A model generated the notes under the pieces. It did not search any database, had not been told where the DNA came from, and saw only the letters and a list, made by a program, of their open reading frames with translations. A stretch of 64,000 bases of DNA from Spirochaetaceae bacterium (GTDB lineage: Bacteria > Spirochaetota > Spirochaetia > DSM-27196 > PWMO01). This document shows positions 1-64,000 of this stretch, piece after piece. The stretch's first letter is position 1. Every line of letters starts with the position of its first letter. The stretch is taken from NCBI GenBank assembly GCA_007693485.1, contig REDM01000178.1, positions 1 to 64,000 on the forward strand. Direction: 5' to 3'. Position numbers and translations under genes: made by a program.

Positions 1-23
1 GTAGTCTGAGCGGGATTATCCGG

Positions 24-653
24 CTATTCCTGGGTGGAGATGACCATTACCAGCACCGTTGCGGCGGCGCCTACCAGGAAGACGGTGGCGGGGACCAGGA
101 TGCCGCCCTGTTCGATCATGGCGTTGTAGCCGCCGTGGAGGGCAACGGCGGCAAGGAAGGCGAGGCCGAGGCGGTTGGGGCGGTTGGTGGATGCCAGGCC
201 CCAGCCGAGGAGGCCGGCGGTGGTGGCGTGCAGGGGAACCGCGGTTACTCCGCGAAAGACCAGGACCAGGGTGGCGTCGGGCAGGTACCAGCTGTTCTCA
301 AAGAGGGCAAAGCCCAGGCCAAGTGCCATTCCGGCAAAGATGTTCTCGTGGCCACCGGCCGGCGGCAGACGCAGGCGCGACACACCAAGGCCTGCCAGCT
401 TTCCGGCTTCTTCGGTGACCGCCACCAGAATGCCGGTCGTCAGAAGCCCGGCGGACATGATTGCACGCGATACCGGCAGCTCGGCTGCCACCGCGCGAAA
501 CAGAACCACCGCTACCGCTGCAGCAATACCAAGCAGGAACTCGCGGGTGAAGTTTCGATGATCTCTGCTTACCCGATGATGATACGCCGTGATGACGGCC
601 AGGAGGCCGAACGAGAACAGTGCGGTAACGCCACCATTAACCAACAGTCGCAT
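24..653 (-). CDS. PrsW-like intramembrane protease family membrane protein
   Basis: Hydrophobic multi-TM protein with EE-x-x-K (TEEAGK), FE (GFALFENSWY) and HGGYN motifs typical of PrsW/CPBP-like glutamic membrane proteases; ATG at 653. Confidence 0.6.
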   Translation of the reverse strand: MRLLVNGGVTALFSFGLLAVITAYHHRVSRDHRNFTREFLLGIAAAVAVVLFRAVAAELPVSRAIMSAGLLTTGILVAVTEEAGKLAGLGVSRLRLPPAGGHENIFAGMALGLGFALFENSWYLPDATLVLVFRGVTAVPLHATTAGLLGWGLASTNRPNRLGLAFLAAVALHGGYNAMIEQGGILVPATVFLVGAAATVLVMVISTQE

Positions 654-1731
654 GGGCCCGCCGGGGCAGCTCGGACGCCGCGGCGTCGAACGCAAAGAGA
701 AACCGGTCGATCTGTTCGTCGGTTCCTATGGTGACGCGGATCCAGTCGGGAAGACCAAAGCTCGTAAGCGGCCGAATGGTGACACCGTTGGACGCAACCC
801 GCTCGCAGAACGGTTTGGAGTCCTGGTCCACGTGTATGCAGAGGAAGTTTGCCTGCGTCGGATAGTACCGAAACCCGCGATCGTCCATTTCACGACAGAG
901 TCGCTCGCGTCCCGCACGGTTCACGTGAAGAGAGTGCTCAACAAACTTACGGTCGTCCAGAGCGGCAAGGGCGGCCTCTTGCGCAACCAGATTGGTATTG
1001 AACGGCATGCGCGTCTTCTCAAGCAGCGCAATAATCGGTTCCTGCGCGATACCATACCCAACGCGCAGACCGGCAAGGCCGTAGATCTTGGAAAACGTAC
1101 GCAGTACCAGCAGGTTGGGGTAGCGGTCTACCAGTCGGGCCCCGTCGGGTGCGTCCGGCGCGTCCATGTACTCGCAGTACGCCTCGTCGAGGACCACAAG
1201 AACGTGCGGGGGTACGCCGTCGAGCAGGCGAAGAACCTCGGATTCAGAAACGGCGGTGCCCGTTGGATTGTTGGGGTTACAGAAAAAGAGCAGTCGGGTC
1301 GAAGGCTCCGCGGCAACGGCGGAGAGGAAGTGGTCCACGTTGTGGTGTCCGTCGGTCATCGGGGTGGAGACGACGCGCCCGTCAAAGAGGTTGGTCGCAA
1401 ACCCGTAGACGGAAAACGTGTGCTCGGCGGTGACGGTGACATCGCCCGGGTTCAGGAAGGCGGCCGCGGCCATCACCATGATTTCGTCGGAACCGTTGCC
1501 GGTGATCACCTGCTTCTGCGTCACGCCCAGGCGCTGCGCAAGGGCAGCCCGAAGAGCGGTTGCACCCCCGTCGGGGTAGATCGAAACCAACGCGGCCGCA
1601 GACTGAATTGCGGCCACAGCCGAAGGCGCGCTTCCGAGCGGATTCTCGTTTGAGGAGAGTTTCAGTATTCCCGGCCGGCGCTCACCGGGTACGTATTCGT
1701 GCAGCCGACTGAGCGCTTTGCGCGCGACCAT
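637..1731 (-). CDS. hisC: histidinol-phosphate aminotransferase
   Basis: LSSNENPLGSAPSAVAAI N-terminus, FCNPNNPTG, DEAY, RTFSKIYGLAGLRVGY PLP-lysine motif. Confidence 0.88.
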   Translation of the reverse strand: MVARKALSRLHEYVPGERRPGILKLSSNENPLGSAPSAVAAIQSAAALVSIYPDGGATALRAALAQRLGVTQKQVITGNGSDEIMVMAAAAFLNPGDVTVTAEHTFSVYGFATNLFDGRVVSTPMTDGHHNVDHFLSAVAAEPSTRLLFFCNPNNPTGTAVSESEVLRLLDGVPPHVLVVLDEAYCEYMDAPDAPDGARLVDRYPNLLVLRTFSKIYGLAGLRVGYGIAQEPIIALLEKTRMPFNTNLVAQEAALAALDDRKFVEHSLHVNRAGRERLCREMDDRGFRYYPTQANFLCIHVDQDSKPFCERVASNGVTIRPLTSFGLPDWIRVTIGTDEQIDRFLFAFDAAASELPRRAHATVG

Positions 1732-1783
1732 GGGCGGGAACTCCTTATCCGATCAGCATTGTACGGGTTCGATACCGGGTCGG

Positions 1784-2089
1784 TCAATTCGGTGCAACGG
1801 ATTCCTCGCCGGCGTCAGTGGCTCCGGGAGGAGAGGGTGACCGACCCTTCGCAATCGCGGGAGGGTTGCGTTTGAGGTATTCGTGGTCCTCGCACATGTC
1901 TTCGATCAGGTCCTTCAACACCATCGTCAACGATGTATCGGTGGTCTTGGCAAACACCAGGTCGCGCGGCGCGTCAAACTGCTGTTTCACCACCTTCATA
2001 ACCCGGTTGATCTCTTCGAAGGTAAATCCATGCATGATGATAACCTTGTGGTCCAGCGGATCGGGAGTCGGCTTTTCTTGCTCACTCAT
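1784..2089 (-). CDS. small conserved protein, DUF3783-like
   Basis: [37 protein letters not shown]..., likely ATG at 2089 inside a longer ORF. Confidence 0.5.
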
Positions 2090-2190
2090 GCGTTCAATGT
2101 ACCAAAAAGCGCGATGACAATCCACGCCGCACACTCCGCTTGGTGGTCGTGCCAATCGTGTGTATATTATCTCATACACTGGAGATCGCC

Positions 2191-4764
2191 ATGAACTACG
2201 ACAAGCTGACCATCAAGACCCAGGAGGCACTCCAGGAGGCCTCCTCAATTGCCACGCGGCACAACCACGCGACCATCGACCCGGAGCACCTGCTTTCTGC
2301 CATGATGCTGCAGGCCGATGGGGTCATTCCGCCGCTTCTGAACCGGCTCGGCGTTGCACAGCCCGAGATTGCGGAGCGCACCGAGGCGCTCATCACCAAA
2401 AAACCGCGCGCCTACGGCGAGAACGCCGAACTGCGCATGTCGCCGGCGCTCTCCCGGCTGCTGGTGGCCGCGCAGACCGAGGCAACGGCGCTCAAGGACG
2501 AATACGTCAGCACCGAACACCTGCTGCTCGCGATGCTCGCCGACCAGAGCGACCTCGCTCGGATGCTGGCGTCCGTGGGGGTGACCAAGCCGCAGATCCT
2601 GCAGGCGCTGCAGAGCATCCGCGGCAACCAGCGCGTCACCGACCAGAACCCCGAAAACCGGTACCAGGTGCTGGAGAAGTACTGCCGCGACCTCACGGAG
2701 CTCGCGCGGCGCGAGAAGCTCGATCCGGTCATCGGTCGGGACGACGAGATCCGCCGCATCATGCAGGTGCTCTCGCGGCGCACCAAGAACAATCCGGTGC
2801 TCATCGGTGACCCCGGCGTGGGAAAGACCGCCATCGTCGAGGGACTCGCCCGTCGCATTGTCTCCGGCGATGTGCCCGAGTCGCTGAAAGACAAGCAGGT
2901 GCTCTCGCTGGATCTCGGCTCCCTGGTTGCGGGAACCAAGTTTCGCGGCGAGTTCGAAGAGCGGCTGAAGGGAGTTATCCACGAGATCACCCAGTCCGAA
3001 GGAAGGATCATTCTCTTCATCGACGAGTTGCACACCCTCGTGGGGGCCGGGAGTGCGGAGGGCTCCATGGACGCCTCCAACCTCCTGAAACCCGCCCTCG
3101 CGCGGGGAGAACTGCGCGCCATCGGGGCCACCACCCTCGATGAGTTCCGCAAGCACATCGAGAAAGATCCGGCCCTCGAGCGGCGATTCCAGCAGGTCTT
3201 CACCGGTGAACCGTCGGTGGAAAACACCGTGGCGATTCTTCGCGGCCTGAAAGAGCGCTACGAGGTCCACCACGGCGTGCGCATCAAGGACGAAGCCCTC
3301 ATCGCCGCGGCAACCCTCTCGGACCGGTACATCACCTCGCGGTTTCTTCCCGACAAGGCGATCGACCTCATCGACGAGGCGGCAAGCCGGCTCAAGATTG
3401 AGATCGAGAGCCAGCCTACAGAGCTCGATCAGCTCGACCGAAAGATCCTGCAGCTCAATATCGAAAAGCAGGCGCTGCAGAAGGAGCGCGATGACGCATC
3501 GCGCGAGCGACTCGGCAAGATCGAGCAGGAGCTCGCCGACCTCAAACACGCTCGTGACGCCAAGCAGATGCAGTGGCAGAACGAAAAGACCATCATCGAT
3601 TCGATCCGCGAGCTCAAGCAGAAGCTCGAGAACGCCAGCATGGAGGAGACCCGCTACGAGCGTGAGGGAAACCTCGCCAAGGCCGCTGAGATCAAGCACG
3701 GAATCATCCCGTCGCTCGAGCGAGAGCTCGCGGACAAGAGCGACCGCCTGAAAGAGATTCAGAAAGGACAGACCCTGCTGCGCGAAGAGGTCTCCGAGGA
3801 GGATATCGCTCTGGTGGTCTCTGCGTGGACCGGGATTCCGGTCTCGCGCATGCTGCAGTCCGAGATGGAGAAGCTGCTGCGGCTCGAGGCGATCCTGGAA
3901 GAGCGGGTCGTGGGACAGGCAGGTGCAATCGGGGCCGTGTCCGACGCCATTCGGCGCAACAAGAGCGGGCTCTCCGACGTCAACCGGCCTACCGGCACCT
4001 TTCTCTTCATTGGCCCCACCGGCGTGGGCAAAACCGAGCTGGCAAAGACGCTCGCGCAATTTCTCTTCAGCGACGAGAAGGCGCTCACCCGCATCGACAT
4101 GAGCGAGTACATGGAGAAGCACGCGGTTTCCCGGCTCATCGGGGCACCTCCCGGCTACGTTGGCTACGACCAGGGCGGCCAGCTCACCGAAGTGGTGCGT
4201 CGACGCCCCTACTCGGTGGTGCTCTTCGACGAGATCGAGAAGGCACACCCCGACGTCTTCAACGTGCTCCTGCAGCTGCTCGACGAGGGGCGGCTCACCG
4301 ACGGGCAGGGTCGCCTGGTAGACTTCCGGAACAGCATCATCATCATGACGAGTAATCTCGGAAGCGACATGATTCTGCAGGCCGAGACGGTGGAAGCGGT
4401 GCGGCCGCAGATCACGACCCTTCTGCACGCCACCTTCAAGCCGGAGTTTCTCAACCGGCTCGACGAGGTGATCACCTTCAACCGGCTCGGGAAACCGGAG
4501 ATCACCCGCATCGTTGACCTGGAGCTGAAGCGCGTTGCGGCGCGGCTGCAGGAGCGTCGAATCACCCTCGAACTCGACGAATCCGCAAAGCTGCTTCTGG
4601 CCGACCGCGGGTTTGACCCGGCCTTTGGGGCGCGGCCGCTCAAGCGGGCGGTGCAGAGCCTGCTGCAGAATCCGCTCGCCCGTCGTATCCTCTCCGGCGA
4701 GTTCCCGGAGGGTTCGCGGATTCGCGTCACCCGAAACGGAGAAGAGCTCGCCTTCGGCTCATAG
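2191..4764 (+). CDS. clpB: ATP-dependent chaperone ClpB
   Basis: Two AAA modules ([30 protein letters not shown]), middle coiled-coil, Clp N domain; ATG at 2191 after GGAG. Confidence 0.96.
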
Positions 4765-4878
4765 CAGTGCCGGCCCCGGGGGAGCCCGGAGCTGCAATCC
4801 GGCGCGTCCGACGCTTGCACGGGCGCGCCGTTGTGTGCACACTGAATCTCAACACGAACACCCGCGGGAGCGATCAGA

Positions 4879-6252
4879 ATGGCAACCCTCTGGCAGAAAG
4901 AGTATCAGGTCGATGACCTTGTGCACCGGTTTACCGTTGGAAACGACTACCTTCTGGATCGGCGGCTCGTTGCCGCTGACTGCGCAGGCAGCCTCGCCCA
5001 CGCCACCATGTTGCACAGTATCGGGGTGATCTCGGCGGCAGAACTCGACGAGTTGCGCGCCGGGCTGCTCGAGATCGTGGCCGATCACGAACGGAACGCC
5101 TTTGAGATCAAGCCCCAGGATGAGGACTGCCACACCGCCATCGAGAACCGGCTCACCGAGCGGTTCCCCGAGGCAGGGGCCAAGATCCATACCGGCCGTT
5201 CGCGAAACGATCAGGTGCTTACCGCAACGCGGATCTACCTTCGCGCAGCCCTGTTGGAGCTGATGCGCCATACGATCTCGGCTGCACACGCCTTTCTCGA
5301 TCTGGCCTCCACTCACCAGAACACGCCCATGCCCGGTCGCACCCACCTGCAGACGGCCATGCCATCCTCGGTTGGCCTCTGGGCCGCCTCCTTTGTTGAT
5401 GCCCTGCTCGATGACCTTTCCCTTCTGCAGACGGCGCTTGACCTTGCCGACCGCAGCCCCCTCGGCGCGGCCGCGAGCTACGGGGTACCGCTGCCGCTGG
5501 ACCGCGAGCTCACCGCGCGGCTGCTCGGCTTTGCATCGGTGCACGGCAACGTGCTCGCGGTCAACAACTCCCGCGGAAAGATCGAAGCAATCGCCCTCGA
5601 CGCGGCCGACTCCGCGGTGTCAACCGTCTCGAAGGCGGCGGTCGACCTCATTCTGTTTTCCCTGCCGGAGTTTGGCTACTTCGAGCTGCCCGTAGAGATG
5701 TGCACCGGCAGCAGCATCATGCCGCAGAAGAAGAACCCCGACGTGCTCGAGCTTACCCGCGCGAGGGCGGGGACGCTGTCGGGTATCGCAGTGCAGCTGA
5801 AGAACGCGGTGCGAAACCTGCCCTCGGGGTACAACCGCGATCTGCAGGAGACCAAGGAGCCAATGCTGCGCGGCATGGACATCGCCTGCGGGGTGATGGA
5901 GATCATGGCAGAGACGGTGCGCCGCCTGCGGGTCAATCCCGAAGCGCTCGTGCGCGCCTGCACCCCGGAGCTCTTTGCCACCGACGAGGCCTTTGCCCTG
6001 GTGCAGCAGGGGGTTCCGTTTCGTGAAGCGTACCGCCGCGTGGCCGCCAACCTCGACGCGGTCGCCTCGGCGGATCCCGTCGCGGCCCTCGCGCGGCGCA
6101 CCGCCACGGGCACTCCGGGCAACCTCGGGCTCGACGACCTTCGCTCACGGCTCGAGGGCGTTGCATCGGCACGGACTCAGCGAGAAGCGTACGTGACTGC
6201 TGCACTCACCGCGCTCTTCGGTCGTGAGGCTGCGGTGCTCGGCGGTCGCTGA
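4879..6252 (+). CDS. argH: argininosuccinate lyase
   Basis: GSSIMPQKKNPDVLEL signature, TGRSRNDQV, GRTHLQTAMPSS. Confidence 0.95.
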   Translation: MATLWQKEYQVDDLVHRFTVGNDYLLDRRLVAADCAGSLAHATMLHSIGVISAAELDELRAGLLEIVADHERNAFEIKPQDEDCHTAIENRLTERFPEAGAKIHTGRSRNDQVLTATRIYLRAALLELMRHTISAAHAFLDLASTHQNTPMPGRTHLQTAMPSSVGLWAASFVDALLDDLSLLQTALDLADRSPLGAAASYGVPLPLDRELTARLLGFASVHGNVLAVNNSRGKIEAIALDAADSAVSTVSKAAVDLILFSLPEFGYFELPVEMCTGSSIMPQKKNPDVLELTRARAGTLSGIAVQLKNAVRNLPSGYNRDLQETKEPMLRGMDIACGVMEIMAETVRRLRVNPEALVRACTPELFATDEAFALVQQGVPFREAYRRVAANLDAVASADPVAALARRTATGTPGNLGLDDLRSRLEGVASARTQREAYVTAALTALFGREAAVLGGR

Positions 6253-7158
6253 TCAGAAGTGCGCGTCGATGCGGCGACGGCGTCGCCGCGGTTTGGTGGA
6301 ACGAAGCGCAGAATAGAAGATCATGGCAATGACGGTGATCGCGTAGGGCAGGCCCAGCAGAATCGTGCCGGGGATGTTCAGGAAGCCCTGGGCCGCCCCG
6401 GCGAGGCTGTCGGTCAGGCCAAAGAGCAGGGCGGCAATCACAATCCCCAGCGGTGTCCGGTATCCCAGATAGATGGCAACCAGGGCAATCCACCCCCGTC
6501 CCGCGCTGATATTGGGCAGATAGACCCCGAGACGAAGCGATATGGTGGATCCGGCGAGCCCGGCCGCAACCCCGGACACCACAATGGCGATGCTGCGGTA
6601 GCGTACCGCGTTGACACCTGAGACTACCGCGCTCTCAGCTCGCGCGCCCGTGGCCCGCAGCCGCAGACCGAAGGGGGTGCGATAGAGAAGCACCGCAGCG
6701 ATGACCGCCGTCAGCCACGCCAGGTAGACCGTCACGCTGTGTCCAAACAGAAGATCATCCAGCAGCGGCAATCCGGTGTGCACCCCCACCAGCAGGCGCG
6801 GCATCCGTGGCAGATCCGGGAAACGCAGGACCCCCTTGGTTCCAAACATCCAGGTGGACAGAAAGGGTATCATTCCGGCTGCCAGCAGGTTTACCGCCAG
6901 TCCGGCGATGAAGATATTCGCCTTCAGGCGCGAGGTCACCCAGGCGAGCAGACCCGCGAGCACTCCACCGGCAACCGCGGCCGCCACCATCCCCACCGCA
7001 AGGCTTCCCGTGGCGGCGGCAACGAGGATCCCGGTGAAAGCCCCAATCAGGATCAGCCCCTCGAGGGCGATATTGAGTACCCCGGCCATCTCGGCGAAGA
7101 GGCCGCCAAGCGCCGCGAGCAGGATGGGCGTCATGATCTCGACGCCGTTGAACATCAT
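6253..7158 (-). CDS. ABC transporter permease (BmpA/nucleoside-type, YufQ-like)
   Basis: BPD_transp_2-like: NIALEGLILIGAFTGILV, GRGWIALVAIYLG; operon with permease, ATPase and BMP lipoprotein. Confidence 0.82.
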   Translation of the reverse strand: MMFNGVEIMTPILLAALGGLFAEMAGVLNIALEGLILIGAFTGILVAAATGSLAVGMVAAAVAGGVLAGLLAWVTSRLKANIFIAGLAVNLLAAGMIPFLSTWMFGTKGVLRFPDLPRMPRLLVGVHTGLPLLDDLLFGHSVTVYLAWLTAVIAAVLLYRTPFGLRLRATGARAESAVVSGVNAVRYRSIAIVVSGVAAGLAGSTISLRLGVYLPNISAGRGWIALVAIYLGYRTPLGIVIAALLFGLTDSLAGAAQGFLNIPGTILLGLPYAITVIAMIFYSALRSTKPRRRRRRIDAHF

Positions 7159-8207
7159 GGAGCGCTCCGCTCCCGATGCGCGCGTCGCAGCTTCGGAAGG
7201 ACTATCTCAGCGGTGATCAGGAAGAAGATCACCGCCTGGATGATGGCGGCAAGCTCAAAGGTGAACTCGGTCTGCAATCCGGCAACCCGGGATCCCGCTT
7301 CAAGGTAGGCAAAGACCAGGGCGGCAGGAATGATCAGCAGGGGATGGTTGCGGCCAATGAGTGCCACCGCGATCCCGTTCCAACCCAACCCCGCGGTGAA
7401 CCCTTCGATGGCCGCGTGATGGGTCCCCAGAACAAAGAATGCCCCGGCGAGTCCGTGAAACCCGCCTGAGACCGCCATCGGAAGCACCGTGTACGCCCCA
7501 ACGGCCACACCACCATACCGGGCGAACTCGCGGTTCAATCCCGTCATGCGAAGCTCATAGCCGCGAAGCGTGGAGAAGAGAAACCCGTGAGCGAGCACGG
7601 CGAGGAGTACCGCGGCGCCAACCGACACGTTCAGCGTGGACGGGGGAAGCAGACGCAGAAATCGAAACTGCTCTGCCACCCGCACCGTTGTCATCAGGTT
7701 GCTGTCCGGATTGCGAAGCGGCCCAACAATCAGAAAGTTCACCGTTGGAACCAGCGCGGCCGAGATGAGAAACGAGGTGATCAGTTCGTCGGTCCCCCAG
7801 GCCCAGCGAAAGAGCCCGGACAGTCCCGCAAGAAGGGCCGCCACCAGAACCGCCGCACCCGTTGCCGCAAGAATTCCGATGGGTGCCGGTGCGGTGGGCA
7901 TCGAGAGCGCAACAACCGCCGTGGTCAGCGCCGCAATGTAGACCTGTCCCTCACCCCCGAGGTTGAACACCCCGGCGCGAAACGCCGCGCAGACACCGAG
8001 CCCCACCAGAATCAGAAGACCGAAGGTGTCGATCATATTCCCAAAGAAGAAGCGGTTGGAGAACGGCCCCAAGAAAAACGAGGTGAGGGCGCGGGCGGGG
8101 TTGGGGCTCCCAATTGCCAGTAGAATCACCGTAACCAGAATCGCGGCGGAAACCGCCACCAGGGTTCCGGCTGCACGGCGCGGAGCGGTCATCGGTTGCT
8201 CGCTCAT
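7155..8207 (-). CDS. ABC transporter permease (YufP-like)
   Basis: BPD_transp_2-like: FNLGGEGQVYIAAL, GLGWNGIAVALIGRNHPL; overlaps both neighbours by a few bases. Confidence 0.82.
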   Translation of the reverse strand: MSEQPMTAPRRAAGTLVAVSAAILVTVILLAIGSPNPARALTSFFLGPFSNRFFFGNMIDTFGLLILVGLGVCAAFRAGVFNLGGEGQVYIAALTTAVVALSMPTAPAPIGILAATGAAVLVAALLAGLSGLFRWAWGTDELITSFLISAALVPTVNFLIVGPLRNPDSNLMTTVRVAEQFRFLRLLPPSTLNVSVGAAVLLAVLAHGFLFSTLRGYELRMTGLNREFARYGGVAVGAYTVLPMAVSGGFHGLAGAFFVLGTHHAAIEGFTAGLGWNGIAVALIGRNHPLLIIPAALVFAYLEAGSRVAGLQTEFTFELAAIIQAVIFFLITAEIVLPKLRRAHRERSAP

Positions 8208-9769
8208 ACGCCGGCGCCTTCTCGCTCAACGCCGAGCATGAACTCGCCGATTCGCTCCCGGGTCCGTTCGTTGGCTTCGAGCATGGCGGCGATGCGTCCG
8301 CGAAACATCACGGCGATGCGGTCCGACATGCTCAAGATTTCGTCAATGTCGGCGGAGATCAGGATGACCACGGCCCCCTCGGACCGCAGCGCGTCCATCT
8401 CTTCGTAGACCCGATTGCGCGAGCGGATGTCGAGGCCCCAGCTGGGCTCGGAGAATACCACCACGAGGCGCCGCCCGGAAAGCTCGCGGGAGAGAATCAC
8501 CTTCTGAATATTCCCCCCGGAAAGACGGCGCATCGGCTGGTGGAGGGGGCCTGCGATGTCATACCGGAGCTTGAGTTTTTCAGCAAACTGTTCGACGGCC
8601 TTTCGCCGCAGCAGTCCTCCGCTCTGCAGTCCCTTTCGATGGAGCAGAATCAGGTTTTCGGCCACCGACGAGTCCATGCTCGACCCGCGAAGGATGCGAT
8701 CGGTGGGGATGTAGGAGATGCCGATACGGCGAAAATGGCGCGGCGTATACCGGGCAACGGGAATCCCGTTGAGCAGGATGGTACCGGAGTCGGGTGCAAT
8801 GGTCCCCGAGAGCACCTCTTCCAGAAACTCGAGTCCGTTCTCGCGGATGCCGGTTACCCCGAGAATGGTGCCTGATGTGGCCGTCAGGGTAATTCGATTC
8901 AGCACCGGAAGGTCCCCCGCATGGACGGTCACGTCGCGGAGCTCAAGGGTCGACTGGGGAGGGCCGCCCGGAGATGATGGAAGGATGCGCCGATCGAGTT
9001 CGGTTACCTGGCAGTCCTCTCCCAGCATCATGGAGGCAATTTCGGCGGCGGTGGTCTCGCGGCGGTCAACCGTGGCCACCACGGCGCCGGCGCGCATGAC
9101 GGTCACGCGATCGGCGATCTGCATCACCTCCTTGAGCTTGTGGGTAATCAGGACTACCGCGATTCCATCGGCAGCAAGCATGCGAAGCGCGGCAAACAGC
9201 TGTTCCACCTCCGGCTCGGTGCACGGGGCAGTCGGTTCGTCCAGAATGAGCAGGCGCGGCGCGCGCAGCAGCGCCCCGAGGACCGCCACAAAGTGCAGAC
9301 GGCTCGCGGCCAGTCGATCCATGCGCGCATCGGGGTCGACCGCGATGCCGTATTTCTCGGCGGTGCGCCGGATCTCGGCCAGGGCGGCCGTGCGGTCCAG
9401 CGCACCGATTCGGGTGGTCCACTCCGATCCCAGAGCGAGGTTCTCCCAGACCCGAAAGAAGGGTACAAAGGGCGGATGCTGGTGTACCATCACTACGCCG
9501 CGCGCGATTGCATCGGCAGGGGCGGTAAACCGCACGGCCACCCCATCGATTTCGATCTCACCGGAAGTAGGGGGGCGGTACCCGGAAAGTACGTGCATCA
9601 GGGTGGATTTCCCCGCACCGTTCTCACCCACGAGGGCATGGACCTCGCCCGATCGGATCGAGAGCGACACCGAATCGTTGGCGAGCACCTGGTTCTCGGG
9701 AAACCAGGTGGAAACATCGTTCATGCGGACGAGCATGCGGGCGAGGACGGGCTCGGGGGTATCTATCAT
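8204..9769 (-). CDS. ABC transporter ATP-binding protein with two NBDs (YufO/RbsA-like)
   Basis: GENGAGKSTLMHVLSG Walker A, ILDEPTAP Walker B, second degenerate NBD with LSGGNIQKVILSREL. Confidence 0.88.
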   Translation of the reverse strand: MIDTPEPVLARMLVRMNDVSTWFPENQVLANDSVSLSIRSGEVHALVGENGAGKSTLMHVLSGYRPPTSGEIEIDGVAVRFTAPADAIARGVVMVHQHPPFVPFFRVWENLALGSEWTTRIGALDRTAALAEIRRTAEKYGIAVDPDARMDRLAASRLHFVAVLGALLRAPRLLILDEPTAPCTEPEVEQLFAALRMLAADGIAVVLITHKLKEVMQIADRVTVMRAGAVVATVDRRETTAAEIASMMLGEDCQVTELDRRILPSSPGGPPQSTLELRDVTVHAGDLPVLNRITLTATSGTILGVTGIRENGLEFLEEVLSGTIAPDSGTILLNGIPVARYTPRHFRRIGISYIPTDRILRGSSMDSSVAENLILLHRKGLQSGGLLRRKAVEQFAEKLKLRYDIAGPLHQPMRRLSGGNIQKVILSRELSGRRLVVVFSEPSWGLDIRSRNRVYEEMDALRSEGAVVILISADIDEILSMSDRIAVMFRGRIAAMLEANERTRERIGEFMLGVEREGAGV

Positions 9770-10827
9770 CAGAACTGTGTCGGCATCTCCAGGACCAGAT
9801 CGCTGGTGCGCAATCGCTGGATCATGGCAGCGAGCCGGTTGCGGACGGCTTCGGGGACGTCGCGCTGAAAGAGACGGTGCTCGGTGTCAAAATCCACAAA
9901 TCCGTCGGCCACGCCCAGCACTTCTCCCCGGCCAAACTCGAGCGTTCCGTCAATCGCCTGAAGGACGCGCTGGTGGGCCGCGCGGTCGAGCCGCACGAGG
10001 GTACTCCCAATGACAATGCCGGCGGCCTCGTCGTAGCCGGACGAGTCGTACCAGAGTACGTAGGCCCCCTTGGTCCGGGCCGCGGCGATCACTCCCTGGT
10101 TTCCGCCACCGGCAATGGTCAGAATGACATCGGCACCGGTATCGATCATGCTGTTGGCGAGTTCGGTGGCCGCGGCGGCGTCAAACCAGTTTCCCAGCAC
10201 CCGGAAATCTACCTGACCCGAAGGCTCAACCGATTGCAGGCCGAGTTGAAAGGCGGGGCGGATGACCCGGTTCATGATCGGGTATTCCTGGCCTGCAAGC
10301 AGACCGGCGCGGGCACCCGGGCGGGCGTTGGGCATCGAGCTGCTGCTCACCAGCCCGGCAAAGTATCCGGACAGAAATGCCTGTTCCCGCTGGTTGAAGA
10401 GCACCGTCGCGACCGAGGGATTCCCCGACAGATAGCCGTCGAGTACCAGGAAGCGCTGATTGGGGAAGCTCTGTGAGACTTCGTCGGCAATCTCCGGCAT
10501 GGAAGGGTTGGAGGTGACGATGAGGTCGTGCTCACCCGAGGCGGCAAGTGCGGTCATGCTCTGCGGCCATTGCGCCTGGTTAAAGCCGCCTTCGATCACG
10601 CGCACCTCGGTTCCGGGACGCTCCTCGGCGGCTCGGCGCACTCCGGCGACGAGCATCTCGTAGGTGGGGCTTCCCTCAACCACGCCGGGAACAAAGACGG
10701 CAATCCGAAACTGTGCGTCGTCCGGCGTTTCCCGCGAACCCAGCGCCGCGAGGGGCAGGGCCGTGGTCGCCAGCAACGCCACCGCAATACATATCGTGAA
10801 GTGTCGATTCAAACGGGAATATGTCAT
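9769..10827 (-). CDS. BMP/TmpC (PnrA)-family substrate-binding protein
   Basis: Signal-peptide-like N-terminus, FRIAVFVPGVVEGSPTYEMLVAGVRRA, VILTIAGGGNQGVIAAA. Confidence 0.8.
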   Translation of the reverse strand: MTYSRLNRHFTICIAVALLATTALPLAALGSRETPDDAQFRIAVFVPGVVEGSPTYEMLVAGVRRAAEERPGTEVRVIEGGFNQAQWPQSMTALAASGEHDLIVTSNPSMPEIADEVSQSFPNQRFLVLDGYLSGNPSVATVLFNQREQAFLSGYFAGLVSSSSMPNARPGARAGLLAGQEYPIMNRVIRPAFQLGLQSVEPSGQVDFRVLGNWFDAAAATELANSMIDTGADVILTIAGGGNQGVIAAARTKGAYVLWYDSSGYDEAAGIVIGSTLVRLDRAAHQRVLQAIDGTLEFGRGEVLGVADGFVDFDTEHRLFQRDVPEAVRNRLAAMIQRLRTSDLVLEMPTQF

Positions 10828-10989
10828 GAGGAAGAGCCTCCCTGGTGTAGAATGAAGACGACCTCCATACTACTCCAATCACCGCCAATGGAGAAGTAGA
10901 GGGCGACTCGAGTTGACCCGGTTTCGCCGCCCATGATAGGTTCACCACGCTCGCCGGACGGTGCGAGCCTGCACTTCAGGGAGATTTCC

Positions 10990-12402
10990 GTGTCCGACCA
11001 CAGCCACAACGATCGTTCGGCCACGCTGCTCTGCGTTGATGTCGGGACATCGGCGATCAAGGCTGCCCTCATGCGCTACGACGGAACCTGTGCCCACTTC
11101 GAGTACGAGCGACTCCCCGTCGAGGCGCACGACGCCGATCGCTTCACTGCCGGGCTCTGGATGACCCACTTTTCCCGTCTGCTGCGCCGGATGATGGGAC
11201 GGGAAACCATCACCGGGGTGGTAATCAGTGGAAACGGGCCAACGATTGTCGCGGTGGACCGAAAGGGACGGGAAGTGGAGCCGGTCATGCTCTGGTTCGA
11301 CGGGCGGGAGCTGCGGATCTCCGGTGAGCCCTCCTTCTTCCTTCCCAAAATCGCCTGGTTTGCCGAGACCTTTCCGCGTCGGTTTGCGTCGGTCGCCCTG
11401 CTGCTCTCCTGTCCCGAGTATCTGAGCTATCGGCTCACCGGTGAGGCGTGTACCATCTCACCGTCCGACGAGTTTTCTTCCTTTATCTGGACACCGGACG
11501 GGATCGCCCGCTATGGATTGGATCCATCCCTGTTCCCGCCGATCGTCTCGTGCGGTACCGTGATTGGTGCGGTCCAACCGGCGATTGCCGCGGAGCTGGG
11601 AATCCCCGACGGGGTGCCCGTGATTGCCGGCGGCTCGGACTTCCTGATGAGCCTACTAGGCACGGCAACGGTGCTCCCCGGGCGCACCTGCGACCGCGCC
11701 GGCACCTCTGAAGGCATCAACCACTGCAGCGCCACCGTGGTTGACGATCCGCGGCTGCGCTGCCTTCCCCACGCGGTGGCGGGGCGGTACAACGTGGCGG
11801 GCATTCTCTCGTCCACGGGTCGGATCTTCGAGTGGTTCCGCGAGATCTCGGGACAGACCTCGGTTGCCTACGCCGACATACTCGAGGCGATCACGGCTCT
11901 TCCCTTCGACCGGCACATTCCCTGGTTTTTTCCCTCCATGCACCGCGGTGCCGCGTGGGAGTTCAGCCGCGGGATGTTCATCGAGCTCGGCGCACAGCAC
12001 GGCGTCGCGGAGATGGGACGCGCGGTGGTCGAGTCCATCGGCTACGCGGTGCGCGAAAGCGTGGACATCCTTGAGGAGAACGGCTGCGCAATTGATGAGC
12101 TGCGGGTATCCGGAGGCCAGGCAAAAAACGGCCCGTGGAACCAGATGAAGGCCGACATGATCGGCAAGCCGATCATCGTCGGGCAGATTGCCGACGCGGA
12201 GATCGTGGGCAACGCGTGTGCGGGGCTGGTTGGTCTTGGTCGATACGCTCGCCTCGATGAGGCGGCCGAGGCGCTCTATCGGGTATCGGCGCGCTACGAG
12301 CCCGACCCTGCGCGCCACCGCCGCTACCGCGACGGCTACGACCGGTATCAGCAGGCGTACGCTGCGTTTCGCCGCGCACTCGCAGACACGGGGTCACCAT
12401 AG
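10990..12402 (+). CDS. FGGY-family carbohydrate kinase
   Basis: LLCVDVGTSAIKAAL N-terminus, VIAGGSDFLMSLLG, SGGQAKNGPWNQMKADMIGKPI; GTG at 10990 preceded by GGGAG; the ORF extends upstream to 10933. Confidence 0.85.
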   Translation: MSDHSHNDRSATLLCVDVGTSAIKAALMRYDGTCAHFEYERLPVEAHDADRFTAGLWMTHFSRLLRRMMGRETITGVVISGNGPTIVAVDRKGREVEPVMLWFDGRELRISGEPSFFLPKIAWFAETFPRRFASVALLLSCPEYLSYRLTGEACTISPSDEFSSFIWTPDGIARYGLDPSLFPPIVSCGTVIGAVQPAIAAELGIPDGVPVIAGGSDFLMSLLGTATVLPGRTCDRAGTSEGINHCSATVVDDPRLRCLPHAVAGRYNVAGILSSTGRIFEWFREISGQTSVAYADILEAITALPFDRHIPWFFPSMHRGAAWEFSRGMFIELGAQHGVAEMGRAVVESIGYAVRESVDILEENGCAIDELRVSGGQAKNGPWNQMKADMIGKPIIVGQIADAEIVGNACAGLVGLGRYARLDEAAEALYRVSARYEPDPARHRRYRDGYDRYQQAYAAFRRALADTGSP

Positions 12403-12406
12403 GCCG

Positions 12407-15400
12407 TCAGGGCGATTCCATCAGATAGCGCAGATAACACTCGCGTACGAAGGATCGGGTTGACCCAAGCTCATCGTAGAAATCTCCCTCCAACGACATC
12501 GCGCGCTTCATGCGTTTGGCAAGCGCCGTTCTCAGCTCGGGGCTCGACGGGAGTCGGTGAACCTGGCGGTCTTCAAGAATCTGCAGAAAGTGTTCCACGC
12601 GTCGCAGCAGCACGTAGGCGTGACTCAGACGCTGCGCGGTTGCCGTATCCAGCGAACCGTGTTCGGCGAGCGCGGCCAGCGCCTGCAGGGTGTTACCCGA
12701 GAGCAGCGCGTCACCGGACCGACCATGGATCATCTGCAGCCCCTGAACCAGAAACTCAATATCGCGAATGCCCCCAACTCCGTTCTTGACGTCGTTGTCC
12801 GTATCGGAGCGGTCCACCGCGGTATCGCGAAGCGACGAGATGGACGCCCGGATCTGCTCGGGGGAGCCGGAAGCAAAAAAGGCGGGTTTTACCGCTTCCA
12901 GGAACGACCACCCCACCGGGAGGGCACCGGCAATTGGGCGAAGTTTGAGCAGCGCCTGGTGCTCCCAGAGGGACGCATTCTGTTCGTAGTAGCGAATCAG
13001 AGACGCGGTCGGCTGGGCGAGGGTGCCGGACGAGCCGAAGGGGCGCAGGCGCAGATCCACGCGATAGAGGTAGCCTTCCGCGGTGTGGTTGGAGAGCGCG
13101 GCGCGCAGCTGCATCATGACCGTATCAAACAGCCGCTGATCGCGCGCGCGGTTGGCTTCCGGCCCCGGGTCAAAAAGGGCAAGCAGGTCGATGTCCGAGC
13201 TGTAGTTGAGCTCTCCGCCCCCCAGTTTGCCGAAGGCAAGCACGCAGAACCGCTCGCGCTCGTCCGGTCGGTCCGACGCGCTCCAGATTCGGTCCAGGGC
13301 CACCCGGGTCAGGGCGCAGGCCAGATCGGACAACTCGGCGGTAATCTCGGCGAGCGGGGCGTGCAGACAGATGTCGCGGGTACCAATCCGCAGGACCTCG
13401 CGGCGACGAAACCGGCGGAGCGCGTCGAGCCAGTCTTCATCATTGAGGTTGCGATCGACCACCGCCTGAAGATCGAGAAGGAACTCATCGAGCGTGCGCG
13501 CCCGACGGACCACTTCATACGCGGTTGCCCACTCGAGGAAGTCCGGATTCTGGATCAGGGTGTCGGAGAGAAACTGGCTTCCGGCAAAGATGGCGATCAG
13601 GATGCGAAGGCGTTGCGGTTGAGTCTGCAGTTGCCGAAGGTGTTCCTCCGGGTTCTCGATTGCCTCAACAAAGGTCTCCCAGTTATTCAGCGCCATGTCC
13701 GGGTCTGGGCAGGCACGCACCACATCCCAGGCGAGAATGGCAAGCTCGGCAAAGAGGAACTGCCGGTCGCCTTCCCCGGCGAGGCCGCTCCAGTTTCGAT
13801 ACGCCCGCTGGATGTTGGTAAAGCCCCCGGCGCTGAGGATGGCCTCTTTGCGCTGGTCGTCTATATCCTCGGTAAGAATCAGGTCGGCGATGTTGCCGGT
13901 TGCACTCCCGGGCAGCGCATCACGACCGAGCTCTCGCTCCACAAATGCGCGCACATCAGCCGATCGCGCTTCAAACTCCATGTGCAGCTGCTCGGCGGGG
14001 GAGAGTTCTCCGCGGGTCTGGTACCCCATGCGCCGCGCAAGGTGGAGGTACTCCAGCGAGTCAAGCTCCGGAAGAAAAAGGTCCTGGGCGTTGCCGCGCA
14101 GCATGCGTAGTCCGTTGATCAGAATGCGGAAAAACCGGTACGCGGCAACCAGTCGTGCCGCGTACTGCTCGTGCATGCGTCCCGCTTCAACCAGTGCGTG
14201 CAGCGCGCGGTGAATCCGTGGCGTTCGGAGGGCGCGGTTTGTGCATCCGTGAATCACTTGTAGAATCTGTACGCTGTACTCGAGGTCAACCAGTCCGCCG
14301 GGGCTGAACTTGGCGTTGAGCCGTCCCTCCGCACTCTTTTCCTGCAGCTGCAGCGCCCGGAGTCGCTTCAATTCGGGCAGATCGATCGATTGGCCCGAAT
14401 AGATCAGATCATCGCGGATGCTCTGTACGTGTTTTGCCAGTTCGCGGTCGCCGCCGATGCGCCGCATGCGAACCAGAGCGAGTCGTTCGAGAGCCACCGC
14501 TTCGCGGCTGTAGTAACGGGCAAACGAAGCCAGACTTACTGCAACCGGACCGGCGTTTCCATGGGGACGCAGACGCAGGTCAATATGGAAAATTCCTTCG
14601 CGTTTTGCCTCTATGAGCGAGACCGCTTCCTGGAACATTCTGTTGAAATACTCCCGGTTCTCGATGGACTCCGAACCGTCGGTGCGCCCGTCGTCAGAGT
14701 AGAGAAACATCAGTTCGATGTCGGACGCGTACCCCAGCGCCTCTCCGCCCAGCTTTCCCAGCCCCATGACCGCCCAGGATGCGGGGAGTCCCGCCACGCT
14801 GCGAGGGGTACCGTAGCGCTCTGTGGCCTCCTGCACTGCGATGTCGAGCGCCGCGTTCACAATTGCCTCAGCAAGCGCGGTGAGCCGGGTACTGAGGAAA
14901 AAAAACTCAAGCGAGGGATTCCGAATGTGGTCCAGATCGATGAGGTAGTTCTGGTTGTCCTTGAAATCGTTCAGGGCGCTTCGTTTCTGGTCCCGGGTGG
15001 TCTTGTCCGCGAGCACCCGTTGCAGCGACTCGGTCATCTGCTCGGGCTCCAGGCTCAGCAGCGTTTCACTGTCCGAGGGGTCGAGCATGGGAAGTACCGT
15101 TTCATACTGCAAGCGCAGGAAGTCTTCCCACAGGTAGTCGCTTGCGCCGAGCAGACGTGCCAGGTCCTGAAGGACTTTGGGGCTGGAGAGAAGGCTTCCG
15201 ATGGTTCCCTGGCGAGAGAGGTGAATGAAGTCCTGGATCATCGTCTCAAATCGTTGCAACGAGCGGTAGGGGTCGGGCGATTGATGGAGGAAGTAGGTGA
15301 ACTGCTTGGTAAAGGCAACCGAAAGGCGCAACTGGTTCAGCCACTGTTCGTCCTGCACCGCAGCGCCGGTGGCGTCAACCAGATCAAAACTGTCTTCGAT

Positions 15401-16231
15401 GCGCCGGCCATTGGTTCGAATCTCCACGTGTTCGATTGATAGTCCGTGCAGGGCAATCGCACTGCTGAGGGCGTAGAGAAAAAACGGCGTGTCCTCGGAG
15501 AGGATCTTCATGCGGGTGGTTTCGGTTACGGCTGTATCAAACTCTACGTCCACCGGGTAGAGGATCCGCTCTGCCTGGATGGTCGACTCGGCGAGCGCTT
15601 CGACCACAAGCTCGTTGATCGCCTGCTTCGCGGCTTCCAGACTCTCGGCAGTATTGCGATGCAGCAGAGGAATAAAGCGCCCGAGTTCAGCCTCAAAGCG
15701 CGCAAGCCATTCGTTCGCCGGTTCACGGATCCGTCCCGTGAAGCTGTCGACAATAATCCGTTTCCCACGCCCGCTGGTGCGGTCGGTCGCTTTCAGCCGC
15801 TGATGCTGCAGGTAGCGTGCGCGCGAGTCACGGTTGGGAAACACCCTGCGCAGCTCCCGTTGGTCGATTTCCTGAGCGGGATCATCGGTTGCGTCTGCGC
15901 CTGTACGCGAGGTGTAGATGTCACCGGCGGTCACGTTGAACCCGGTAGCGGCGAGTACGCCGGTCAGCACCGAGAACTCAGCAGCGTAATCCCACGCAAC
16001 CACCGTTACCGTTACCTCGGACTCACCGTCGCCGGTGTGTGGGCCCTTTGTCATCGAGAGGCGAAAGAGTCGCTCGCCGTCGAGGCTCGCGGCCAGGGTG
16101 AGGTGATCGGCAATTTCCTGCGGGGGGCGCTCGGCGGTATACCGCTCCGGCATGGTCTCGAGCCAGTTCTGTACCCGCTCGCGGGGCAGGTCAGGTACGA
16201 GTCGGGCGATCGCTTCTTCTGCGGGTTGCAT
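12407..16231 (-). CDS. glnE: glutamine synthetase adenylyltransferase/deadenylyltransferase GlnE with N-terminal ACT-like extension
   Basis: Two nucleotidyltransferase modules (VMGLGKLGGEALGYASDIELMFLY; VLAFGKLGGGELNYSSDIDLLALF), each followed by a GlnE-type helical domain; about 1274 aa from ATG 16231. Confidence 0.85.
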   Translation of the reverse strand: MQPAEEAIARLVPDLPRERVQNWLETMPERYTAERPPQEIADHLTLAASLDGERLFRLSMTKGPHTGDGESEVTVTVVAWDYAAEFSVLTGVLAATGFNVTAGDIYTSRTGADATDDPAQEIDQRELRRVFPNRDSRARYLQHQRLKATDRTSGRGKRIIVDSFTGRIREPANEWLARFEAELGRFIPLLHRNTAESLEAAKQAINELVVEALAESTIQAERILYPVDVEFDTAVTETTRMKILSEDTPFFLYALSSAIALHGLSIEHVEIRTNGRRIEDSFDLVDATGAAVQDEQWLNQLRLSVAFTKQFTYFLHQSPDPYRSLQRFETMIQDFIHLSRQGTIGSLLSSPKVLQDLARLLGASDYLWEDFLRLQYETVLPMLDPSDSETLLSLEPEQMTESLQRVLADKTTRDQKRSALNDFKDNQNYLIDLDHIRNPSLEFFFLSTRLTALAEAIVNAALDIAVQEATERYGTPRSVAGLPASWAVMGLGKLGGEALGYASDIELMFLYSDDGRTDGSESIENREYFNRMFQEAVSLIEAKREGIFHIDLRLRPHGNAGPVAVSLASFARYYSREAVALERLALVRMRRIGGDRELAKHVQSIRDDLIYSGQSIDLPELKRLRALQLQEKSAEGRLNAKFSPGGLVDLEYSVQILQVIHGCTNRALRTPRIHRALHALVEAGRMHEQYAARLVAAYRFFRILINGLRMLRGNAQDLFLPELDSLEYLHLARRMGYQTRGELSPAEQLHMEFEARSADVRAFVERELGRDALPGSATGNIADLILTEDIDDQRKEAILSAGGFTNIQRAYRNWSGLAGEGDRQFLFAELAILAWDVVRACPDPDMALNNWETFVEAIENPEEHLRQLQTQPQRLRILIAIFAGSQFLSDTLIQNPDFLEWATAYEVVRRARTLDEFLLDLQAVVDRNLNDEDWLDALRRFRRREVLRIGTRDICLHAPLAEITAELSDLACALTRVALDRIWSASDRPDERERFCVLAFGKLGGGELNYSSDIDLLALFDPGPEANRARDQRLFDTVMMQLRAALSNHTAEGYLYRVDLRLRPFGSSGTLAQPTASLIRYYEQNASLWEHQALLKLRPIAGALPVGWSFLEAVKPAFFASGSPEQIRASISSLRDTAVDRSDTDNDVKNGVGGIRDIEFLVQGLQMIHGRSGDALLSGNTLQALAALAEHGSLDTATAQRLSHAYVLLRRVEHFLQILEDRQVHRLPSSPELRTALAKRMKRAMSLEGDFYDELGSTRSFVRECYLRYLMESP
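15300..16010 (-). other. Putative tandem ACT-like domains in the GlnE N-terminus
   Basis: VVAWDYAAEFSVLTGVLAATGFNVTAGDIYTS...RIIVDSFTG and TRMKILSEDTPFFLYALSSAIALHGLSIEHVEIRTNGRRIEDSFDLVD resemble GlnD-type ACT repeats. Confidence 0.55.
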
Positions 16232-16246
16232 ACCCGTGCACTCTAC

Positions 16247-16283
16247 AAAAAAACGGCGCGAAGGACAAAGGCCCTTCGCGCCG
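16247..16283 (-). terminator. Rho-independent terminator between glnK and glnE
   Basis: Perfect 11-bp stem CGGCGCGAAGG/CCTTCGCGCCG (16254-16264 / 16273-16283), 8-nt loop, followed on the minus strand by 7 T. Confidence 0.85.
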
Positions 16284-16314
16284 GGTGTGTGATATGAGCG
16301 AAACCAGCTGAGCG

Positions 16315-16656
16315 TCAGCCGATCGCTTCTTTTCCTTTCTCCCCGCTTCGGATGCGGATGCAATCCTCAAGCGGCAGTACAAAGATCTTGCCGTCACCGA
16401 TCTCTCCGGTTCGCGCTCCGCGAATCACGGCGTCAATGGTGGTCTGGACAAAGTCGTCGTTCACGGCGATCTCGATGCGCGTCTTCTTCAGAAGATTCAC
16501 CTCGATGTCAACGCCGCGGTACGATTCGGTGTACCCCTTCTGCTGTCCGCAGCCAAGGGAGTTTGTCACCGACATCTTGAAGACCTCCGACTTGTACAGC
16601 TCTTCTTTTACGTCGTTCAGCTTGTGCGGCTGAATGTATGCGATGATCAGTTTCAT
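16315..16656 (-). CDS. glnK: P-II family nitrogen regulatory protein GlnB/GlnK
   Basis: [21 protein letters not shown]-loop [12 protein letters not shown] with the conserved Tyr, [18 protein letters not shown]. Confidence 0.93.
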
Positions 16657-16668
16657 TGCCACTCTCCC

Positions 16669-18012
16669 TTACATGTTGCTGAAGATCTGGAATCCGGCGT
16701 ACGACTCCATACCGTGTTCACCGATGTCGAGACCGATGAGTTCCTCGGTTTCCGTTACGCGCAGCTTACCAGCAGCCTTCAGAATGCTGAACAGGATGAG
16801 CGTGGTAACCACAACCCAGGCAAACACCGCGACAACACCTACAAACTGTACACCGAGCTGGCCGATTCCGCCACCGTAAAAGAGCCCAACTACGTCCGGA
16901 TCGTTTACACCGGTTGCGAAGAGGCCAACCGCCAGAGTACCCCAGACACCGCAGATACCGTGGACGGAGATCGCACCAACGGGATCGTCAATGTGGAACA
17001 CCTTGTCGAAGAGCTCTACCGAACCCACAACGATGATACCGGCAATGAGACCCACGATGACCGACCCAAAGGGGCTGATGACCCAGGTTCCCGCCGTAAT
17101 GCCAACCAAGCCTGCCAGCGCACCGTTGAGCGAGAAGCTCGGATCCGGCTTTCCAAACGCAAACCATGAGGTGAACATGGCCGCCACGGCACCCGCTGAT
17201 GCGCCAAGGGTGGTGGTCACAAAGACGTGAGCGATGTCAAGGTCGGTTCCCGACAGGGTGCTTCCCCCGTTAAACCCATACCAGCCAAACCAGAGGATGA
17301 AGACGCCCAACGCGGCCAACGGCATATTGTGTCCGGGGATCGCCTTGGGAACAATCTTGCCGTCCACCTTGACGTACTTGCCCTTGCGGGGTCCCAGAAT
17401 GATCGCACCAACCATGGCCGCCCACGCACCAACGCTGTGCACGACGGTGCTTCCGGCAAAGTCATGGAAACCCATGCCGCCCAACCAGCCGTCGTCACTC
17501 CAGATCCAGTGTCCCGAGATCGGATAAATGATCGCGCTGATAATCACGCTGTAGATCAGATAGCCGGTGAACTGAGTCCGTTCAGCCATCGCTCCAGAGA
17601 CAATGGTCGCAGCGGTTGCGGCGAAGACCACCTGGAAAAACCAGTCCCGGTAGATCTCGTAGTCGGCACCGGCCAGGAAGAACTCGTCGGTTCCAAGAAA
17701 TCCACCTGCAGACGCTCCGTACATGAGCGCCCAGCCGATGGCCCAGTACGCAAGCGCGCCCGCCGAGAAGTCCATCAGGTTCTTCATGATGATGTTACCC
17801 GCGTTTTTTGCACGGGTAAGACCGGTCTCCACCATCGCGAAACCCGCCTGCATGAAGAACACCAAGGCACCTGCCAGCACAAGCCAGATCATGTCGAACG
17901 AGCTCTGATAGAGGTCCAACAGTTCGGCTGTGGCGGCATCCTGTGCGTACAGAGCAGTCCCACTAAGGAGCATGACAGCTGCAAAACACAGGAGAAGGAT
18001 CTTTTTGTTCAT
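16669..18012 (-). CDS. amt: ammonium transporter
   Basis: Amt family: FFMQAGFAMVETGLTRAKNAGNIIMKNLMDF, DFAGSTVVHSVGAWAAM, signal peptide. Confidence 0.95.
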   Translation of the reverse strand: MNKKILLLCFAAVMLLSGTALYAQDAATAELLDLYQSSFDMIWLVLAGALVFFMQAGFAMVETGLTRAKNAGNIIMKNLMDFSAGALAYWAIGWALMYGASAGGFLGTDEFFLAGADYEIYRDWFFQVVFAATAATIVSGAMAERTQFTGYLIYSVIISAIIYPISGHWIWSDDGWLGGMGFHDFAGSTVVHSVGAWAAMVGAIILGPRKGKYVKVDGKIVPKAIPGHNMPLAALGVFILWFGWYGFNGGSTLSGTDLDIAHVFVTTTLGASAGAVAAMFTSWFAFGKPDPSFSLNGALAGLVGITAGTWVISPFGSVIVGLIAGIIVVGSVELFDKVFHIDDPVGAISVHGICGVWGTLAVGLFATGVNDPDVVGLFYGGGIGQLGVQFVGVVAVFAWVVVTTLILFSILKAAGKLRVTETEELIGLDIGEHGMESYAGFQIFSNM

Positions 18013-18056
18013 CGTAGAAGCCCTCCTAAAAGAATTGGTTACTCTGGCTGTCAGTT

Positions 18057-18072
18057 AGCAAAACACATACCA
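18057..18072 (-). promoter_or_regulatory. Sigma-54 (-24/-12) promoter upstream of amt-glnK
   Basis: Minus-strand TGGTATGTGTTTTGCT: GG and GC separated by 10 nt, close to TGGCACG-N4-TTGCW; located 45 bp upstream of the amt ATG. Confidence 0.8.
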
Positions 18073-18260
18073 ACAAAATGGTTTGAGGAGAGAAAAATTT
18101 AAACCAATGTGGGGGAGTGATTTATCTATAACACCATGTGGAGAGCGATGAAAGCGGGAAGGCCATTCTCGTCCTCCGTGCTGAAAGAAGCAACGAGAAT
18201 GTAGTAAAAAAGACGAAACAAAACAGAAATGTCAGTTGGCGGTGGGGGAGCGTCGGGATC

Positions 18261-19859
18261 TCAGCGGCCGGCCCGGAAGGCGCGCGGGTCCACGCCGTGC
18301 TTCTGCACGCGCAGTCCCATGATTCGCTCGCTGACCTTCAACAGACGGGCTGCCTTGGCCATATTCCCTTTGGTGGATTTGAGTGAATCCATCAGGAGTT
18401 CGCGCTCGAGGTTGTCGAGGGATTCCTGCAGCGAGCCCGATACGCGGGTGTCGGTTGACTCTGCGGATTGAAGAGACGGTGGAAGGTGATGGCTGTGAAT
18501 CACCTCGTCGACGCTGAGCAGAACCGCACGTTCGATGCAGTTCTCCAGTTCGCGAACATTTCCCGGCCAGTGGTAGTTGACCAGGAGATCGATCGCCGGC
18601 GTAGATATCCGGCGGATCTCGGTGTGGTTTGCTTCGCTGTACTTTCCCACGAAGTGGTCGGCAAGCAGCAGGACGTCGCTCTTTCGTTCGCGAAGCGGTG
18701 GAATCAGGATCGGGAAAACGTTCAGGCGGTAATAGAGGTCTTCGCGGAACTGTTCGGTCTCCATGAGCCGCTCGAGGTTGCGGTTGGTCGCCGTAATGAT
18801 TCGGACGTTCGCCCGGATGGTTTCGTTGCCTCCAACGCGCTCGAACTCCTTCTCCTGGAGAACCCGCAGCAGTTTCACCTGGAGCGTGGGCGAAAGATCG
18901 CCGATCTCATCGAGAAAGATCGTACCGCCGTTGGCCAGCTCAAAACGCCCTTTGCGCATGCTGATGGCACCGGTGAATGAACCCTTCTCGTGTCCGAAGA
19001 GTTCGCTCTCTATCACCGTCTCGGGCAGCGCGGCGCAGTTCACTTTAATGAAGGGTCGGGCGGCGCGTGGGCTGTTGTAGTGGATCGCCTGCGCTACCAG
19101 CTCCTTTCCCGTGCCGCTCTCTCCGCGGATCAGTACCGTCGCCTCGCTGCGCGAGACCTGCGCGATCATGTCGAAGACCGCCTGCATCGCCTTGGAATTC
19201 CCGATGATGTTGGACGGTTTGAACTTCTCGCGCAGCTCTTCGTGGAGACGGGTGTTCTCCTCTTGCAGGCGCCGTTTCTCTTCCATAATGTTCTGTCGGA
19301 TCTTCACCGCCTGTGCGACAAGCGAACAGACCACCGTAAGCAGCCGGGCATCCTCTTCGAGTTGTTCCCCCGGCGCCATCGGCCGGTCAACGCTCAGGGC
19401 TCCGATGGTTTCGTTTCCGATTTTGATTGGAATACAGAGAAACGAGATCTCTTTCTGTTTCACACCCTTGCGAGCGCCGGTTTTGTTCAGAAAGGTGGGT
19501 TCGTCGGAGATGCGGGGAATGATCTTGAGCTTGCCACTCTGTACCACGGTTCCGGTGACGCCTTCTCCCAGGACGTAGCGGCCTCGCTCGCGCTGACTGT
19601 TGGAGAGTCCGTACGCGGCCTCGATAAAGATTTCGCCGGTCTGCCGGTTCAGCAGGGTGATTGCGCCGCGCACCATCCCGAGGTGGTCGGTTACCGCCTT
19701 GAGCACCGGGTGAATTACCAGTTTCAGGTCCATGCTCTGGTCGAGAATCTGGCTTATCTCGAACAGGAGTGAGAGTTCTTCAAATTTTCCCCGGTATGAA
19801 AGTGGAGCGGTTTGCTCTGAGACCACAGATTTGCCTCCTCGGACATGCAACGCTACCAT
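18261..19859 (-). CDS. nifA: NifA-like sigma-54-dependent transcriptional activator (GAF-AAA+-HTH)
   Basis: GAF-like N-terminus, [27 protein letters not shown] loop, [25 protein letters not shown]-terminal Fis-like HTH. Confidence 0.82.
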
Positions 19860-19947
19860 AATGTAAGAAAGAACTCAACAGAGGTCCATCGGCTGTTCTC
19901 TGTTTTCTCCGTATTTGGTAGACTGACCGCCACCAACGGGAGGCTTC

Positions 19948-20676
19948 ATGCGGCTGTTTCTGGATTTTGACGGAGTTGTCTGTGACTCGGTGGGCGAAGC
20001 GCAGGTCGCCTCGCATCGCGCCTACTGCCAGAAGGTGCTCGGCAGCAGCGCAGATGAGCTCTCGGAGGACGACCGCGCACGGTTCATCTCGTACCGGCCC
20101 TTCATACGCAACGGCGAGGACTTCGTGCTGCTGCAGCAGCTGATCCGGGAAGGTATTCAACTTTCCAGCCAGGCCGACTTTGACCGTGAGCTGCTGCGCG
20201 CGGGAGCCGCGACGATGCAGCGCTATCGCGACGCGATCTACTCCGTGCGTGAACAGATGCTCGCTGAAGATCGCGCCGGCTGGCTCGCGCTCAACCGCAT
20301 CTATCCGCACGTTCGCGCGGTCATCGATCGACCGGCTGGCGATGATCGCTGTTTCATTCTCTCCACCAAGAAGGCGCAGTACATCAACGAGATCCTGAAC
20401 GGGGAGGGCGTCCGCTGGCCGGCAACGCGCATCATCAGTACCGAGGGTCGCGAAAAAGTGACGCTGATTGAACAAACTGCGGGCGGCGACAACGAGATCC
20501 ACTTTGTGGAAGACCAGCCCGACCACTTTCCCTCACCCGGTGAGAGGCCGGCCGCGCTACACTGCGTACTCGCAACCTGGGGATACATCCAGCCTCAGTG
20601 GCTGGAGTCTTCGGCGTACACCACCATCGGACCGCAGGAGTTTGCGGATTTTCTTGATCGACTGTTGTCCCGATAG
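19948..20676 (+). CDS. HAD-superfamily hydrolase
   Basis: MRLFLDFDGVVCDS motif I; HFVEDQPDH late motif. Confidence 0.7.
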   Translation: MRLFLDFDGVVCDSVGEAQVASHRAYCQKVLGSSADELSEDDRARFISYRPFIRNGEDFVLLQQLIREGIQLSSQADFDRELLRAGAATMQRYRDAIYSVREQMLAEDRAGWLALNRIYPHVRAVIDRPAGDDRCFILSTKKAQYINEILNGEGVRWPATRIISTEGREKVTLIEQTAGGDNEIHFVEDQPDHFPSPGERPAALHCVLATWGYIQPQWLESSAYTTIGPQEFADFLDRLLSR

Positions 20677-20682
20677 CGGAGC

Positions 20683-21141
20683 TCAGGGCGTGTCGTCGTC
20701 AGGCTGAAGCAGTGAGGCGATCTCTTCGTGCGACACCAGTTCGCCGTCGTCGGAATCGTCCTCGTCTCCGCGCGACAGCAGCGCTTCGATGTCGGCGCAG
20801 TCGTCCCGGTGCTCGATCCGGATCGCGCGCAGGCGCCCACTCGACGGAGAGAGCGCCTCGTGAAGCGGCGACTCCGGCTGCAGACAGGTATCGATGGTCT
20901 CCACCAGGGCGTGTTTGGCCCTCAGAACGCTTCGAAGATACTCCATGCGTCGCAGCAGCCGATCGCTTTCGCGCAGACGGCGAAAGAGCGCCTGAATGGT
21001 CCCGTCAATGAAATCGATGTCTTCGACCAGCTTCCCGGCAAACAGATCGGGGTCGAGGTCCAGGCGGACCGCGGATCCGAGGGTTTTGATCATCAGTTGC
21101 ACGAGGTAGAGGTCGTCGTCGTAATGTATCTGTATCGCCAT
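20683..21141 (-). CDS. hypothetical protein
   Basis: MAIQIHYDDDLYLVQLMIKTLG...; likely ATG 21141; no confident family. Confidence 0.5.
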   Translation of the reverse strand: MAIQIHYDDDLYLVQLMIKTLGSAVRLDLDPDLFAGKLVEDIDFIDGTIQALFRRLRESDRLLRRMEYLRSVLRAKHALVETIDTCLQPESPLHEALSPSSGRLRAIRIEHRDDCADIEALLSRGDEDDSDDGELVSHEEIASLLQPDDDTP

Positions 21142-21176
21142 GGCTCTTTCTATTTTCGGTCCCGCACCCCGCCGAC

Positions 21177-21205
21177 TTGACATCACCGAAGCTGCGTGGT
21201 AGCTT
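21177..21205 (+). promoter_or_regulatory. Candidate sigma-70 promoter for rpsF-ssb-rpsR-rplI
   Basis: TTGACA (21177-21182), 17-nt spacer, TAGCTT; about 70 bp before the rpsF ATG. Confidence 0.4.
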
Positions 21206-21278
21206 TGCCGAACCTCTTTACCATCGGCGACAAAACAACATACCAATGCCGATGGTCATTTGTCCGCAAGGAGGAACA

Positions 21279-21563
21279 ATGACAAGAAGGTACGAGGCAG
21301 TGTGCGTCCTCCGTCCAGAGGAAGACGCGTTCACCAAGGGGAAGGAACAGGTCAGAAGCGAGCTCACCGAGCTCGGGGCAACCTTTGTCAAAGAACATGA
21401 CATGGGGCTGCGCACCTTCGCCTATCCGATCAAGAAGCTGAACCAGGGCCACTACTTCATCTTTGAAGTAGACATGGAGCCCGAAAAGGCCCACCAAACC
21501 GAAACCGCGCTGAAACACAAAGAAGACCTGCTTCGGTTTCTGATGGTTCGCCAGGAGGCGTGA
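21279..21563 (+). CDS. rpsF: 30S ribosomal protein S6
   Basis: MTRRYEAVCVLRPEED..., YPIKKLNQGHYFIFEVD; GGAGG RBS. Confidence 0.93.
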   Translation: MTRRYEAVCVLRPEEDAFTKGKEQVRSELTELGATFVKEHDMGLRTFAYPIKKLNQGHYFIFEVDMEPEKAHQTETALKHKEDLLRFLMVRQEA

Positions 21564-21564
21564 G

Positions 21565-22008
21565 ATGCGAGACATCAATCACGTAACCCTGGTGGGCCGG
21601 CTGACCCGTGACGCGGAATTGCGCTACACCAACAGCGGCTTGCAGATCTGCACGTTTTCCATTGCGGTGAACGGCAGCAAGAAGTCGGGAGATACGTGGG
21701 TTGATGAGGCAAACTTCTTTGACTGCGTGATGATGGGTCGGATGGCCGAGGCGATTCACAAGTTCATGAAGAAGGGCAAGCAGGTCGGGGTAGACGGCGA
21801 ATTGCGCCAGAATCGCTGGGAGCAGGACGGGCAGAAGCGCAGCAAGGTTGAAGTGTTTGCGCAGTTTGTTCAGCTGCTTGGCGGCGGTGGTGGTGGTGGT
21901 TCGGGATCGCCGGCCGGTGACCGTGGTGGGTTCTCTGAATCCAGCGGTGGTGGCTACGACGGTCCGGCGGGTCAGCCGGACAGCTTTGAAGACGACGTTC
22001 CATTCTGA
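21565..22008 (+). CDS. ssb: single-stranded DNA-binding protein
   Basis: [25 protein letters not shown], Gly/Ser-rich tail, terminal DDVPF. Confidence 0.95.
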
Positions 22009-22024
22009 GGAGTACACGAAAACA

Positions 22025-22405
22025 ATGTCTGACGGAGATACAAGAACAGAGAATCGAGACGGCGGATACGAATCGCGCCGCCCGATGAGAGACGATCGGG
22101 GGGGATCCCGCGATGGCCGCGACGGCAGAGATGGTCGCGACGGGAGAGACGGCCGTGACGGTGGTCGCGGAGACGACCGGGGCTTCCGTCCTCGGGGCAA
22201 GGTCTACTTCCGCAAGAAGATTGACAAGATCAAGGCGCAGAATCTGGTTATCGATTATAAGCACCCGGAGGTGCTGCGTCGATTTGTAACCGAAAAGGGA
22301 AAGATTCTCCCCCGACGCATCACCGGCACATCCGCCAAGAACCAGCGACGACTGATTCGCGAAATCAAGCGCGCCCGTGTTCTTGGGCTCTTGCCGATGG
22401 GTTGA
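22025..22405 (+). CDS. rpsR: 30S ribosomal protein S18 with RDG-repeat N-terminal extension
   Basis: C-terminal [51 protein letters not shown]-terminal (GRD)n. Confidence 0.93.
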
Positions 22406-22424
22406 GGAAGGACAGGAAACACCG

Positions 22425-23078
22425 ATGAAAGTAATTCTCAATTGTGACGTACCGAATCTTGGAGAGGAGGGCGACATCTGTGAAGTCGCTCGTGGCTACG
22501 CGAGGAACTTCCTGATTCCCCGAAACATGGTGCTGATGCACAATCGGCAGAACAGCGCGTTGATTGAGGGCCGCCGGGCGGCGATCGAGCAGCGGAAGGT
22601 CGAAAAGCGCAAGCAGGCCTCCTCCATGAAAGAGCAGATCGAGTCCGAGCCACTGGTATTCACGATGGCCGCCGGAGATCGCGGCAAGCTGTTTGGATCG
22701 GTCACTACCGCGACCATCGTTGACGAGCTCGACAAGCGCGGTATCAGCGTCGAACGGCGCAAAGTCGACATCCCCGATGGAACAATCAAGAGCGTGGGAA
22801 CGCACAGCGTGCGGGTGCGCCTGTACGGCGAAGAAGAGGCCGAACTGACCGTTCGCGTTGAGACCGAGGCGGTGGAAACGGCATCAAAGAATGCAGCGGC
22901 AGCCGCTGCTGCACCCGCTCCCGCGGCGCCACCGGTCGAGTCGACACCAGTCGAGTCGGTAACCGAAGAACCGGAAACCGGCATGGCGGAAACTGAAAAG
23001 GCCGAACCTGACATGGCGGAAGCGACGTCCGAGGAATCGGACGCAACCGAAGAGTCAAGCGAGCAACCGTCCCTCTGA
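22425..23078 (+). CDS. rplI: 50S ribosomal protein L9 with Ala/Glu-rich C-terminal extension
   Basis: MKVILNCDVPNLGEEGDICEVARGYARNFLIPRNMV. Confidence 0.94.
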   Translation: MKVILNCDVPNLGEEGDICEVARGYARNFLIPRNMVLMHNRQNSALIEGRRAAIEQRKVEKRKQASSMKEQIESEPLVFTMAAGDRGKLFGSVTTATIVDELDKRGISVERRKVDIPDGTIKSVGTHSVRVRLYGEEEAELTVRVETEAVETASKNAAAAAAAPAPAAPPVESTPVESVTEEPETGMAETEKAEPDMAEATSEESDATEESSEQPSL

Positions 23079-23101
23079 CCGTGGCTGGCTGAGGGAGTGT
23101 C

Positions 23102-24445
23102 GTGGCGTCGTCAGGAGGGCTGAAGGATCGGGTTCCTCCGCACAATCATGATGCGGAGATCGCGACCCTCGGGGCAATCCTGCTCGATGCAGACGCCCTC
23201 GGTCAGGTGCTGGGCCATCTTCGGCCAAGCGATTTTTACCGCAACGCACACGCACGTGTGTTCGAAGGAATCCTTGCGCTCTACGAGCGCGGGGAGGAAA
23301 TCGACCTTATTACCCTTACGCAGGAACTGCGTAACCAGGGTGCCCTCGACAGCGTTGGGGGCGCCGGGTATATCTCCTCGCTCACCTCGAGCGTTCCAAC
23401 CAGCGCGAACATAGAATACTACGCAAAGATTGTGCGCGCCGGCTCGGTACGGCGCCGGCTGCTCAAGATTGCCAATGAGATCATCGCCAACGCGTACGAT
23501 GACACGCAGGAAAGTCGACTGATTATCGAAGACGCCGAGAAGCGGATCTTCGACATCACCGACAGCGAACAGGAGGCGGGGTATCAGAAGGCAAAGGAGA
23601 TTGTCGAAGAGACGGTAGAGGCAATCGAGCGACTCTACCAGACCAAAGACAGTTACACGGGCATCCCGTCGGGATTCCCCTCACTGGACAATATGCTCAG
23701 CGGGTTTCAGAACTCGGAGTTCATCATCATTGGTGCGCGTCCTTCGGTGGGAAAAACCGCCCTCGCGCTCACCATGGCGGCGAACATATCCATTCACCAG
23801 AAGATTGCCACGGGGTTCTTCACGCTGGAAATGTCCAAGCAGGCGCTGATGCAGCGGCTGCTTTCCTCGGAAGCGCGCATCGGCTCACAGACGCTGCGTA
23901 CCGGAATGCTGAAATCGTCGGACTTCAAGAACCTGACCGACGCGGCGGGACTGATCTATGAAGCGCCGCTGTGGATTGCGGACACGCCAAACATGCGCCT
24001 CCTGGATCTGCGCGCCCAGGCGCGAAGGATGGTTTCGCTGAACGGAGTCCGCGTTCTCTTTGTCGACTATTTGACCCTGATTTCGTCGGAGAACCCGGAA
24101 ATCCCCCGGCACGAGCAGATCGCGGAGATCTCGCGATCGCTGAAGGCGCTCGCGCGGGAGTTGGAGATTCCAATCATCGCGCTCTCACAGGTAACGCGGG
24201 ACTCCGAGGGCAAGCGGCCCAATCTTGCCAACATTCGCGAATCCGGCGCCATCGAGCAGGATGCCGATGTGGTCATGTTCCTGCACCGGGAGCGGACCTC
24301 GGAGCGGGAAATGCACGAACAGGCGCAGGTGGTTGAGACCGAACTGATCGTGGCCAAGCAGCGCAACGGCCCCGTCGGGACGGTGAAGATTGCCTTCGTT
24401 CCGCGCTATACCAAATTCGAGTCACTGGCTGAAGAGCCGGGTTAG
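23102..24445 (+). CDS. dnaB: replicative DNA helicase
   Basis: VPPHNHDAEIATLGAILLD, GARPSVGKTALALTMA, DYLTLI; GTG start. Confidence 0.95.
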   Translation: MASSGGLKDRVPPHNHDAEIATLGAILLDADALGQVLGHLRPSDFYRNAHARVFEGILALYERGEEIDLITLTQELRNQGALDSVGGAGYISSLTSSVPTSANIEYYAKIVRAGSVRRRLLKIANEIIANAYDDTQESRLIIEDAEKRIFDITDSEQEAGYQKAKEIVEETVEAIERLYQTKDSYTGIPSGFPSLDNMLSGFQNSEFIIIGARPSVGKTALALTMAANISIHQKIATGFFTLEMSKQALMQRLLSSEARIGSQTLRTGMLKSSDFKNLTDAAGLIYEAPLWIADTPNMRLLDLRAQARRMVSLNGVRVLFVDYLTLISSENPEIPRHEQIAEISRSLKALARELEIPIIALSQVTRDSEGKRPNLANIRESGAIEQDADVVMFLHRERTSEREMHEQAQVVETELIVAKQRNGPVGTVKIAFVPRYTKFESLAEEPG

Positions 24446-24456
24446 GGGAGGCAGAG

Positions 24457-24747
24457 ATGGCGTTTGGCGATGACTACGATTTCGAACTGCTGGTAAACGA
24501 AGCTGAGCACATGGTGGTTGAGGAACTGGAGCGACAGCTTGAGCAGCCGGAGAACCGGGATCTGCGCCGGTCGCACGACGCGGTGCTCGATATCGCCGCC
24601 TTTGCGCTCAACGCCGTGCCGGCATCCTACCGGGTGAACCTCATGGGTCGCCTTTACGCGGAGGAACTGGACCGAAAGCACGGCGAAACGGTGCGCACCG
24701 CGGTCGCGCGCGCGATCGAAGTCGTGCGGGCTAACCCTCCCGCGTAA
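24457..24747 (+). CDS. ComFB-family protein
   Basis: EHMVVEELERQLEQ...DAVLDIAAFALNAVPASYRVNLMGRLYAEEL matches the ComFB domain pattern. Confidence 0.7.
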   Translation: MAFGDDYDFELLVNEAEHMVVEELERQLEQPENRDLRRSHDAVLDIAAFALNAVPASYRVNLMGRLYAEELDRKHGETVRTAVARAIEVVRANPPA

Positions 24748-24752
24748 CCGTT

Positions 24753-26837
24753 TTATGCGTCGCGCGCCGTAGTAGGAAGAATCAGACGAAAGTCTTCCAG
24801 TGTCCGTCTGCGTCCCGTTCGTCCTGGAGCAGCGAGCAGCGAGAGATGCTGTTCGGCACGGGAATGACTCGCAAAATAGTAACCGTCGGTGGTCACGGCA
24901 ACCCAGTTTCCATCCCGAAACAGATAGAACGTCAACAGTGGATCTCCGGAGCGCAGATCCCACACGCTCATGGTTCCATCGCGGTTGATTGAAAAGAGGT
25001 GGCGATTGGCTACGTACAGCGCCCGAGGAACGTGCGCCACCGCCGAGATTCGCGTCAAACGCCGCCCGTCCCACACGCTCACACCTTCCATCCCGAGCGA
25101 ACTGAATAACCGCCCAGTTGCAGGATCGAGCGAGAGTCGAGCGTCGAGATCCTCTCCGTCGTAGGTGGAAATCGTTCGCCGGTTCTCAAAGTTGGCGCCG
25201 CGGTGGACGGTAACGGTGGTGCGGACCACGGAGCCGGACTGCTGAAGGCCGAGTGTGTAGAGCACACCGCGCGCACGATCGTAGACAAGGTCAAAAATCA
25301 GGAAGTTATCGCTCTGGATTCGGACCGTTTCACCCGTGCGCGTATCAACCCGCATCAGTGCAGAGTCGAAAGGGTTCGCGCGATTCTTTCCTATGACGAT
25401 GGTATCCCCAACGGCAACCAGCGCTTCCATGCCTTCACCCGTGTAGGTGAAGTCGGTGGAGCCGGTGTCCGGATCAATCCGGCGCAGAGTGGTCTGATCG
25501 TGGAGGACGATGAGTCTGCCGTCCGCCGAGACAACCTGTTTGGTGACGCGGGCTGAGTCAAGCGGAATGGTGGTCAACGCCGGAGCGACCGCAGCGTAGG
25601 TGGCGAGTTCGGGGTTCCGGCCGCTGGTGTCCCATACCACAACCCGCGACTCGTCGGAATCGGGTCCGGTAACCGCGGAGAGTCGTACCGTTCCCGGTTG
25701 CGGCATCCGGCGCGTAGTCACGTCGAGCGTCCGTACGCGGTTGACTGCGACGTCGGTCTCTCCGAAGAGGTCCGAACGCAGCGAGAGGATCTGCTGGGCG
25801 GTAGAGAGGTGGACCGTTCCCTCGGTAAACGCAAATCCGGTGACCGACTGAACCCGGTTCTCCGCGATCGTGCGGCCGCGACGGTCGGTCGATTCGAAGG
25901 TCGTGATGGTTCCATCACCGGTTGCAACAAAGAGCGCGTCGCCATGAAGGGTAGCCTGAGTGAGGCCGGAGGGCAGGGTGGGAACGGTGCTCATGGCTCG
26001 AGAGAGTCGACCACGCTCGCTGACGCGGAAGCTGGCCATTTCGATCTGCCGCCCGGAGCGTGTCATGACCGCGACGTCTCCGTTCACCTGGTTTACCAGA
26101 ATCCGCTCGATGCCGCTCATGGGAAAGCGGTCGCGAAGCGTGCCGTCCACGATATCCACGACAACGAGTTCATTATCCAGACGACCCACCGCGAACCGGC
26201 GGTTGGTATGGACCGAGAGCTGATCGATCTCGCGCGCAGTGGATATTGTCTGCACCTGACGGCCCGAGACTACCTCCCAATAGGTGATGACACCGTCGGA
26301 TGGGGTGTAGGTCATGATTCGTTCTTCACTCGAAGCGACCGTGGCAAAGGTGACAATGCCCGATCCGCGCCGAAGATACGGCAGGGAGCGTCCGGTGGAC
26401 GACGCGAGAAATCGCAAACTGTTGAACTCGTTCTGGGCAAACAGCAGGAAGGTGCCACGGGGAGAGTAGGTCAGGAAGATGGGCGCTTCGGGCAGCGTCT
26501 GGGTGAAGAGCCGTCGCTCCTGCTCCCAGTCCCACACCTCAAGGGTAAAGCGGCGGCGACCGTCGGTAACCAGAAGCGCAACCTGTGGGAGAGACGGATG
26601 GAGTGTGCCCTGGTGGATGGCGAGGCTCGAGATCTGGATCGAACGCTGCAGCTCGCCGGCAGAGTAATCCCATACCTTGAGCTTGCCGTCGTCGCCACCG
26701 GTCAGCAGCCGGCCGGTCCGGGCATCGTGCAGCAGGGTGCGAATCGCACCGGAGTGGCTGGTGTTTACCCGAATCTGTGCGGTTGCGCCGATGGTCACTG
26801 CAACAAGCAGGACCACAATCAGGGAAGAACGTTTCAT
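24753..26837 (-). CDS. secreted WD40/beta-propeller repeat protein
   Basis: Signal peptide then SHSGAIRTLLHDARTGRLLTGGDDGKLKVWDY and similar WD-like repeats; C-terminal MSVWDLRSGDPLLTFYLFRDGNWVAVTTDGYYFAS. Confidence 0.75.
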   Translation of the reverse strand: MKRSSLIVVLLVAVTIGATAQIRVNTSHSGAIRTLLHDARTGRLLTGGDDGKLKVWDYSAGELQRSIQISSLAIHQGTLHPSLPQVALLVTDGRRRFTLEVWDWEQERRLFTQTLPEAPIFLTYSPRGTFLLFAQNEFNSLRFLASSTGRSLPYLRRGSGIVTFATVASSEERIMTYTPSDGVITYWEVVSGRQVQTISTAREIDQLSVHTNRRFAVGRLDNELVVVDIVDGTLRDRFPMSGIERILVNQVNGDVAVMTRSGRQIEMASFRVSERGRLSRAMSTVPTLPSGLTQATLHGDALFVATGDGTITTFESTDRRGRTIAENRVQSVTGFAFTEGTVHLSTAQQILSLRSDLFGETDVAVNRVRTLDVTTRRMPQPGTVRLSAVTGPDSDESRVVVWDTSGRNPELATYAAVAPALTTIPLDSARVTKQVVSADGRLIVLHDQTTLRRIDPDTGSTDFTYTGEGMEALVAVGDTIVIGKNRANPFDSALMRVDTRTGETVRIQSDNFLIFDLVYDRARGVLYTLGLQQSGSVVRTTVTVHRGANFENRRTISTYDGEDLDARLSLDPATGRLFSSLGMEGVSVWDGRRLTRISAVAHVPRALYVANRHLFSINRDGTMSVWDLRSGDPLLTFYLFRDGNWVAVTTDGYYFASHSRAEQHLSLLAAPGRTGRRRTLEDFRLILPTTARDA

Positions 26838-26851
26838 CTCCCTTGCCTCCG

Positions 26852-28210
26852 TTATCGTCCCGTCAGGAACACGATATCGCTGAAAAACGCAAATGCGATC
26901 AGCGCGAGAACGATTGCCGTTCCGACCATCTGGTATCGGTAGACCAGCTTGGGATGCAGGGGCCGACGGGTGATCCCCTCAATAGTGTAGAGGAGAATCT
27001 GTCCTCCGTCGAGCACCGGAATGGGAAGCAGGTTCATGAAAAACAGCGCAATGCTGACCAGCGACAGAAAGTTGAAGAAGGCGCGTGCACCTTCGGCCAG
27101 ACCTACGGTGAGTCCTGCGGTTGCGACCTCACCCACAAAATAGGTGAGCCGGATCGGGCCAGCGACCGCCTGGGTGAGGTTTACTCCGCGAAACAGCAGC
27201 CCGAGACCGCGCACCGTCATCGCAAGGGTTGAAAAGGTCTCGGCGGTGCCGCGTCGAAGAGCCGCGACGGGACCCAGCGATGGACTCGGCACTTCGACGG
27301 CCTGGAAGGTGATTCCCACGTAGAGTGAGCCGTCTTCCCGTGATCCGGGCACCAGCTCGGTGGTGACAAGGTCGCCCTCGCGCTCAAGCGACAGCGATAC
27401 TCTGCGCCCGGTGCCACCAAATACTCGAAAGAACTCCATGGTGTGAGGAATTGGCTCGCCGTCTACCGCAACGATTCGGTCTCCCGAACGGATGTCTGCG
27501 ATTCCGGCTGGTGAGTCAGCACTGACCGTTTGGACAACCGGTTCGATCCAGGGGAATACCCCGATCAGCCCCGCACCGGTGTCGGGATCAAGTCGCGGTG
27601 TAATGGACGTTTCCTGTTCCGCGCCGTCGCGGTCCAGCGTCAGAACCAGGGTTCGACCCGCGGCGCGGGTAACGCGCTCCTGAATCTCGCGGAAGCTGCC
27701 GGTTGGTTCTCCGTCGATCGCAACGATGCGGTCGCCGGTTTGCAGTCCCGCTACCTGAGCCGGATGCTCAATGGCTGTGGGCTGATAATCGGACGCCAGA
27801 ATGATGCGATTCTCGAAGGTCATCACCGAAAACCCAAGCCCCCAGATGACCGAAAGCACAATGACGGCAAAGAGGAGGTTGACGAGGGGCCCGGCGGCGG
27901 CAACGAGGATGCGCTGCCAGGGGCCGGCGCTGAAGAAGGCGCCCTGCTCGTGGGGAATGCGGTCGGTTCCTTCGGCCCACGCGCGCTGCAGGAGCGCTTC
28001 CCCCTTCATCTTGCAGAAGCCCCCAAACGGGAACACCGAGATTTGATAGTCGGTTCCTTTGTAGCGGAATCCGGCAAGTTTGCGTCCCCAACCAATGGAA
28101 AAGGTCTCGACCTCTATTCCCACTGCTTTTGCGGCGACCAGATGGCCGGCCTCGTGAACAAAAATCACGATACCCAGTCCGATGAGACCAATGACGATAT
28201 TCAACACCAT
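26852..28210 (-). CDS. rseP: site-2 protease RseP-family zinc metalloprotease
   Basis: FVHEAGHLVAAKAVGIEVETFSIGWG, two PDZ-like regions, LLPIPVLDGGQIL. Confidence 0.92.
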   Translation of the reverse strand: MVLNIVIGLIGLGIVIFVHEAGHLVAAKAVGIEVETFSIGWGRKLAGFRYKGTDYQISVFPFGGFCKMKGEALLQRAWAEGTDRIPHEQGAFFSAGPWQRILVAAAGPLVNLLFAVIVLSVIWGLGFSVMTFENRIILASDYQPTAIEHPAQVAGLQTGDRIVAIDGEPTGSFREIQERVTRAAGRTLVLTLDRDGAEQETSITPRLDPDTGAGLIGVFPWIEPVVQTVSADSPAGIADIRSGDRIVAVDGEPIPHTMEFFRVFGGTGRRVSLSLEREGDLVTTELVPGSREDGSLYVGITFQAVEVPSPSLGPVAALRRGTAETFSTLAMTVRGLGLLFRGVNLTQAVAGPIRLTYFVGEVATAGLTVGLAEGARAFFNFLSLVSIALFFMNLLPIPVLDGGQILLYTIEGITRRPLHPKLVYRYQMVGTAIVLALIAFAFFSDIVFLTGR

Positions 28211-28216
28211 GTATTC

Positions 28217-29104
28217 CTATCCAATAAACAAGACAAGATAAAGATAATAAAAAACGAAGGCAGAAAATAGCGGAGAGTCAACGGAATCGAGCAGCCCGCC
28301 ACGGCCGGGAATGATGTCGCCGGAGTCCTTTACTACCGCGGACCGCTTCAGCGCCGATTCGGCCAGGTCTCCCACGATGGCGGCGCATCCAACGGCTGCT
28401 CCCAGAACGGCGGCTCGGATGAGACTGCCGGGAAACACGGCCGGCATGACGACCGCAGCCGCAACCATCACCACGATCGAGGTGACAAACCCGGCGACAA
28501 AACCGGCCAGACTCTTATTGGGGCTGACCGGAACGAGACGCTCGTTGCGTTTGCCAAAGAGCATACCAACCGCGTAGGCGAGAGAGTCGTTGAGATACAC
28601 CGACGCAACAAAGACCACAATCAGTATCTTCGAGTGCGCAAGGCCCGACAGTCGAACCAGATAGGACCCGAAGAGCCCGGGATACACCATGAGAAACAGG
28701 ACCGTGGTGAGCAGCGGTATGATGCCGGAAAAATGGCGTTCATCACGACGAAACCCTTGAAATCCAAGGATGAGGGCGGTGATCGTCACCACAACGGTGA
28801 GCAGCGAATACGGCGTTGCCCCGACGAAGAGGGTCAGCAGGGCGGTGACCGGGAGCACGGCGCCGAGCCCAAAGGCGATGGAGCGCGGAATGCGGTACGC
28901 ACCCGGTCGCGCGGCAAGAATACCCGCGAGCTCCACGGACGCAATGCCGGTCGCGAAAATGACAAGCACATTGAAGGGAAGGTGGTAGAAATTGGGCAGC
29001 AGAAGAATGAGCCCGATGAGTGCGGGAATTCCAACGGCAAATACCAGTACCCGCGTAATTACGTTTTTCATTGGGCGCCGTCGCGTGCTGGCTTCCGCGG
29101 TCAT
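28217..29104 (-). CDS. cdsA: phosphatidate cytidylyltransferase
   Basis: Multi-TM; C-terminal GDLAESALKRSAVVKDSGDIIPGRGGLLDSVDSPLF; start overlaps the uppS stop. Confidence 0.9.
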   Translation of the reverse strand: MTAEASTRRRPMKNVITRVLVFAVGIPALIGLILLLPNFYHLPFNVLVIFATGIASVELAGILAARPGAYRIPRSIAFGLGAVLPVTALLTLFVGATPYSLLTVVVTITALILGFQGFRRDERHFSGIIPLLTTVLFLMVYPGLFGSYLVRLSGLAHSKILIVVFVASVYLNDSLAYAVGMLFGKRNERLVPVSPNKSLAGFVAGFVTSIVVMVAAAVVMPAVFPGSLIRAAVLGAAVGCAAIVGDLAESALKRSAVVKDSGDIIPGRGGLLDSVDSPLFSAFVFYYLYLVLFIG

Positions 29105-29835
29105 CGCACGCCGCCGAAGTTGCGCGTGCGGCAGGCGTAATCCGCAAATGCCTCGCGCAGATCGTCGTGATCCCAGTCCGGCCACAGCTTGTCGCTGAAG
29201 TAGAGCTCCGCATAGGCGCACTGCCACAAGAGAAAGTTGCTGAGGCGCCGTTCCCCGCCGGTTCGGATGATGAGGTCGGGATCGGGTAGTTCGGGCAGAT
29301 CCAGCGCCCCGCGCAGCCGTTCCTCAGTGACGGGCGACCCGCACGGCGTGGCCCCGGATGCGGCATCTCCTTCGATTACCCGACCGACCGCGCGTACGAT
29401 CTCATCGCGTCCTCCGTAGTTGAGCGCGAGATTGACCGTGATTCGGTTGAACCCGGCGGTATCCTCCATGACACCGGCCAGCTGGGTCTGGACCGATTTG
29501 GGAAGGCGGGCGGTATCGCCGCTGTGCACTATCCTGACCCCCACTTCGGTGTAGAAGGGAAGCTCTTTGCGCAGATGCCGTCCCACGAGGCCCATCAGAA
29601 ACTTGACCTCGTCGGGGGTTCGATTCCAGTTTTCGGTGGAGAATGCGTAGAGCGAGAGATAGCGACAGCCCAGATCGGCGGCTGCGCGCACGATGCGCTT
29701 CGCCGCTTCCAGGCCCTCCTGGTGACCGTTGGTCCTCGGCAGGTTGCGGGCGGTTGCCCACCTGCCGTTTCCATCCATGATGATTCCCACGTGAGTCGGG
29801 ACGGCACCAGCAGGTGCCACCGGAGTCGCGCCCAT
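29101..29835 (-). CDS. uppS: isoprenyl transferase (undecaprenyl diphosphate synthase)
   Basis: HVGIIMDGNGRWA, SLYAFSTENWNR, DLIIRTGGERRLSNFLLWQ. Confidence 0.94.
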   Translation of the reverse strand: MGATPVAPAGAVPTHVGIIMDGNGRWATARNLPRTNGHQEGLEAAKRIVRAAADLGCRYLSLYAFSTENWNRTPDEVKFLMGLVGRHLRKELPFYTEVGVRIVHSGDTARLPKSVQTQLAGVMEDTAGFNRITVNLALNYGGRDEIVRAVGRVIEGDAASGATPCGSPVTEERLRGALDLPELPDPDLIIRTGGERRLSNFLLWQCAYAELYFSDKLWPDWDHDDLREAFADYACRTRNFGGVR

Positions 29836-30389
29836 CAGATTTCCAGGATCTCTTTCTCTTTGGTTTCCACCACGCGGTTGATCTCTTCCACGAAGCGGTC
29901 GGTGAGCTTCTGAATCTCGTCCTCACCGCGCTTTGCCTCATCCTCGGACAGGTCGCCGTTCTTCTGCTGTTTCTTCAGATCGTCGTTGGCGTCGCGGCGG
30001 ATATTGCGAACAGCAACCCGGGCCTGCTCGGCCATGTTCTTGGCGACCTTCGCAAACTCCTTGCGCCGCTCTTCGGTGAGGGGCGGGATGTTGATGCGGA
30101 TCACCTTTCCGTCGTTCATGGGATTCACCGAGAGCTCGGACTTCTGAATCGCCTTCTCGATGTCGGAGATGACCGCCTTGTCCCACGGCTGAATGACCAC
30201 CAGCCGCGCTTCGGGCACCGAGATCGTCGCCACCTGGTTCAAGGGTGTCGAGTTTCCGTAATACTCAACCTTGATTTTATCGAAGAGGGACGCCGATGCA
30301 CGGCCGGTTCGGATAGTGTTAAACTCCTCCTCCAGCGCGTGCAGCGATTTCTTCATCCGTTCTTCAGACTGTTTCAGTAACTGGTCCAT
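29835..30389 (-). CDS. frr: ribosome recycling factor
   Basis: EERMKKSLHALEEEFNTIRTGRAS, NIPPLTEERRKEFAKVAK. Confidence 0.95.
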   Translation of the reverse strand: MDQLLKQSEERMKKSLHALEEEFNTIRTGRASASLFDKIKVEYYGNSTPLNQVATISVPEARLVVIQPWDKAVISDIEKAIQKSELSVNPMNDGKVIRINIPPLTEERRKEFAKVAKNMAEQARVAVRNIRRDANDDLKKQQKNGDLSEDEAKRGEDEIQKLTDRFVEEINRVVETKEKEILEI

Positions 30390-30407
30390 GAGCGTGGCCT
30401 CTCTGGG

Positions 30408-31247
30408 TCACTCGGTTTCTTCGCCGACCCGGTAGTAGCGATAGTCTACCACGGAGACGGAACCGGCGGCCTGTTTGCCGACCTCGGTTGCCATCTGCGC
30501 AACGGACTTTTTGTCGTCTTTCACAAAGGGCTGATCGAGCAGACAGATCTCAGCGAGGTGCTTCTTCATTTTGCCCTTCACAATTCCCTGGAGCACGTTT
30601 TCCGGTTTGTCCAGATTCTGCGCCTGCTTGAGGAAGATTGCTTCCTGCTCCGCCACGTACGCCGCGGGTACCGCCTGCGCGTCGAGGTAGGTCGGGCGGA
30701 ACGCTGCCACGTGCAGCGCAACGTCGAAGGCAAACTGTTTCACCGCATCGGCGGTCGGCACGTCGGTTTTGACCTTGATCAGTACTCCGATATTGCCGCC
30801 GTCTCCGTGGATGTAGTCAACCACCAGCTCGTCCGACGCAATATCCATCGCTTCAAACCGCCGCGGAGACATGTTTTCCTTGATGGTGCTGATCGCCTTG
30901 GCAACTTCGTCCTGCACCACAGGTGCGTCGATGGCCAGATTCTGCTCCAGCATCATACCGACGAGCTTCTTTCCGAGGGCAATGAAATCGGTGTTGCGGG
31001 CGACGAAGTCGGTCTCGCAGGAGAGCTCCAGAATGCCCGCCTTACCGCCGCCCACCGTCGTGAACACGCGGCCCTCGTTGGTGGCCCGGCCCATGCGTTT
31101 GGCAGCCGCGGCGAGGCCCAGCTCCTTCAGAATCTTTTCCGCTTGGGCAAAGTCGCCGCCGGCGTCAACCAGCGCCTTCTTGCAGTCCATCATGCCGGCG
31201 CCCGTCTTGTCTCTCAGTTTCTTTACGTCTGATGCCTGTATATTCAT
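30408..31247 (-). CDS. tsf: elongation factor Ts
   Basis: VKKLRDKTGAGMMDCKKALVDAGGDFAQA, ELSCETDFVARN. Confidence 0.95.
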   Translation of the reverse strand: MNIQASDVKKLRDKTGAGMMDCKKALVDAGGDFAQAEKILKELGLAAAAKRMGRATNEGRVFTTVGGGKAGILELSCETDFVARNTDFIALGKKLVGMMLEQNLAIDAPVVQDEVAKAISTIKENMSPRRFEAMDIASDELVVDYIHGDGGNIGVLIKVKTDVPTADAVKQFAFDVALHVAAFRPTYLDAQAVPAAYVAEQEAIFLKQAQNLDKPENVLQGIVKGKMKKHLAEICLLDQPFVKDDKKSVAQMATEVGKQAAGSVSVVDYRYYRVGEETE

Positions 31248-31303
31248 TGGGTTATCCTCCGTTATTGGTGCCGTCTCGTCGTATCCGTAGTGCGTGGGGA
31301 CGA

Positions 31304-32356
31304 TTACGGCTCTTCGTAGAGCTTCTCCTGGTCGATCCCCGCTTTCGCGGCAACCGCTTCTTCGGGAGTGAGGTTGTCGGTCGGATTCTCCTTGGTGGCA
31401 TCATCGGGAACGTACTCGGAGTAGTCGTCGGTCGCGAAGCTTTCCGATTCGTCGGGCGCTTGTTCTGCCGCCGGCGCTTCTTCCGCGGGTTTTTCTGCGA
31501 CGACCACTTCTTCAGCAACCTGCTCGGCGACGGGTGCGGTCTCTACCGCGGCAGCGCTTGGGCTCTCGGCAACGTATTCGTCCTCGTCATCGACGTCCCG
31601 GTCGACGACGTCTTCGCTGCCGTCTTCCATGACGTCTCCGTCTTCCTGCAGGTTCTCGATCACTTCAAGGCCAATCTCGTTGTCGGCTTCGATGACCGCT
31701 TTGGAGATGATGGAGGTGAAGAGGTTAATCGCGCGGATTGCGTCGTCGTTTCCGGGAATGGGGTAGGTGATGCCGTCCGGATTGCAGTTGGTATCAACTA
31801 CCGCGACAATGGGGATACCCATGCGCTGTGCCTCGGCAACCGCGATTCCCTCCTTGCGGGTGTCAATCACGAAGATAATGCCGGGAAGCTCTTTCATCTC
31901 TTTGATGCCGCCGAGGTTCTTCTCGAGACGAGCGCGCTCCTTGTTGAGTCGAGCGACCTCTTTCTTGGTCAGACTCTCGAAGGTACCGTCGACTTCCATC
32001 TTGTCGATCTTTTTCAACCGAAGAAGAGACTTTTTGATGGTTGAAAAGTTGGTGAGCATTCCGCCAAGCCAGCGGTTGTTCACGTAAAACATCCCGCAGT
32101 GCTGCGCCTCGCGCTCAATTGCCTGCTGGGCCTGTTTCTTGGTTCCAACAAACAGCACCGACTTGTTTTCGAGAACGGATTTGCGTACCGCGTCGTACGC
32201 TTCTTTGATGCAGACGATGGTCTTCTGCAGGTCGATGATGTGAATCCCATTACGTTCAGCGAAGATAAATCGCTTCATTCGGGGATCCCATCGCTTGGTC
32301 TGATGACCAAAGTGCACACCTGACTCAAGCAGGTTTTTCATGGTAACTACTGCCAC
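31304..32356 (-). CDS. rpsB: 30S ribosomal protein S2 with acidic C-terminal extension
   Basis: [35 protein letters not shown] at 32356 after GAGGAGG. Confidence 0.93.
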
Positions 32357-32432
32357 AAGGCCTCCTCTTCGCGCCGATAACTGCTCGACACGATCCTTCA
32401 CTGTTTCTCGAACGGCTCTGCCGTCGGAAGAT

Positions 32433-33047
32433 TTACTGAGACGGTTGTTGCGTCCCAATGTGTGGTCTGAGAATAGAATAAACGCGATGGATTGGCAAGC
32501 CCATGACCGTTGCGTAGGAGCCGTGAATTGACTCGAGGAAGCGGGCGGCAACCCCCTGCACGCGATAGCCGCCGGCCACTCCGCGCCACTCCTGGTGGTC
32601 GAGGTAATCGGCGATCTCCGACTCGTCAAGCGGCAGAAAGCGAACGTCGGCGGTGTCGATGAACTGGTGCAGGGTATCGCCGGGCGTCAGCATGGCGCAG
32701 GCGGTGACCACGGTGTGCGTACGACCCGCGAGCGATTGCAGCATGTGGGCCGCCTCTTCGCGGTTGGCCGGCTTTCCAAAGGTTGTGTTGCCGAGGAACA
32801 CCATCGTGTCGGCGCTCAGGAGCGCGGATTCATCGGGACGCATCAGGGGGCGTGCGACCTCGAGTTTGGCGGCGGCCCTCATGGCAGCGGTCTCGATGGG
32901 GTCCGGGTGGGAAATAGCCTCTTCGTCGACCTGGGGATGGACCACGCGAAACGCAATACCAACCTGCATCAACAGGGCGGAACGGCGTGGAGAAGACGAA
33001 GCGAGCACCAGGCAACCCGACCCCGATTCCAATTTCAAAACGCTCAT
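32433..33047 (-). CDS. maf: Maf-family nucleotide pyrophosphatase
   Basis: [47 protein letters not shown]. Confidence 0.9.
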
Positions 33048-33280
33048 ATGGACTGGAATACCCGGATGCCCGGGTAGACGGCAATGACGGTTCCGGGATT
33101 GATCCGCACCCAGACCGCGATGACAAAGGCGTCAAATCCTACCGGTCCCACCGAGACGTCGAGGGTCAGTCCCAGACTCGCTACAATGCGCTCGATAATC
33201 TCCCACGACAGCGTTCCGATAAAGAGGGCGAGCAGCAGCACCCCGACAAAAGTGCCGCGTGTTTTGGCGGTGAGTTTCAT
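33044..33280 (-). CDS. small membrane protein (DUF4321-like)
   Basis: 78 aa, N-terminal TM, FDAFVIAVWVRINPGTVI; overlaps maf by 4 nt. Confidence 0.6.
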   Translation of the reverse strand: MKLTAKTRGTFVGVLLLALFIGTLSWEIIERIVASLGLTLDVSVGPVGFDAFVIAVWVRINPGTVIAVYPGIRVFQSI

Positions 33281-33323
33281 GCGCGCATTCTATCGGCAAC
33301 CGCGCTCTCCGGGAAGCGTGCTC

Positions 33324-33351
33324 GTGCGGCGCACTTGGTGCGGCGCACTTT
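33324..33351. repeat. Tandem 14-nt repeat x2 (13/14 identical)
   Basis: GTGCGGCGCACTTG / GTGCGGCGCACTTT. Confidence 0.85.
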
Positions 33352-33391
33352 GTGCTTGACAGATGGCGGCCGTGCTTGACAGATGGCGGCC
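33352..33391. repeat. Perfect 20-bp tandem duplication
   Basis: GTGCTTGACAGATGGCGGCC x2, each copy with a TTGACA hexamer. Confidence 0.95.
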
Positions 33392-33425
33392 CTTGAGAGT
33401 ACCGTGAGCGTCACCAAAGCAGTGG

Positions 33426-33499
<74 letters not shown>

Positions 33500-33546
33500 G
33501 TTCTCCGCTCTGTTTCCTTCGATTCCCCGTTCAGTGTTCTCCGACC

Positions 33547-34314
33547 TTACTCTCCGTGTTCTTCCTCCTCGCTCCAGTAAGGGTGGGTTGTGTAGTGGCC
33601 AAACAGCAGCTGTTCGAAATCCCGGGTGATCGGTTGATCGCTGTCGATCGCGGGAGCAGAGAGGATCTTCTCCTTGGACGCATTGACCGCCACGTGTGCC
33701 TTGGACCAGACCACGTGGTCGATCCACTTCGGGGATACCACGAGTCGGCGCATGCCCGGTTTGTGCGACAGCGAGGCCATCAGGTAGCGCAACGCCCAGG
33801 TCTGATCGTCAATGATGAAGTCGGTTATCTGCCCCAGATCGCCGTCAACCGCGTGCAGGCGGTAGCCGGTTACCTCTTTGGTGCTGCGCAGGTGGGCGTC
33901 TTCGTCGTTGGTGTCGGGCTGGTCGGAGGGTGGTGCCGGCCGGCCGTCGGGAACCATTTCGTGGCCCCAGAGCCCAAGCCCGCCCCAGTACGCGGGTACG
34001 TTGTAGTACAGGTGAAACTCGCTCTCCTTCTTGCGCGAGATGGGCTGGTGCGTGTCGATGTCGGGACTCTCCTCGACCTGAGTCTTGGTGAGCGCGACGT
34101 TGATCTCGCGCTTCTCGAGGTCGACTCCGGTGACCGAGTGCGGAGAGATGAGCACCTCCTTGCCGAGAAACCAGAAGCCGGTCTTCACGACCAGATACCG
34201 TACGACCCACTTCCCGTCATCAAAGTAGCAGTCCTCGACGTGACCAAGCTCACCGTCGGTCGCGTGAATCTTGAAACCGTGTAATGTGCGGATGCCGTAT
34301 ACCATGTGTGCCAC
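33547..34314 (-). CDS. PRC-barrel domain protein (two PRC-like halves)
   Basis: GFKIHATDGELGHVEDCYFDDGKWVVRYLVVKTG and GYRLHAVDGDLGQITDFIIDDQTWALRYLM. Confidence 0.8.
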   Translation of the reverse strand: MAHMVYGIRTLHGFKIHATDGELGHVEDCYFDDGKWVVRYLVVKTGFWFLGKEVLISPHSVTGVDLEKREINVALTKTQVEESPDIDTHQPISRKKESEFHLYYNVPAYWGGLGLWGHEMVPDGRPAPPSDQPDTNDEDAHLRSTKEVTGYRLHAVDGDLGQITDFIIDDQTWALRYLMASLSHKPGMRRLVVSPKWIDHVVWSKAHVAVNASKEKILSAPAIDSDQPITRDFEQLLFGHYTTHPYWSEEEEHGE

Positions 34315-34417
34315 CTCCCGCTGCTTCCAGTATAACCCCGATCCGGAATTCGGGACACCGGTGACCGTGCCGAATAATTGCTTGAAAAACGAGCGGGAGT
34401 GGGATACACTTTTTCGT

Positions 34418-34436
34418 GATATTCTAATAGAATATC
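34418..34436. promoter_or_regulatory. Perfect inverted repeat upstream of the EAL-domain gene
   Basis: GATATTCT-AAT-AGAATATC in an AT-rich island about 20 bp before the ATG at 34456. Confidence 0.5.
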
Positions 34437-34455
34437 ATTCTATGAGATATTAGAT

Positions 34456-36024
34456 ATGGGCAGTGAAACCGACGCATCTCCCCCCACCGGCGCGATCCTT
34501 CGCGAGGTGAGCGACATCTTTACTCGATCCGACGTTCCCGATGACGTCAAGGCGCGCGTGCGCGTCCTGGCCGAAAGCGTGGACCGCCTGGAGAACAACC
34601 TCGAATCCACCCTGCGCGACCTGCAGCAGCTCGGGAAAACGGTGCAGGAGCAGGAGCGACGGAAGCAAAAACTCGAGCAGCAGTTGATCTACAATCGCAA
34701 GACCGGATTGCCCAACCACGTGGTCATGGATCGCGACATCCACGCGGTGATTAACGAGGCGGAGCAATCGCCCACAACCAAGACGGTGTCGCTGGTGATT
34801 CTGGACCTCGACGATCAATACGCGCAAATCAAACAGACCATGGAAGCGGGTATCAGCGAGTGGATCATGTACCGCACGGCAGAGCGCATCCGCTCGCTGT
34901 TGCCGACCAATGCCCGGCTCTACCACACCCGCGAGAACGAGTTTGTCATCATGGCAATCAACCTCGAGGGCGAGGTGTCCGAACTGGTGGACCAGCTGAT
35001 CGACGAAGTGAATCGCCCGTTTCAGTTTCCCGAGTATACCCTGTCGGTGGGATGCACCTGTGGCATTGCGATCTACCCCGAACACGCGCGGACAAAACGG
35101 GTGCTGCTGCGCAGCGCCGACATCGCCCTCACCGAGGCGGTGCGGGCAAATCGCCCGTCCGTGATCTACAACCGACAGCTCGGACACGACATGATCGAGA
35201 AGATGGAGCTGCAAAACAGCATCATTCGCGCGATTGAGGAGCCCTCGATCACCGAGATCGACCGGCAGTTTGCGCTTCACTTTCAGCCGCTGGTACAGAT
35301 TGACTCGATCGAAAGCGCGGTGGTTGATTACCACGCCGTGGGAGCGGAGGCGCTGATCCGCTGGATGCACCCCAAACGCGGTATGGTATCGCCGGGCCGG
35401 TTCATCCCTCTGGCTGAAGAGACGGGGCTCATCGTTCCCATTGGATACTGGGCGCTCTTTTCGGCCACTGCCGAACTGAAGCTCTGGGCGGAATCCGAGC
35501 TTCGCGATCTGTATCTTTCGGTCAATCTCTCTCCGCGGCAGTTCAAGGATCGGTATCTCGTCTCCAACATCTCGCGGGTTCTCTCGAAGAACCAGATCGA
35601 TCCGTCGCGACTTCGGCTGGAGGTGACCGAAAGCAGCGTCATGGATGACCCCGACGATTCAATCCGCAAGATTCGCACCATTCACGAGATGGGGATCAAA
35701 GTGTCGATCGATGACTTCGGCACCGGGTACTCATCGCTCAATTATCTCAAACGGTTCCCCATAAGCACCATAAAACTGGATAAAAGCTTCATCGAAGATG
35801 TATTAATTAATCGGAACACCCAGGGAATCGTTCGCGCGATTCTCTCAATGGCGGCTGCAATGGGACTGAACGTGATAGCAGAAGGGATTGAAACGTACGA
35901 ACAGGCGAGTTTTCTCTATCATGAAGGGTGTACCTGCATCCAGGGGTACTACTTCAGCAAGCCTATGACGTCGGATGCGTTTCGCCGAGAGGTACTGAAC
36001 GACCTGCGGACTACGCGCGCATGA
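34456..36024 (+). CDS. degenerate-GGDEF / EAL protein, probable c-di-GMP phosphodiesterase
   Basis: GGDEF position reads RENEF; intact EAL-type motifs: GAEALIRWMHP, NLSPRQF, DDFGTGYSSLNYLKRFPISTIKLDKSFI, AEGIET, QGYYFSKPM. Confidence 0.88.
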   Translation: MGSETDASPPTGAILREVSDIFTRSDVPDDVKARVRVLAESVDRLENNLESTLRDLQQLGKTVQEQERRKQKLEQQLIYNRKTGLPNHVVMDRDIHAVINEAEQSPTTKTVSLVILDLDDQYAQIKQTMEAGISEWIMYRTAERIRSLLPTNARLYHTRENEFVIMAINLEGEVSELVDQLIDEVNRPFQFPEYTLSVGCTCGIAIYPEHARTKRVLLRSADIALTEAVRANRPSVIYNRQLGHDMIEKMELQNSIIRAIEEPSITEIDRQFALHFQPLVQIDSIESAVVDYHAVGAEALIRWMHPKRGMVSPGRFIPLAEETGLIVPIGYWALFSATAELKLWAESELRDLYLSVNLSPRQFKDRYLVSNISRVLSKNQIDPSRLRLEVTESSVMDDPDDSIRKIRTIHEMGIKVSIDDFGTGYSSLNYLKRFPISTIKLDKSFIEDVLINRNTQGIVRAILSMAAAMGLNVIAEGIETYEQASFLYHEGCTCIQGYYFSKPMTSDAFRREVLNDLRTTRA

Positions 36025-36776
36025 TGCTGGAAATTGCTTGCATCAGCGACGTCGGGCTGGTGCGCGAGAACAACGAGGACATAGCGGTTGCCGCGCGAAC
36101 CTACGTGCGCGACGGCGTACTCTCGTCGGTGGAGCCGGTGGACCCGGTGCTGTCCACCGTACTCGGTGTAGCGGACGGGGTTGGCGGCAGCAACGCAGGC
36201 GAGGTAGCGAGCCGATTTGTGCTCGAGCAGCTTGCGCTCGGGATTCACACCCTGGACGGAGAACTCGATTCTGACGCCCTTGATGAGCGAGTGCGCCGGA
36301 TATGCGCCGAGGCGCATCAGGGGCTGATTCGCAAGGGGCTGACGAGTCCGCGGTTTGAGGGCATGGCGACCACCGCAACCGTGCTCTTCGCGTACCGGGG
36401 ATCGTGGTACGTGGCCCACGCCGGGGACTCGCGCTGTTATCACGCGGCCCGGGGGAGCTTGCGCCAACTGAGCCGCGACCACACCCTCCGGGAGTTCACC
36501 GGCAACCCAAAGATACCCGGCAACATCCTGGTGAACTGCTTTGGCACGCAGGACGAGTTCTTCATCGACTTCTTTCGCGTCTGCGACCAGTGCGAGGCGG
36601 GCGACGTCTTTCTGCTGTGCAGCGACGGTCTGTCCGACATGGTGTCAAATGATACGATCCTGACCACATTGACCGACGAGCCCGATCTCGCAACCGCAGC
36701 GCAGGAGCTGGTGTCGGCCGCCAAGGAATCCGGCGGCCGTGATAATATTACGCTGGTGGTTGCACGCGTATTGTAA
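36021..36776 (+). CDS. PP2C-family serine/threonine phosphatase
   Basis: SDVGLVRENNED, VADGVGGSNAGEVAS, HAGDSRCYHAARG, LLCSDGLSDMV, GGRDNITLVV; ATGA overlap with the upstream gene. Confidence 0.9.
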   Translation: MMLEIACISDVGLVRENNEDIAVAARTYVRDGVLSSVEPVDPVLSTVLGVADGVGGSNAGEVASRFVLEQLALGIHTLDGELDSDALDERVRRICAEAHQGLIRKGLTSPRFEGMATTATVLFAYRGSWYVAHAGDSRCYHAARGSLRQLSRDHTLREFTGNPKIPGNILVNCFGTQDEFFIDFFRVCDQCEAGDVFLLCSDGLSDMVSNDTILTTLTDEPDLATAAQELVSAAKESGGRDNITLVVARVL

Positions 36777-36806
36777 CGCGACGCAGAGTCGGAGTACCTT
36801 GCAGTC

Positions 36807-37340
36807 GTGGACCGACGGCAATACGAAAAGCTCGAACTGATCGCCTTTATGGGCGCGCTCTGCCTGTTTTTCTCCACCATAGAGTACCTGTTCCCCAAGC
36901 CGTTTCCCTTTTTCCGGCTCGGACTGGCAAACCTGCCGGTTCTCGTCACCATCAAGCTCTTTCCGCCGGCATACGTGCTGTTGCTGGTACTGCTCAAGGT
37001 GTTGGGACACGGCCTCATCAACGGCACCCTTGCTTCCTACGTCTTTCTGTTCTCCACGGCCGGCTCCTTTGCAAGCGCTGTGGTGATGCTTGCGGCGTAC
37101 TATCTCTGCCGGGACCGCATAACGCTTCTGGGCATCAGCGTCTTTGGCGCCCTCGCGAGTAACGTGGTACAGATCTTTTTGTCGGTAACCTTCATCTTCG
37201 GCAGGTCGGCATGGATCATCGCGCCGCCCTTCATGGCGCTGGGATCGGTCAGCGGTGTGGTGGTAGGCATCTTCGCCCAGCGGTTTTTCACCCAGTCCCG
37301 CTGGGTGGCGGCTATTCGCACCTACTACGCGCCTGCCTGA
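36807..37340 (+). CDS. Gx transporter family (heptaprenyl diphosphate synthase component I-like) membrane protein
   Basis: FPFFRLGLANLPVLVTIKLF...ALLVLLKVLGHGLINGTL-like pattern; GTG start. Confidence 0.7.
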   Translation: MDRRQYEKLELIAFMGALCLFFSTIEYLFPKPFPFFRLGLANLPVLVTIKLFPPAYVLLLVLLKVLGHGLINGTLASYVFLFSTAGSFASAVVMLAAYYLCRDRITLLGISVFGALASNVVQIFLSVTFIFGRSAWIIAPPFMALGSVSGVVVGIFAQRFFTQSRWVAAIRTYYAPA

Positions 37341-37347
37341 GTCTGAC

Positions 37348-38004
37348 ATGCCAACCAACCGCCGGCGTCGACGACCGCCCAACCGACTCAAGGAGCACTT
37401 CAACGCGATGCATCTCTTTCTTACCGGGGCCCTCGTGCTTCCCGCCTACCTGTTTCAGCCGCTGCTCGTTGTGCGGATCGCACAGGTGCTGCTCTTTGCC
37501 GGGCTCGCCCACCTGGCCGGAAAACGCATCATGTGGATCTACTTTGCCATTACCGTTGCGTCGATCGCCTTCTTCAACCTGCTCACGCCGTTTGGCCGGG
37601 TGTTGGTATCTCTTGGGCCCCTGACGATCACGCGCGGTGCGCTCGAGGGCGGACTGATGAAGGGGTTCACCATCGTTGGGCTCGTGTTTATCTCGCTCTT
37701 TTCCATTCGTCCTGACCTGCGATTGCCGGGACGTCTGGGGGGGCTGGTCGCGCGGGTGTTTTTCTACTTTGAGCGTATTATCGAGGGCAAAAAGCGGATT
37801 CAGGCCCGCCGCCTGATTGCGAGTATCGACGATGTTCTGGAAGAACTCTACGTGCCGGGCTCCGTTGCGGAAACTGCACCGGTGGAACGGATTGACACAA
37901 CGGCTTTGGGGTATGCTCTGATGGTGGCGGTCCTGGGACTCAACTGGGGGCTGCTCCTTGTTCAATCTCACATCGACTTGGTAGGATGGATGACATGGGT
38001 TTGA
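37348..38004 (+). CDS. membrane protein, possibly EcfT/CbiQ-like
   Basis: Multi-TM followed by a cytoplasmic basic segment [30 protein letters not shown]; adjacent to the Gx-type protein. Confidence 0.45.
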
Positions 38005-39200
38005 GTGCCCGAATGGAAGCAGAATTCTCCCGCATCGATGCGGATCTCGCGCGTCTCAAGGACAACGGGCTCTACAAGCGCGAGCGGATTATCACCGGAC
38101 CGCAAGACGCGCATATTTCGGTGGAAGACGGACGCACGGTCATTAACCTCTGCGCCAACAATTATCTGGGGCTTGCCGCCCACCCCGAGGTGATCGCAGC
38201 GGCTCACGAAGCGCTCGATCGCTGGGGTTACGGCCTCTCTTCGGTGCGGTTCATCTGCGGAACCCAGGAGATCCACCGCCGGCTTGAGCAGGAGCTCGCG
38301 GAGTTTCTCGGGACCGAAGATGCGATCCTCTACGCCTCCTGTTTTGATGCCAACGGCGGCCTGTTTGAGACCCTGCTCGGGCCCGAGGACGCAGTGATCT
38401 CGGACTCGCTGAACCACGCGAGTATCATCGACGGCATCCGGCTCTGCAAGGCGCGGCGCCATCTCTACCGCAACGCGGACATGAACGAGCTGGAGGAGCG
38501 GCTGCGGGAAACTCAAGATGCTCGCGTCCGGCTGATCGCGACCGACGGTGTTTTTTCGATGGATGGGACCATCGCGCCCCTGGATAAGATCTGCGATCTG
38601 GCAGAACGGTACGACGCCCTGGTAATGATTGATGATTGCCACGCCGTGGGGTTTCTGGGTGAGGGCGGACGGGGCACCCACGAGTACCGCGGAGTCATCG
38701 ACCGGGTGGACATCATCACCGGCACCCTCGGAAAGGCACTCGGGGGCGCGAGTGGTGGGTATACCGCGGCACGGCGCTCGGTGGTTGAGATGCTGCGCCA
38801 GCGTTCGAGACCCTATCTGTTCTCCAACTCGGTGGCACCGCCGATCGTCGGGGCGTCCCTGGCTGCCCTGGATCTGGTGCGCCGCGATACGACGCTTCGC
38901 ACCCGCCTCTTCGAGAACACCGCCTGGTTTCGCAGCGCCCTCGCTGCCGCAGGTCTGACCGTGCCCGAGGGTACCCATCCCATCGTGCCCATCATGCTGG
39001 GAGAGGCACAGATCGCCCAGACCATGGCAACGCGGCTTCTGGAGCACGGCATCTATGCGGTTGGATTTTTCTTCCCGGTGGTTCCGCAGGGAACCGCCCG
39101 TATTCGAACCCAGGTCTCCGCGGCGCACTCCCGCGAGGATCTCGAACGCGCGGTTACCGCCTTTGCCGAGGTGGCCCGCGATCTTGGCGTGTTGGCGTGA
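37986..39200 (+). CDS. kbl: glycine C-acetyltransferase (2-amino-3-ketobutyrate CoA ligase)
   Basis: Near-colinear with Kbl: [86 protein letters not shown]. Confidence 0.93.
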
Positions 39201-39231
39201 GTGTCGCCGTACCGTGAGAGGAGTAACACCG

Positions 39232-40296
39232 GTGGACTACATGATCAGTGGGATACAGCAGATTGGGGTTGGAATTCCCGACAAGGAGCGTGCCTGGCGC
39301 TGGTACCGCGAGCACTTCAACATGGATGTGCCGGTGTTTCAGGAGGCCGCGGAGGCCCCGCTCATGACGCTCTACACCGGGGGTGTGGTCCAGAGCCGTG
39401 ACGCGGCCCTCGCCCTCAACATGGCCGGTGGTGGCGGATTTGAGATCTGGCAGTACACAAGCCGGATTCCGGTGCCCCCGTCCTTCCAGCCCGCGCTCGG
39501 CGATTTTGGAATTCTCGCTGCGCGTATCAAGACGCAGGATACCCGCGCGGTGGAGCGAAGGCTGCGTGAGCGGGGGGCCATGGTGCTTGGAAAGAGCGCT
39601 GCCGATCCGGTCGGCAACCTGCACTGTTTTGTGCTCGACCCGCACGGTTTCCTGTTTGATGTGGTGACCGAACGGGAGGGCTGGTTTGGGAGGACGGGCC
39701 CGAGCGGAACCGGCGGAGTCAGCGGCGCCATGATCGGCGTGTCCGACGTGGAAGCCGCCCGGCGGCTCTACAGCGGTCTCTTGGGGTATGACCGGGTTGT
39801 GTACGACGAATCCGGGGTGTTCGACGACCTTTCAGCCCTTCCCGGTGGTGGGGCGACGCTGCGACGGGTACTGCTGACACACTCTCAGCCGCGAAGCGGT
39901 GCGTTCTCGCAGCTTCTGGGCCCCACGTCGATCGAGCTGATTCAGGGGCTGGACCGCGACGGCCGCAACCTCTTTCGCGACCGGTACTGGGGTGACCTCG
40001 GGTTCATTCACCTCTGTTTCGACGTCATCGGTATGAACGCGCTCAAGGAAGCCGCAGCGGATGCCGGATTCGCCTTCACCGTCGACAGCGGTGAAAGCTT
40101 TGACATGGGAGAGGCTGCCGGACGGTTTGCCTATCTGGAAGATCCGGACGGGAATCTGATTGAGTTTGTGGAAACGCACCGCGTCCCGATCATCAAGGCT
40201 GCCGGCTGGTACCTCAACCTGCAGAAGCGCAACCCGCGAAAGCCGTTGCCGCGCATGATGATCAGGGCGATGGGATTGGGCCGCATCAAGGAGTGA
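39232..40296 (+). CDS. two-domain VOC (glyoxalase/dioxygenase-like) protein
   Basis: IQQIGVGIPDKERAWRWYREHF and GAMIGVSDVEAARRLYSGLLGYD repeats; C-terminal YLEDPDGNLIEFVE; GTG start after GAGGAG. Confidence 0.8.
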   Translation: MDYMISGIQQIGVGIPDKERAWRWYREHFNMDVPVFQEAAEAPLMTLYTGGVVQSRDAALALNMAGGGGFEIWQYTSRIPVPPSFQPALGDFGILAARIKTQDTRAVERRLRERGAMVLGKSAADPVGNLHCFVLDPHGFLFDVVTEREGWFGRTGPSGTGGVSGAMIGVSDVEAARRLYSGLLGYDRVVYDESGVFDDLSALPGGGATLRRVLLTHSQPRSGAFSQLLGPTSIELIQGLDRDGRNLFRDRYWGDLGFIHLCFDVIGMNALKEAAADAGFAFTVDSGESFDMGEAAGRFAYLEDPDGNLIEFVETHRVPIIKAAGWYLNLQKRNPRKPLPRMMIRAMGLGRIKE

Positions 40297-40335
40297 TGCG
40301 GCCCGTCGGGCATCCGGGGAGAGCCGGGCAGCCTT

Positions 40336-41625
40336 CTATGCTGCGCTTTTTCCGTAGACCCGGGTGATCTTTGCTTCGTCTTCGCCGTTGAACTTCAGAT
40401 CCATCTTCAGCTCGTCGCGCATCTGCCGAAAGACTTCGATGGTCCGGTTGATGTCGTCGTCGTTGTGGGATGTGGTGGGAATCATCCGGAACATACAGAG
40501 CCCCAGCGGGATGACCGGGTAGGTGATTGCGGTGGCAAACACGCCGCGGTCGCGCAGGAAGCGGACCAGCTGCTTGCCGACCTCCTCGGTCTGACGCCCA
40601 TTGATAGGGGCAAACACCGCACAGATGGGGGACTCGCCCGCGCCAATGAAATACCCAAGCTCTCGCAGTCCATTTTTCAGTTTGTCGGAGTTTTCCCACA
40701 TCTTTGCGCGATTTGCATCGGCGTTCTTCACGAGATCCAGGGTCTTCTGCAGCGATTTCACGTAGATCATGGGAAGACTCTTGGCAAACACCTGGGTGCG
40801 AGCGTTGTAGCTTATCCAGTCGCGCACCGCCTTGGTTGTTGCCGAGAAACCGCCGATTGATGCGAACGCCTTGGCGAAGGTTCCAAAGTAGACGTCCACC
40901 TCGTCCTGCACGCCAAAGTGATCGGCAACGCCCCGTCCCTGAGAGCCCATGACGCCCCAGCCGTGCGCGTCGTCCACGAAGATGCGGAAGTTGTATTTCT
41001 TCTTCAGTGCGGCGATCTCGTCCAGTCGCGCAAGGTCGCCGGTCATGCCGTAGACGCCCTCGACAAGGACCATCGATCCACCCTTACCCTGCTTCTCTAC
41101 GCTCTGCAGCACACTCTCGAGGTCGGCGATGTTGTTGTGCTTGAACACCCGAACCTGCCCCGGCGCCATCATCGCCGCATCGACGATACAGGCATGGGCG
41201 AGCTTGTCCATGATGAGGGTATCCTCGGGACCCGCGAGTGAGGTGATGGTACCAATGACGCCCAGGTATCCGTAGTTAAACAGGATTGCGGCTTCCTTCT
41301 GCGTGAACGCTGCAAGTTCGCGCTCAAGCTGAAGGTGGTACGGGGTATTGCCGGTCATCATCCGGGAACCCATCGGTGCGCTGACCCCGTAGGTTTGAGC
41401 TGCCTCTACGGCGACCTGCTTGATCTCTTCGTTCTCCGCCAGGCCGAGGTAGTTGTTCACCGACCACATGATGCGAGGGCTCCCCTCGAACTCCATCATT
41501 CGTCCGGGAATCGGGTCGACAATCGGTCGGGTGAAGTAGTGATCGTCTTCTACCCGCTGGCCGCCATAGTACCCGCCATCACCATGACACTTATCAAAGA
41601 TGTCCGGTCGCGTGTTCATCTCCAT
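40336..41625 (-). CDS. alpha-oxoamine synthase family PLP enzyme (SPT/AONS-like); candidate cysteate-fatty acyltransferase
   Basis: NNYLGLAENEEIKQ, GSRMMTGNTPYHLQLERELAAF, DDAHGWGVMGSQGRG, GTFAKAFASIGGF PLP lysine; ATG 41625 has GGAGG RBS (ORF extends to 41637). Confidence 0.82.
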   Translation of the reverse strand: MEMNTRPDIFDKCHGDGGYYGGQRVEDDHYFTRPIVDPIPGRMMEFEGSPRIMWSVNNYLGLAENEEIKQVAVEAAQTYGVSAPMGSRMMTGNTPYHLQLERELAAFTQKEAAILFNYGYLGVIGTITSLAGPEDTLIMDKLAHACIVDAAMMAPGQVRVFKHNNIADLESVLQSVEKQGKGGSMVLVEGVYGMTGDLARLDEIAALKKKYNFRIFVDDAHGWGVMGSQGRGVADHFGVQDEVDVYFGTFAKAFASIGGFSATTKAVRDWISYNARTQVFAKSLPMIYVKSLQKTLDLVKNADANRAKMWENSDKLKNGLRELGYFIGAGESPICAVFAPINGRQTEEVGKQLVRFLRDRGVFATAITYPVIPLGLCMFRMIPTTSHNDDDINRTIEVFRQMRDELKMDLKFNGEDEAKITRVYGKSAA

Positions 41626-41640
41626 TGCTTCCTCCATATG

Positions 41641-42939
41641 CTATCGACGGGCACCGTCTGGTGCATCCATTACGAGCCGTGCAACCGTCTCAGGATGGGC
41701 TTCCGCGCGGGAAACCACCACTCTGGGAGCAACTGCATAGGTTTTCTGTTCTCGAGCAAACCGGCGCATACCGCCACCGGTGATGTTGAGCATGATTGTT
41801 GCATCGGGTTCGACCGAACCGTCGCGTACCGCGGCCACCAGGCTCGCAACCGCAACGGCGGCGGCCTCGGCAATGTCAATTCCTTCGGTATCTTCAAACA
41901 GCTGTGCGGCGGCACGGGCATCGTGGTTTTCGACCGCAAAGATCTCACCGTCGGTGGCGCAGAGTGCGTCGTAGAGACCACCGGTTACCGAGTAGGGTGG
42001 GTTGCGGTTTGAGAGCACCGCAGCGTAGATATCGTTGATCTGTGCTTTTTCGGTCGCCTCATCGCAATGCACGAGGGCCCGCGAGCGCAGCCTCCACGAG
42101 TCGTACATGAGGAGGAAGGGCGCGTTCTGGGACAGCATCAGTTTCATGGTGGTCTTCCCAAAGCGCCCGTCGGCGAGGAATCGCCGATTGGCCTCCCACG
42201 CGGCGATCGCTCCGGTCCCGCTTCCGATCGCCTGAAAGAAATAATCGGGGATGCGTCCGATGGTTGTGACGGCCGAGAGCACTGTGGTCCCCATTCCGTC
42301 GCGTCGGGCTACGTTGCGCGCACCGCCCTCGGCAACATAGCCGTCGAGCGATGCGATCATCGCAGCAAGGTCGATCGCGTCTGAGTAGTCGGCGCCGTCA
42401 CCTGCGGCCACTACCGTGACGCAGTTGTGCACCGGAAATGGGCTCCAGACGGCGTCGAGGTTTTTTTCGGGAACAACAACCACCGCCGGGATTCGATTCT
42501 GCGAACAGACGTGGATGAAGGCGCGCGCGGTGTTTCCCGCCGAGGCAACCACAAGCGATGCGGGAAAGTCGTCGGGAATGCGACCACACACCGAAAACGC
42601 CTCGCACTCCTTGAAGGTGCCGGTGAGCATCAGCGCGTCTCGTTCGGGCCAGTATCCGCTGAAGGTGACGTAGAGATTGTTCAGCCCCAGTTCGCGGGCG
42701 AGGCCGTTGCTTTTGTAGGTAATGGGAGCCGACGATCCCGAAAGGCTCCGCGACAGGGGGAGCCAGTCGCGGAAGCGATAGATCCCGTGATCGGCATCAA
42801 GCAGCTGTAACCGGCGCGCCTGGTACTCGGTACGAAGGAGGGCGGATTGAGGAGCCCCCGCGTTTCCCAGCAGAATGGTATTTCGACTGTCGGGAAGACG
42901 GTGGCCGGAACCCAAGCAGGTGAGTTCGTATTCTGTCAT
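41641..42939 (-). CDS. threonine-synthase-fold PLP enzyme, cysteate-synthase-like
   Basis: ITYKSNGLARELGLNNLYVTFSGYWPERDALMLTGTFKECEAF, ASAGNTARAFIHV, GSGTGAIAAWEA; resembles archaeal cysteate synthase more than canonical ThrC. Confidence 0.7.
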   Translation of the reverse strand: MTEYELTCLGSGHRLPDSRNTILLGNAGAPQSALLRTEYQARRLQLLDADHGIYRFRDWLPLSRSLSGSSAPITYKSNGLARELGLNNLYVTFSGYWPERDALMLTGTFKECEAFSVCGRIPDDFPASLVVASAGNTARAFIHVCSQNRIPAVVVVPEKNLDAVWSPFPVHNCVTVVAAGDGADYSDAIDLAAMIASLDGYVAEGGARNVARRDGMGTTVLSAVTTIGRIPDYFFQAIGSGTGAIAAWEANRRFLADGRFGKTTMKLMLSQNAPFLLMYDSWRLRSRALVHCDEATEKAQINDIYAAVLSNRNPPYSVTGGLYDALCATDGEIFAVENHDARAAAQLFEDTEGIDIAEAAAVAVASLVAAVRDGSVEPDATIMLNITGGGMRRFAREQKTYAVAPRVVVSRAEAHPETVARLVMDAPDGARR

Positions 42940-43140
42940 GAACAACCTGTTCTTTTCACGCTGTGCCGATGATCAACAACCTTTCCGCCTATTGTCAACT
43001 GATTTCTTGTCGAATGGCTGTTCCTCATCGTTTTCTTACCGTTTGGCCGGGAACGCGCGTTCGTCGCTGCGCCGATTACAGAGAAAAGCAGTTTTTATGA
43101 CATAAAAGAGTAGTGAAGATTTGAGAATTGGATTCATTTT

Positions 43141-43821
43141 GTGTATGATAGAGTGGTGAGCGAACAGAGCCGGATTGCATCCGGTCGAACCGATCGTCGT
43201 GCCCTGCTTCTCTCGGTCGGGCGAACCTTGTTCGAGCGCAATGGGTATCGTGGCGTTTCGGTCGAACAGGTGACCCGCCGGGCCGGCCTGAGCGCAGGTA
43301 CCTTCTACAACTATTTCTCCGGCAAAGAGGCGTTCTACTCGAGTGTACTCGACGAAATCGAGGCTGAGGGGATCCGCAAGGCCAATCAGATTGTCCAGCG
43401 GCTGCATTCTCCCATGAACAAACTGCGCGCCCTCTATCGGTTTATTACCCTCGGGTTGCGTCAGAACCCCATTCTCAAAGGCATCTTCCTCGGGAAGGCC
43501 GAATACCGCTTCCCCGGCGCAACCGAGCGGTCGGCTCGAAGAGACGGGCTGAGGCCGCACCTTGAGCGCATGGTTGATGAGATCATCCGTGAGGGAACGC
43601 GCAAGGGAGTGTTTCGTGCGAGCCTCTACCACAATACCACGGCCATGGTGACCGCCGTCTTTGACGCGGTGATTCTGCACGTAGAAGACGATAACGCCGA
43701 AGAACTGTTTGCCGATCTTCTCACCTTTCTCCAGCGCGGCCTCCGCCGTGCGCTCCACCTTCGACGGCGCGATGAGCGTCGCGACCGCCGGCTGCTCGGT
43801 GAAGCATCGGACTGGATTTAA
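43141..43821 (+). CDS. TetR-family transcriptional regulator
   Basis: LLSVGRTLFERNGYRGVSVEQVTRRAGLSAGTFYNYFSGKEAFYSSVL; start codon is GTG (43141 or a slightly internal GTG). Confidence 0.9.
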   Translation: MYDRVVSEQSRIASGRTDRRALLLSVGRTLFERNGYRGVSVEQVTRRAGLSAGTFYNYFSGKEAFYSSVLDEIEAEGIRKANQIVQRLHSPMNKLRALYRFITLGLRQNPILKGIFLGKAEYRFPGATERSARRDGLRPHLERMVDEIIREGTRKGVFRASLYHNTTAMVTAVFDAVILHVEDDNAEELFADLLTFLQRGLRRALHLRRRDERRDRRLLGEASDWI

Positions 43822-44057
43822 TCGAGTCCCGCATCGGACTCAAACATGTCGGCGTAGATCTCGCGGATACGCTCGACGTACTCATCCGGGGCCTCAACGT
43901 GTCCCCAACCGAGCTGCACCTGAAAAATGGCGGTGTAGGCAGAGTCGTGCCTGCTGACGATGACGTGGGGAATCTCTTCTGCTTCGAGGTGGGCCTGTAA
44001 TAATCGTGCCTCGACCTCGTTTCGCAGCTCGATAACCGGTTCGCGCTTGGACATCAT
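43818..44057 (-). CDS. DUF2007-like small protein
   Basis: EPVIELRNEVEARLLQAHLEAEEIPHVIVSRHD; convergent overlap with the TetR stop codon. Confidence 0.6.
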   Translation of the reverse strand: MMSKREPVIELRNEVEARLLQAHLEAEEIPHVIVSRHDSAYTAIFQVQLGWGHVEAPDEYVERIREIYADMFESDAGLD

Positions 44058-44185
44058 GGCAGAAGCGTACCCCAAGACGGGCGCACCGGCAATATGTGTA
44101 GAAATGTATACAGTGTGCATGGTTGACAAACAAAGGGCTATCCGGTAGGTTTGAGCATTATATGAATTGAATTGGAGGGGTGACG

Positions 44186-45715
44186 ATGCAACTACTGTGG
44201 TGGATCGCCCTTCCTCTCATTGGTGTTGTTCTAGGTTGGATAATTCGCTGGTTGTATGCCAGATTTCAGCTCTCATCGTCCGAACAGAGGGCTGAACGGT
44301 TAAAACGGGACGCAATCAAGGAAGCGGAAGCTCAGAAACGAGAGCTTCTCTTAGAGGCAAAAGATGAGCTGTTACGGGAGCGGAATGAACAGGAACGCGA
44401 GCTCAGAGAGCGGCGCAACGAGTTGCAGCGCATCGAGAAACGGCTTCTTCAGAAGGACGAAAACCTAGAAAACAAGACAGCGGCGGTCGAGCGACAGCAG
44501 ACAGCCTTCGCAGACCGAGAGAGGAAGTTGACCGAACGCGAGGACGAGATCTCGCAGCAAGAAAACGGCTGGCGCCTACGTCTGGAAGAAATTTCCGGGC
44601 TCACGGCGGAAGACGCAAAGAAGATGATCGTTCAATCCCTGGAGGACGAAGCGCGGCATGACGCGCAGGGATTGCTCAACAAGATCGAGCAGGAAGCCGG
44701 TGCGGCGGCCGAAAAGTCCGCGCGCGAGATCCTGGTTTCCACCATTCAACGGATGGCATCCGATGTCAACGCCGAAGTCACGGTGACATCGGTCACGCTT
44801 CCGTCGGACGAGATGAAGGGCCGGATCATCGGCCGCGAAGGGCGCAACATACGCACCCTCGAGACGCTCACCGGGGTGGATATCATCATCGATGATACGC
44901 CCGAGGCGGTGGTTGTGTCGTGCTTTGACCCGGTGCGCAAAGAGATCGCCAAGCGATCGCTGGAACGGCTTATCTCGGACGGCCGCATTCATCCCACCCG
45001 GATCGAAGAGGTGGTGCAGAAGGTAACCGCCGAAATCAGCCAGATCATCTACGAAGAGGGCGAGAAGGTTCTCTTTGACCTGGGCGTTCATCACATGAAG
45101 CCGGAGGGCATTCGTGCGATCGGGCGTCTCCATTTTCGGACGAGCTACGGACAGAACGTCTTGGCTCATACGAAGGAAGTGGCGATTTTCGCCGGTATGA
45201 TTGCCGCGGAAGTTGGCGCAGATCGTGATATCGCGCGTCGTGGTGGCCTGCTGCACGACGTGGGAAAAGGTATCGAGAGCGACGGCGACACCAACCACGT
45301 GGAGCTCGGCGTAGAGCTGGCAAAGCGGATCGGAGAAGACGATACGGTCATCAACTGTATCGCCGCTCATCACGGAGACGTGCCGCACAGCTGTGTCGAG
45401 TCGGTGATTGTGCAGATTGCCGATGCGCTCTCGGCGTCACGGCCCGGTGCCCGGCGTGAGACGCTTGACAACTACATCAAGCGGCTGGAGAACCTCGAGA
45501 AGATCGCCGAAGAGTTCGAGGGCGTTGAGAAGGCGTACGCAATCCAGGCGGGCCGAGAACTTCGTATCATGGTTGATCATGAAAAGGTCTCAGATGCAGA
45601 AGCACGCGACATCGCCAAGAGCATCGCGCGGCGCATCGAAGAACAACTGCGGTATCCGGGCCGGATCAAGGTCACCATGATCCGGGAGACCCGGATCATC
45701 GAGTATGCCCGATAA
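44186..45715 (+). CDS. rny: ribonuclease Y
   Basis: N-terminal TM, long coiled coil, KH domain (GRIIGREGRNIRTLETLTGVDIIIDDTPEAV), HD domain (RRGGLLHDVGKG). Confidence 0.95.
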   Translation: MQLLWWIALPLIGVVLGWIIRWLYARFQLSSSEQRAERLKRDAIKEAEAQKRELLLEAKDELLRERNEQERELRERRNELQRIEKRLLQKDENLENKTAAVERQQTAFADRERKLTEREDEISQQENGWRLRLEEISGLTAEDAKKMIVQSLEDEARHDAQGLLNKIEQEAGAAAEKSAREILVSTIQRMASDVNAEVTVTSVTLPSDEMKGRIIGREGRNIRTLETLTGVDIIIDDTPEAVVVSCFDPVRKEIAKRSLERLISDGRIHPTRIEEVVQKVTAEISQIIYEEGEKVLFDLGVHHMKPEGIRAIGRLHFRTSYGQNVLAHTKEVAIFAGMIAAEVGADRDIARRGGLLHDVGKGIESDGDTNHVELGVELAKRIGEDDTVINCIAAHHGDVPHSCVESVIVQIADALSASRPGARRETLDNYIKRLENLEKIAEEFEGVEKAYAIQAGRELRIMVDHEKVSDAEARDIAKSIARRIEEQLRYPGRIKVTMIRETRIIEYAR

Positions 45716-46502
45716 AGACTTCACCGTTCTGATCCTCGGCGACATCATCGGTCGCTCGGGGATCCGGGCGGTCATCTCGGGCCTCTCTTCCCTCGTGAAA
45801 CAGCACGGAGCGGATTTTGTCCTTGCAAACGGAGAGAACTCCGCCGGCGGCTTTGGCATCACGCAGGAGATCGCGGGGCAGCTCTTTGCGGCGGGCGTTC
45901 ACGTCATTACGACGGGAAACCACATCTGGCAGCAGTCGGAAGTGTTTCCCTACCTCGACCAGGAAGATCGAATTCTGCGCCCTGCCAATTATCCCGGCGG
46001 GAACCCCGGTCACGGCCACTGCGTGGTTGAGGCGCGTGGCGTGCGCGTTGGGGTCATCAATCTGCAGGGGCGCCGTCGCCTCTATCCCATTGACTGCCCG
46101 TTTCGCAAGGCCAAAGAGACCATCCGGAAAATCAGCTCCAGCGCAGATATCATCATCATCGACGTCCATGCCGAGGCAACGGAAGAAAAGGAGGCGCTCG
46201 CCTTCTTCCTCGATGGGCAGGTCAACGCACTGTTTGGAACCCACACGCACATTCAGACCGCAGACGATCGCATCCTGCCGGGTGGTACCGGGTACCTGAC
46301 CGACCTGGGTGCCTGCGGCCCTGCCGACAGCGTCATTGGTTTTGACCCGCAGATCAGCGTCGAGCGGGTGCGCTCGCAGATGCCGTTGCGCAACGAGGTG
46401 TCGGATAACGTCGCCGTTCTGCACGGCGCGGTGCTCACGGTGTCGCGGGCCGACTGGAAAACCGTTGTCTTCCACCGGTTTCAGGAACGCTCGCTGGTCT
46501 GA
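45705..46502 (+). CDS. YmdB-family metallophosphoesterase
   Basis: LILGDIIGRSGIRAV, ANGENSAGGFGIT, TTGNHIWQ, DVHAEATEEKEALAFFLDGQVNALFGTHTHIQTAD. Confidence 0.9.
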   Translation: MPDKDFTVLILGDIIGRSGIRAVISGLSSLVKQHGADFVLANGENSAGGFGITQEIAGQLFAAGVHVITTGNHIWQQSEVFPYLDQEDRILRPANYPGGNPGHGHCVVEARGVRVGVINLQGRRRLYPIDCPFRKAKETIRKISSSADIIIIDVHAEATEEKEALAFFLDGQVNALFGTHTHIQTADDRILPGGTGYLTDLGACGPADSVIGFDPQISVERVRSQMPLRNEVSDNVAVLHGAVLTVSRADWKTVVFHRFQERSLV

Positions 46503-46504
46503 CC

Positions 46505-47293
46505 ATGATTCCGCTGTTACGCCTGTTGTGCGAACGGTTTCCCGACGTCGCTCCCAAGGAACTCCACGCGCGTATCCTCTGCGGCGAAGTGCTGGTGAAC
46601 GGTGACACCGAGCGGGATCCTGCGCGCACCGTTTCCGATGATTCGGCCATCGAGTGGCGCGTCAACCGATATGTGTCCCGCGGCGGTCTCAAGCTGGAAG
46701 CGGCGCTTTCAGCGTGGCGGTTGCCCGTGCTTGGGCGGGTGTTTGTAGATGCCGGTGCGTCCACCGGCGGCTTCACCGACTGCCTGCTTCACGCCGGAGC
46801 CGAGCGGGTCCACGCGGTTGACGTTGGCTACAACCAGCTTGACTACCGGTTGCGGCAGGACCGGCGCGTGGTGGTGCACGAACGAACCAATATCATGAGC
46901 GTAGCGCAACTCGATCCGCGGCCGCACGCCGGTGTGGCTGATCTCTCGTTTCGGTCTCTGAAGGGGGCAGCGCATCGGCTGCTGCAGCTCACGACCGAGC
47001 GGTGGGCGGTCGTTCTGGTCAAGCCTCAGTTTGAGCTTCCCGCCGGGGACCGGACCTTCGACGGCGTCATCCGCGACCGCACGCTCCTGCTGCAAACCCT
47101 GCTTCGTGTGGTGGATACGCTATCGACCGAGGATGTTGCGGTTGTCAAAACCATGCCGTCACCCGTAGTGGGACGACGGGGAAATCGCGAGTTCCTGTTT
47201 CTGGTGGCCGCCACCGGCACCATGGAGGCAGACGTCGCAGACGTGGCGGACCAACTACGCCTTCAGGTGGAACAGATTGCCATTCGCGAGTAG
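46505..47293 (+). CDS. tlyA: TlyA-family rRNA methyltransferase
   Basis: S4-like N-terminus, YVSRGGLKLEAAL, FVDAGASTGGFTDCLLHAGA, VLVKPQFE. Confidence 0.9.
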   Translation: MIPLLRLLCERFPDVAPKELHARILCGEVLVNGDTERDPARTVSDDSAIEWRVNRYVSRGGLKLEAALSAWRLPVLGRVFVDAGASTGGFTDCLLHAGAERVHAVDVGYNQLDYRLRQDRRVVVHERTNIMSVAQLDPRPHAGVADLSFRSLKGAAHRLLQLTTERWAVVLVKPQFELPAGDRTFDGVIRDRTLLLQTLLRVVDTLSTEDVAVVKTMPSPVVGRRGNREFLFLVAATGTMEADVADVADQLRLQVEQIAIRE

Positions 47294-47327
47294 ACCGGGG
47301 GCGAAAAATGCACAGCTTTGGGAACAC

Positions 47328-48185
47328 TCACCGGTCACTAAACGAGTTTCGGTCCAGCGGCGCACCGATGTATACCCCATCCCCGCCGAGATAGTTCACC
47401 GTTTCGCCTTCGATCAGAAACTGCACCCGCTGAATGGTGGAAAACTCGGTCGTGCTGAATACAACCTGCTGCAGTTGCGCAACAAAGCCCTCAACCCCCA
47501 TGGGGTTGAACCGGAAACTCTCGTTGAAGTTGAGGTAGGCGGTACCGTCGCGCACGGCTGCGGAGATCAAGCGGGTGTTTTCCGGGACAAGGTTGAGCAG
47601 TCCGGCGCTCAACTCGGTTGCGGTTGGACCGGCGAGCAGGGCGTGAAGGGTCTGAGTCATGGGGTTGTTGGTGTAACTGACGGTCCGCGTGACGTTTTGC
47701 GGGAAGATCCGTCCGTCGTCGGTAACCCGAATATAATAGATGGTTGACTCCCGGGTGCGGGTGACCGGCTGAGCTGGAGCGGGTTCGGGAGTCGTGGTGG
47801 CAACCGAGGGAGCGGTCGGTTCCGGTGTGCGTGCCGGTCCCGGAGTCGGCTGCGTCGGCTGAGGTGGTTCGGGTTGCACCGCGGGGGCGGTCGCCGGTGG
47901 GGCGGGCTGGGGTTCAGATGTCCGGCGCGGGGTGATCGGCTCGGGATCCGCGGGTTCCAGATCGATCACGGGGTCTTCCGGTTCTCGGGTTACAACCTGG
48001 GGCGGTGTGTCTCGCGGTTCACGGCCAAACCGCTCGCGCAGGACGTCGACCAGCCCGGTGTTTTCCAGCGTGCGTTCGATGGTGGGGCGGTTGTACAGGT
48101 AAATGACCACGATCAGGAGAATGAATGCGATCCAGAAGAGCACCCCAATGGAGCCCCCGGGTTTTTTTCTGCGCGGTTTTGCCAT
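47328..48185 (-). CDS. GerMN-domain membrane-anchored protein with Pro/Thr-rich linker
   Basis: N-terminal TM after a basic stretch, P/T/E-rich linker, C-terminal LLAGPTATELSAGLLNLVPENTRLISAAVRDGTAYLNFNESF. Confidence 0.8.
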   Translation of the reverse strand: MAKPRRKKPGGSIGVLFWIAFILLIVVIYLYNRPTIERTLENTGLVDVLRERFGREPRDTPPQVVTREPEDPVIDLEPADPEPITPRRTSEPQPAPPATAPAVQPEPPQPTQPTPGPARTPEPTAPSVATTTPEPAPAQPVTRTRESTIYYIRVTDDGRIFPQNVTRTVSYTNNPMTQTLHALLAGPTATELSAGLLNLVPENTRLISAAVRDGTAYLNFNESFRFNPMGVEGFVAQLQQVVFSTTEFSTIQRVQFLIEGETVNYLGGDGVYIGAPLDRNSFSDR

Positions 48186-48277
48186 GACACCCTCAATATC
48201 GACCAACGCGGCGCTTCCATTGAGCCGTAGCACGTTGTTTGACAGTGGTTTCGAAAGGACGTATAGTTGTTGTCGCC

Positions 48278-50014
48278 ATGGATGAACTGGTCGGAATCTC
48301 GGCTTCGCCCGGTATCGCAATCGGTACCGCGTTTCTGTATCTCGACGACAATCCGACCGTTCCCCGCTATTCAGTGGATGATATCGGGCGGGAGTCGGAT
48401 CGCTTTCACCGAGCGATCGCGAAGGCGCGCGCCGAGATCGAGGCGCTGAAAGCGCGGCAGAACAGCACCCACACCCCGGAGCATCTCCAGTTTCTGGACT
48501 CGCACCTGCTGATGCTCGGCGACGCGGATTTCACTGCCTCGGTAGAAAAGAAACTGTCGGCCGAAAAGCAGAACGTGGAATGGGTCCTGTTCTCGACCAT
48601 GCAGGAGCTGATTTCCAAGCTCTCGGCCGCGGAGGACAGCTACCTTCGTGAGCGTACCGCGGACATTCACGACGTGTCCAAACGGGTTCTGGGACACCTC
48701 ATGTTCCGCGAGCGCATCTCGCTGGCCGACCTTACCCAGGAAGTAATCCTGGTGGGGCACGATCTGCTTCCCTCCGATGCAGTGGGAATGAACAAGCACA
48801 TGGTCAAGGGTATCGCCCTCGACGCCGGCGGCCGAACCTCGCACACCGCAATCCTCGCGCGCAGTTTTGAGATTCCCGCGGTGCTCGGGCTATCCGACGT
48901 GACCCGGCACGCGTCGCTCGGGGATCAGATCATTGTGGACGGCAACCGGGGGAAGGTGCTGCTTCGGCCCACGGAGAAGACCCGCAAGCGATACCTTCTG
49001 GTGCAACGGGAGTGGCGCAAGCGCGAAGTGCGTCTGATGGGTCTGAACGAGTTACCCGCCGAGACCCGCGACGGGAAGCTCATCATGCTGAAGGCGAATA
49101 TCGAGGTACCCGAAGAGGTCGATTCCATTGCGGCACACGGCGCCGACGGGATTGGCCTCTACCGTTCGGAGTTTCTTTTTCTCACACCGGGCGCCGTGCC
49201 CACCGAGGAGGAACAGTATCAGGCGTACCGGTACGTGCTGGAATCCGTAGACAGAAAACCGGTGACCATCCGCACCCTGGACGTCGGCGGGGACAAGGTG
49301 TTTTCGCAGCTGGAGAGTTCGCGAGAGCGGAATCCCATTCTCGGATGGCGGGCGGTCAGGTTCTGCCTCGCCAACACCGATATTTTTCATACGCAACTGA
49401 GGGCTCTGTTACGCGCCTCGGTACACGGCAATCTTCGGATCATGTTTCCGATGATCTCCGGTATCGAGGAGGTGAATCAGGTGCTCGAGTCATTACAAAC
49501 CGTCAAGGATGATCTGCGCCGCGAAGGAGTCACGTTCCGTGACGATATCCCGGTGGGCATCATGATCGAAGTGCCCTCGGCGGCCATAACCTCGGACATA
49601 CTCGCAAAGAAGAGCGACTTCTTTTCGATCGGAACCAACGATCTGATCCAGTATACCATCGCGGTTGACCGCGGGAACGAAAAAATTGCCTATCTGTACG
49701 AGCCCTTTCACCCAGGCGTGCTGCGCCTGCTCAAAATGATCATCGACAACGCGCACGCCATGGGAATATCGGCGGGAATGTGCGGCGAAATGGCCGGAGA
49801 CCCGCTGGCTACCCTCATTCTTCTCGGCCTTGGCCTGGACGAGTTCAGCATGAGCGCGTCCGGTATTCCCGAGGTCAAGCGCATCATCCGCTCAGTCTCC
49901 ATGTCCGAGGCCGAAGAGGTCGTTGGCGAAGTGCTTGAGATGAAATCGTTCGTTGAGATCGACCGCTTTGTACAGGAACTCATGGAGAAACGTTTTGACG
50001 TCCAAGTCTATTAA
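48278..50014 (+). CDS. ptsI: phosphoenolpyruvate-protein phosphotransferase (PTS enzyme I)
   Basis: GISASPGIAIG, GGRTSHTAILARS active His, GIGLYRSEFLFL, SIGTNDLIQYT, MCGEMAGDP. Confidence 0.95.
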   Translation: MDELVGISASPGIAIGTAFLYLDDNPTVPRYSVDDIGRESDRFHRAIAKARAEIEALKARQNSTHTPEHLQFLDSHLLMLGDADFTASVEKKLSAEKQNVEWVLFSTMQELISKLSAAEDSYLRERTADIHDVSKRVLGHLMFRERISLADLTQEVILVGHDLLPSDAVGMNKHMVKGIALDAGGRTSHTAILARSFEIPAVLGLSDVTRHASLGDQIIVDGNRGKVLLRPTEKTRKRYLLVQREWRKREVRLMGLNELPAETRDGKLIMLKANIEVPEEVDSIAAHGADGIGLYRSEFLFLTPGAVPTEEEQYQAYRYVLESVDRKPVTIRTLDVGGDKVFSQLESSRERNPILGWRAVRFCLANTDIFHTQLRALLRASVHGNLRIMFPMISGIEEVNQVLESLQTVKDDLRREGVTFRDDIPVGIMIEVPSAAITSDILAKKSDFFSIGTNDLIQYTIAVDRGNEKIAYLYEPFHPGVLRLLKMIIDNAHAMGISAGMCGEMAGDPLATLILLGLGLDEFSMSASGIPEVKRIIRSVSMSEAEEVVGEVLEMKSFVEIDRFVQELMEKRFDVQVY

Positions 50015-51458
50015 CATCACCGTCTCGGCGGACACCGGTTCACCGCCGTCGTCACGCGAGCCCCTCATTGCCGTTGTCGGTCGACCAAACGTCGGGAAAT
50101 CGACGCTGTTCAACCGGCTTCTCAAAAAGCGCCGCGCCATTACGCATCCGCAGCCCGGGGTCACCCGGGACGTGGTCTCGGCCGAATGGAGCATCGACGG
50201 TCGGCCGGTTCGGCTCCTCGATACCGGCGGCGTCTCCCCGGAAGGTGACGCCTTCCATCGGGTGGTTTCCGAACGGAGTATGGCCGCCCTCGCGCGGGCG
50301 CATATCGTGCTTCTGGTCATGGACGTCACCGAGACGACTGCCGAGGATGAGCTCTTTCTCGAGGCGCTCGCGCCACAGCGTGACCGCACCATCCTGGTGG
50401 TCAACAAGGTTGATACCGAGAAACGAGATCCCGACGTATGGGACTTCCATCGGTTTGGATTCTCCGAGGTCATCGCGATCTCCGCCGAACACGGCCGCGG
50501 CATCGACGAGCTGCTTTCCGCGGTCACGGCGCGGTTGGATGCCATCCCGCGCTCGCTGATTGACACCGGCGCATCGTCCACAGGCGCACCGTCAACGTGC
50601 CCAACGTCAACGGACGGACCTACCGAGGGTACAGAAGAGGTGCCGGCGCCCATCGATCTCGGACTGATTCGTATCTCGGTACTTGGTCAGCCCAATACCG
50701 GGAAGTCCACCCTGTGCAACACCCTCATTGGATACGACGCGTCGATTGTGTCGGATCTTCCCGGAACCACCCGCGACGTGGTCGAAGAGCGATTCTCCGC
50801 AGGAGGGTATCACATTCGCATTCTGGACACCGCGGGGATCCGGCGAAAGAAGCGGGTGACCGAGGACATCGAATATTACTCGGTCACTCGAGCCATCGAT
50901 ACCATAGACGAAAGCGATGTTGTGCTGCTTCTGGTGGACGCCGACAAGGGCCTCTCGGAGCAGGACAAGAAAATCGCGTCGCTGGTGGTGAAGGCGGGCA
51001 AAGGGATCGTGCTGGTGCTCAACAAGTGGGACCTGCTTGCCGACACCAAAAACCAGTTTGAAGCGGTTCGCGATCGCATCCACTTCCTTTTTCCGGTTCT
51101 TGAGTTTGCGCCGGTGGTGCCCGTTTCCGCCCTCAACCGCACCGGGCTCGACCGGCTGCTGCGAGCTACCACTTCGGTGTTTCGTCAGCTCACCACGCGC
51201 GTCGACACCGGGCCGCTCAACGCGGCGCTGGCACGCTGGGTTACCAGAACGCCGCCACCCCTTGTCAATCGGCATCCGCTCAAGCTTCGGTATCTCACGC
51301 ACGTACAGGTGAATCCGTCGGTCTTCGTGCTGTTCTCAAACCGATCCGTCGGATTTCCTGATGCCTATCTCTCCTATATCAAGAACCAGATTCGGCGAGA
51401 GTTCGGGCTTACCGATATCCCGATTCGAATCGAGGTTCGCTCCGCGCAGAAGAGCTGA
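49995..51458 (+). CDS. der: ribosome biogenesis GTPase Der
   Basis: Two G domains (AVVGRPNVGKSTLFNRL, SVLGQPNTGKSTLCNTL) plus KH-like C-terminus; probable TTG start overlapping ptsI. Confidence 0.93.
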   Translation: MTSKSINITVSADTGSPPSSREPLIAVVGRPNVGKSTLFNRLLKKRRAITHPQPGVTRDVVSAEWSIDGRPVRLLDTGGVSPEGDAFHRVVSERSMAALARAHIVLLVMDVTETTAEDELFLEALAPQRDRTILVVNKVDTEKRDPDVWDFHRFGFSEVIAISAEHGRGIDELLSAVTARLDAIPRSLIDTGASSTGAPSTCPTSTDGPTEGTEEVPAPIDLGLIRISVLGQPNTGKSTLCNTLIGYDASIVSDLPGTTRDVVEERFSAGGYHIRILDTAGIRRKKRVTEDIEYYSVTRAIDTIDESDVVLLLVDADKGLSEQDKKIASLVVKAGKGIVLVLNKWDLLADTKNQFEAVRDRIHFLFPVLEFAPVVPVSALNRTGLDRLLRATTSVFRQLTTRVDTGPLNAALARWVTRTPPPLVNRHPLKLRYLTHVQVNPSVFVLFSNRSVGFPDAYLSYIKNQIRREFGLTDIPIRIEVRSAQKS

Positions 51459-52786
51459 TGAGCGCGTATCTGATCGGTGAGGTCTGCCGCCTGCTCGACG
51501 TGAAGCCACACGTCCTGCGCTACTGGGAGCAGCAGGTTCCGCTGCTTGCTCCCCGCAAAGACCACGCCGGCAGACGCATGTACTCACCTCGTGAGGTGCA
51601 GATTCTTTTCCGATTGAGGTATCTGATCGTCACCCGCCGCCTGACCACCGAGGGCGCCGCCCGAAAGATTCTGGAAGAGGTGCAGGGACCGGGAGCCGAC
51701 CTCAAGGCACAGGTTCACGAGCTGCGCGAGTCGCTTCTGAGTCTCCAGCGGGATATTCGCGCACGCTCCCGCGTGGGAGAGCCGTTGCTCCTTCCCCCGT
51801 GCGGCCATGAGCTCGTTGCATCGCTCGATCAGCTCTGGTCGGGAATGCCGGTGTCGCGCCGGGCGGCGGTGGCGACCGACCTCGCCCGCTGGAGCGCCGA
51901 GAGCACCCGGTACGCTGCGCTTCCGGCTTCGCGGGGCGACGGCACCTCGGCCGTTGAGCCCGACCGGCGTACCGTCCGCGTCTATCGCTGGCGGCGCCCG
52001 GAGCTCCAGCACTACTTTCCCGAGTCCGGTGGGCGGCTCCGTGTCGCGGTGCTGATTCTCGCAGGCACCGGAGGCGCGGCGCGGCTTCGCACCACGATCA
52101 CGCGGATCGCCGCGGAGCTTTCAGACTCGGCGCGCTACGGAATCGGCATCAACTCGTGGCTCATTGTCGCCTCTCCACGCGAACTCGCTGATCCCGCAAC
52201 GCTGCTGCGGTTCTGCTCGACGCGGGCTGGTATCACCGCGCCGGTGAACCTCATTGCGGAGTACCCGTTTCCATTGCGCGATGACGAGGGACGGTTTGTG
52301 ATGGACGCAGACGGGCAGGGGCTCGCGGGTTGCTCGGAGCCCTTGCTCTGGGCGGTGCGCGAGGTTGCGCAGCAGGAGGCGTTGGCTTCGTCGTGCGACG
52401 CTATGCTGCTCTGTGATCACGCAGCGACCCGTGAGGGTCCACCACCGGTGGAACTGCTCGCGTGGTTTGATCCCCGTCGGTGCGATGCGGTGGCGACCGC
52501 GGTGCGCGACCCGGCGTCGGAGCGTGCGCTCGGATACCGGAGGGCGGGGCCGGCGGTTGTTTCGGTGTCGCTGATGCGATCGGCTGCGGCTCATGGGGTT
52601 GGCAGCCTGGTGCGCCGGCGGCAACGGGTCTTCAGGCATTCGGTGGATCTGGACGATATTCAAACAGAAGAGCTGTATCGCAGCTCGCTCTCCGTCATGG
52701 ATCTGCTTGCCGCGGCGCGGAGACCGCGAGTATTTTCTACAGGGAAAACCGAATGGATTCGAGAACACGCCCGTCCGCTCGCGTAG
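51458..52786 (+). CDS. MerR-type HTH protein with large C-terminal domain resembling UDP-sugar/UDP-GlcNAc pyrophosphorylases (degenerate)
   Basis: N-term YLIGEVCRLLDVKPHVLRYWEQQVPLLAPRKDHAGRRMYSPREVQILFRLRYLI; C-term VLILAGTGGAARLR...NSWLIVASPRELADPATLLRF...RFVMDADGQGLAG...DAMLLCDHA. Confidence 0.65.
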   Translation: MSAYLIGEVCRLLDVKPHVLRYWEQQVPLLAPRKDHAGRRMYSPREVQILFRLRYLIVTRRLTTEGAARKILEEVQGPGADLKAQVHELRESLLSLQRDIRARSRVGEPLLLPPCGHELVASLDQLWSGMPVSRRAAVATDLARWSAESTRYAALPASRGDGTSAVEPDRRTVRVYRWRRPELQHYFPESGGRLRVAVLILAGTGGAARLRTTITRIAAELSDSARYGIGINSWLIVASPRELADPATLLRFCSTRAGITAPVNLIAEYPFPLRDDEGRFVMDADGQGLAGCSEPLLWAVREVAQQEALASSCDAMLLCDHAATREGPPPVELLAWFDPRRCDAVATAVRDPASERALGYRRAGPAVVSVSLMRSAAAHGVGSLVRRRQRVFRHSVDLDDIQTEELYRSSLSVMDLLAAARRPRVFSTGKTEWIREHARPLA

Positions 52787-53874
52787 TCATCGCTCACCTC
52801 GCTGTGCTGCTCATTGTCGTTCCGGCAACCGTCGGTGCGTTGCCGCTGGTGCTTCCGGAGCACACCGAAACTCGGATTCGCTTGCAGGAGCTGGTAACCG
52901 GCCCCCTGTCGACCGTAGCGGTCACGGAAGCTGATATTCATCGGCAACGCTTCACGCCGCATCGGGTGCGGTTCTCCCACGAGGTGCGGGGAGAGTATCA
53001 CTATCTGATCTTTACCAACGAGATGAGGGGCGAGTTCCGGCTGCCGACGCGCGGTTCGTGGACGATTCGCCGACATCGGGAAACCGGCGCCATCGATGAG
53101 ATCAAGGTGTTTCTCGCCGATGACCAGCGCTTCTTCGCTCGGCTCGCTCCGGACGGAAACGGTCGCCGGGTTACGCGCATGGAGGTCACCCTCATGGACG
53201 ATGTGATCTACCGTGACGTGGTGGTGCCAATTCCGTTTGAGCGGGTGCTCGTCTCCTCGTTTGCCGAGATCCAGCGCGCCACCGAAGCGATCGTCGACTG
53301 GAGTCTGTTCCACATTCCGCCGGACCGTGCCGCACATCAGACGGTCGAGCGCATGGTGGGACGGATTCGCGCTTCCTTCGCCAATCGACAGGAGGGTGAT
53401 CCCGCAGCCATCGATCGCCTGATTGCCGAGACAGGGTTTGCCGATGCAGACAGCCTCGGTGATGGAAGGGTGATTGCAGTCCACGCGATCCGGTTTGCGA
53501 CGGTGGTACCCGACGTAGGGTTGCCAATCGAAGACCTCCGGCGTTCGCTCTATCTGCTCGTCCGGGAGCACCCTGACTCGTTTTACATCGGACGCATCAA
53601 CACGGGCCTGCGATCCAACGGGCAAATGGTTGCCGGGAGTGCCTTTACACGGCAGCATCATCGTCTCGTTGCGCTATTTCCCACCGTTGACCCTCGCGGA
53701 CGGTTCCAGACCGTGGTGATTGATGGGAACGCAGAGACAACCGTTACGTCACTGCGAACGCGGTACTCAGGCGATTCAATCCACCTGGTACGGGTGCGCG
53801 CGCACGATAATCTGTTTGCTGCCGGCGAATATGACCGCGTTTTGTTCAATGAGGTTTTGTTGAATAATGAGTGA
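52753..53874 (+). CDS. secreted/periplasmic protein of unknown function
   Basis: Signal-peptide-like N-terminus; starts inside the end of the MerR gene; no recognised family. Confidence 0.65.
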   Translation: MDSRTRPSARVVIAHLAVLLIVVPATVGALPLVLPEHTETRIRLQELVTGPLSTVAVTEADIHRQRFTPHRVRFSHEVRGEYHYLIFTNEMRGEFRLPTRGSWTIRRHRETGAIDEIKVFLADDQRFFARLAPDGNGRRVTRMEVTLMDDVIYRDVVVPIPFERVLVSSFAEIQRATEAIVDWSLFHIPPDRAAHQTVERMVGRIRASFANRQEGDPAAIDRLIAETGFADADSLGDGRVIAVHAIRFATVVPDVGLPIEDLRRSLYLLVREHPDSFYIGRINTGLRSNGQMVAGSAFTRQHHRLVALFPTVDPRGRFQTVVIDGNAETTVTSLRTRYSGDSIHLVRVRAHDNLFAAGEYDRVLFNEVLLNNE

Positions 53875-53898
53875 TGGTGAGATATCCTGATTACACGT

Positions 53899-56826
53899 AT
53901 GAAGCGACTTCTCCTGCTGACCGTCGTGCTTCTGTGCGCCGGCAGCCTTTTCGCGCAGAGTTCCGATCGGGACCTCTTTCTTCAGGCCGAGGCGCGGTTT
54001 CGCGCCGGCGAATTTGAAGTCGCGCTCGAGCGGTATGACGCGCTGATTCGCCAGTTTCCCGTTTCGCAGTTTGTCCCCGACGCACAGTTTCGTCGTGCCG
54101 TGACCCTTCATCGGCTTGGACGGCACCAGGAATCACTCGAGCTGTTACAGCGGGTGGAAACCCGGTTCCGCTCGACGCGATTTCTGCAGCAGGTGCCGTT
54201 CTGGAAGGGGGTGGCGCACTATCGACTCAGAAACTACACCACTGCGGCGGCCGATCTGCGCCTCTTTCTCAGCGCAAGCGCAGACGCGGGACAGCGAGTG
54301 CAGGCGTTGCTCTACCTGGCGCTCAGTGAGGTAGAGTTGGGCTCGCGCCCGGCGGCGCTGGCAGCGCTGGAACAGATGTTTGAGATTACCAACCCGTCCA
54401 GCGAGCTCTTTGCCGCGAGCGTCTACCTTGCGTTGCTGCTTCAGGAAGGACGGCCGCAGGACGGGGTTGAGTTTTTCGAGCAACTGAACCTTCCCGCGGT
54501 GGGTGGAACCCGAAGGGACACGGTGGTGCTCTATGCGGCCGAAGCGTATCGCCGGTCCGGAGCGGTGTCCGAGGCCCAAACCCTGCTGCGCGGCCTGCGC
54601 GGGGCGGATGCATCCGTTGCCGCGGTTGCCTTTCAACAGCTCTTTCAGATCGCGCAGGAGAGCGGAGATGAAACGGCACTGCTGACGGTGACCAGCGAGG
54701 CCGAGCAGGCACTCGCGGGGCGAACCGACGTCCTGGCTCAATTCTGGCTGCAGGTGGGCATTGAGACCTTTCACCAAGGTCGGTTCGATCTCTCAGAGCT
54801 CTACCTTCAACGGGTGTGGGATCTGCGACGCTCGCAGCCGGTCAGCGGCACGGTTCCGCTTCACCTCGCGGAAATTCTCGCCGCCCGTGGCGAGCGAACG
54901 CGAGCGGTTGCAGTGCTGAACGACCATCTGGAGCGCAGCAGAGACCAGATTGCTGCGGTTCTTTTCCGTCTCGGGCGCCTTCACGCCGCAGGTGGAGACT
55001 GGCGCCGGGCGGCCGAGGTGCTCACGGTTGTGTTCACCGAGCACCGTGATACGGATGTGTTTGCGCCGGCTGCGTATCAACTAGCCTTCGCGCGAAACCG
55101 TCTGCAACAGACCGACGATGCGCTTACCGTCATAGACGACGTGTTCTCCGCCGGGCTCGCGGGACAGTTTGCAGGAGACTTCCTGCGATTGCGCGCGCAG
55201 ATCTATCGCAGTCGCGGTGCCCTTGAGCAGGCTCTCCAGGCGCTGCGCGAGTATCTCGGACGGAATCCCGGAGACCTCGACGCGCTGATTGAGCAGGCAA
55301 CGCTGCTCTTCCAGCTCGAACGGTACGGGCAGGTCATCAGCGAACACCGGGACATTTCTGCAGCGCATCCCAGCCTGCAGAGCGACAGACCCGATCTTTC
55401 GGTTCAGCTCGATTACCTCGTTGGGCTCGCGTTGATCGCCGGTCGCGATTACCGCGCAGCGATCGCGGCGCTACGCCGCCTGCCCGACGACCCCGAGTCG
55501 CTACGAGCGCTCGCACCCGAACGTGACTTTGAGATCATCCACCCCTACGCCCTCTACTATCTTGGGTGGGCGTACTTTCGGCTCTCCGAGTATGCCTCGG
55601 CCATCGCTTCCTTCGACCGGCTTCTGCGTTTTGATGAGCGTCATCGCTTTGCACCGCAGGCCGCCCACCTCGCCGGGTGGAGCGCCTACAACCTCGAGCG
55701 CTACGATGCCGCCGAGGGGTACCTGCGGCGTCTTCGCGCAATGCGCGTTGGCGGGACCATCGAAACCGAGGCGGCGTTCCTCCTTGGTCAGACCTTTTCC
55801 GCCCGCAATCGTTACGAGGAAGCCCTGGTCGAGTTTCGAAACGTCTTTCTGGATAGTCCCAATTCCCCGCTCGCCGACGACGCGCTGTTTGAGTACGCCG
55901 GTGTGCTGGTTCGCATGGGGCGCGTGGATGATGGCGTCCAGCAGTATCGAAACGTGTTCAGCCGCTTTCCCACCGGTGAACTCGCCGAGGAGGCGTTGTT
56001 TCGCCGTGGCGAGATCCTCTTCGAACGCGGCCGGTATGACGATGCGCGCAGCGCATTCTTCGAACATCGAAGCAACTTTGCGCAAGGCGAACTCGTGCAC
56101 GCCTCGCTCTACTGGGCAGGCATTGCCTCCGAGCGCCTCGGCGAGCGGGCCGGAGCGCTCCTGCTGTGGGAACAGCTGATCAGGGATCATCGCGGCAGCC
56201 CATTCCGCCCGGACGCGATGCTGCGTTCGGTGACCCTCTATGAAGATCTCGGGCAGTACCGTAACGCACTCAACATCGTCACGGAGTTCATCGCCGCGTA
56301 TCCCGCCCAGGCCGAGGCGCTGCAGACCCGCCGGAAGGCGGATGAGTTGATTCTGCTGATCGGCGGTCTCTCCGAGCAGGAAGCACGGTTGTGGGTTCGC
56401 ATCGACGAGAACCGTCGCACCCAAACCAGCGCCGGTCGGGCTGCGATTCTCGAACTCGGGCGGCTTGCGATCATGGAAGGCGCGGGGAGCCCTGCGAACG
56501 AGAACCTCGTGGTGCAGCTTCTCGACGATACGGCGCGCCTGCGGAGCGAAGACCCGGCGGCTGCCGCCGAGGCGACCTTTCTCCTCGCTGAGTACCAGAT
56601 GCGCAGCTCCAACCCGGCCCCCGCCGCACAGCTGTTTTTGAGTGTTCCTGAGATCAATCCGGAAAACCGGGATCTCGCCGCGCGCTCGTTGTTCCGCGCA
56701 GCGGAAGCGCTGCAGTTTGCGGGGCGTGACGCCGATATGCGCGAAATTATCCGTCGCCTTGAACAGACCTTTCCGGCGTCAGAGTGGACAACTCGGGCGC
56801 GTCGCCTGCTGGGAGGCACCCCGTGA
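53899..56826 (+). CDS. large exported tetratricopeptide repeat protein
   Basis: Signal peptide MKRLLLLTVVLLCAGSLFAQ; many TPR-like repeats (e.g. FLQAEARFRAGEFEVALERYDALIRQFP, LGWAYFRLSEYASAIASFDRLLRF). Confidence 0.88.
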   Translation: MKRLLLLTVVLLCAGSLFAQSSDRDLFLQAEARFRAGEFEVALERYDALIRQFPVSQFVPDAQFRRAVTLHRLGRHQESLELLQRVETRFRSTRFLQQVPFWKGVAHYRLRNYTTAAADLRLFLSASADAGQRVQALLYLALSEVELGSRPAALAALEQMFEITNPSSELFAASVYLALLLQEGRPQDGVEFFEQLNLPAVGGTRRDTVVLYAAEAYRRSGAVSEAQTLLRGLRGADASVAAVAFQQLFQIAQESGDETALLTVTSEAEQALAGRTDVLAQFWLQVGIETFHQGRFDLSELYLQRVWDLRRSQPVSGTVPLHLAEILAARGERTRAVAVLNDHLERSRDQIAAVLFRLGRLHAAGGDWRRAAEVLTVVFTEHRDTDVFAPAAYQLAFARNRLQQTDDALTVIDDVFSAGLAGQFAGDFLRLRAQIYRSRGALEQALQALREYLGRNPGDLDALIEQATLLFQLERYGQVISEHRDISAAHPSLQSDRPDLSVQLDYLVGLALIAGRDYRAAIAALRRLPDDPESLRALAPERDFEIIHPYALYYLGWAYFRLSEYASAIASFDRLLRFDERHRFAPQAAHLAGWSAYNLERYDAAEGYLRRLRAMRVGGTIETEAAFLLGQTFSARNRYEEALVEFRNVFLDSPNSPLADDALFEYAGVLVRMGRVDDGVQQYRNVFSRFPTGELAEEALFRRGEILFERGRYDDARSAFFEHRSNFAQGELVHASLYWAGIASERLGERAGALLLWEQLIRDHRGSPFRPDAMLRSVTLYEDLGQYRNALNIVTEFIAAYPAQAEALQTRRKADELILLIGGLSEQEARLWVRIDENRRTQTSAGRAAILELGRLAIMEGAGSPANENLVVQLLDDTARLRSEDPAAAAEATFLLAEYQMRSSNPAPAAQLFLSVPEINPENRDLAARSLFRAAEALQFAGRDADMREIIRRLEQTFPASEWTTRARRLLGGTP

Positions 56827-58505
56827 TGCATCGTGTATGGCGTATCTCTCTGGTGGCACTGGTGCTCGTGTCGGCGACGGTTTCGGCGCAGCAGGGGGCG
56901 GCTCCGCAACAGAGCGATCGCACCCGCGGCAGCGGCCCGCAGGACACCGACATCACCTTGCCGGAGACCTTCCTCGAAGTCGAAGAGGTTCTGATCGAAC
57001 GGGTCGAGGCGGTTCTTCCTCAACCGGCCGATCTGCTTCCCGCAGTCCAGACGGTGCCGCTTCCGACCGAAGAGGAGCTTCGGATCTCCGACGGTCTGTT
57101 CGATATTCCGGGTATCGACGATCCGACCTTTCGCTCCGACGGTGGGGGAGAGTCATCCTTCTTTTCAGACGGCGTGCTCGGAACCGGCAGTAACTACCAT
57201 ATCCTCGGCTCCTTGACGCTGTTCAAGCTGGGAACGGATCCTCGGTTTCGGTTCCAGTTTGCCCATGAGAGCATCGACGGGTTTCAGTTTTCGGGGCCGG
57301 GCAGGGGGTTCTTTGAACGGGAAGACACCATCGAGGGGTGGATCGCATCGAGCGTGACCTCGCGCTTGAGAGCAGAAGGCGAAGCTCGCTTCTTCCAGCG
57401 CGAGATTGGTCTTCAGAATCAACCCGATCTCTTCTATTCAGCCGGCCACCGCTCGTTGTCCGGCAGCGCCCTCATGGAGTACTCGCTGTTCAACCGGGTG
57501 ACGCTGGGCCTGCAGACCGAAGCAGCTTTTGTTGAGCGCATCTTCACCGTGAAGGACCCGGCGCTCGATCCTCCGCGGCAAGATGAGATCTCGGTACAAC
57601 CGGCAATCTTTCTCGCGTTTCGCAGTAACCGCGTGCTGGTACGCGCAGACGGCGAGTACGAGTACCGCTCCTTTGGTGGGGGTGATCTCACCACCGACCA
57701 GGCTGGTGCGGCTTCGCTGACCGCCGAAGTGTCCGTACGAGACGCGCTTTTTCTGGAAGCAACCGGCGGGACTCGCATCTCAGCCGCCGACGGGTTGCTG
57801 TTCCCCTTCCGGGTCGCAGCCACCGCAAACCTCGACGACACACTCACCCTGTCTGCCGAGGGCGGGTACCGGGTGGTGCCGCCGCGGTTCTTCGATCTGT
57901 GGCAGCGGTTCCCGCTGCTCAGTTTTGGCCCGGAGGATCGTCGAAGGCCCGCGTCGGAGCGCGCCTGGTACGGTGCGGTCCACGGTGCCCTGGCTACGGC
58001 CGACCGGCGAGTCTCGTTGGAAGCGGGGGCCGAGTTCGCGGTTCGTTCCTACGCGCTCAATCTCGCCCCCTTCGACGCCGTGGGGGATGCCACCTTTGGA
58101 TTACTGCAGGAAGAACATACGACGCTCACGCCGGAAGTGGTGCTCACCTGGCGACCCGGTGTGGTTCAGTTTTCCGCGGGATGGGAGGCCAACCTCCTGG
58201 ATCGCTCGGTGTTTGCTCCTGAGCAGAGTCTGAGTGCGGGGCTGGAGGTTATCCACGCTTCGGAACGGTTTGGCGCAAACGTCGCCGCGCGTGCAGACCT
58301 GTTTGACGATGCAACGCTTCCGCGCCTGGGAGCAGGAGGCTTTTTCAACGTTGCCCGCGGGGTGCAGTTTCAGTTGGAACTGCGTGACCTGCTGGCGCCT
58401 GCCCTTCCTGACGGGCGACCGCAGATTGGCAGCGATGTCTCGTCCAATTTCCCCTTCATTGAACCCGGCTTCCGGGTCATCCTCAAAGCGAACGTATCCC
58501 TCTAA
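56826..58505 (+). CDS. probable outer-membrane beta-barrel protein
   Basis: Signal peptide to VSAQ; alternating amphipathic strands through the C-terminal part; terminal RVILKANVSL. Confidence 0.6.
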   Translation: MHRVWRISLVALVLVSATVSAQQGAAPQQSDRTRGSGPQDTDITLPETFLEVEEVLIERVEAVLPQPADLLPAVQTVPLPTEEELRISDGLFDIPGIDDPTFRSDGGGESSFFSDGVLGTGSNYHILGSLTLFKLGTDPRFRFQFAHESIDGFQFSGPGRGFFEREDTIEGWIASSVTSRLRAEGEARFFQREIGLQNQPDLFYSAGHRSLSGSALMEYSLFNRVTLGLQTEAAFVERIFTVKDPALDPPRQDEISVQPAIFLAFRSNRVLVRADGEYEYRSFGGGDLTTDQAGAASLTAEVSVRDALFLEATGGTRISAADGLLFPFRVAATANLDDTLTLSAEGGYRVVPPRFFDLWQRFPLLSFGPEDRRRPASERAWYGAVHGALATADRRVSLEAGAEFAVRSYALNLAPFDAVGDATFGLLQEEHTTLTPEVVLTWRPGVVQFSAGWEANLLDRSVFAPEQSLSAGLEVIHASERFGANVAARADLFDDATLPRLGAGGFFNVARGVQFQLELRDLLAPALPDGRPQIGSDVSSNFPFIEPGFRVILKANVSL

Positions 58506-58516
58506 GGAGAACTTCT

Positions 58517-59140
58517 ATGCTCATGCTCATTGAACGTGGCGGACTGATCATGATTCTCATTCTCTCGCTCTCGGTGGTCGCGGCTGCGATCATCATCGAG
58601 CGTCTGCTGTTCTTCCGCCGGATCAAGAGCGATCAGAGCGTGGTAGTAAACGGATTGAAAGAAGCGGTGTCTCAGGGACGCTTCGCTGAGGCGGACGTTA
58701 TCTGTAAGAACAACGATTCACCACTCACGCGACTGGCGCGTATCGCGATCGAAAACCGGCGCCGCAGCGAAGAATCGATCCAGGCCGCGGTAAGCGAAGC
58801 GGCCAATATGGAAATTCCCAAGATGGAGCGATACCTTACGTCATTAGGGACCATCGCCCACATTTCCCCTCTGCTGGGACTGTTGGGTACGGTCACCGGG
58901 AATATTCAGGCGTTTGGCGTGCTCGGGGGCTTTGAAGCGGCTGGAGGCAACCCCGCGTTGCTGGCGCGTGGCATCTCCGAGGCTTTGTTGACAACGGCTG
59001 CGGGAATTATTGTGTCAATTCCGGCGATCACCTTCTACAACTACCTGGTGAATCGGGTGAATCATCTGATCATCAGCATGGAGAATCAGGTCAACGCGAT
59101 CGTGCGGGAAATGAAGCGGGAAGGGCGGAATGCAGTTTAG
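58517..59140 (+). CDS. exbB: MotA/TolQ/ExbB proton channel family protein
   Basis: TLGTIAHISPLLGLLGTVTGNIQAF, GISEALLTTAAGIIVSIPAITFYNYLVN. Confidence 0.93.
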   Translation: MLMLIERGGLIMILILSLSVVAAAIIIERLLFFRRIKSDQSVVVNGLKEAVSQGRFAEADVICKNNDSPLTRLARIAIENRRRSEESIQAAVSEAANMEIPKMERYLTSLGTIAHISPLLGLLGTVTGNIQAFGVLGGFEAAGGNPALLARGISEALLTTAAGIIVSIPAITFYNYLVNRVNHLIISMENQVNAIVREMKREGRNAV

Positions 59141-59540
59141 ACGACGGCTGCGACCGAATGCCAACGTCGATCTCATTCCCATGATCGATGTGGTGTTCCA
59201 ACTCGTGGTCTTTTTCATGGTCTCGAGCACCTTCATCATGACGCCGGGGATTGCCCTCGATCTGCCGCAGTCCACCTCCGCCGAGCCGGTGGTCATGGAT
59301 CGGCTGGTCATCACGGTGGTGTCGACCGACGAGCTCTATCTGAACCGTCGTCGACTCGATCTGGTGGGATTGGACGGAGCGCTTTCCGAGCTCGGCGGCA
59401 ATCGCGATGAGCAGGCAACGCTCAGTGTCATCATCGAAGGCGACCAGAGCGTTCCGTACAATTTGATGGTCCAGGTGCTCGACCTTCTGCGCCGGAACGG
59501 ATTCCGGGCGGTGAACCTTCGAACCCTGGAAGCCAACTGA
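59130..59540 (+). CDS. exbD: ExbD/TolR family protein
   Basis: NVDLIPMIDVVFQLVVFFMVSSTFIM single TM with Asp, periplasmic domain. Confidence 0.93.
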   Translation: MQFRRRLRPNANVDLIPMIDVVFQLVVFFMVSSTFIMTPGIALDLPQSTSAEPVVMDRLVITVVSTDELYLNRRRLDLVGLDGALSELGGNRDEQATLSVIIEGDQSVPYNLMVQVLDLLRRNGFRAVNLRTLEAN

Positions 59541-59556
59541 GGGGGGCGGTACGCAC

Positions 59557-60642
59557 ATGAGCGAATTCGCCGGTGGTGACGATCGACAACGACTTGGCCT
59601 CGCGCTGATTATTGCGACCCTGCTGCATGTCATGGTAGGGGTAGGCACGCTCTTCGTCGATTTTGCACCCGACATCCCCCAACCGGAGTTCCCCCCGGTC
59701 CTCGTCCGCCTCGAACCAATCGATCCAATACCACCACCGCCACCGCCGCCGCGACCGACTCCGGTACCAGCACAGCCGGTACCCCAGCCGACGCCACAGC
59801 CGACGCCACAGCCGCAACCCGCACCGGTGGTGCCTCAGCCGGCTCCCGCCCAGCCACAACAGCGGCCCGCGCAGCCGGCCCCGACGCAACCTGCTCCAAC
59901 GCAACCGCGACAGCCGGCACCGAGTACCGCTCCCGCTCCAAGCACAGCCCCGGCGCCGCCACCGGCACATAACATCCCGATGCAGCAGTGGGACGCTGCG
60001 GCGCTGCAGGGTACTCCGCGCAGCGATGCTCCCCGCACCACGAGCCCGTCTCCGAGCCGTGCGGTTGATGAAGCGGCCACCGCTGCGGCGGGCGAGCTCC
60101 CCGCGTGGGCCTCACAGGCAATGGCGAGTGCGGGTATCTCAACCGCAGGCATGGAGCGGGCGGCTGTGGAGCAGGTGGCGCAGCGCGTGCAGAGCGATGC
60201 GCGTTTCCGCGAACAGCTGCTATCGGCCATCGCCGCGGTGCAGCGGGCGCCGGCAACCAGACCGTCGACGTCGGGCACTGCCGGCGGGACAACCTCAGGA
60301 ACCGACCCGGGCGGTCCCGCCCTCACCGGTGACTCCGCGGGTGGCATGATTCAGTGGTCCGACGGTGCCGGGCGTGGGGGAATACCGCGCGAACCGCGCA
60401 TTACCGCGGCCATGTTCGGCGGGTCGGTTCCGGCCCGAACGGAGTTTGTGGTGCTCTTTGACGTGGGGCCAAACGGATCGGTTATACCGGGTTCTATTGT
60501 GTTCCAGACCCGTTCCGGGTACACTCGTGTCAACGAAGAGGTGCGGCGCACGATCAGCGGCTGGACCTTTCAACCCAAAGCGGGTGCATCCGTGGAGACG
60601 GCGATCGTGACCTTGATTGTCTTCCGGGAGGATGTGCTTTAA
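59557..60642 (+). CDS. TonB-family energy transducer with long Pro-rich linker
   Basis: N-terminal TM, PPPPPPRPTPVPAQPVPQPTPQPTPQPQP linker, C-terminal TonB-like VNEEVRRTISGWTFQPKAGASVETAIVTLIVF. Confidence 0.87.
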   Translation: MSEFAGGDDRQRLGLALIIATLLHVMVGVGTLFVDFAPDIPQPEFPPVLVRLEPIDPIPPPPPPPRPTPVPAQPVPQPTPQPTPQPQPAPVVPQPAPAQPQQRPAQPAPTQPAPTQPRQPAPSTAPAPSTAPAPPPAHNIPMQQWDAAALQGTPRSDAPRTTSPSPSRAVDEAATAAAGELPAWASQAMASAGISTAGMERAAVEQVAQRVQSDARFREQLLSAIAAVQRAPATRPSTSGTAGGTTSGTDPGGPALTGDSAGGMIQWSDGAGRGGIPREPRITAAMFGGSVPARTEFVVLFDVGPNGSVIPGSIVFQTRSGYTRVNEEVRRTISGWTFQPKAGASVETAIVTLIVFREDVL

Positions 60643-60662
60643 AGAAAGGAACGCATTCCCCG

Positions 60663-61319
60663 ATGAAGCTCCGCGCGGTTGCCTTCGACATCGACGGCAC
60701 GCTCTACGACAACGCAATCATGCACCGACGCTCGATCTGGTTTGCGCTTCGCAACTGGAGGGTTCTCAACGCGTTTCGGCGCGTGCGTCACGAACTTCGC
60801 CTCATTCGTCCAATCGAGAACTTCCCCCGTATGCAGGCAGAGCTGCTCGCTGGAGAACTCAAGACCACACCGGAGCGGGCGCAGGAGATCATCCAGCAGC
60901 TCTTCTACGATACCTGGGAGCAGGTTCTGCATCGGGTGCCGTTGTGCGACGGGGTGCGCGAGACCATCGACAGTTTCCGAAGCGCCGGTCTCAAACTTGC
61001 GGTAGCCTCGGATTTTCCCGTGACGCGAAAACTCGGTATTCTGAATATCGAAGGGCTATGGAACTGCGAAATCTCGACAGAAGCGGTGGGTTACCTCAAG
61101 CCCAATCCCGAGCCGTTTCGGGCGCTTCTGGACTGTCTGGACGAACCGGCTGAATCGGTCCTTTACGTGGGCAACAGCTATCGGTACGACGTTGAAGGGG
61201 CGCGCAACGTCGGCATGCCGACAGCGCACTATACGCGTCGGGCCAGACCTGATTCGGTTGCCGATCTGTCGTTTTCGAATTACAAAATACTCCGCGATTG
61301 GGTATTGACAAAAGTCTGA
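60663..61319 (+). CDS. HAD-superfamily hydrolase
   Basis: LRAVAFDIDGTLYDN motif I, LAVASDFPV motif II, LKPNPEPF, VLYVGNSYRYDVEGARNVGM. Confidence 0.88.
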   Translation: MKLRAVAFDIDGTLYDNAIMHRRSIWFALRNWRVLNAFRRVRHELRLIRPIENFPRMQAELLAGELKTTPERAQEIIQQLFYDTWEQVLHRVPLCDGVRETIDSFRSAGLKLAVASDFPVTRKLGILNIEGLWNCEISTEAVGYLKPNPEPFRALLDCLDEPAESVLYVGNSYRYDVEGARNVGMPTAHYTRRARPDSVADLSFSNYKILRDWVLTKV

Positions 61320-61350
61320 GATTCCATATGCATTCCCGGGTTTTTTGCGG

Positions 61351-61356
61351 TATAAT
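61351..61356 (+). promoter_or_regulatory. Candidate -10 element (TATAAT) upstream of the coiled-coil gene
   Basis: Consensus TATAAT 34 bp before the ATG at 61390; no good -35 at 16-18 nt. Confidence 0.35.
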
Positions 61357-61389
61357 ACCCGTGGTAATTTACCCTGGGGAGGGGAACAG

Positions 61390-64000
61390 ATGGTATTCTC
61401 AGCCGGAAACGTACTCGTACTGTTTATAGTACTGGTCATCCTCGCGATTTACCGCCAACTCGACCGCAATAACCGCTCACTGGAAAAGGTCAAACGCTTC
61501 GCGGAGCGCGTGCAGGGTGATCTCGATGCCCTTGTCGAGCAGAAGGCCACAGCAATCAAGGACATGGGAATCGAGCTCGAAGTTCACCAGCGTGCGGCGC
61601 GCGAGGTCCTCAAACGGATTCAAACGCTGGAAGATGGCCTGTCCAAACGCGCGGAGCAGATCGAGAACATCGGAAACCGCATTGGTGATTACGACACCGC
61701 CCTCGATGAGCTCCTCAAGATGACTGAGCGTGCGCAGGAAAACATCACCCGTATCAAGGACGAATCCGAATACATCGACACCGTGGGAAAGCGGCTGAAG
61801 CAGTCGCAGACGCGCATGGACGAGATTGGTACGCGGATCCCGGAGCTGGTCACCGAGTTTGCCCGGCACAACGCCGGAGAGCTCGAGAAGCTCGAAGAGT
61901 CCGTCTTCCGCAGGGCCGACGAACGGATCAACGCGCTCACCGAATCGCTTGATTCGGTTGCCTACCGCTTGAACGAGTTCGAGGAATCGGTGGCGACCGC
62001 CCGCGCGGCCAGCGACGAGGTGACCGCCGGCGCGATCGCCGATCTCGAGCGCACGGCCGAGAAAACGGTGGAGCGCCTGGCATCGAAGGGCGAAGAGGCT
62101 CACAAGGCAATCGAGCGCTACGCGGGACGCTTCTCCAAAGTGGAGCAGGACTACGAGAGTCGGCTCGAGAAGATCGCAGCGCGGGGCGAGAAGATGGAAA
62201 CCGCCGCGCTCGAAAAGCTCAAGGACCATATCAAGAATCGCGTGCAGGGAGTCTCCGAAGAGTTGTCGCGGACCATCGCCGAACAGCATAAGGAAGCCGA
62301 AGCGCGGATTAAGGAAGTTCGCCTGTTGATCAACAACGGCGGAACCGCAATGAAGAGCTGGGAAGCCGAGCTGGCGACGGTTGGCAAGCACGTTGCCGAC
62401 GAGATGCAGGCGCTGCGCGACCGTCTCGCCGGGTCCACGCAGGAAGTGGAGCAGCAGGTGCTCGCCGCGGTGGAGGCTCGGATCCACGAGTTCGAGGATG
62501 CGATCTCCTACCGTGTACAGAAGATCGAAGGCGTTACCAGCGATATCGATGCCCTGGAGGCGGCGCTTCGGCAATCGATGCTGGCCGCCCAGGAGCAGGT
62601 TTCGGCCGAGTTCGACCAGTTTGGCGCCAATCTCATGGAACAGCGGGAAGCGGATCGCAGCGCAGCGGAAGCCTCGTTTGCCGCGCTGCGCGATGAGATG
62701 GCCGGCTTGGAGCAGGGGCTCAATGAGCTCAAACAGCGTGCGTACGAGAACGTCTCAGAGAAACTTCAAGGCTTTGAGGACGAATTCTTTACCGATCTGC
62801 GCGATCGCAGCGTTGCCATCGAGGGTCGGCTTGACGAGTTCCAGACCGATCTTCGGACGCGCCTGGCCGAGATGGAGGAGCGCTACGCTGCCGAACGTGA
62901 GTCGGTGGAGGTTGGATACCGTGATCAGTTGCGTACGCGGCTGAACGAGCACCAGCAAACGGTACAGACCCGTCTGGAGACCACCAGCCGCAAGGCGGAA
63001 TCCCTTGAGAAAGAGCTCGGCGTCCGGTTCGTCGAGTGGGAGCAGAGCGTCGATGGATTCCGCGAACACGCGGCCGCCGAGCTGCAGGCTGCCGGAGAAG
63101 CGGCTCGCGCCCGGTTTGAAGAAGAGCTCGAACGGCGCGCGGCAGCGATCGCGTCACAGGTTGAGTCATTCGAACGTGGCGTTGCCGGACGCGTCCAGGA
63201 GCTGGACCAGAGCGTGTCGACGCGAATCCAGGAAGTATCCACCCGGATCGATGAGACGCAGTCCGACGTTGCCCTCGCGCAGGCAAAGCTTGAGCAGCAG
63301 ATTGGCGCAACCACCGACGAACTCGAACAGCAGATTGGCGACTTCCGCCGGCAGGTTACCGCGGAGATGGCCGAGTTTTCCGGTGAGGTTCGCGACAAGC
63401 GGGATCGGCTTGCGATCCAGGTTGGAGAGCTCGAGGATCGGCTGTCGACCGTGCGCAGCGACATGGACAGTCGGGTGGACGAGGTGCTGGTACGCTTCAA
63501 GTCGCAGTACGACGATCTGGAGCGCCATCTCGGCGCACGGGCATCTGAGGTTCAGGATCAATCCGAGGAGATCTCGCGTGAGATCACCTCCCTTGTGCAG
63601 CAGACGCGCGAACAGTTCTCCGGCATGCAGCAGAAGATGCTCGGCCGGCTCCAGGACGAAACCCGCGTCATCGCGGTCAACCTCGAAGAAATCGATAAGC
63701 GGCAGAAACAGTTTGTGGAACAGACCCGAATTTTCGAGCGGGCCGACACGCTCAAGGTTTCGCTCGAACAGAACGTCGATCAGCTGAAAACCGAAATCGG
63801 CCGGGTGGAACAGATGCGGTCCGAAGTTCGCGAGCTCGACGGTCAGGTGGGACGGCTGCGCAAAGCAGCCGGCGAGGCGGCCGAGAAGATGGCGCGCTTT
63901 GTCGCCGAAAAGCGGAGGATTGACGCGCTGGAAGACGACTTCCGCCGCCTGATCGCCATGTCGCAGTCGATTGAGACGCGGCTCGAACAGGTGACCGCGA
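61390..64000 (+). CDS. SpiroCoCo-like giant membrane-anchored coiled-coil protein (truncated by the window end)
   Basis: ATG at 61390 after GGGGAGGGG; MVFSAGNVLVLFIVLVILAIYRQLDRNNRSLEKVKRFAERVQGDLDALVEQKATAIKDMG..., continuous heptad-like E/R/L-rich frame to the window edge; absent from the ORF track because no stop is reached. Confidence 0.85.
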   Translation, partial: MVFSAGNVLVLFIVLVILAIYRQLDRNNRSLEKVKRFAERVQGDLDALVEQKATAIKDMGIELEVHQRAAREVLKRIQTLEDGLSKRAEQIENIGNRIGDYDTALDELLKMTERAQENITRIKDESEYIDTVGKRLKQSQTRMDEIGTRIPELVTEFARHNAGELEKLEESVFRRADERINALTESLDSVAYRLNEFEESVATARAASDEVTAGAIADLERTAEKTVERLASKGEEAHKAIERYAGRFSKVEQDYESRLEKIAARGEKMETAALEKLKDHIKNRVQGVSEELSRTIAEQHKEAEARIKEVRLLINNGGTAMKSWEAELATVGKHVADEMQALRDRLAGSTQEVEQQVLAAVEARIHEFEDAISYRVQKIEGVTSDIDALEAALRQSMLAAQEQVSAEFDQFGANLMEQREADRSAAEASFAALRDEMAGLEQGLNELKQRAYENVSEKLQGFEDEFFTDLRDRSVAIEGRLDEFQTDLRTRLAEMEERYAAERESVEVGYRDQLRTRLNEHQQTVQTRLETTSRKAESLEKELGVRFVEWEQSVDGFREHAAAELQAAGEAARARFEEELERRAAAIASQVESFERGVAGRVQELDQSVSTRIQEVSTRIDETQSDVALAQAKLEQQIGATTDELEQQIGDFRRQVTAEMAEFSGEVRDKRDRLAIQVGELEDRLSTVRSDMDSRVDEVLVRFKSQYDDLERHLGARASEVQDQSEEISREITSLVQQTREQFSGMQQKMLGRLQDETRVIAVNLEEIDKRQKQFVEQTRIFERADTLKVSLEQNVDQLKTEIGRVEQMRSEVRELDGQVGRLRKAAGEAAEKMARFVAEKRRIDALEDDFRRLIAMSQSIETRLEQVTA

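Follow-up and report, generated by a model that had tools for sequence, protein, structure and literature searches.

Could two neighbouring genes allow a spirochaete to make L-cysteate and to acylate it, and thereby to begin the synthesis of a capnine-type sulfonolipid? This question is raised by a stretch of 64,000 nucleotides from a Spirochaetaceae bacterium (referred to here as the window), for which a sequence-only reading had proposed a cysteate synthase rather than a threonine synthase (ThrC), followed on the minus strand after a few bases by an acyltransferase resembling serine palmitoyltransferase (SPT), in a spirochaete-type host. Both genes, with the motifs quoted for them, are present, their open reading frames are intact, and the gap between the stop of the first and the start of the second is 3 bases; the match is much stronger than chance would give. 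The locus comprises the following features.

37986..39200, plus strand: Kbl (glycine C-acetyltransferase), a syntenic neighbour (TIGR01822, 657 bits, above the cut-off)
39241..40296, plus strand: two-domain protein of the VOC/glyoxalase superfamily, a convergent neighbour (co-occurrence; fold)
40336..41637, minus strand: predicted alpha-oxoamine synthase of the CFAT/SulA/CapB type, 433 aa (PDB 28eh/7u7h, tree, residues)
41641..42939, minus strand: predicted cysteate synthase of the archaeal type, 432 aa (TIGR03844, PDB 9k3c, K110)
43114..43136, no strand: operator-like site TGAAGATTTGAGAATTGGATTCA (consensus scan)
43141..43821, plus strand: divergent regulator of the TetR family (TetR_N; neighbour tables)

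The window is one contig (C40) of a 3.76-Mb genome that is 92% complete. A search of this genome for rRNA, for 16S placement, gave no match, and its placement relies on named relatives. The closest named relatives of the locus are MAGs labelled Spirochaetales, Spirochaetaceae or Spirochaetes, and synteny is common across the region; on these grounds the proposed spirochaete-type host held. The pair was found again in many independent spirochaete assemblies. One of the related loci (L019) has the gene order of the window and aligns with it along about 15 kb, where the DNA is 87-89% identical. The proteins of the pair are 94% and 99% identical between the two loci as against 89% for the surrounding DNA, and therefore both genes are under purifying selection.

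Identity of the two enzymes

The product of the upstream gene scored 489.4 bits against the cysteate synthase model TIGR03844, whose curated cut-off is 324.9, whereas threonine synthase models gave at most 54 bits against a cut-off of 303. The solved structure that matched best, over the whole length, was 9k3c, which is named cysteate synthase (466 bits, E 8e-139); threonine synthase structures came next at only about 1e-12. The PLP lysine K110 (in GTFKECEAF) and the ASAGNT core are invariant in the synthase alignment, and a canonical ThrC is encoded elsewhere in the genome (G000:C243, locus L244). The call of a cysteate synthase rather than ThrC thus held, with a score over the TIGR03844 cut-off and far below every threonine synthase cut-off. 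The family is shown by sequence, and it is very likely that the enzyme is a cysteate synthase; that it converts O-phospho-L-serine and sulfite to L-cysteate is a prediction, as substrates and activity are inferred.

For the downstream protein, the best solved structures were a cysteate-C-fatty acyltransferase (CFAT; 28eh) and SulA of Alistipes finegoldii (7u7h), both at 356 bits, while the top SPT structure reached only 236 bits. All family models remained below their cut-offs, namely those for SPT (285 and 291 bits against 640 and 500), Kbl (235 against 493 and 287 against 460) and BioF (296 against 426). A protein below every one of these equivalog cut-offs is what is expected if its true family has no model. 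Besides the PLP lysine (Lys256), the window CFAT keeps all active-site residues of SulA including Lys286, which corresponds to the diagnostic Lys281 of SulA. The K281A variant of SulA loses all activity, and this lysine has been proposed as a marker by the authors of that work (PMC9304779, Radka et al.). A lysine occupies this position in the window, in 50/50 covered spirochaete CFATs and in 33/33 Bacteroidota CFATs (counts that include a few loci that are one contig fetched twice), whereas the SPTs of the same spirochaete genomes have alanine in 7 of 8 cases, and so do both copies in the window genome. In a quick tree without bootstrap, the CFATs of spirochaetes and of Bacteroidota share one clade (SH-aLRT 99) with the cysteate acyltransferases that have been solved and assayed, and SPT and Kbl fall elsewhere. 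The identity of the window CFAT to the assayed enzymes is only about 45%.

An SPT-like acyltransferase that could act on cysteate had been proposed for this gene. The placement held, in that the protein belongs to the SulA/CapB clade, carries the Lys281 equivalent and is not itself an SPT, and the claim that it is distinct from the true Kbl next door held as well. The activity is inferred. We regard a cysteate acyltransferase as very likely, with clade and residue shown, and with cysteate and acyl-ACP or acyl-CoA as predicted substrates of a reaction that would give a 3-ketocapnine-type product. A grouping of the two enzymes with ThrC and with KBL/BioF, respectively, would have refuted the sequence-only reading; it was checked by family models and phylogeny and did not occur. 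By every sequence feature that could be tested, both enzymes belong to known families.

Distribution, operon variants and conserved neighbours

Of 398 Spirochaetia genomes, 58 contain CFAT, 64 contain the cysteate synthase and 53 contain both (Fisher p 7e-49, a value that is overstated as the genomes are related). Wherever both genes were on one contig they were adjacent and co-directional with the synthase first (45/45). In eight genomes they are on separate contigs, and in some of these, such as G619 and G539, both lie in the interior of their contigs, which shows that the pair can be split without loss. All five other sampled genomes of the window genus have both genes; in one genus (g5 of family f4) two genomes (G296, G517) have neither and others have both. 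A first phylum-wide sample had found the synthase in only one other genome of the class, which the denser sampling of the class shows to be a matter of thin sampling. The sequence-only reading could not have foreseen how widely the pair occurs in Spirochaetia, or that genes leading from sulfate to sulfite often adjoin it.

Eleven genomes contain a synthase without a detected CFAT, four of them from family f58 (G573, G581, G593, G639), where the enzyme may serve another use of cysteate. Synthases without a CFAT nearby were also observed in two other families of the phylum (f20 and f38; L009-L014). In all three families cysteate is perhaps made for another purpose, for instance a coenzyme M-like product.

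Two principal layouts were seen. In type A (window, L019-L022 and others) the TetR gene is divergent from synthase and CFAT; in type B (L041, L042, L095, L204, L212, L213, L236 and others) the order is CysD, CysN/C, synthase, CFAT and CysH. CysD and CysN activate sulfate, and CysH-type reductases release sulfite, from which cysteate synthase obtains its sulfur. The presence of sulfite genes in the relatives' operons thus lends indirect, inferential support to an activity with O-phosphoserine and sulfite, for which there is no enzyme assay. A search of the 92% complete window genome for CysD/CysH (PAPS_reduct family) gave no match, so that the source of sulfite is unidentified there, and these genes were likewise not found in a close relative (G585); they are present in two genomes of the same genus (G557 and G613).

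Single loci contain further genes. In L228, synthase, CFAT and a short-chain dehydrogenase (SDR) follow each other with 4-bp overlaps, the SDR overlapping CFAT by 4 bp; in L234 an SDR precedes CysD-CysN/C-synthase-CFAT; and in L215 the pair has an SDR upstream and a PlsC-like acyltransferase downstream. These SDR and PlsC-like neighbours are candidates for later steps. Downstream of CFAT and CysH in L213, a single polypeptide of 1111 aa (3469-6804, minus strand) unites branched-chain 2-oxoacid dehydrogenase E1, transketolase-type, lipoyl and KAS III parts. It could plausibly make iso-fatty-acid primers, which would fit iso-branched bases. In the window genome, there were 25 SDR matches, two of which adjoin SPT genes. 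These two belong to near-duplicate clusters of SPT, SDR and a gene resembling quinone oxidoreductase (L003 at G000:C29 and L004 at G000:C157), with SDRs that are 83% identical. Their SDRs are no more than possible keto-reductases and are unproven as such. Judged by sequence, this spirochaete genome carries sphingolipid genes, in two copies, alongside the sulfonolipid pair.

The TetR gene is conserved beside the pair in many loci. Its divergent region contains an operator-like palindrome with the consensus TGAATATTTGAA-N4-ATATTCA, which the window site matches at 15/20 positions. Sites of this kind were found in the divergent region of 17/24 TetR loci scanned, and 0/200 shuffles were as good. 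The consensus was derived from four loci that are counted among the 17/24, so that the test is partly circular for these four; two loci outside them match at 20/20 positions. A generic search for inverted repeats among the nearest relatives of the window revealed no shared operator. We consider it likely that the TetR protein controls the operon as a local repressor, although regulation is inferred.

On the other side of the pair, the Kbl probably lies outside the pathway. The VOC protein occurs in 55/398 Spirochaetia genomes, and in 54 of these 55 it is accompanied by the synthase or CFAT (Fisher 1e-46 and 1e-49, again overstated because of relatedness). This co-occurrence is maintained even when the gene is distant or on another contig (G600, G470, G516, G547), and the VOC gene is absent from the four f58 genomes with a synthase and no CFAT and from f65 genomes. 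The Bacteroidota flanks examined showed no homologue, and no solved structure related by sequence was found. The AlphaFold model is a confident two-domain glyoxalase/dioxygenase fold (pLDDT 85.5). Foldseek recovered this general fold only (TM about 0.5-0.6), which does not point to a specific reaction. E232, H257 and E308 (alignment numbering) are invariant and, by inference, resemble the metal ligands of VOC proteins.

Proposed pathway and alternative explanations

We propose that the pair constitutes a short operon whose products carry out the first two committed steps in the synthesis of capnine-type sulfonolipids. The cysteate synthase would exchange the phosphate of O-phosphoserine for sulfite to yield L-cysteate. 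The CFAT/SulA-like enzyme would then form a PLP-cysteate aldimine, whose condensation with the thioester of a fatty acid (probably acyl-ACP) would release CO2 and give a sulfonated long-chain base of the 3-ketocapnine type. An SDR would next reduce this base (candidates lie beside the SPT genes here and, in some relatives, within the operon), a further enzyme, so far unidentified, would N-acylate it, and the divergent TetR would probably control the operon. Enzyme family, clade, diagnostic residue, adjacency and co-occurrence are shown by the computation; substrates, product and regulation are inferred. We consider it very likely that these are the first two steps of a spirochaetal sulfonolipid biosynthesis, while neither the lipid nor enzyme activity has been shown in any spirochaete. 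The inference that the pair supplies and acylates cysteate to give a sulfonated sphingoid-like lipid is therefore supported as far as the enzyme identities are concerned; the lipid, the reduction and the N-acylation remain unproven in this genome.

The most serious alternative, which we nevertheless judge unlikely, is that the pair condenses cysteate with a short acyl-CoA (acetyl or similar) to a small sulfonated amino-ketone serving as soluble osmolyte, signal or intermediate. Alpha-oxoamine synthases vary mainly in acyl length, a VOC partner is odd for a lipid pathway, and many carriers seem, by MAG name, to come from saline or soda-lake sites, where sulfonate osmolytes are inferred to be plausible. 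Against this, the nearest relatives that have been assayed work with long-chain donors, C16 or similar (PMC9304779; PMC11211663), and operons of relatives add the branched-chain starter/KAS III fusion and the PlsC-like acyltransferase. The second enzyme might instead be a sphingolipid SPT that happens to lie beside a cysteate synthase serving another need, such as a coenzyme M-like cofactor or a cysteate pool. Fold and PLP residues are indeed common to SPT, and some genomes have the synthase without CFAT. However, the Lys281 equivalent in the window and in all covered spirochaete copies, the separate SPT genes with alanine in the same genomes, the SPT model score of 285 against a cut-off of 640 and the separate clade make this very improbable.

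That an ordinary threonine synthase and a Kbl/BioF enzyme were misread can be all but excluded. The superfamilies are identical (PALP, Aminotran_1_2), and the reading is rejected by the family cut-offs and the tree, with canonical ThrC (L244) and true Kbl found elsewhere in the genome. Recent acquisition of foreign DNA, or contamination of the MAG, from Bacteroidota would be suggested by the fact that the pathway is known from that phylum, and is likewise very unlikely. It is rejected by the synteny, since many independent spirochaete assemblies carry the pair between rny-ymdB-tlyA and VOC-Kbl; moreover, the spirochaete CFATs form a clade of their own, and Bacteroidota synthases nest among spirochaete ones and not the reverse.

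Relation to known systems and evolution

Clade, PLP residues and Lys281 are common to the window CFAT and SulA, the cysteate acyl-ACP transferase of A. finegoldii (alfi_1224, PDB 7U7H), although the two are only about 45% identical. The window synthase scores over the cut-off of the archaeal cysteate synthase family (TIGR03844; Methanosarcina coenzyme M pathway, Alistipes/Odoribacter homologues), with PDB 9K3C as a close homologue. Unlike its archaeal-type kin, it shares an operon with CFAT, to which sulfate-activation genes are added in relatives: none of 70 non-spirochaete synthase loci had a CFAT in the flank examined (up to 10 kb), and in Bacteroidota with an archaeal-type synthase the two genes are unlinked. 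CFAT was present elsewhere in all three non-spirochaete genomes checked. In the capnine pathway (CapA-CapB of Capnocytophaga ochracea, CapC of Ornithobacterium), CapB is a CFAT as in the window, whereas CapA differs from the window synthase in belonging to another family, the CBS-like cysteate synthases. This family assignment of CapA comes from the literature. The archaeal enzyme has been called distantly related in a review (PMC10191378). The consecutive accessions of CapA and CapB (ACU93374.1, ACU93375.1; PMC12927429) suggest neighbouring genes, and a CBS-like, CapA-type gene lies just upstream of CFAT in 7/30 Bacteroidota CFAT loci. With this gene in the equivalent place, CFAT has a cysteate synthase as its partner in two independent arrangements. 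The SPT of Sphingobacterium multivorum (PDB 3A2B) has the fold and chemistry of CFAT but has alanine at the Lys281 equivalent and belongs to a separate clade; the window genome encodes SPTs of its own, next to an SDR.

The same review (PMC10191378) describes the sulfonolipid pathway as apparently restricted to Bacteroidota and possibly exclusive of sphingolipids. The genomes argue against both views, since a second phylum has the committed enzymes and SPT genes occur in the same genomes. With permissive thresholds, Wu et al. (PMC11211663) found homologues of synthase, CFAT and reductase over 13 phyla in human microbiota, and spirochaetes are unmentioned in their main text. In the literature searched, no paper names cysteate synthase together with spirochaetes, and none appears, by title and relevant passages, to report spirochaete sulfonolipids. 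New here are the phylum, the operon with sulfite-supply genes, the coexistence with SPT, the previously undescribed VOC partner, the divergent TetR with a conserved operator-like site, and a tree that nests the archaeal-type synthases of Bacteroidota in spirochaete diversity. In Bacteroidota, sulfonolipids contribute to gliding; they also induce choanoflagellates to form rosettes, and they modulate inflammation in hosts. Should spirochaetes prove to be another group of producers, this would alter the assignment of sulfonolipids to organisms in sediment, hypersaline and gut samples. For the later steps, which are poorly known, the operons supply clean candidates.

When the synthase tree was rooted on other Spirochaetota synthases, those of Bacteroidota and Chlorobiota fell inside the spirochaete operon group, and constraining the spirochaete synthases to one clade was rejected (AU p 0.003); 9k3c groups with Alistipes-type sequences. 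The spirochaete CFATs form their own clade beside those of Bacteroidota. Some supporting branches of the synthase tree are moderate (93), methanogens were left out and the root was assumed; the possibility that the Alistipes-type synthase originated in spirochaetes should accordingly be treated as a lead. A bolder reading, taken as one joint claim, would be that Spirochaetia own a pathway from sulfate to sulfonolipid, in which a dedicated two-domain VOC metalloenzyme that is not found beside the known Bacteroidota genes modifies the sulfonated base as an epimerase or oxygenase, that their lipids are unlike capnines, and that gut Bacteroidota (Alistipes, Odoribacter) obtained the archaeal-type synthase from a spirochaete-like donor; on balance we lean against it.

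The synthases of two spirochaete loci (L217 of G470 and L099 of G248) are very divergent, with 36% and 43% identity to that of the window and long branches in the tree, yet they adjoin a CFAT with Lys281.
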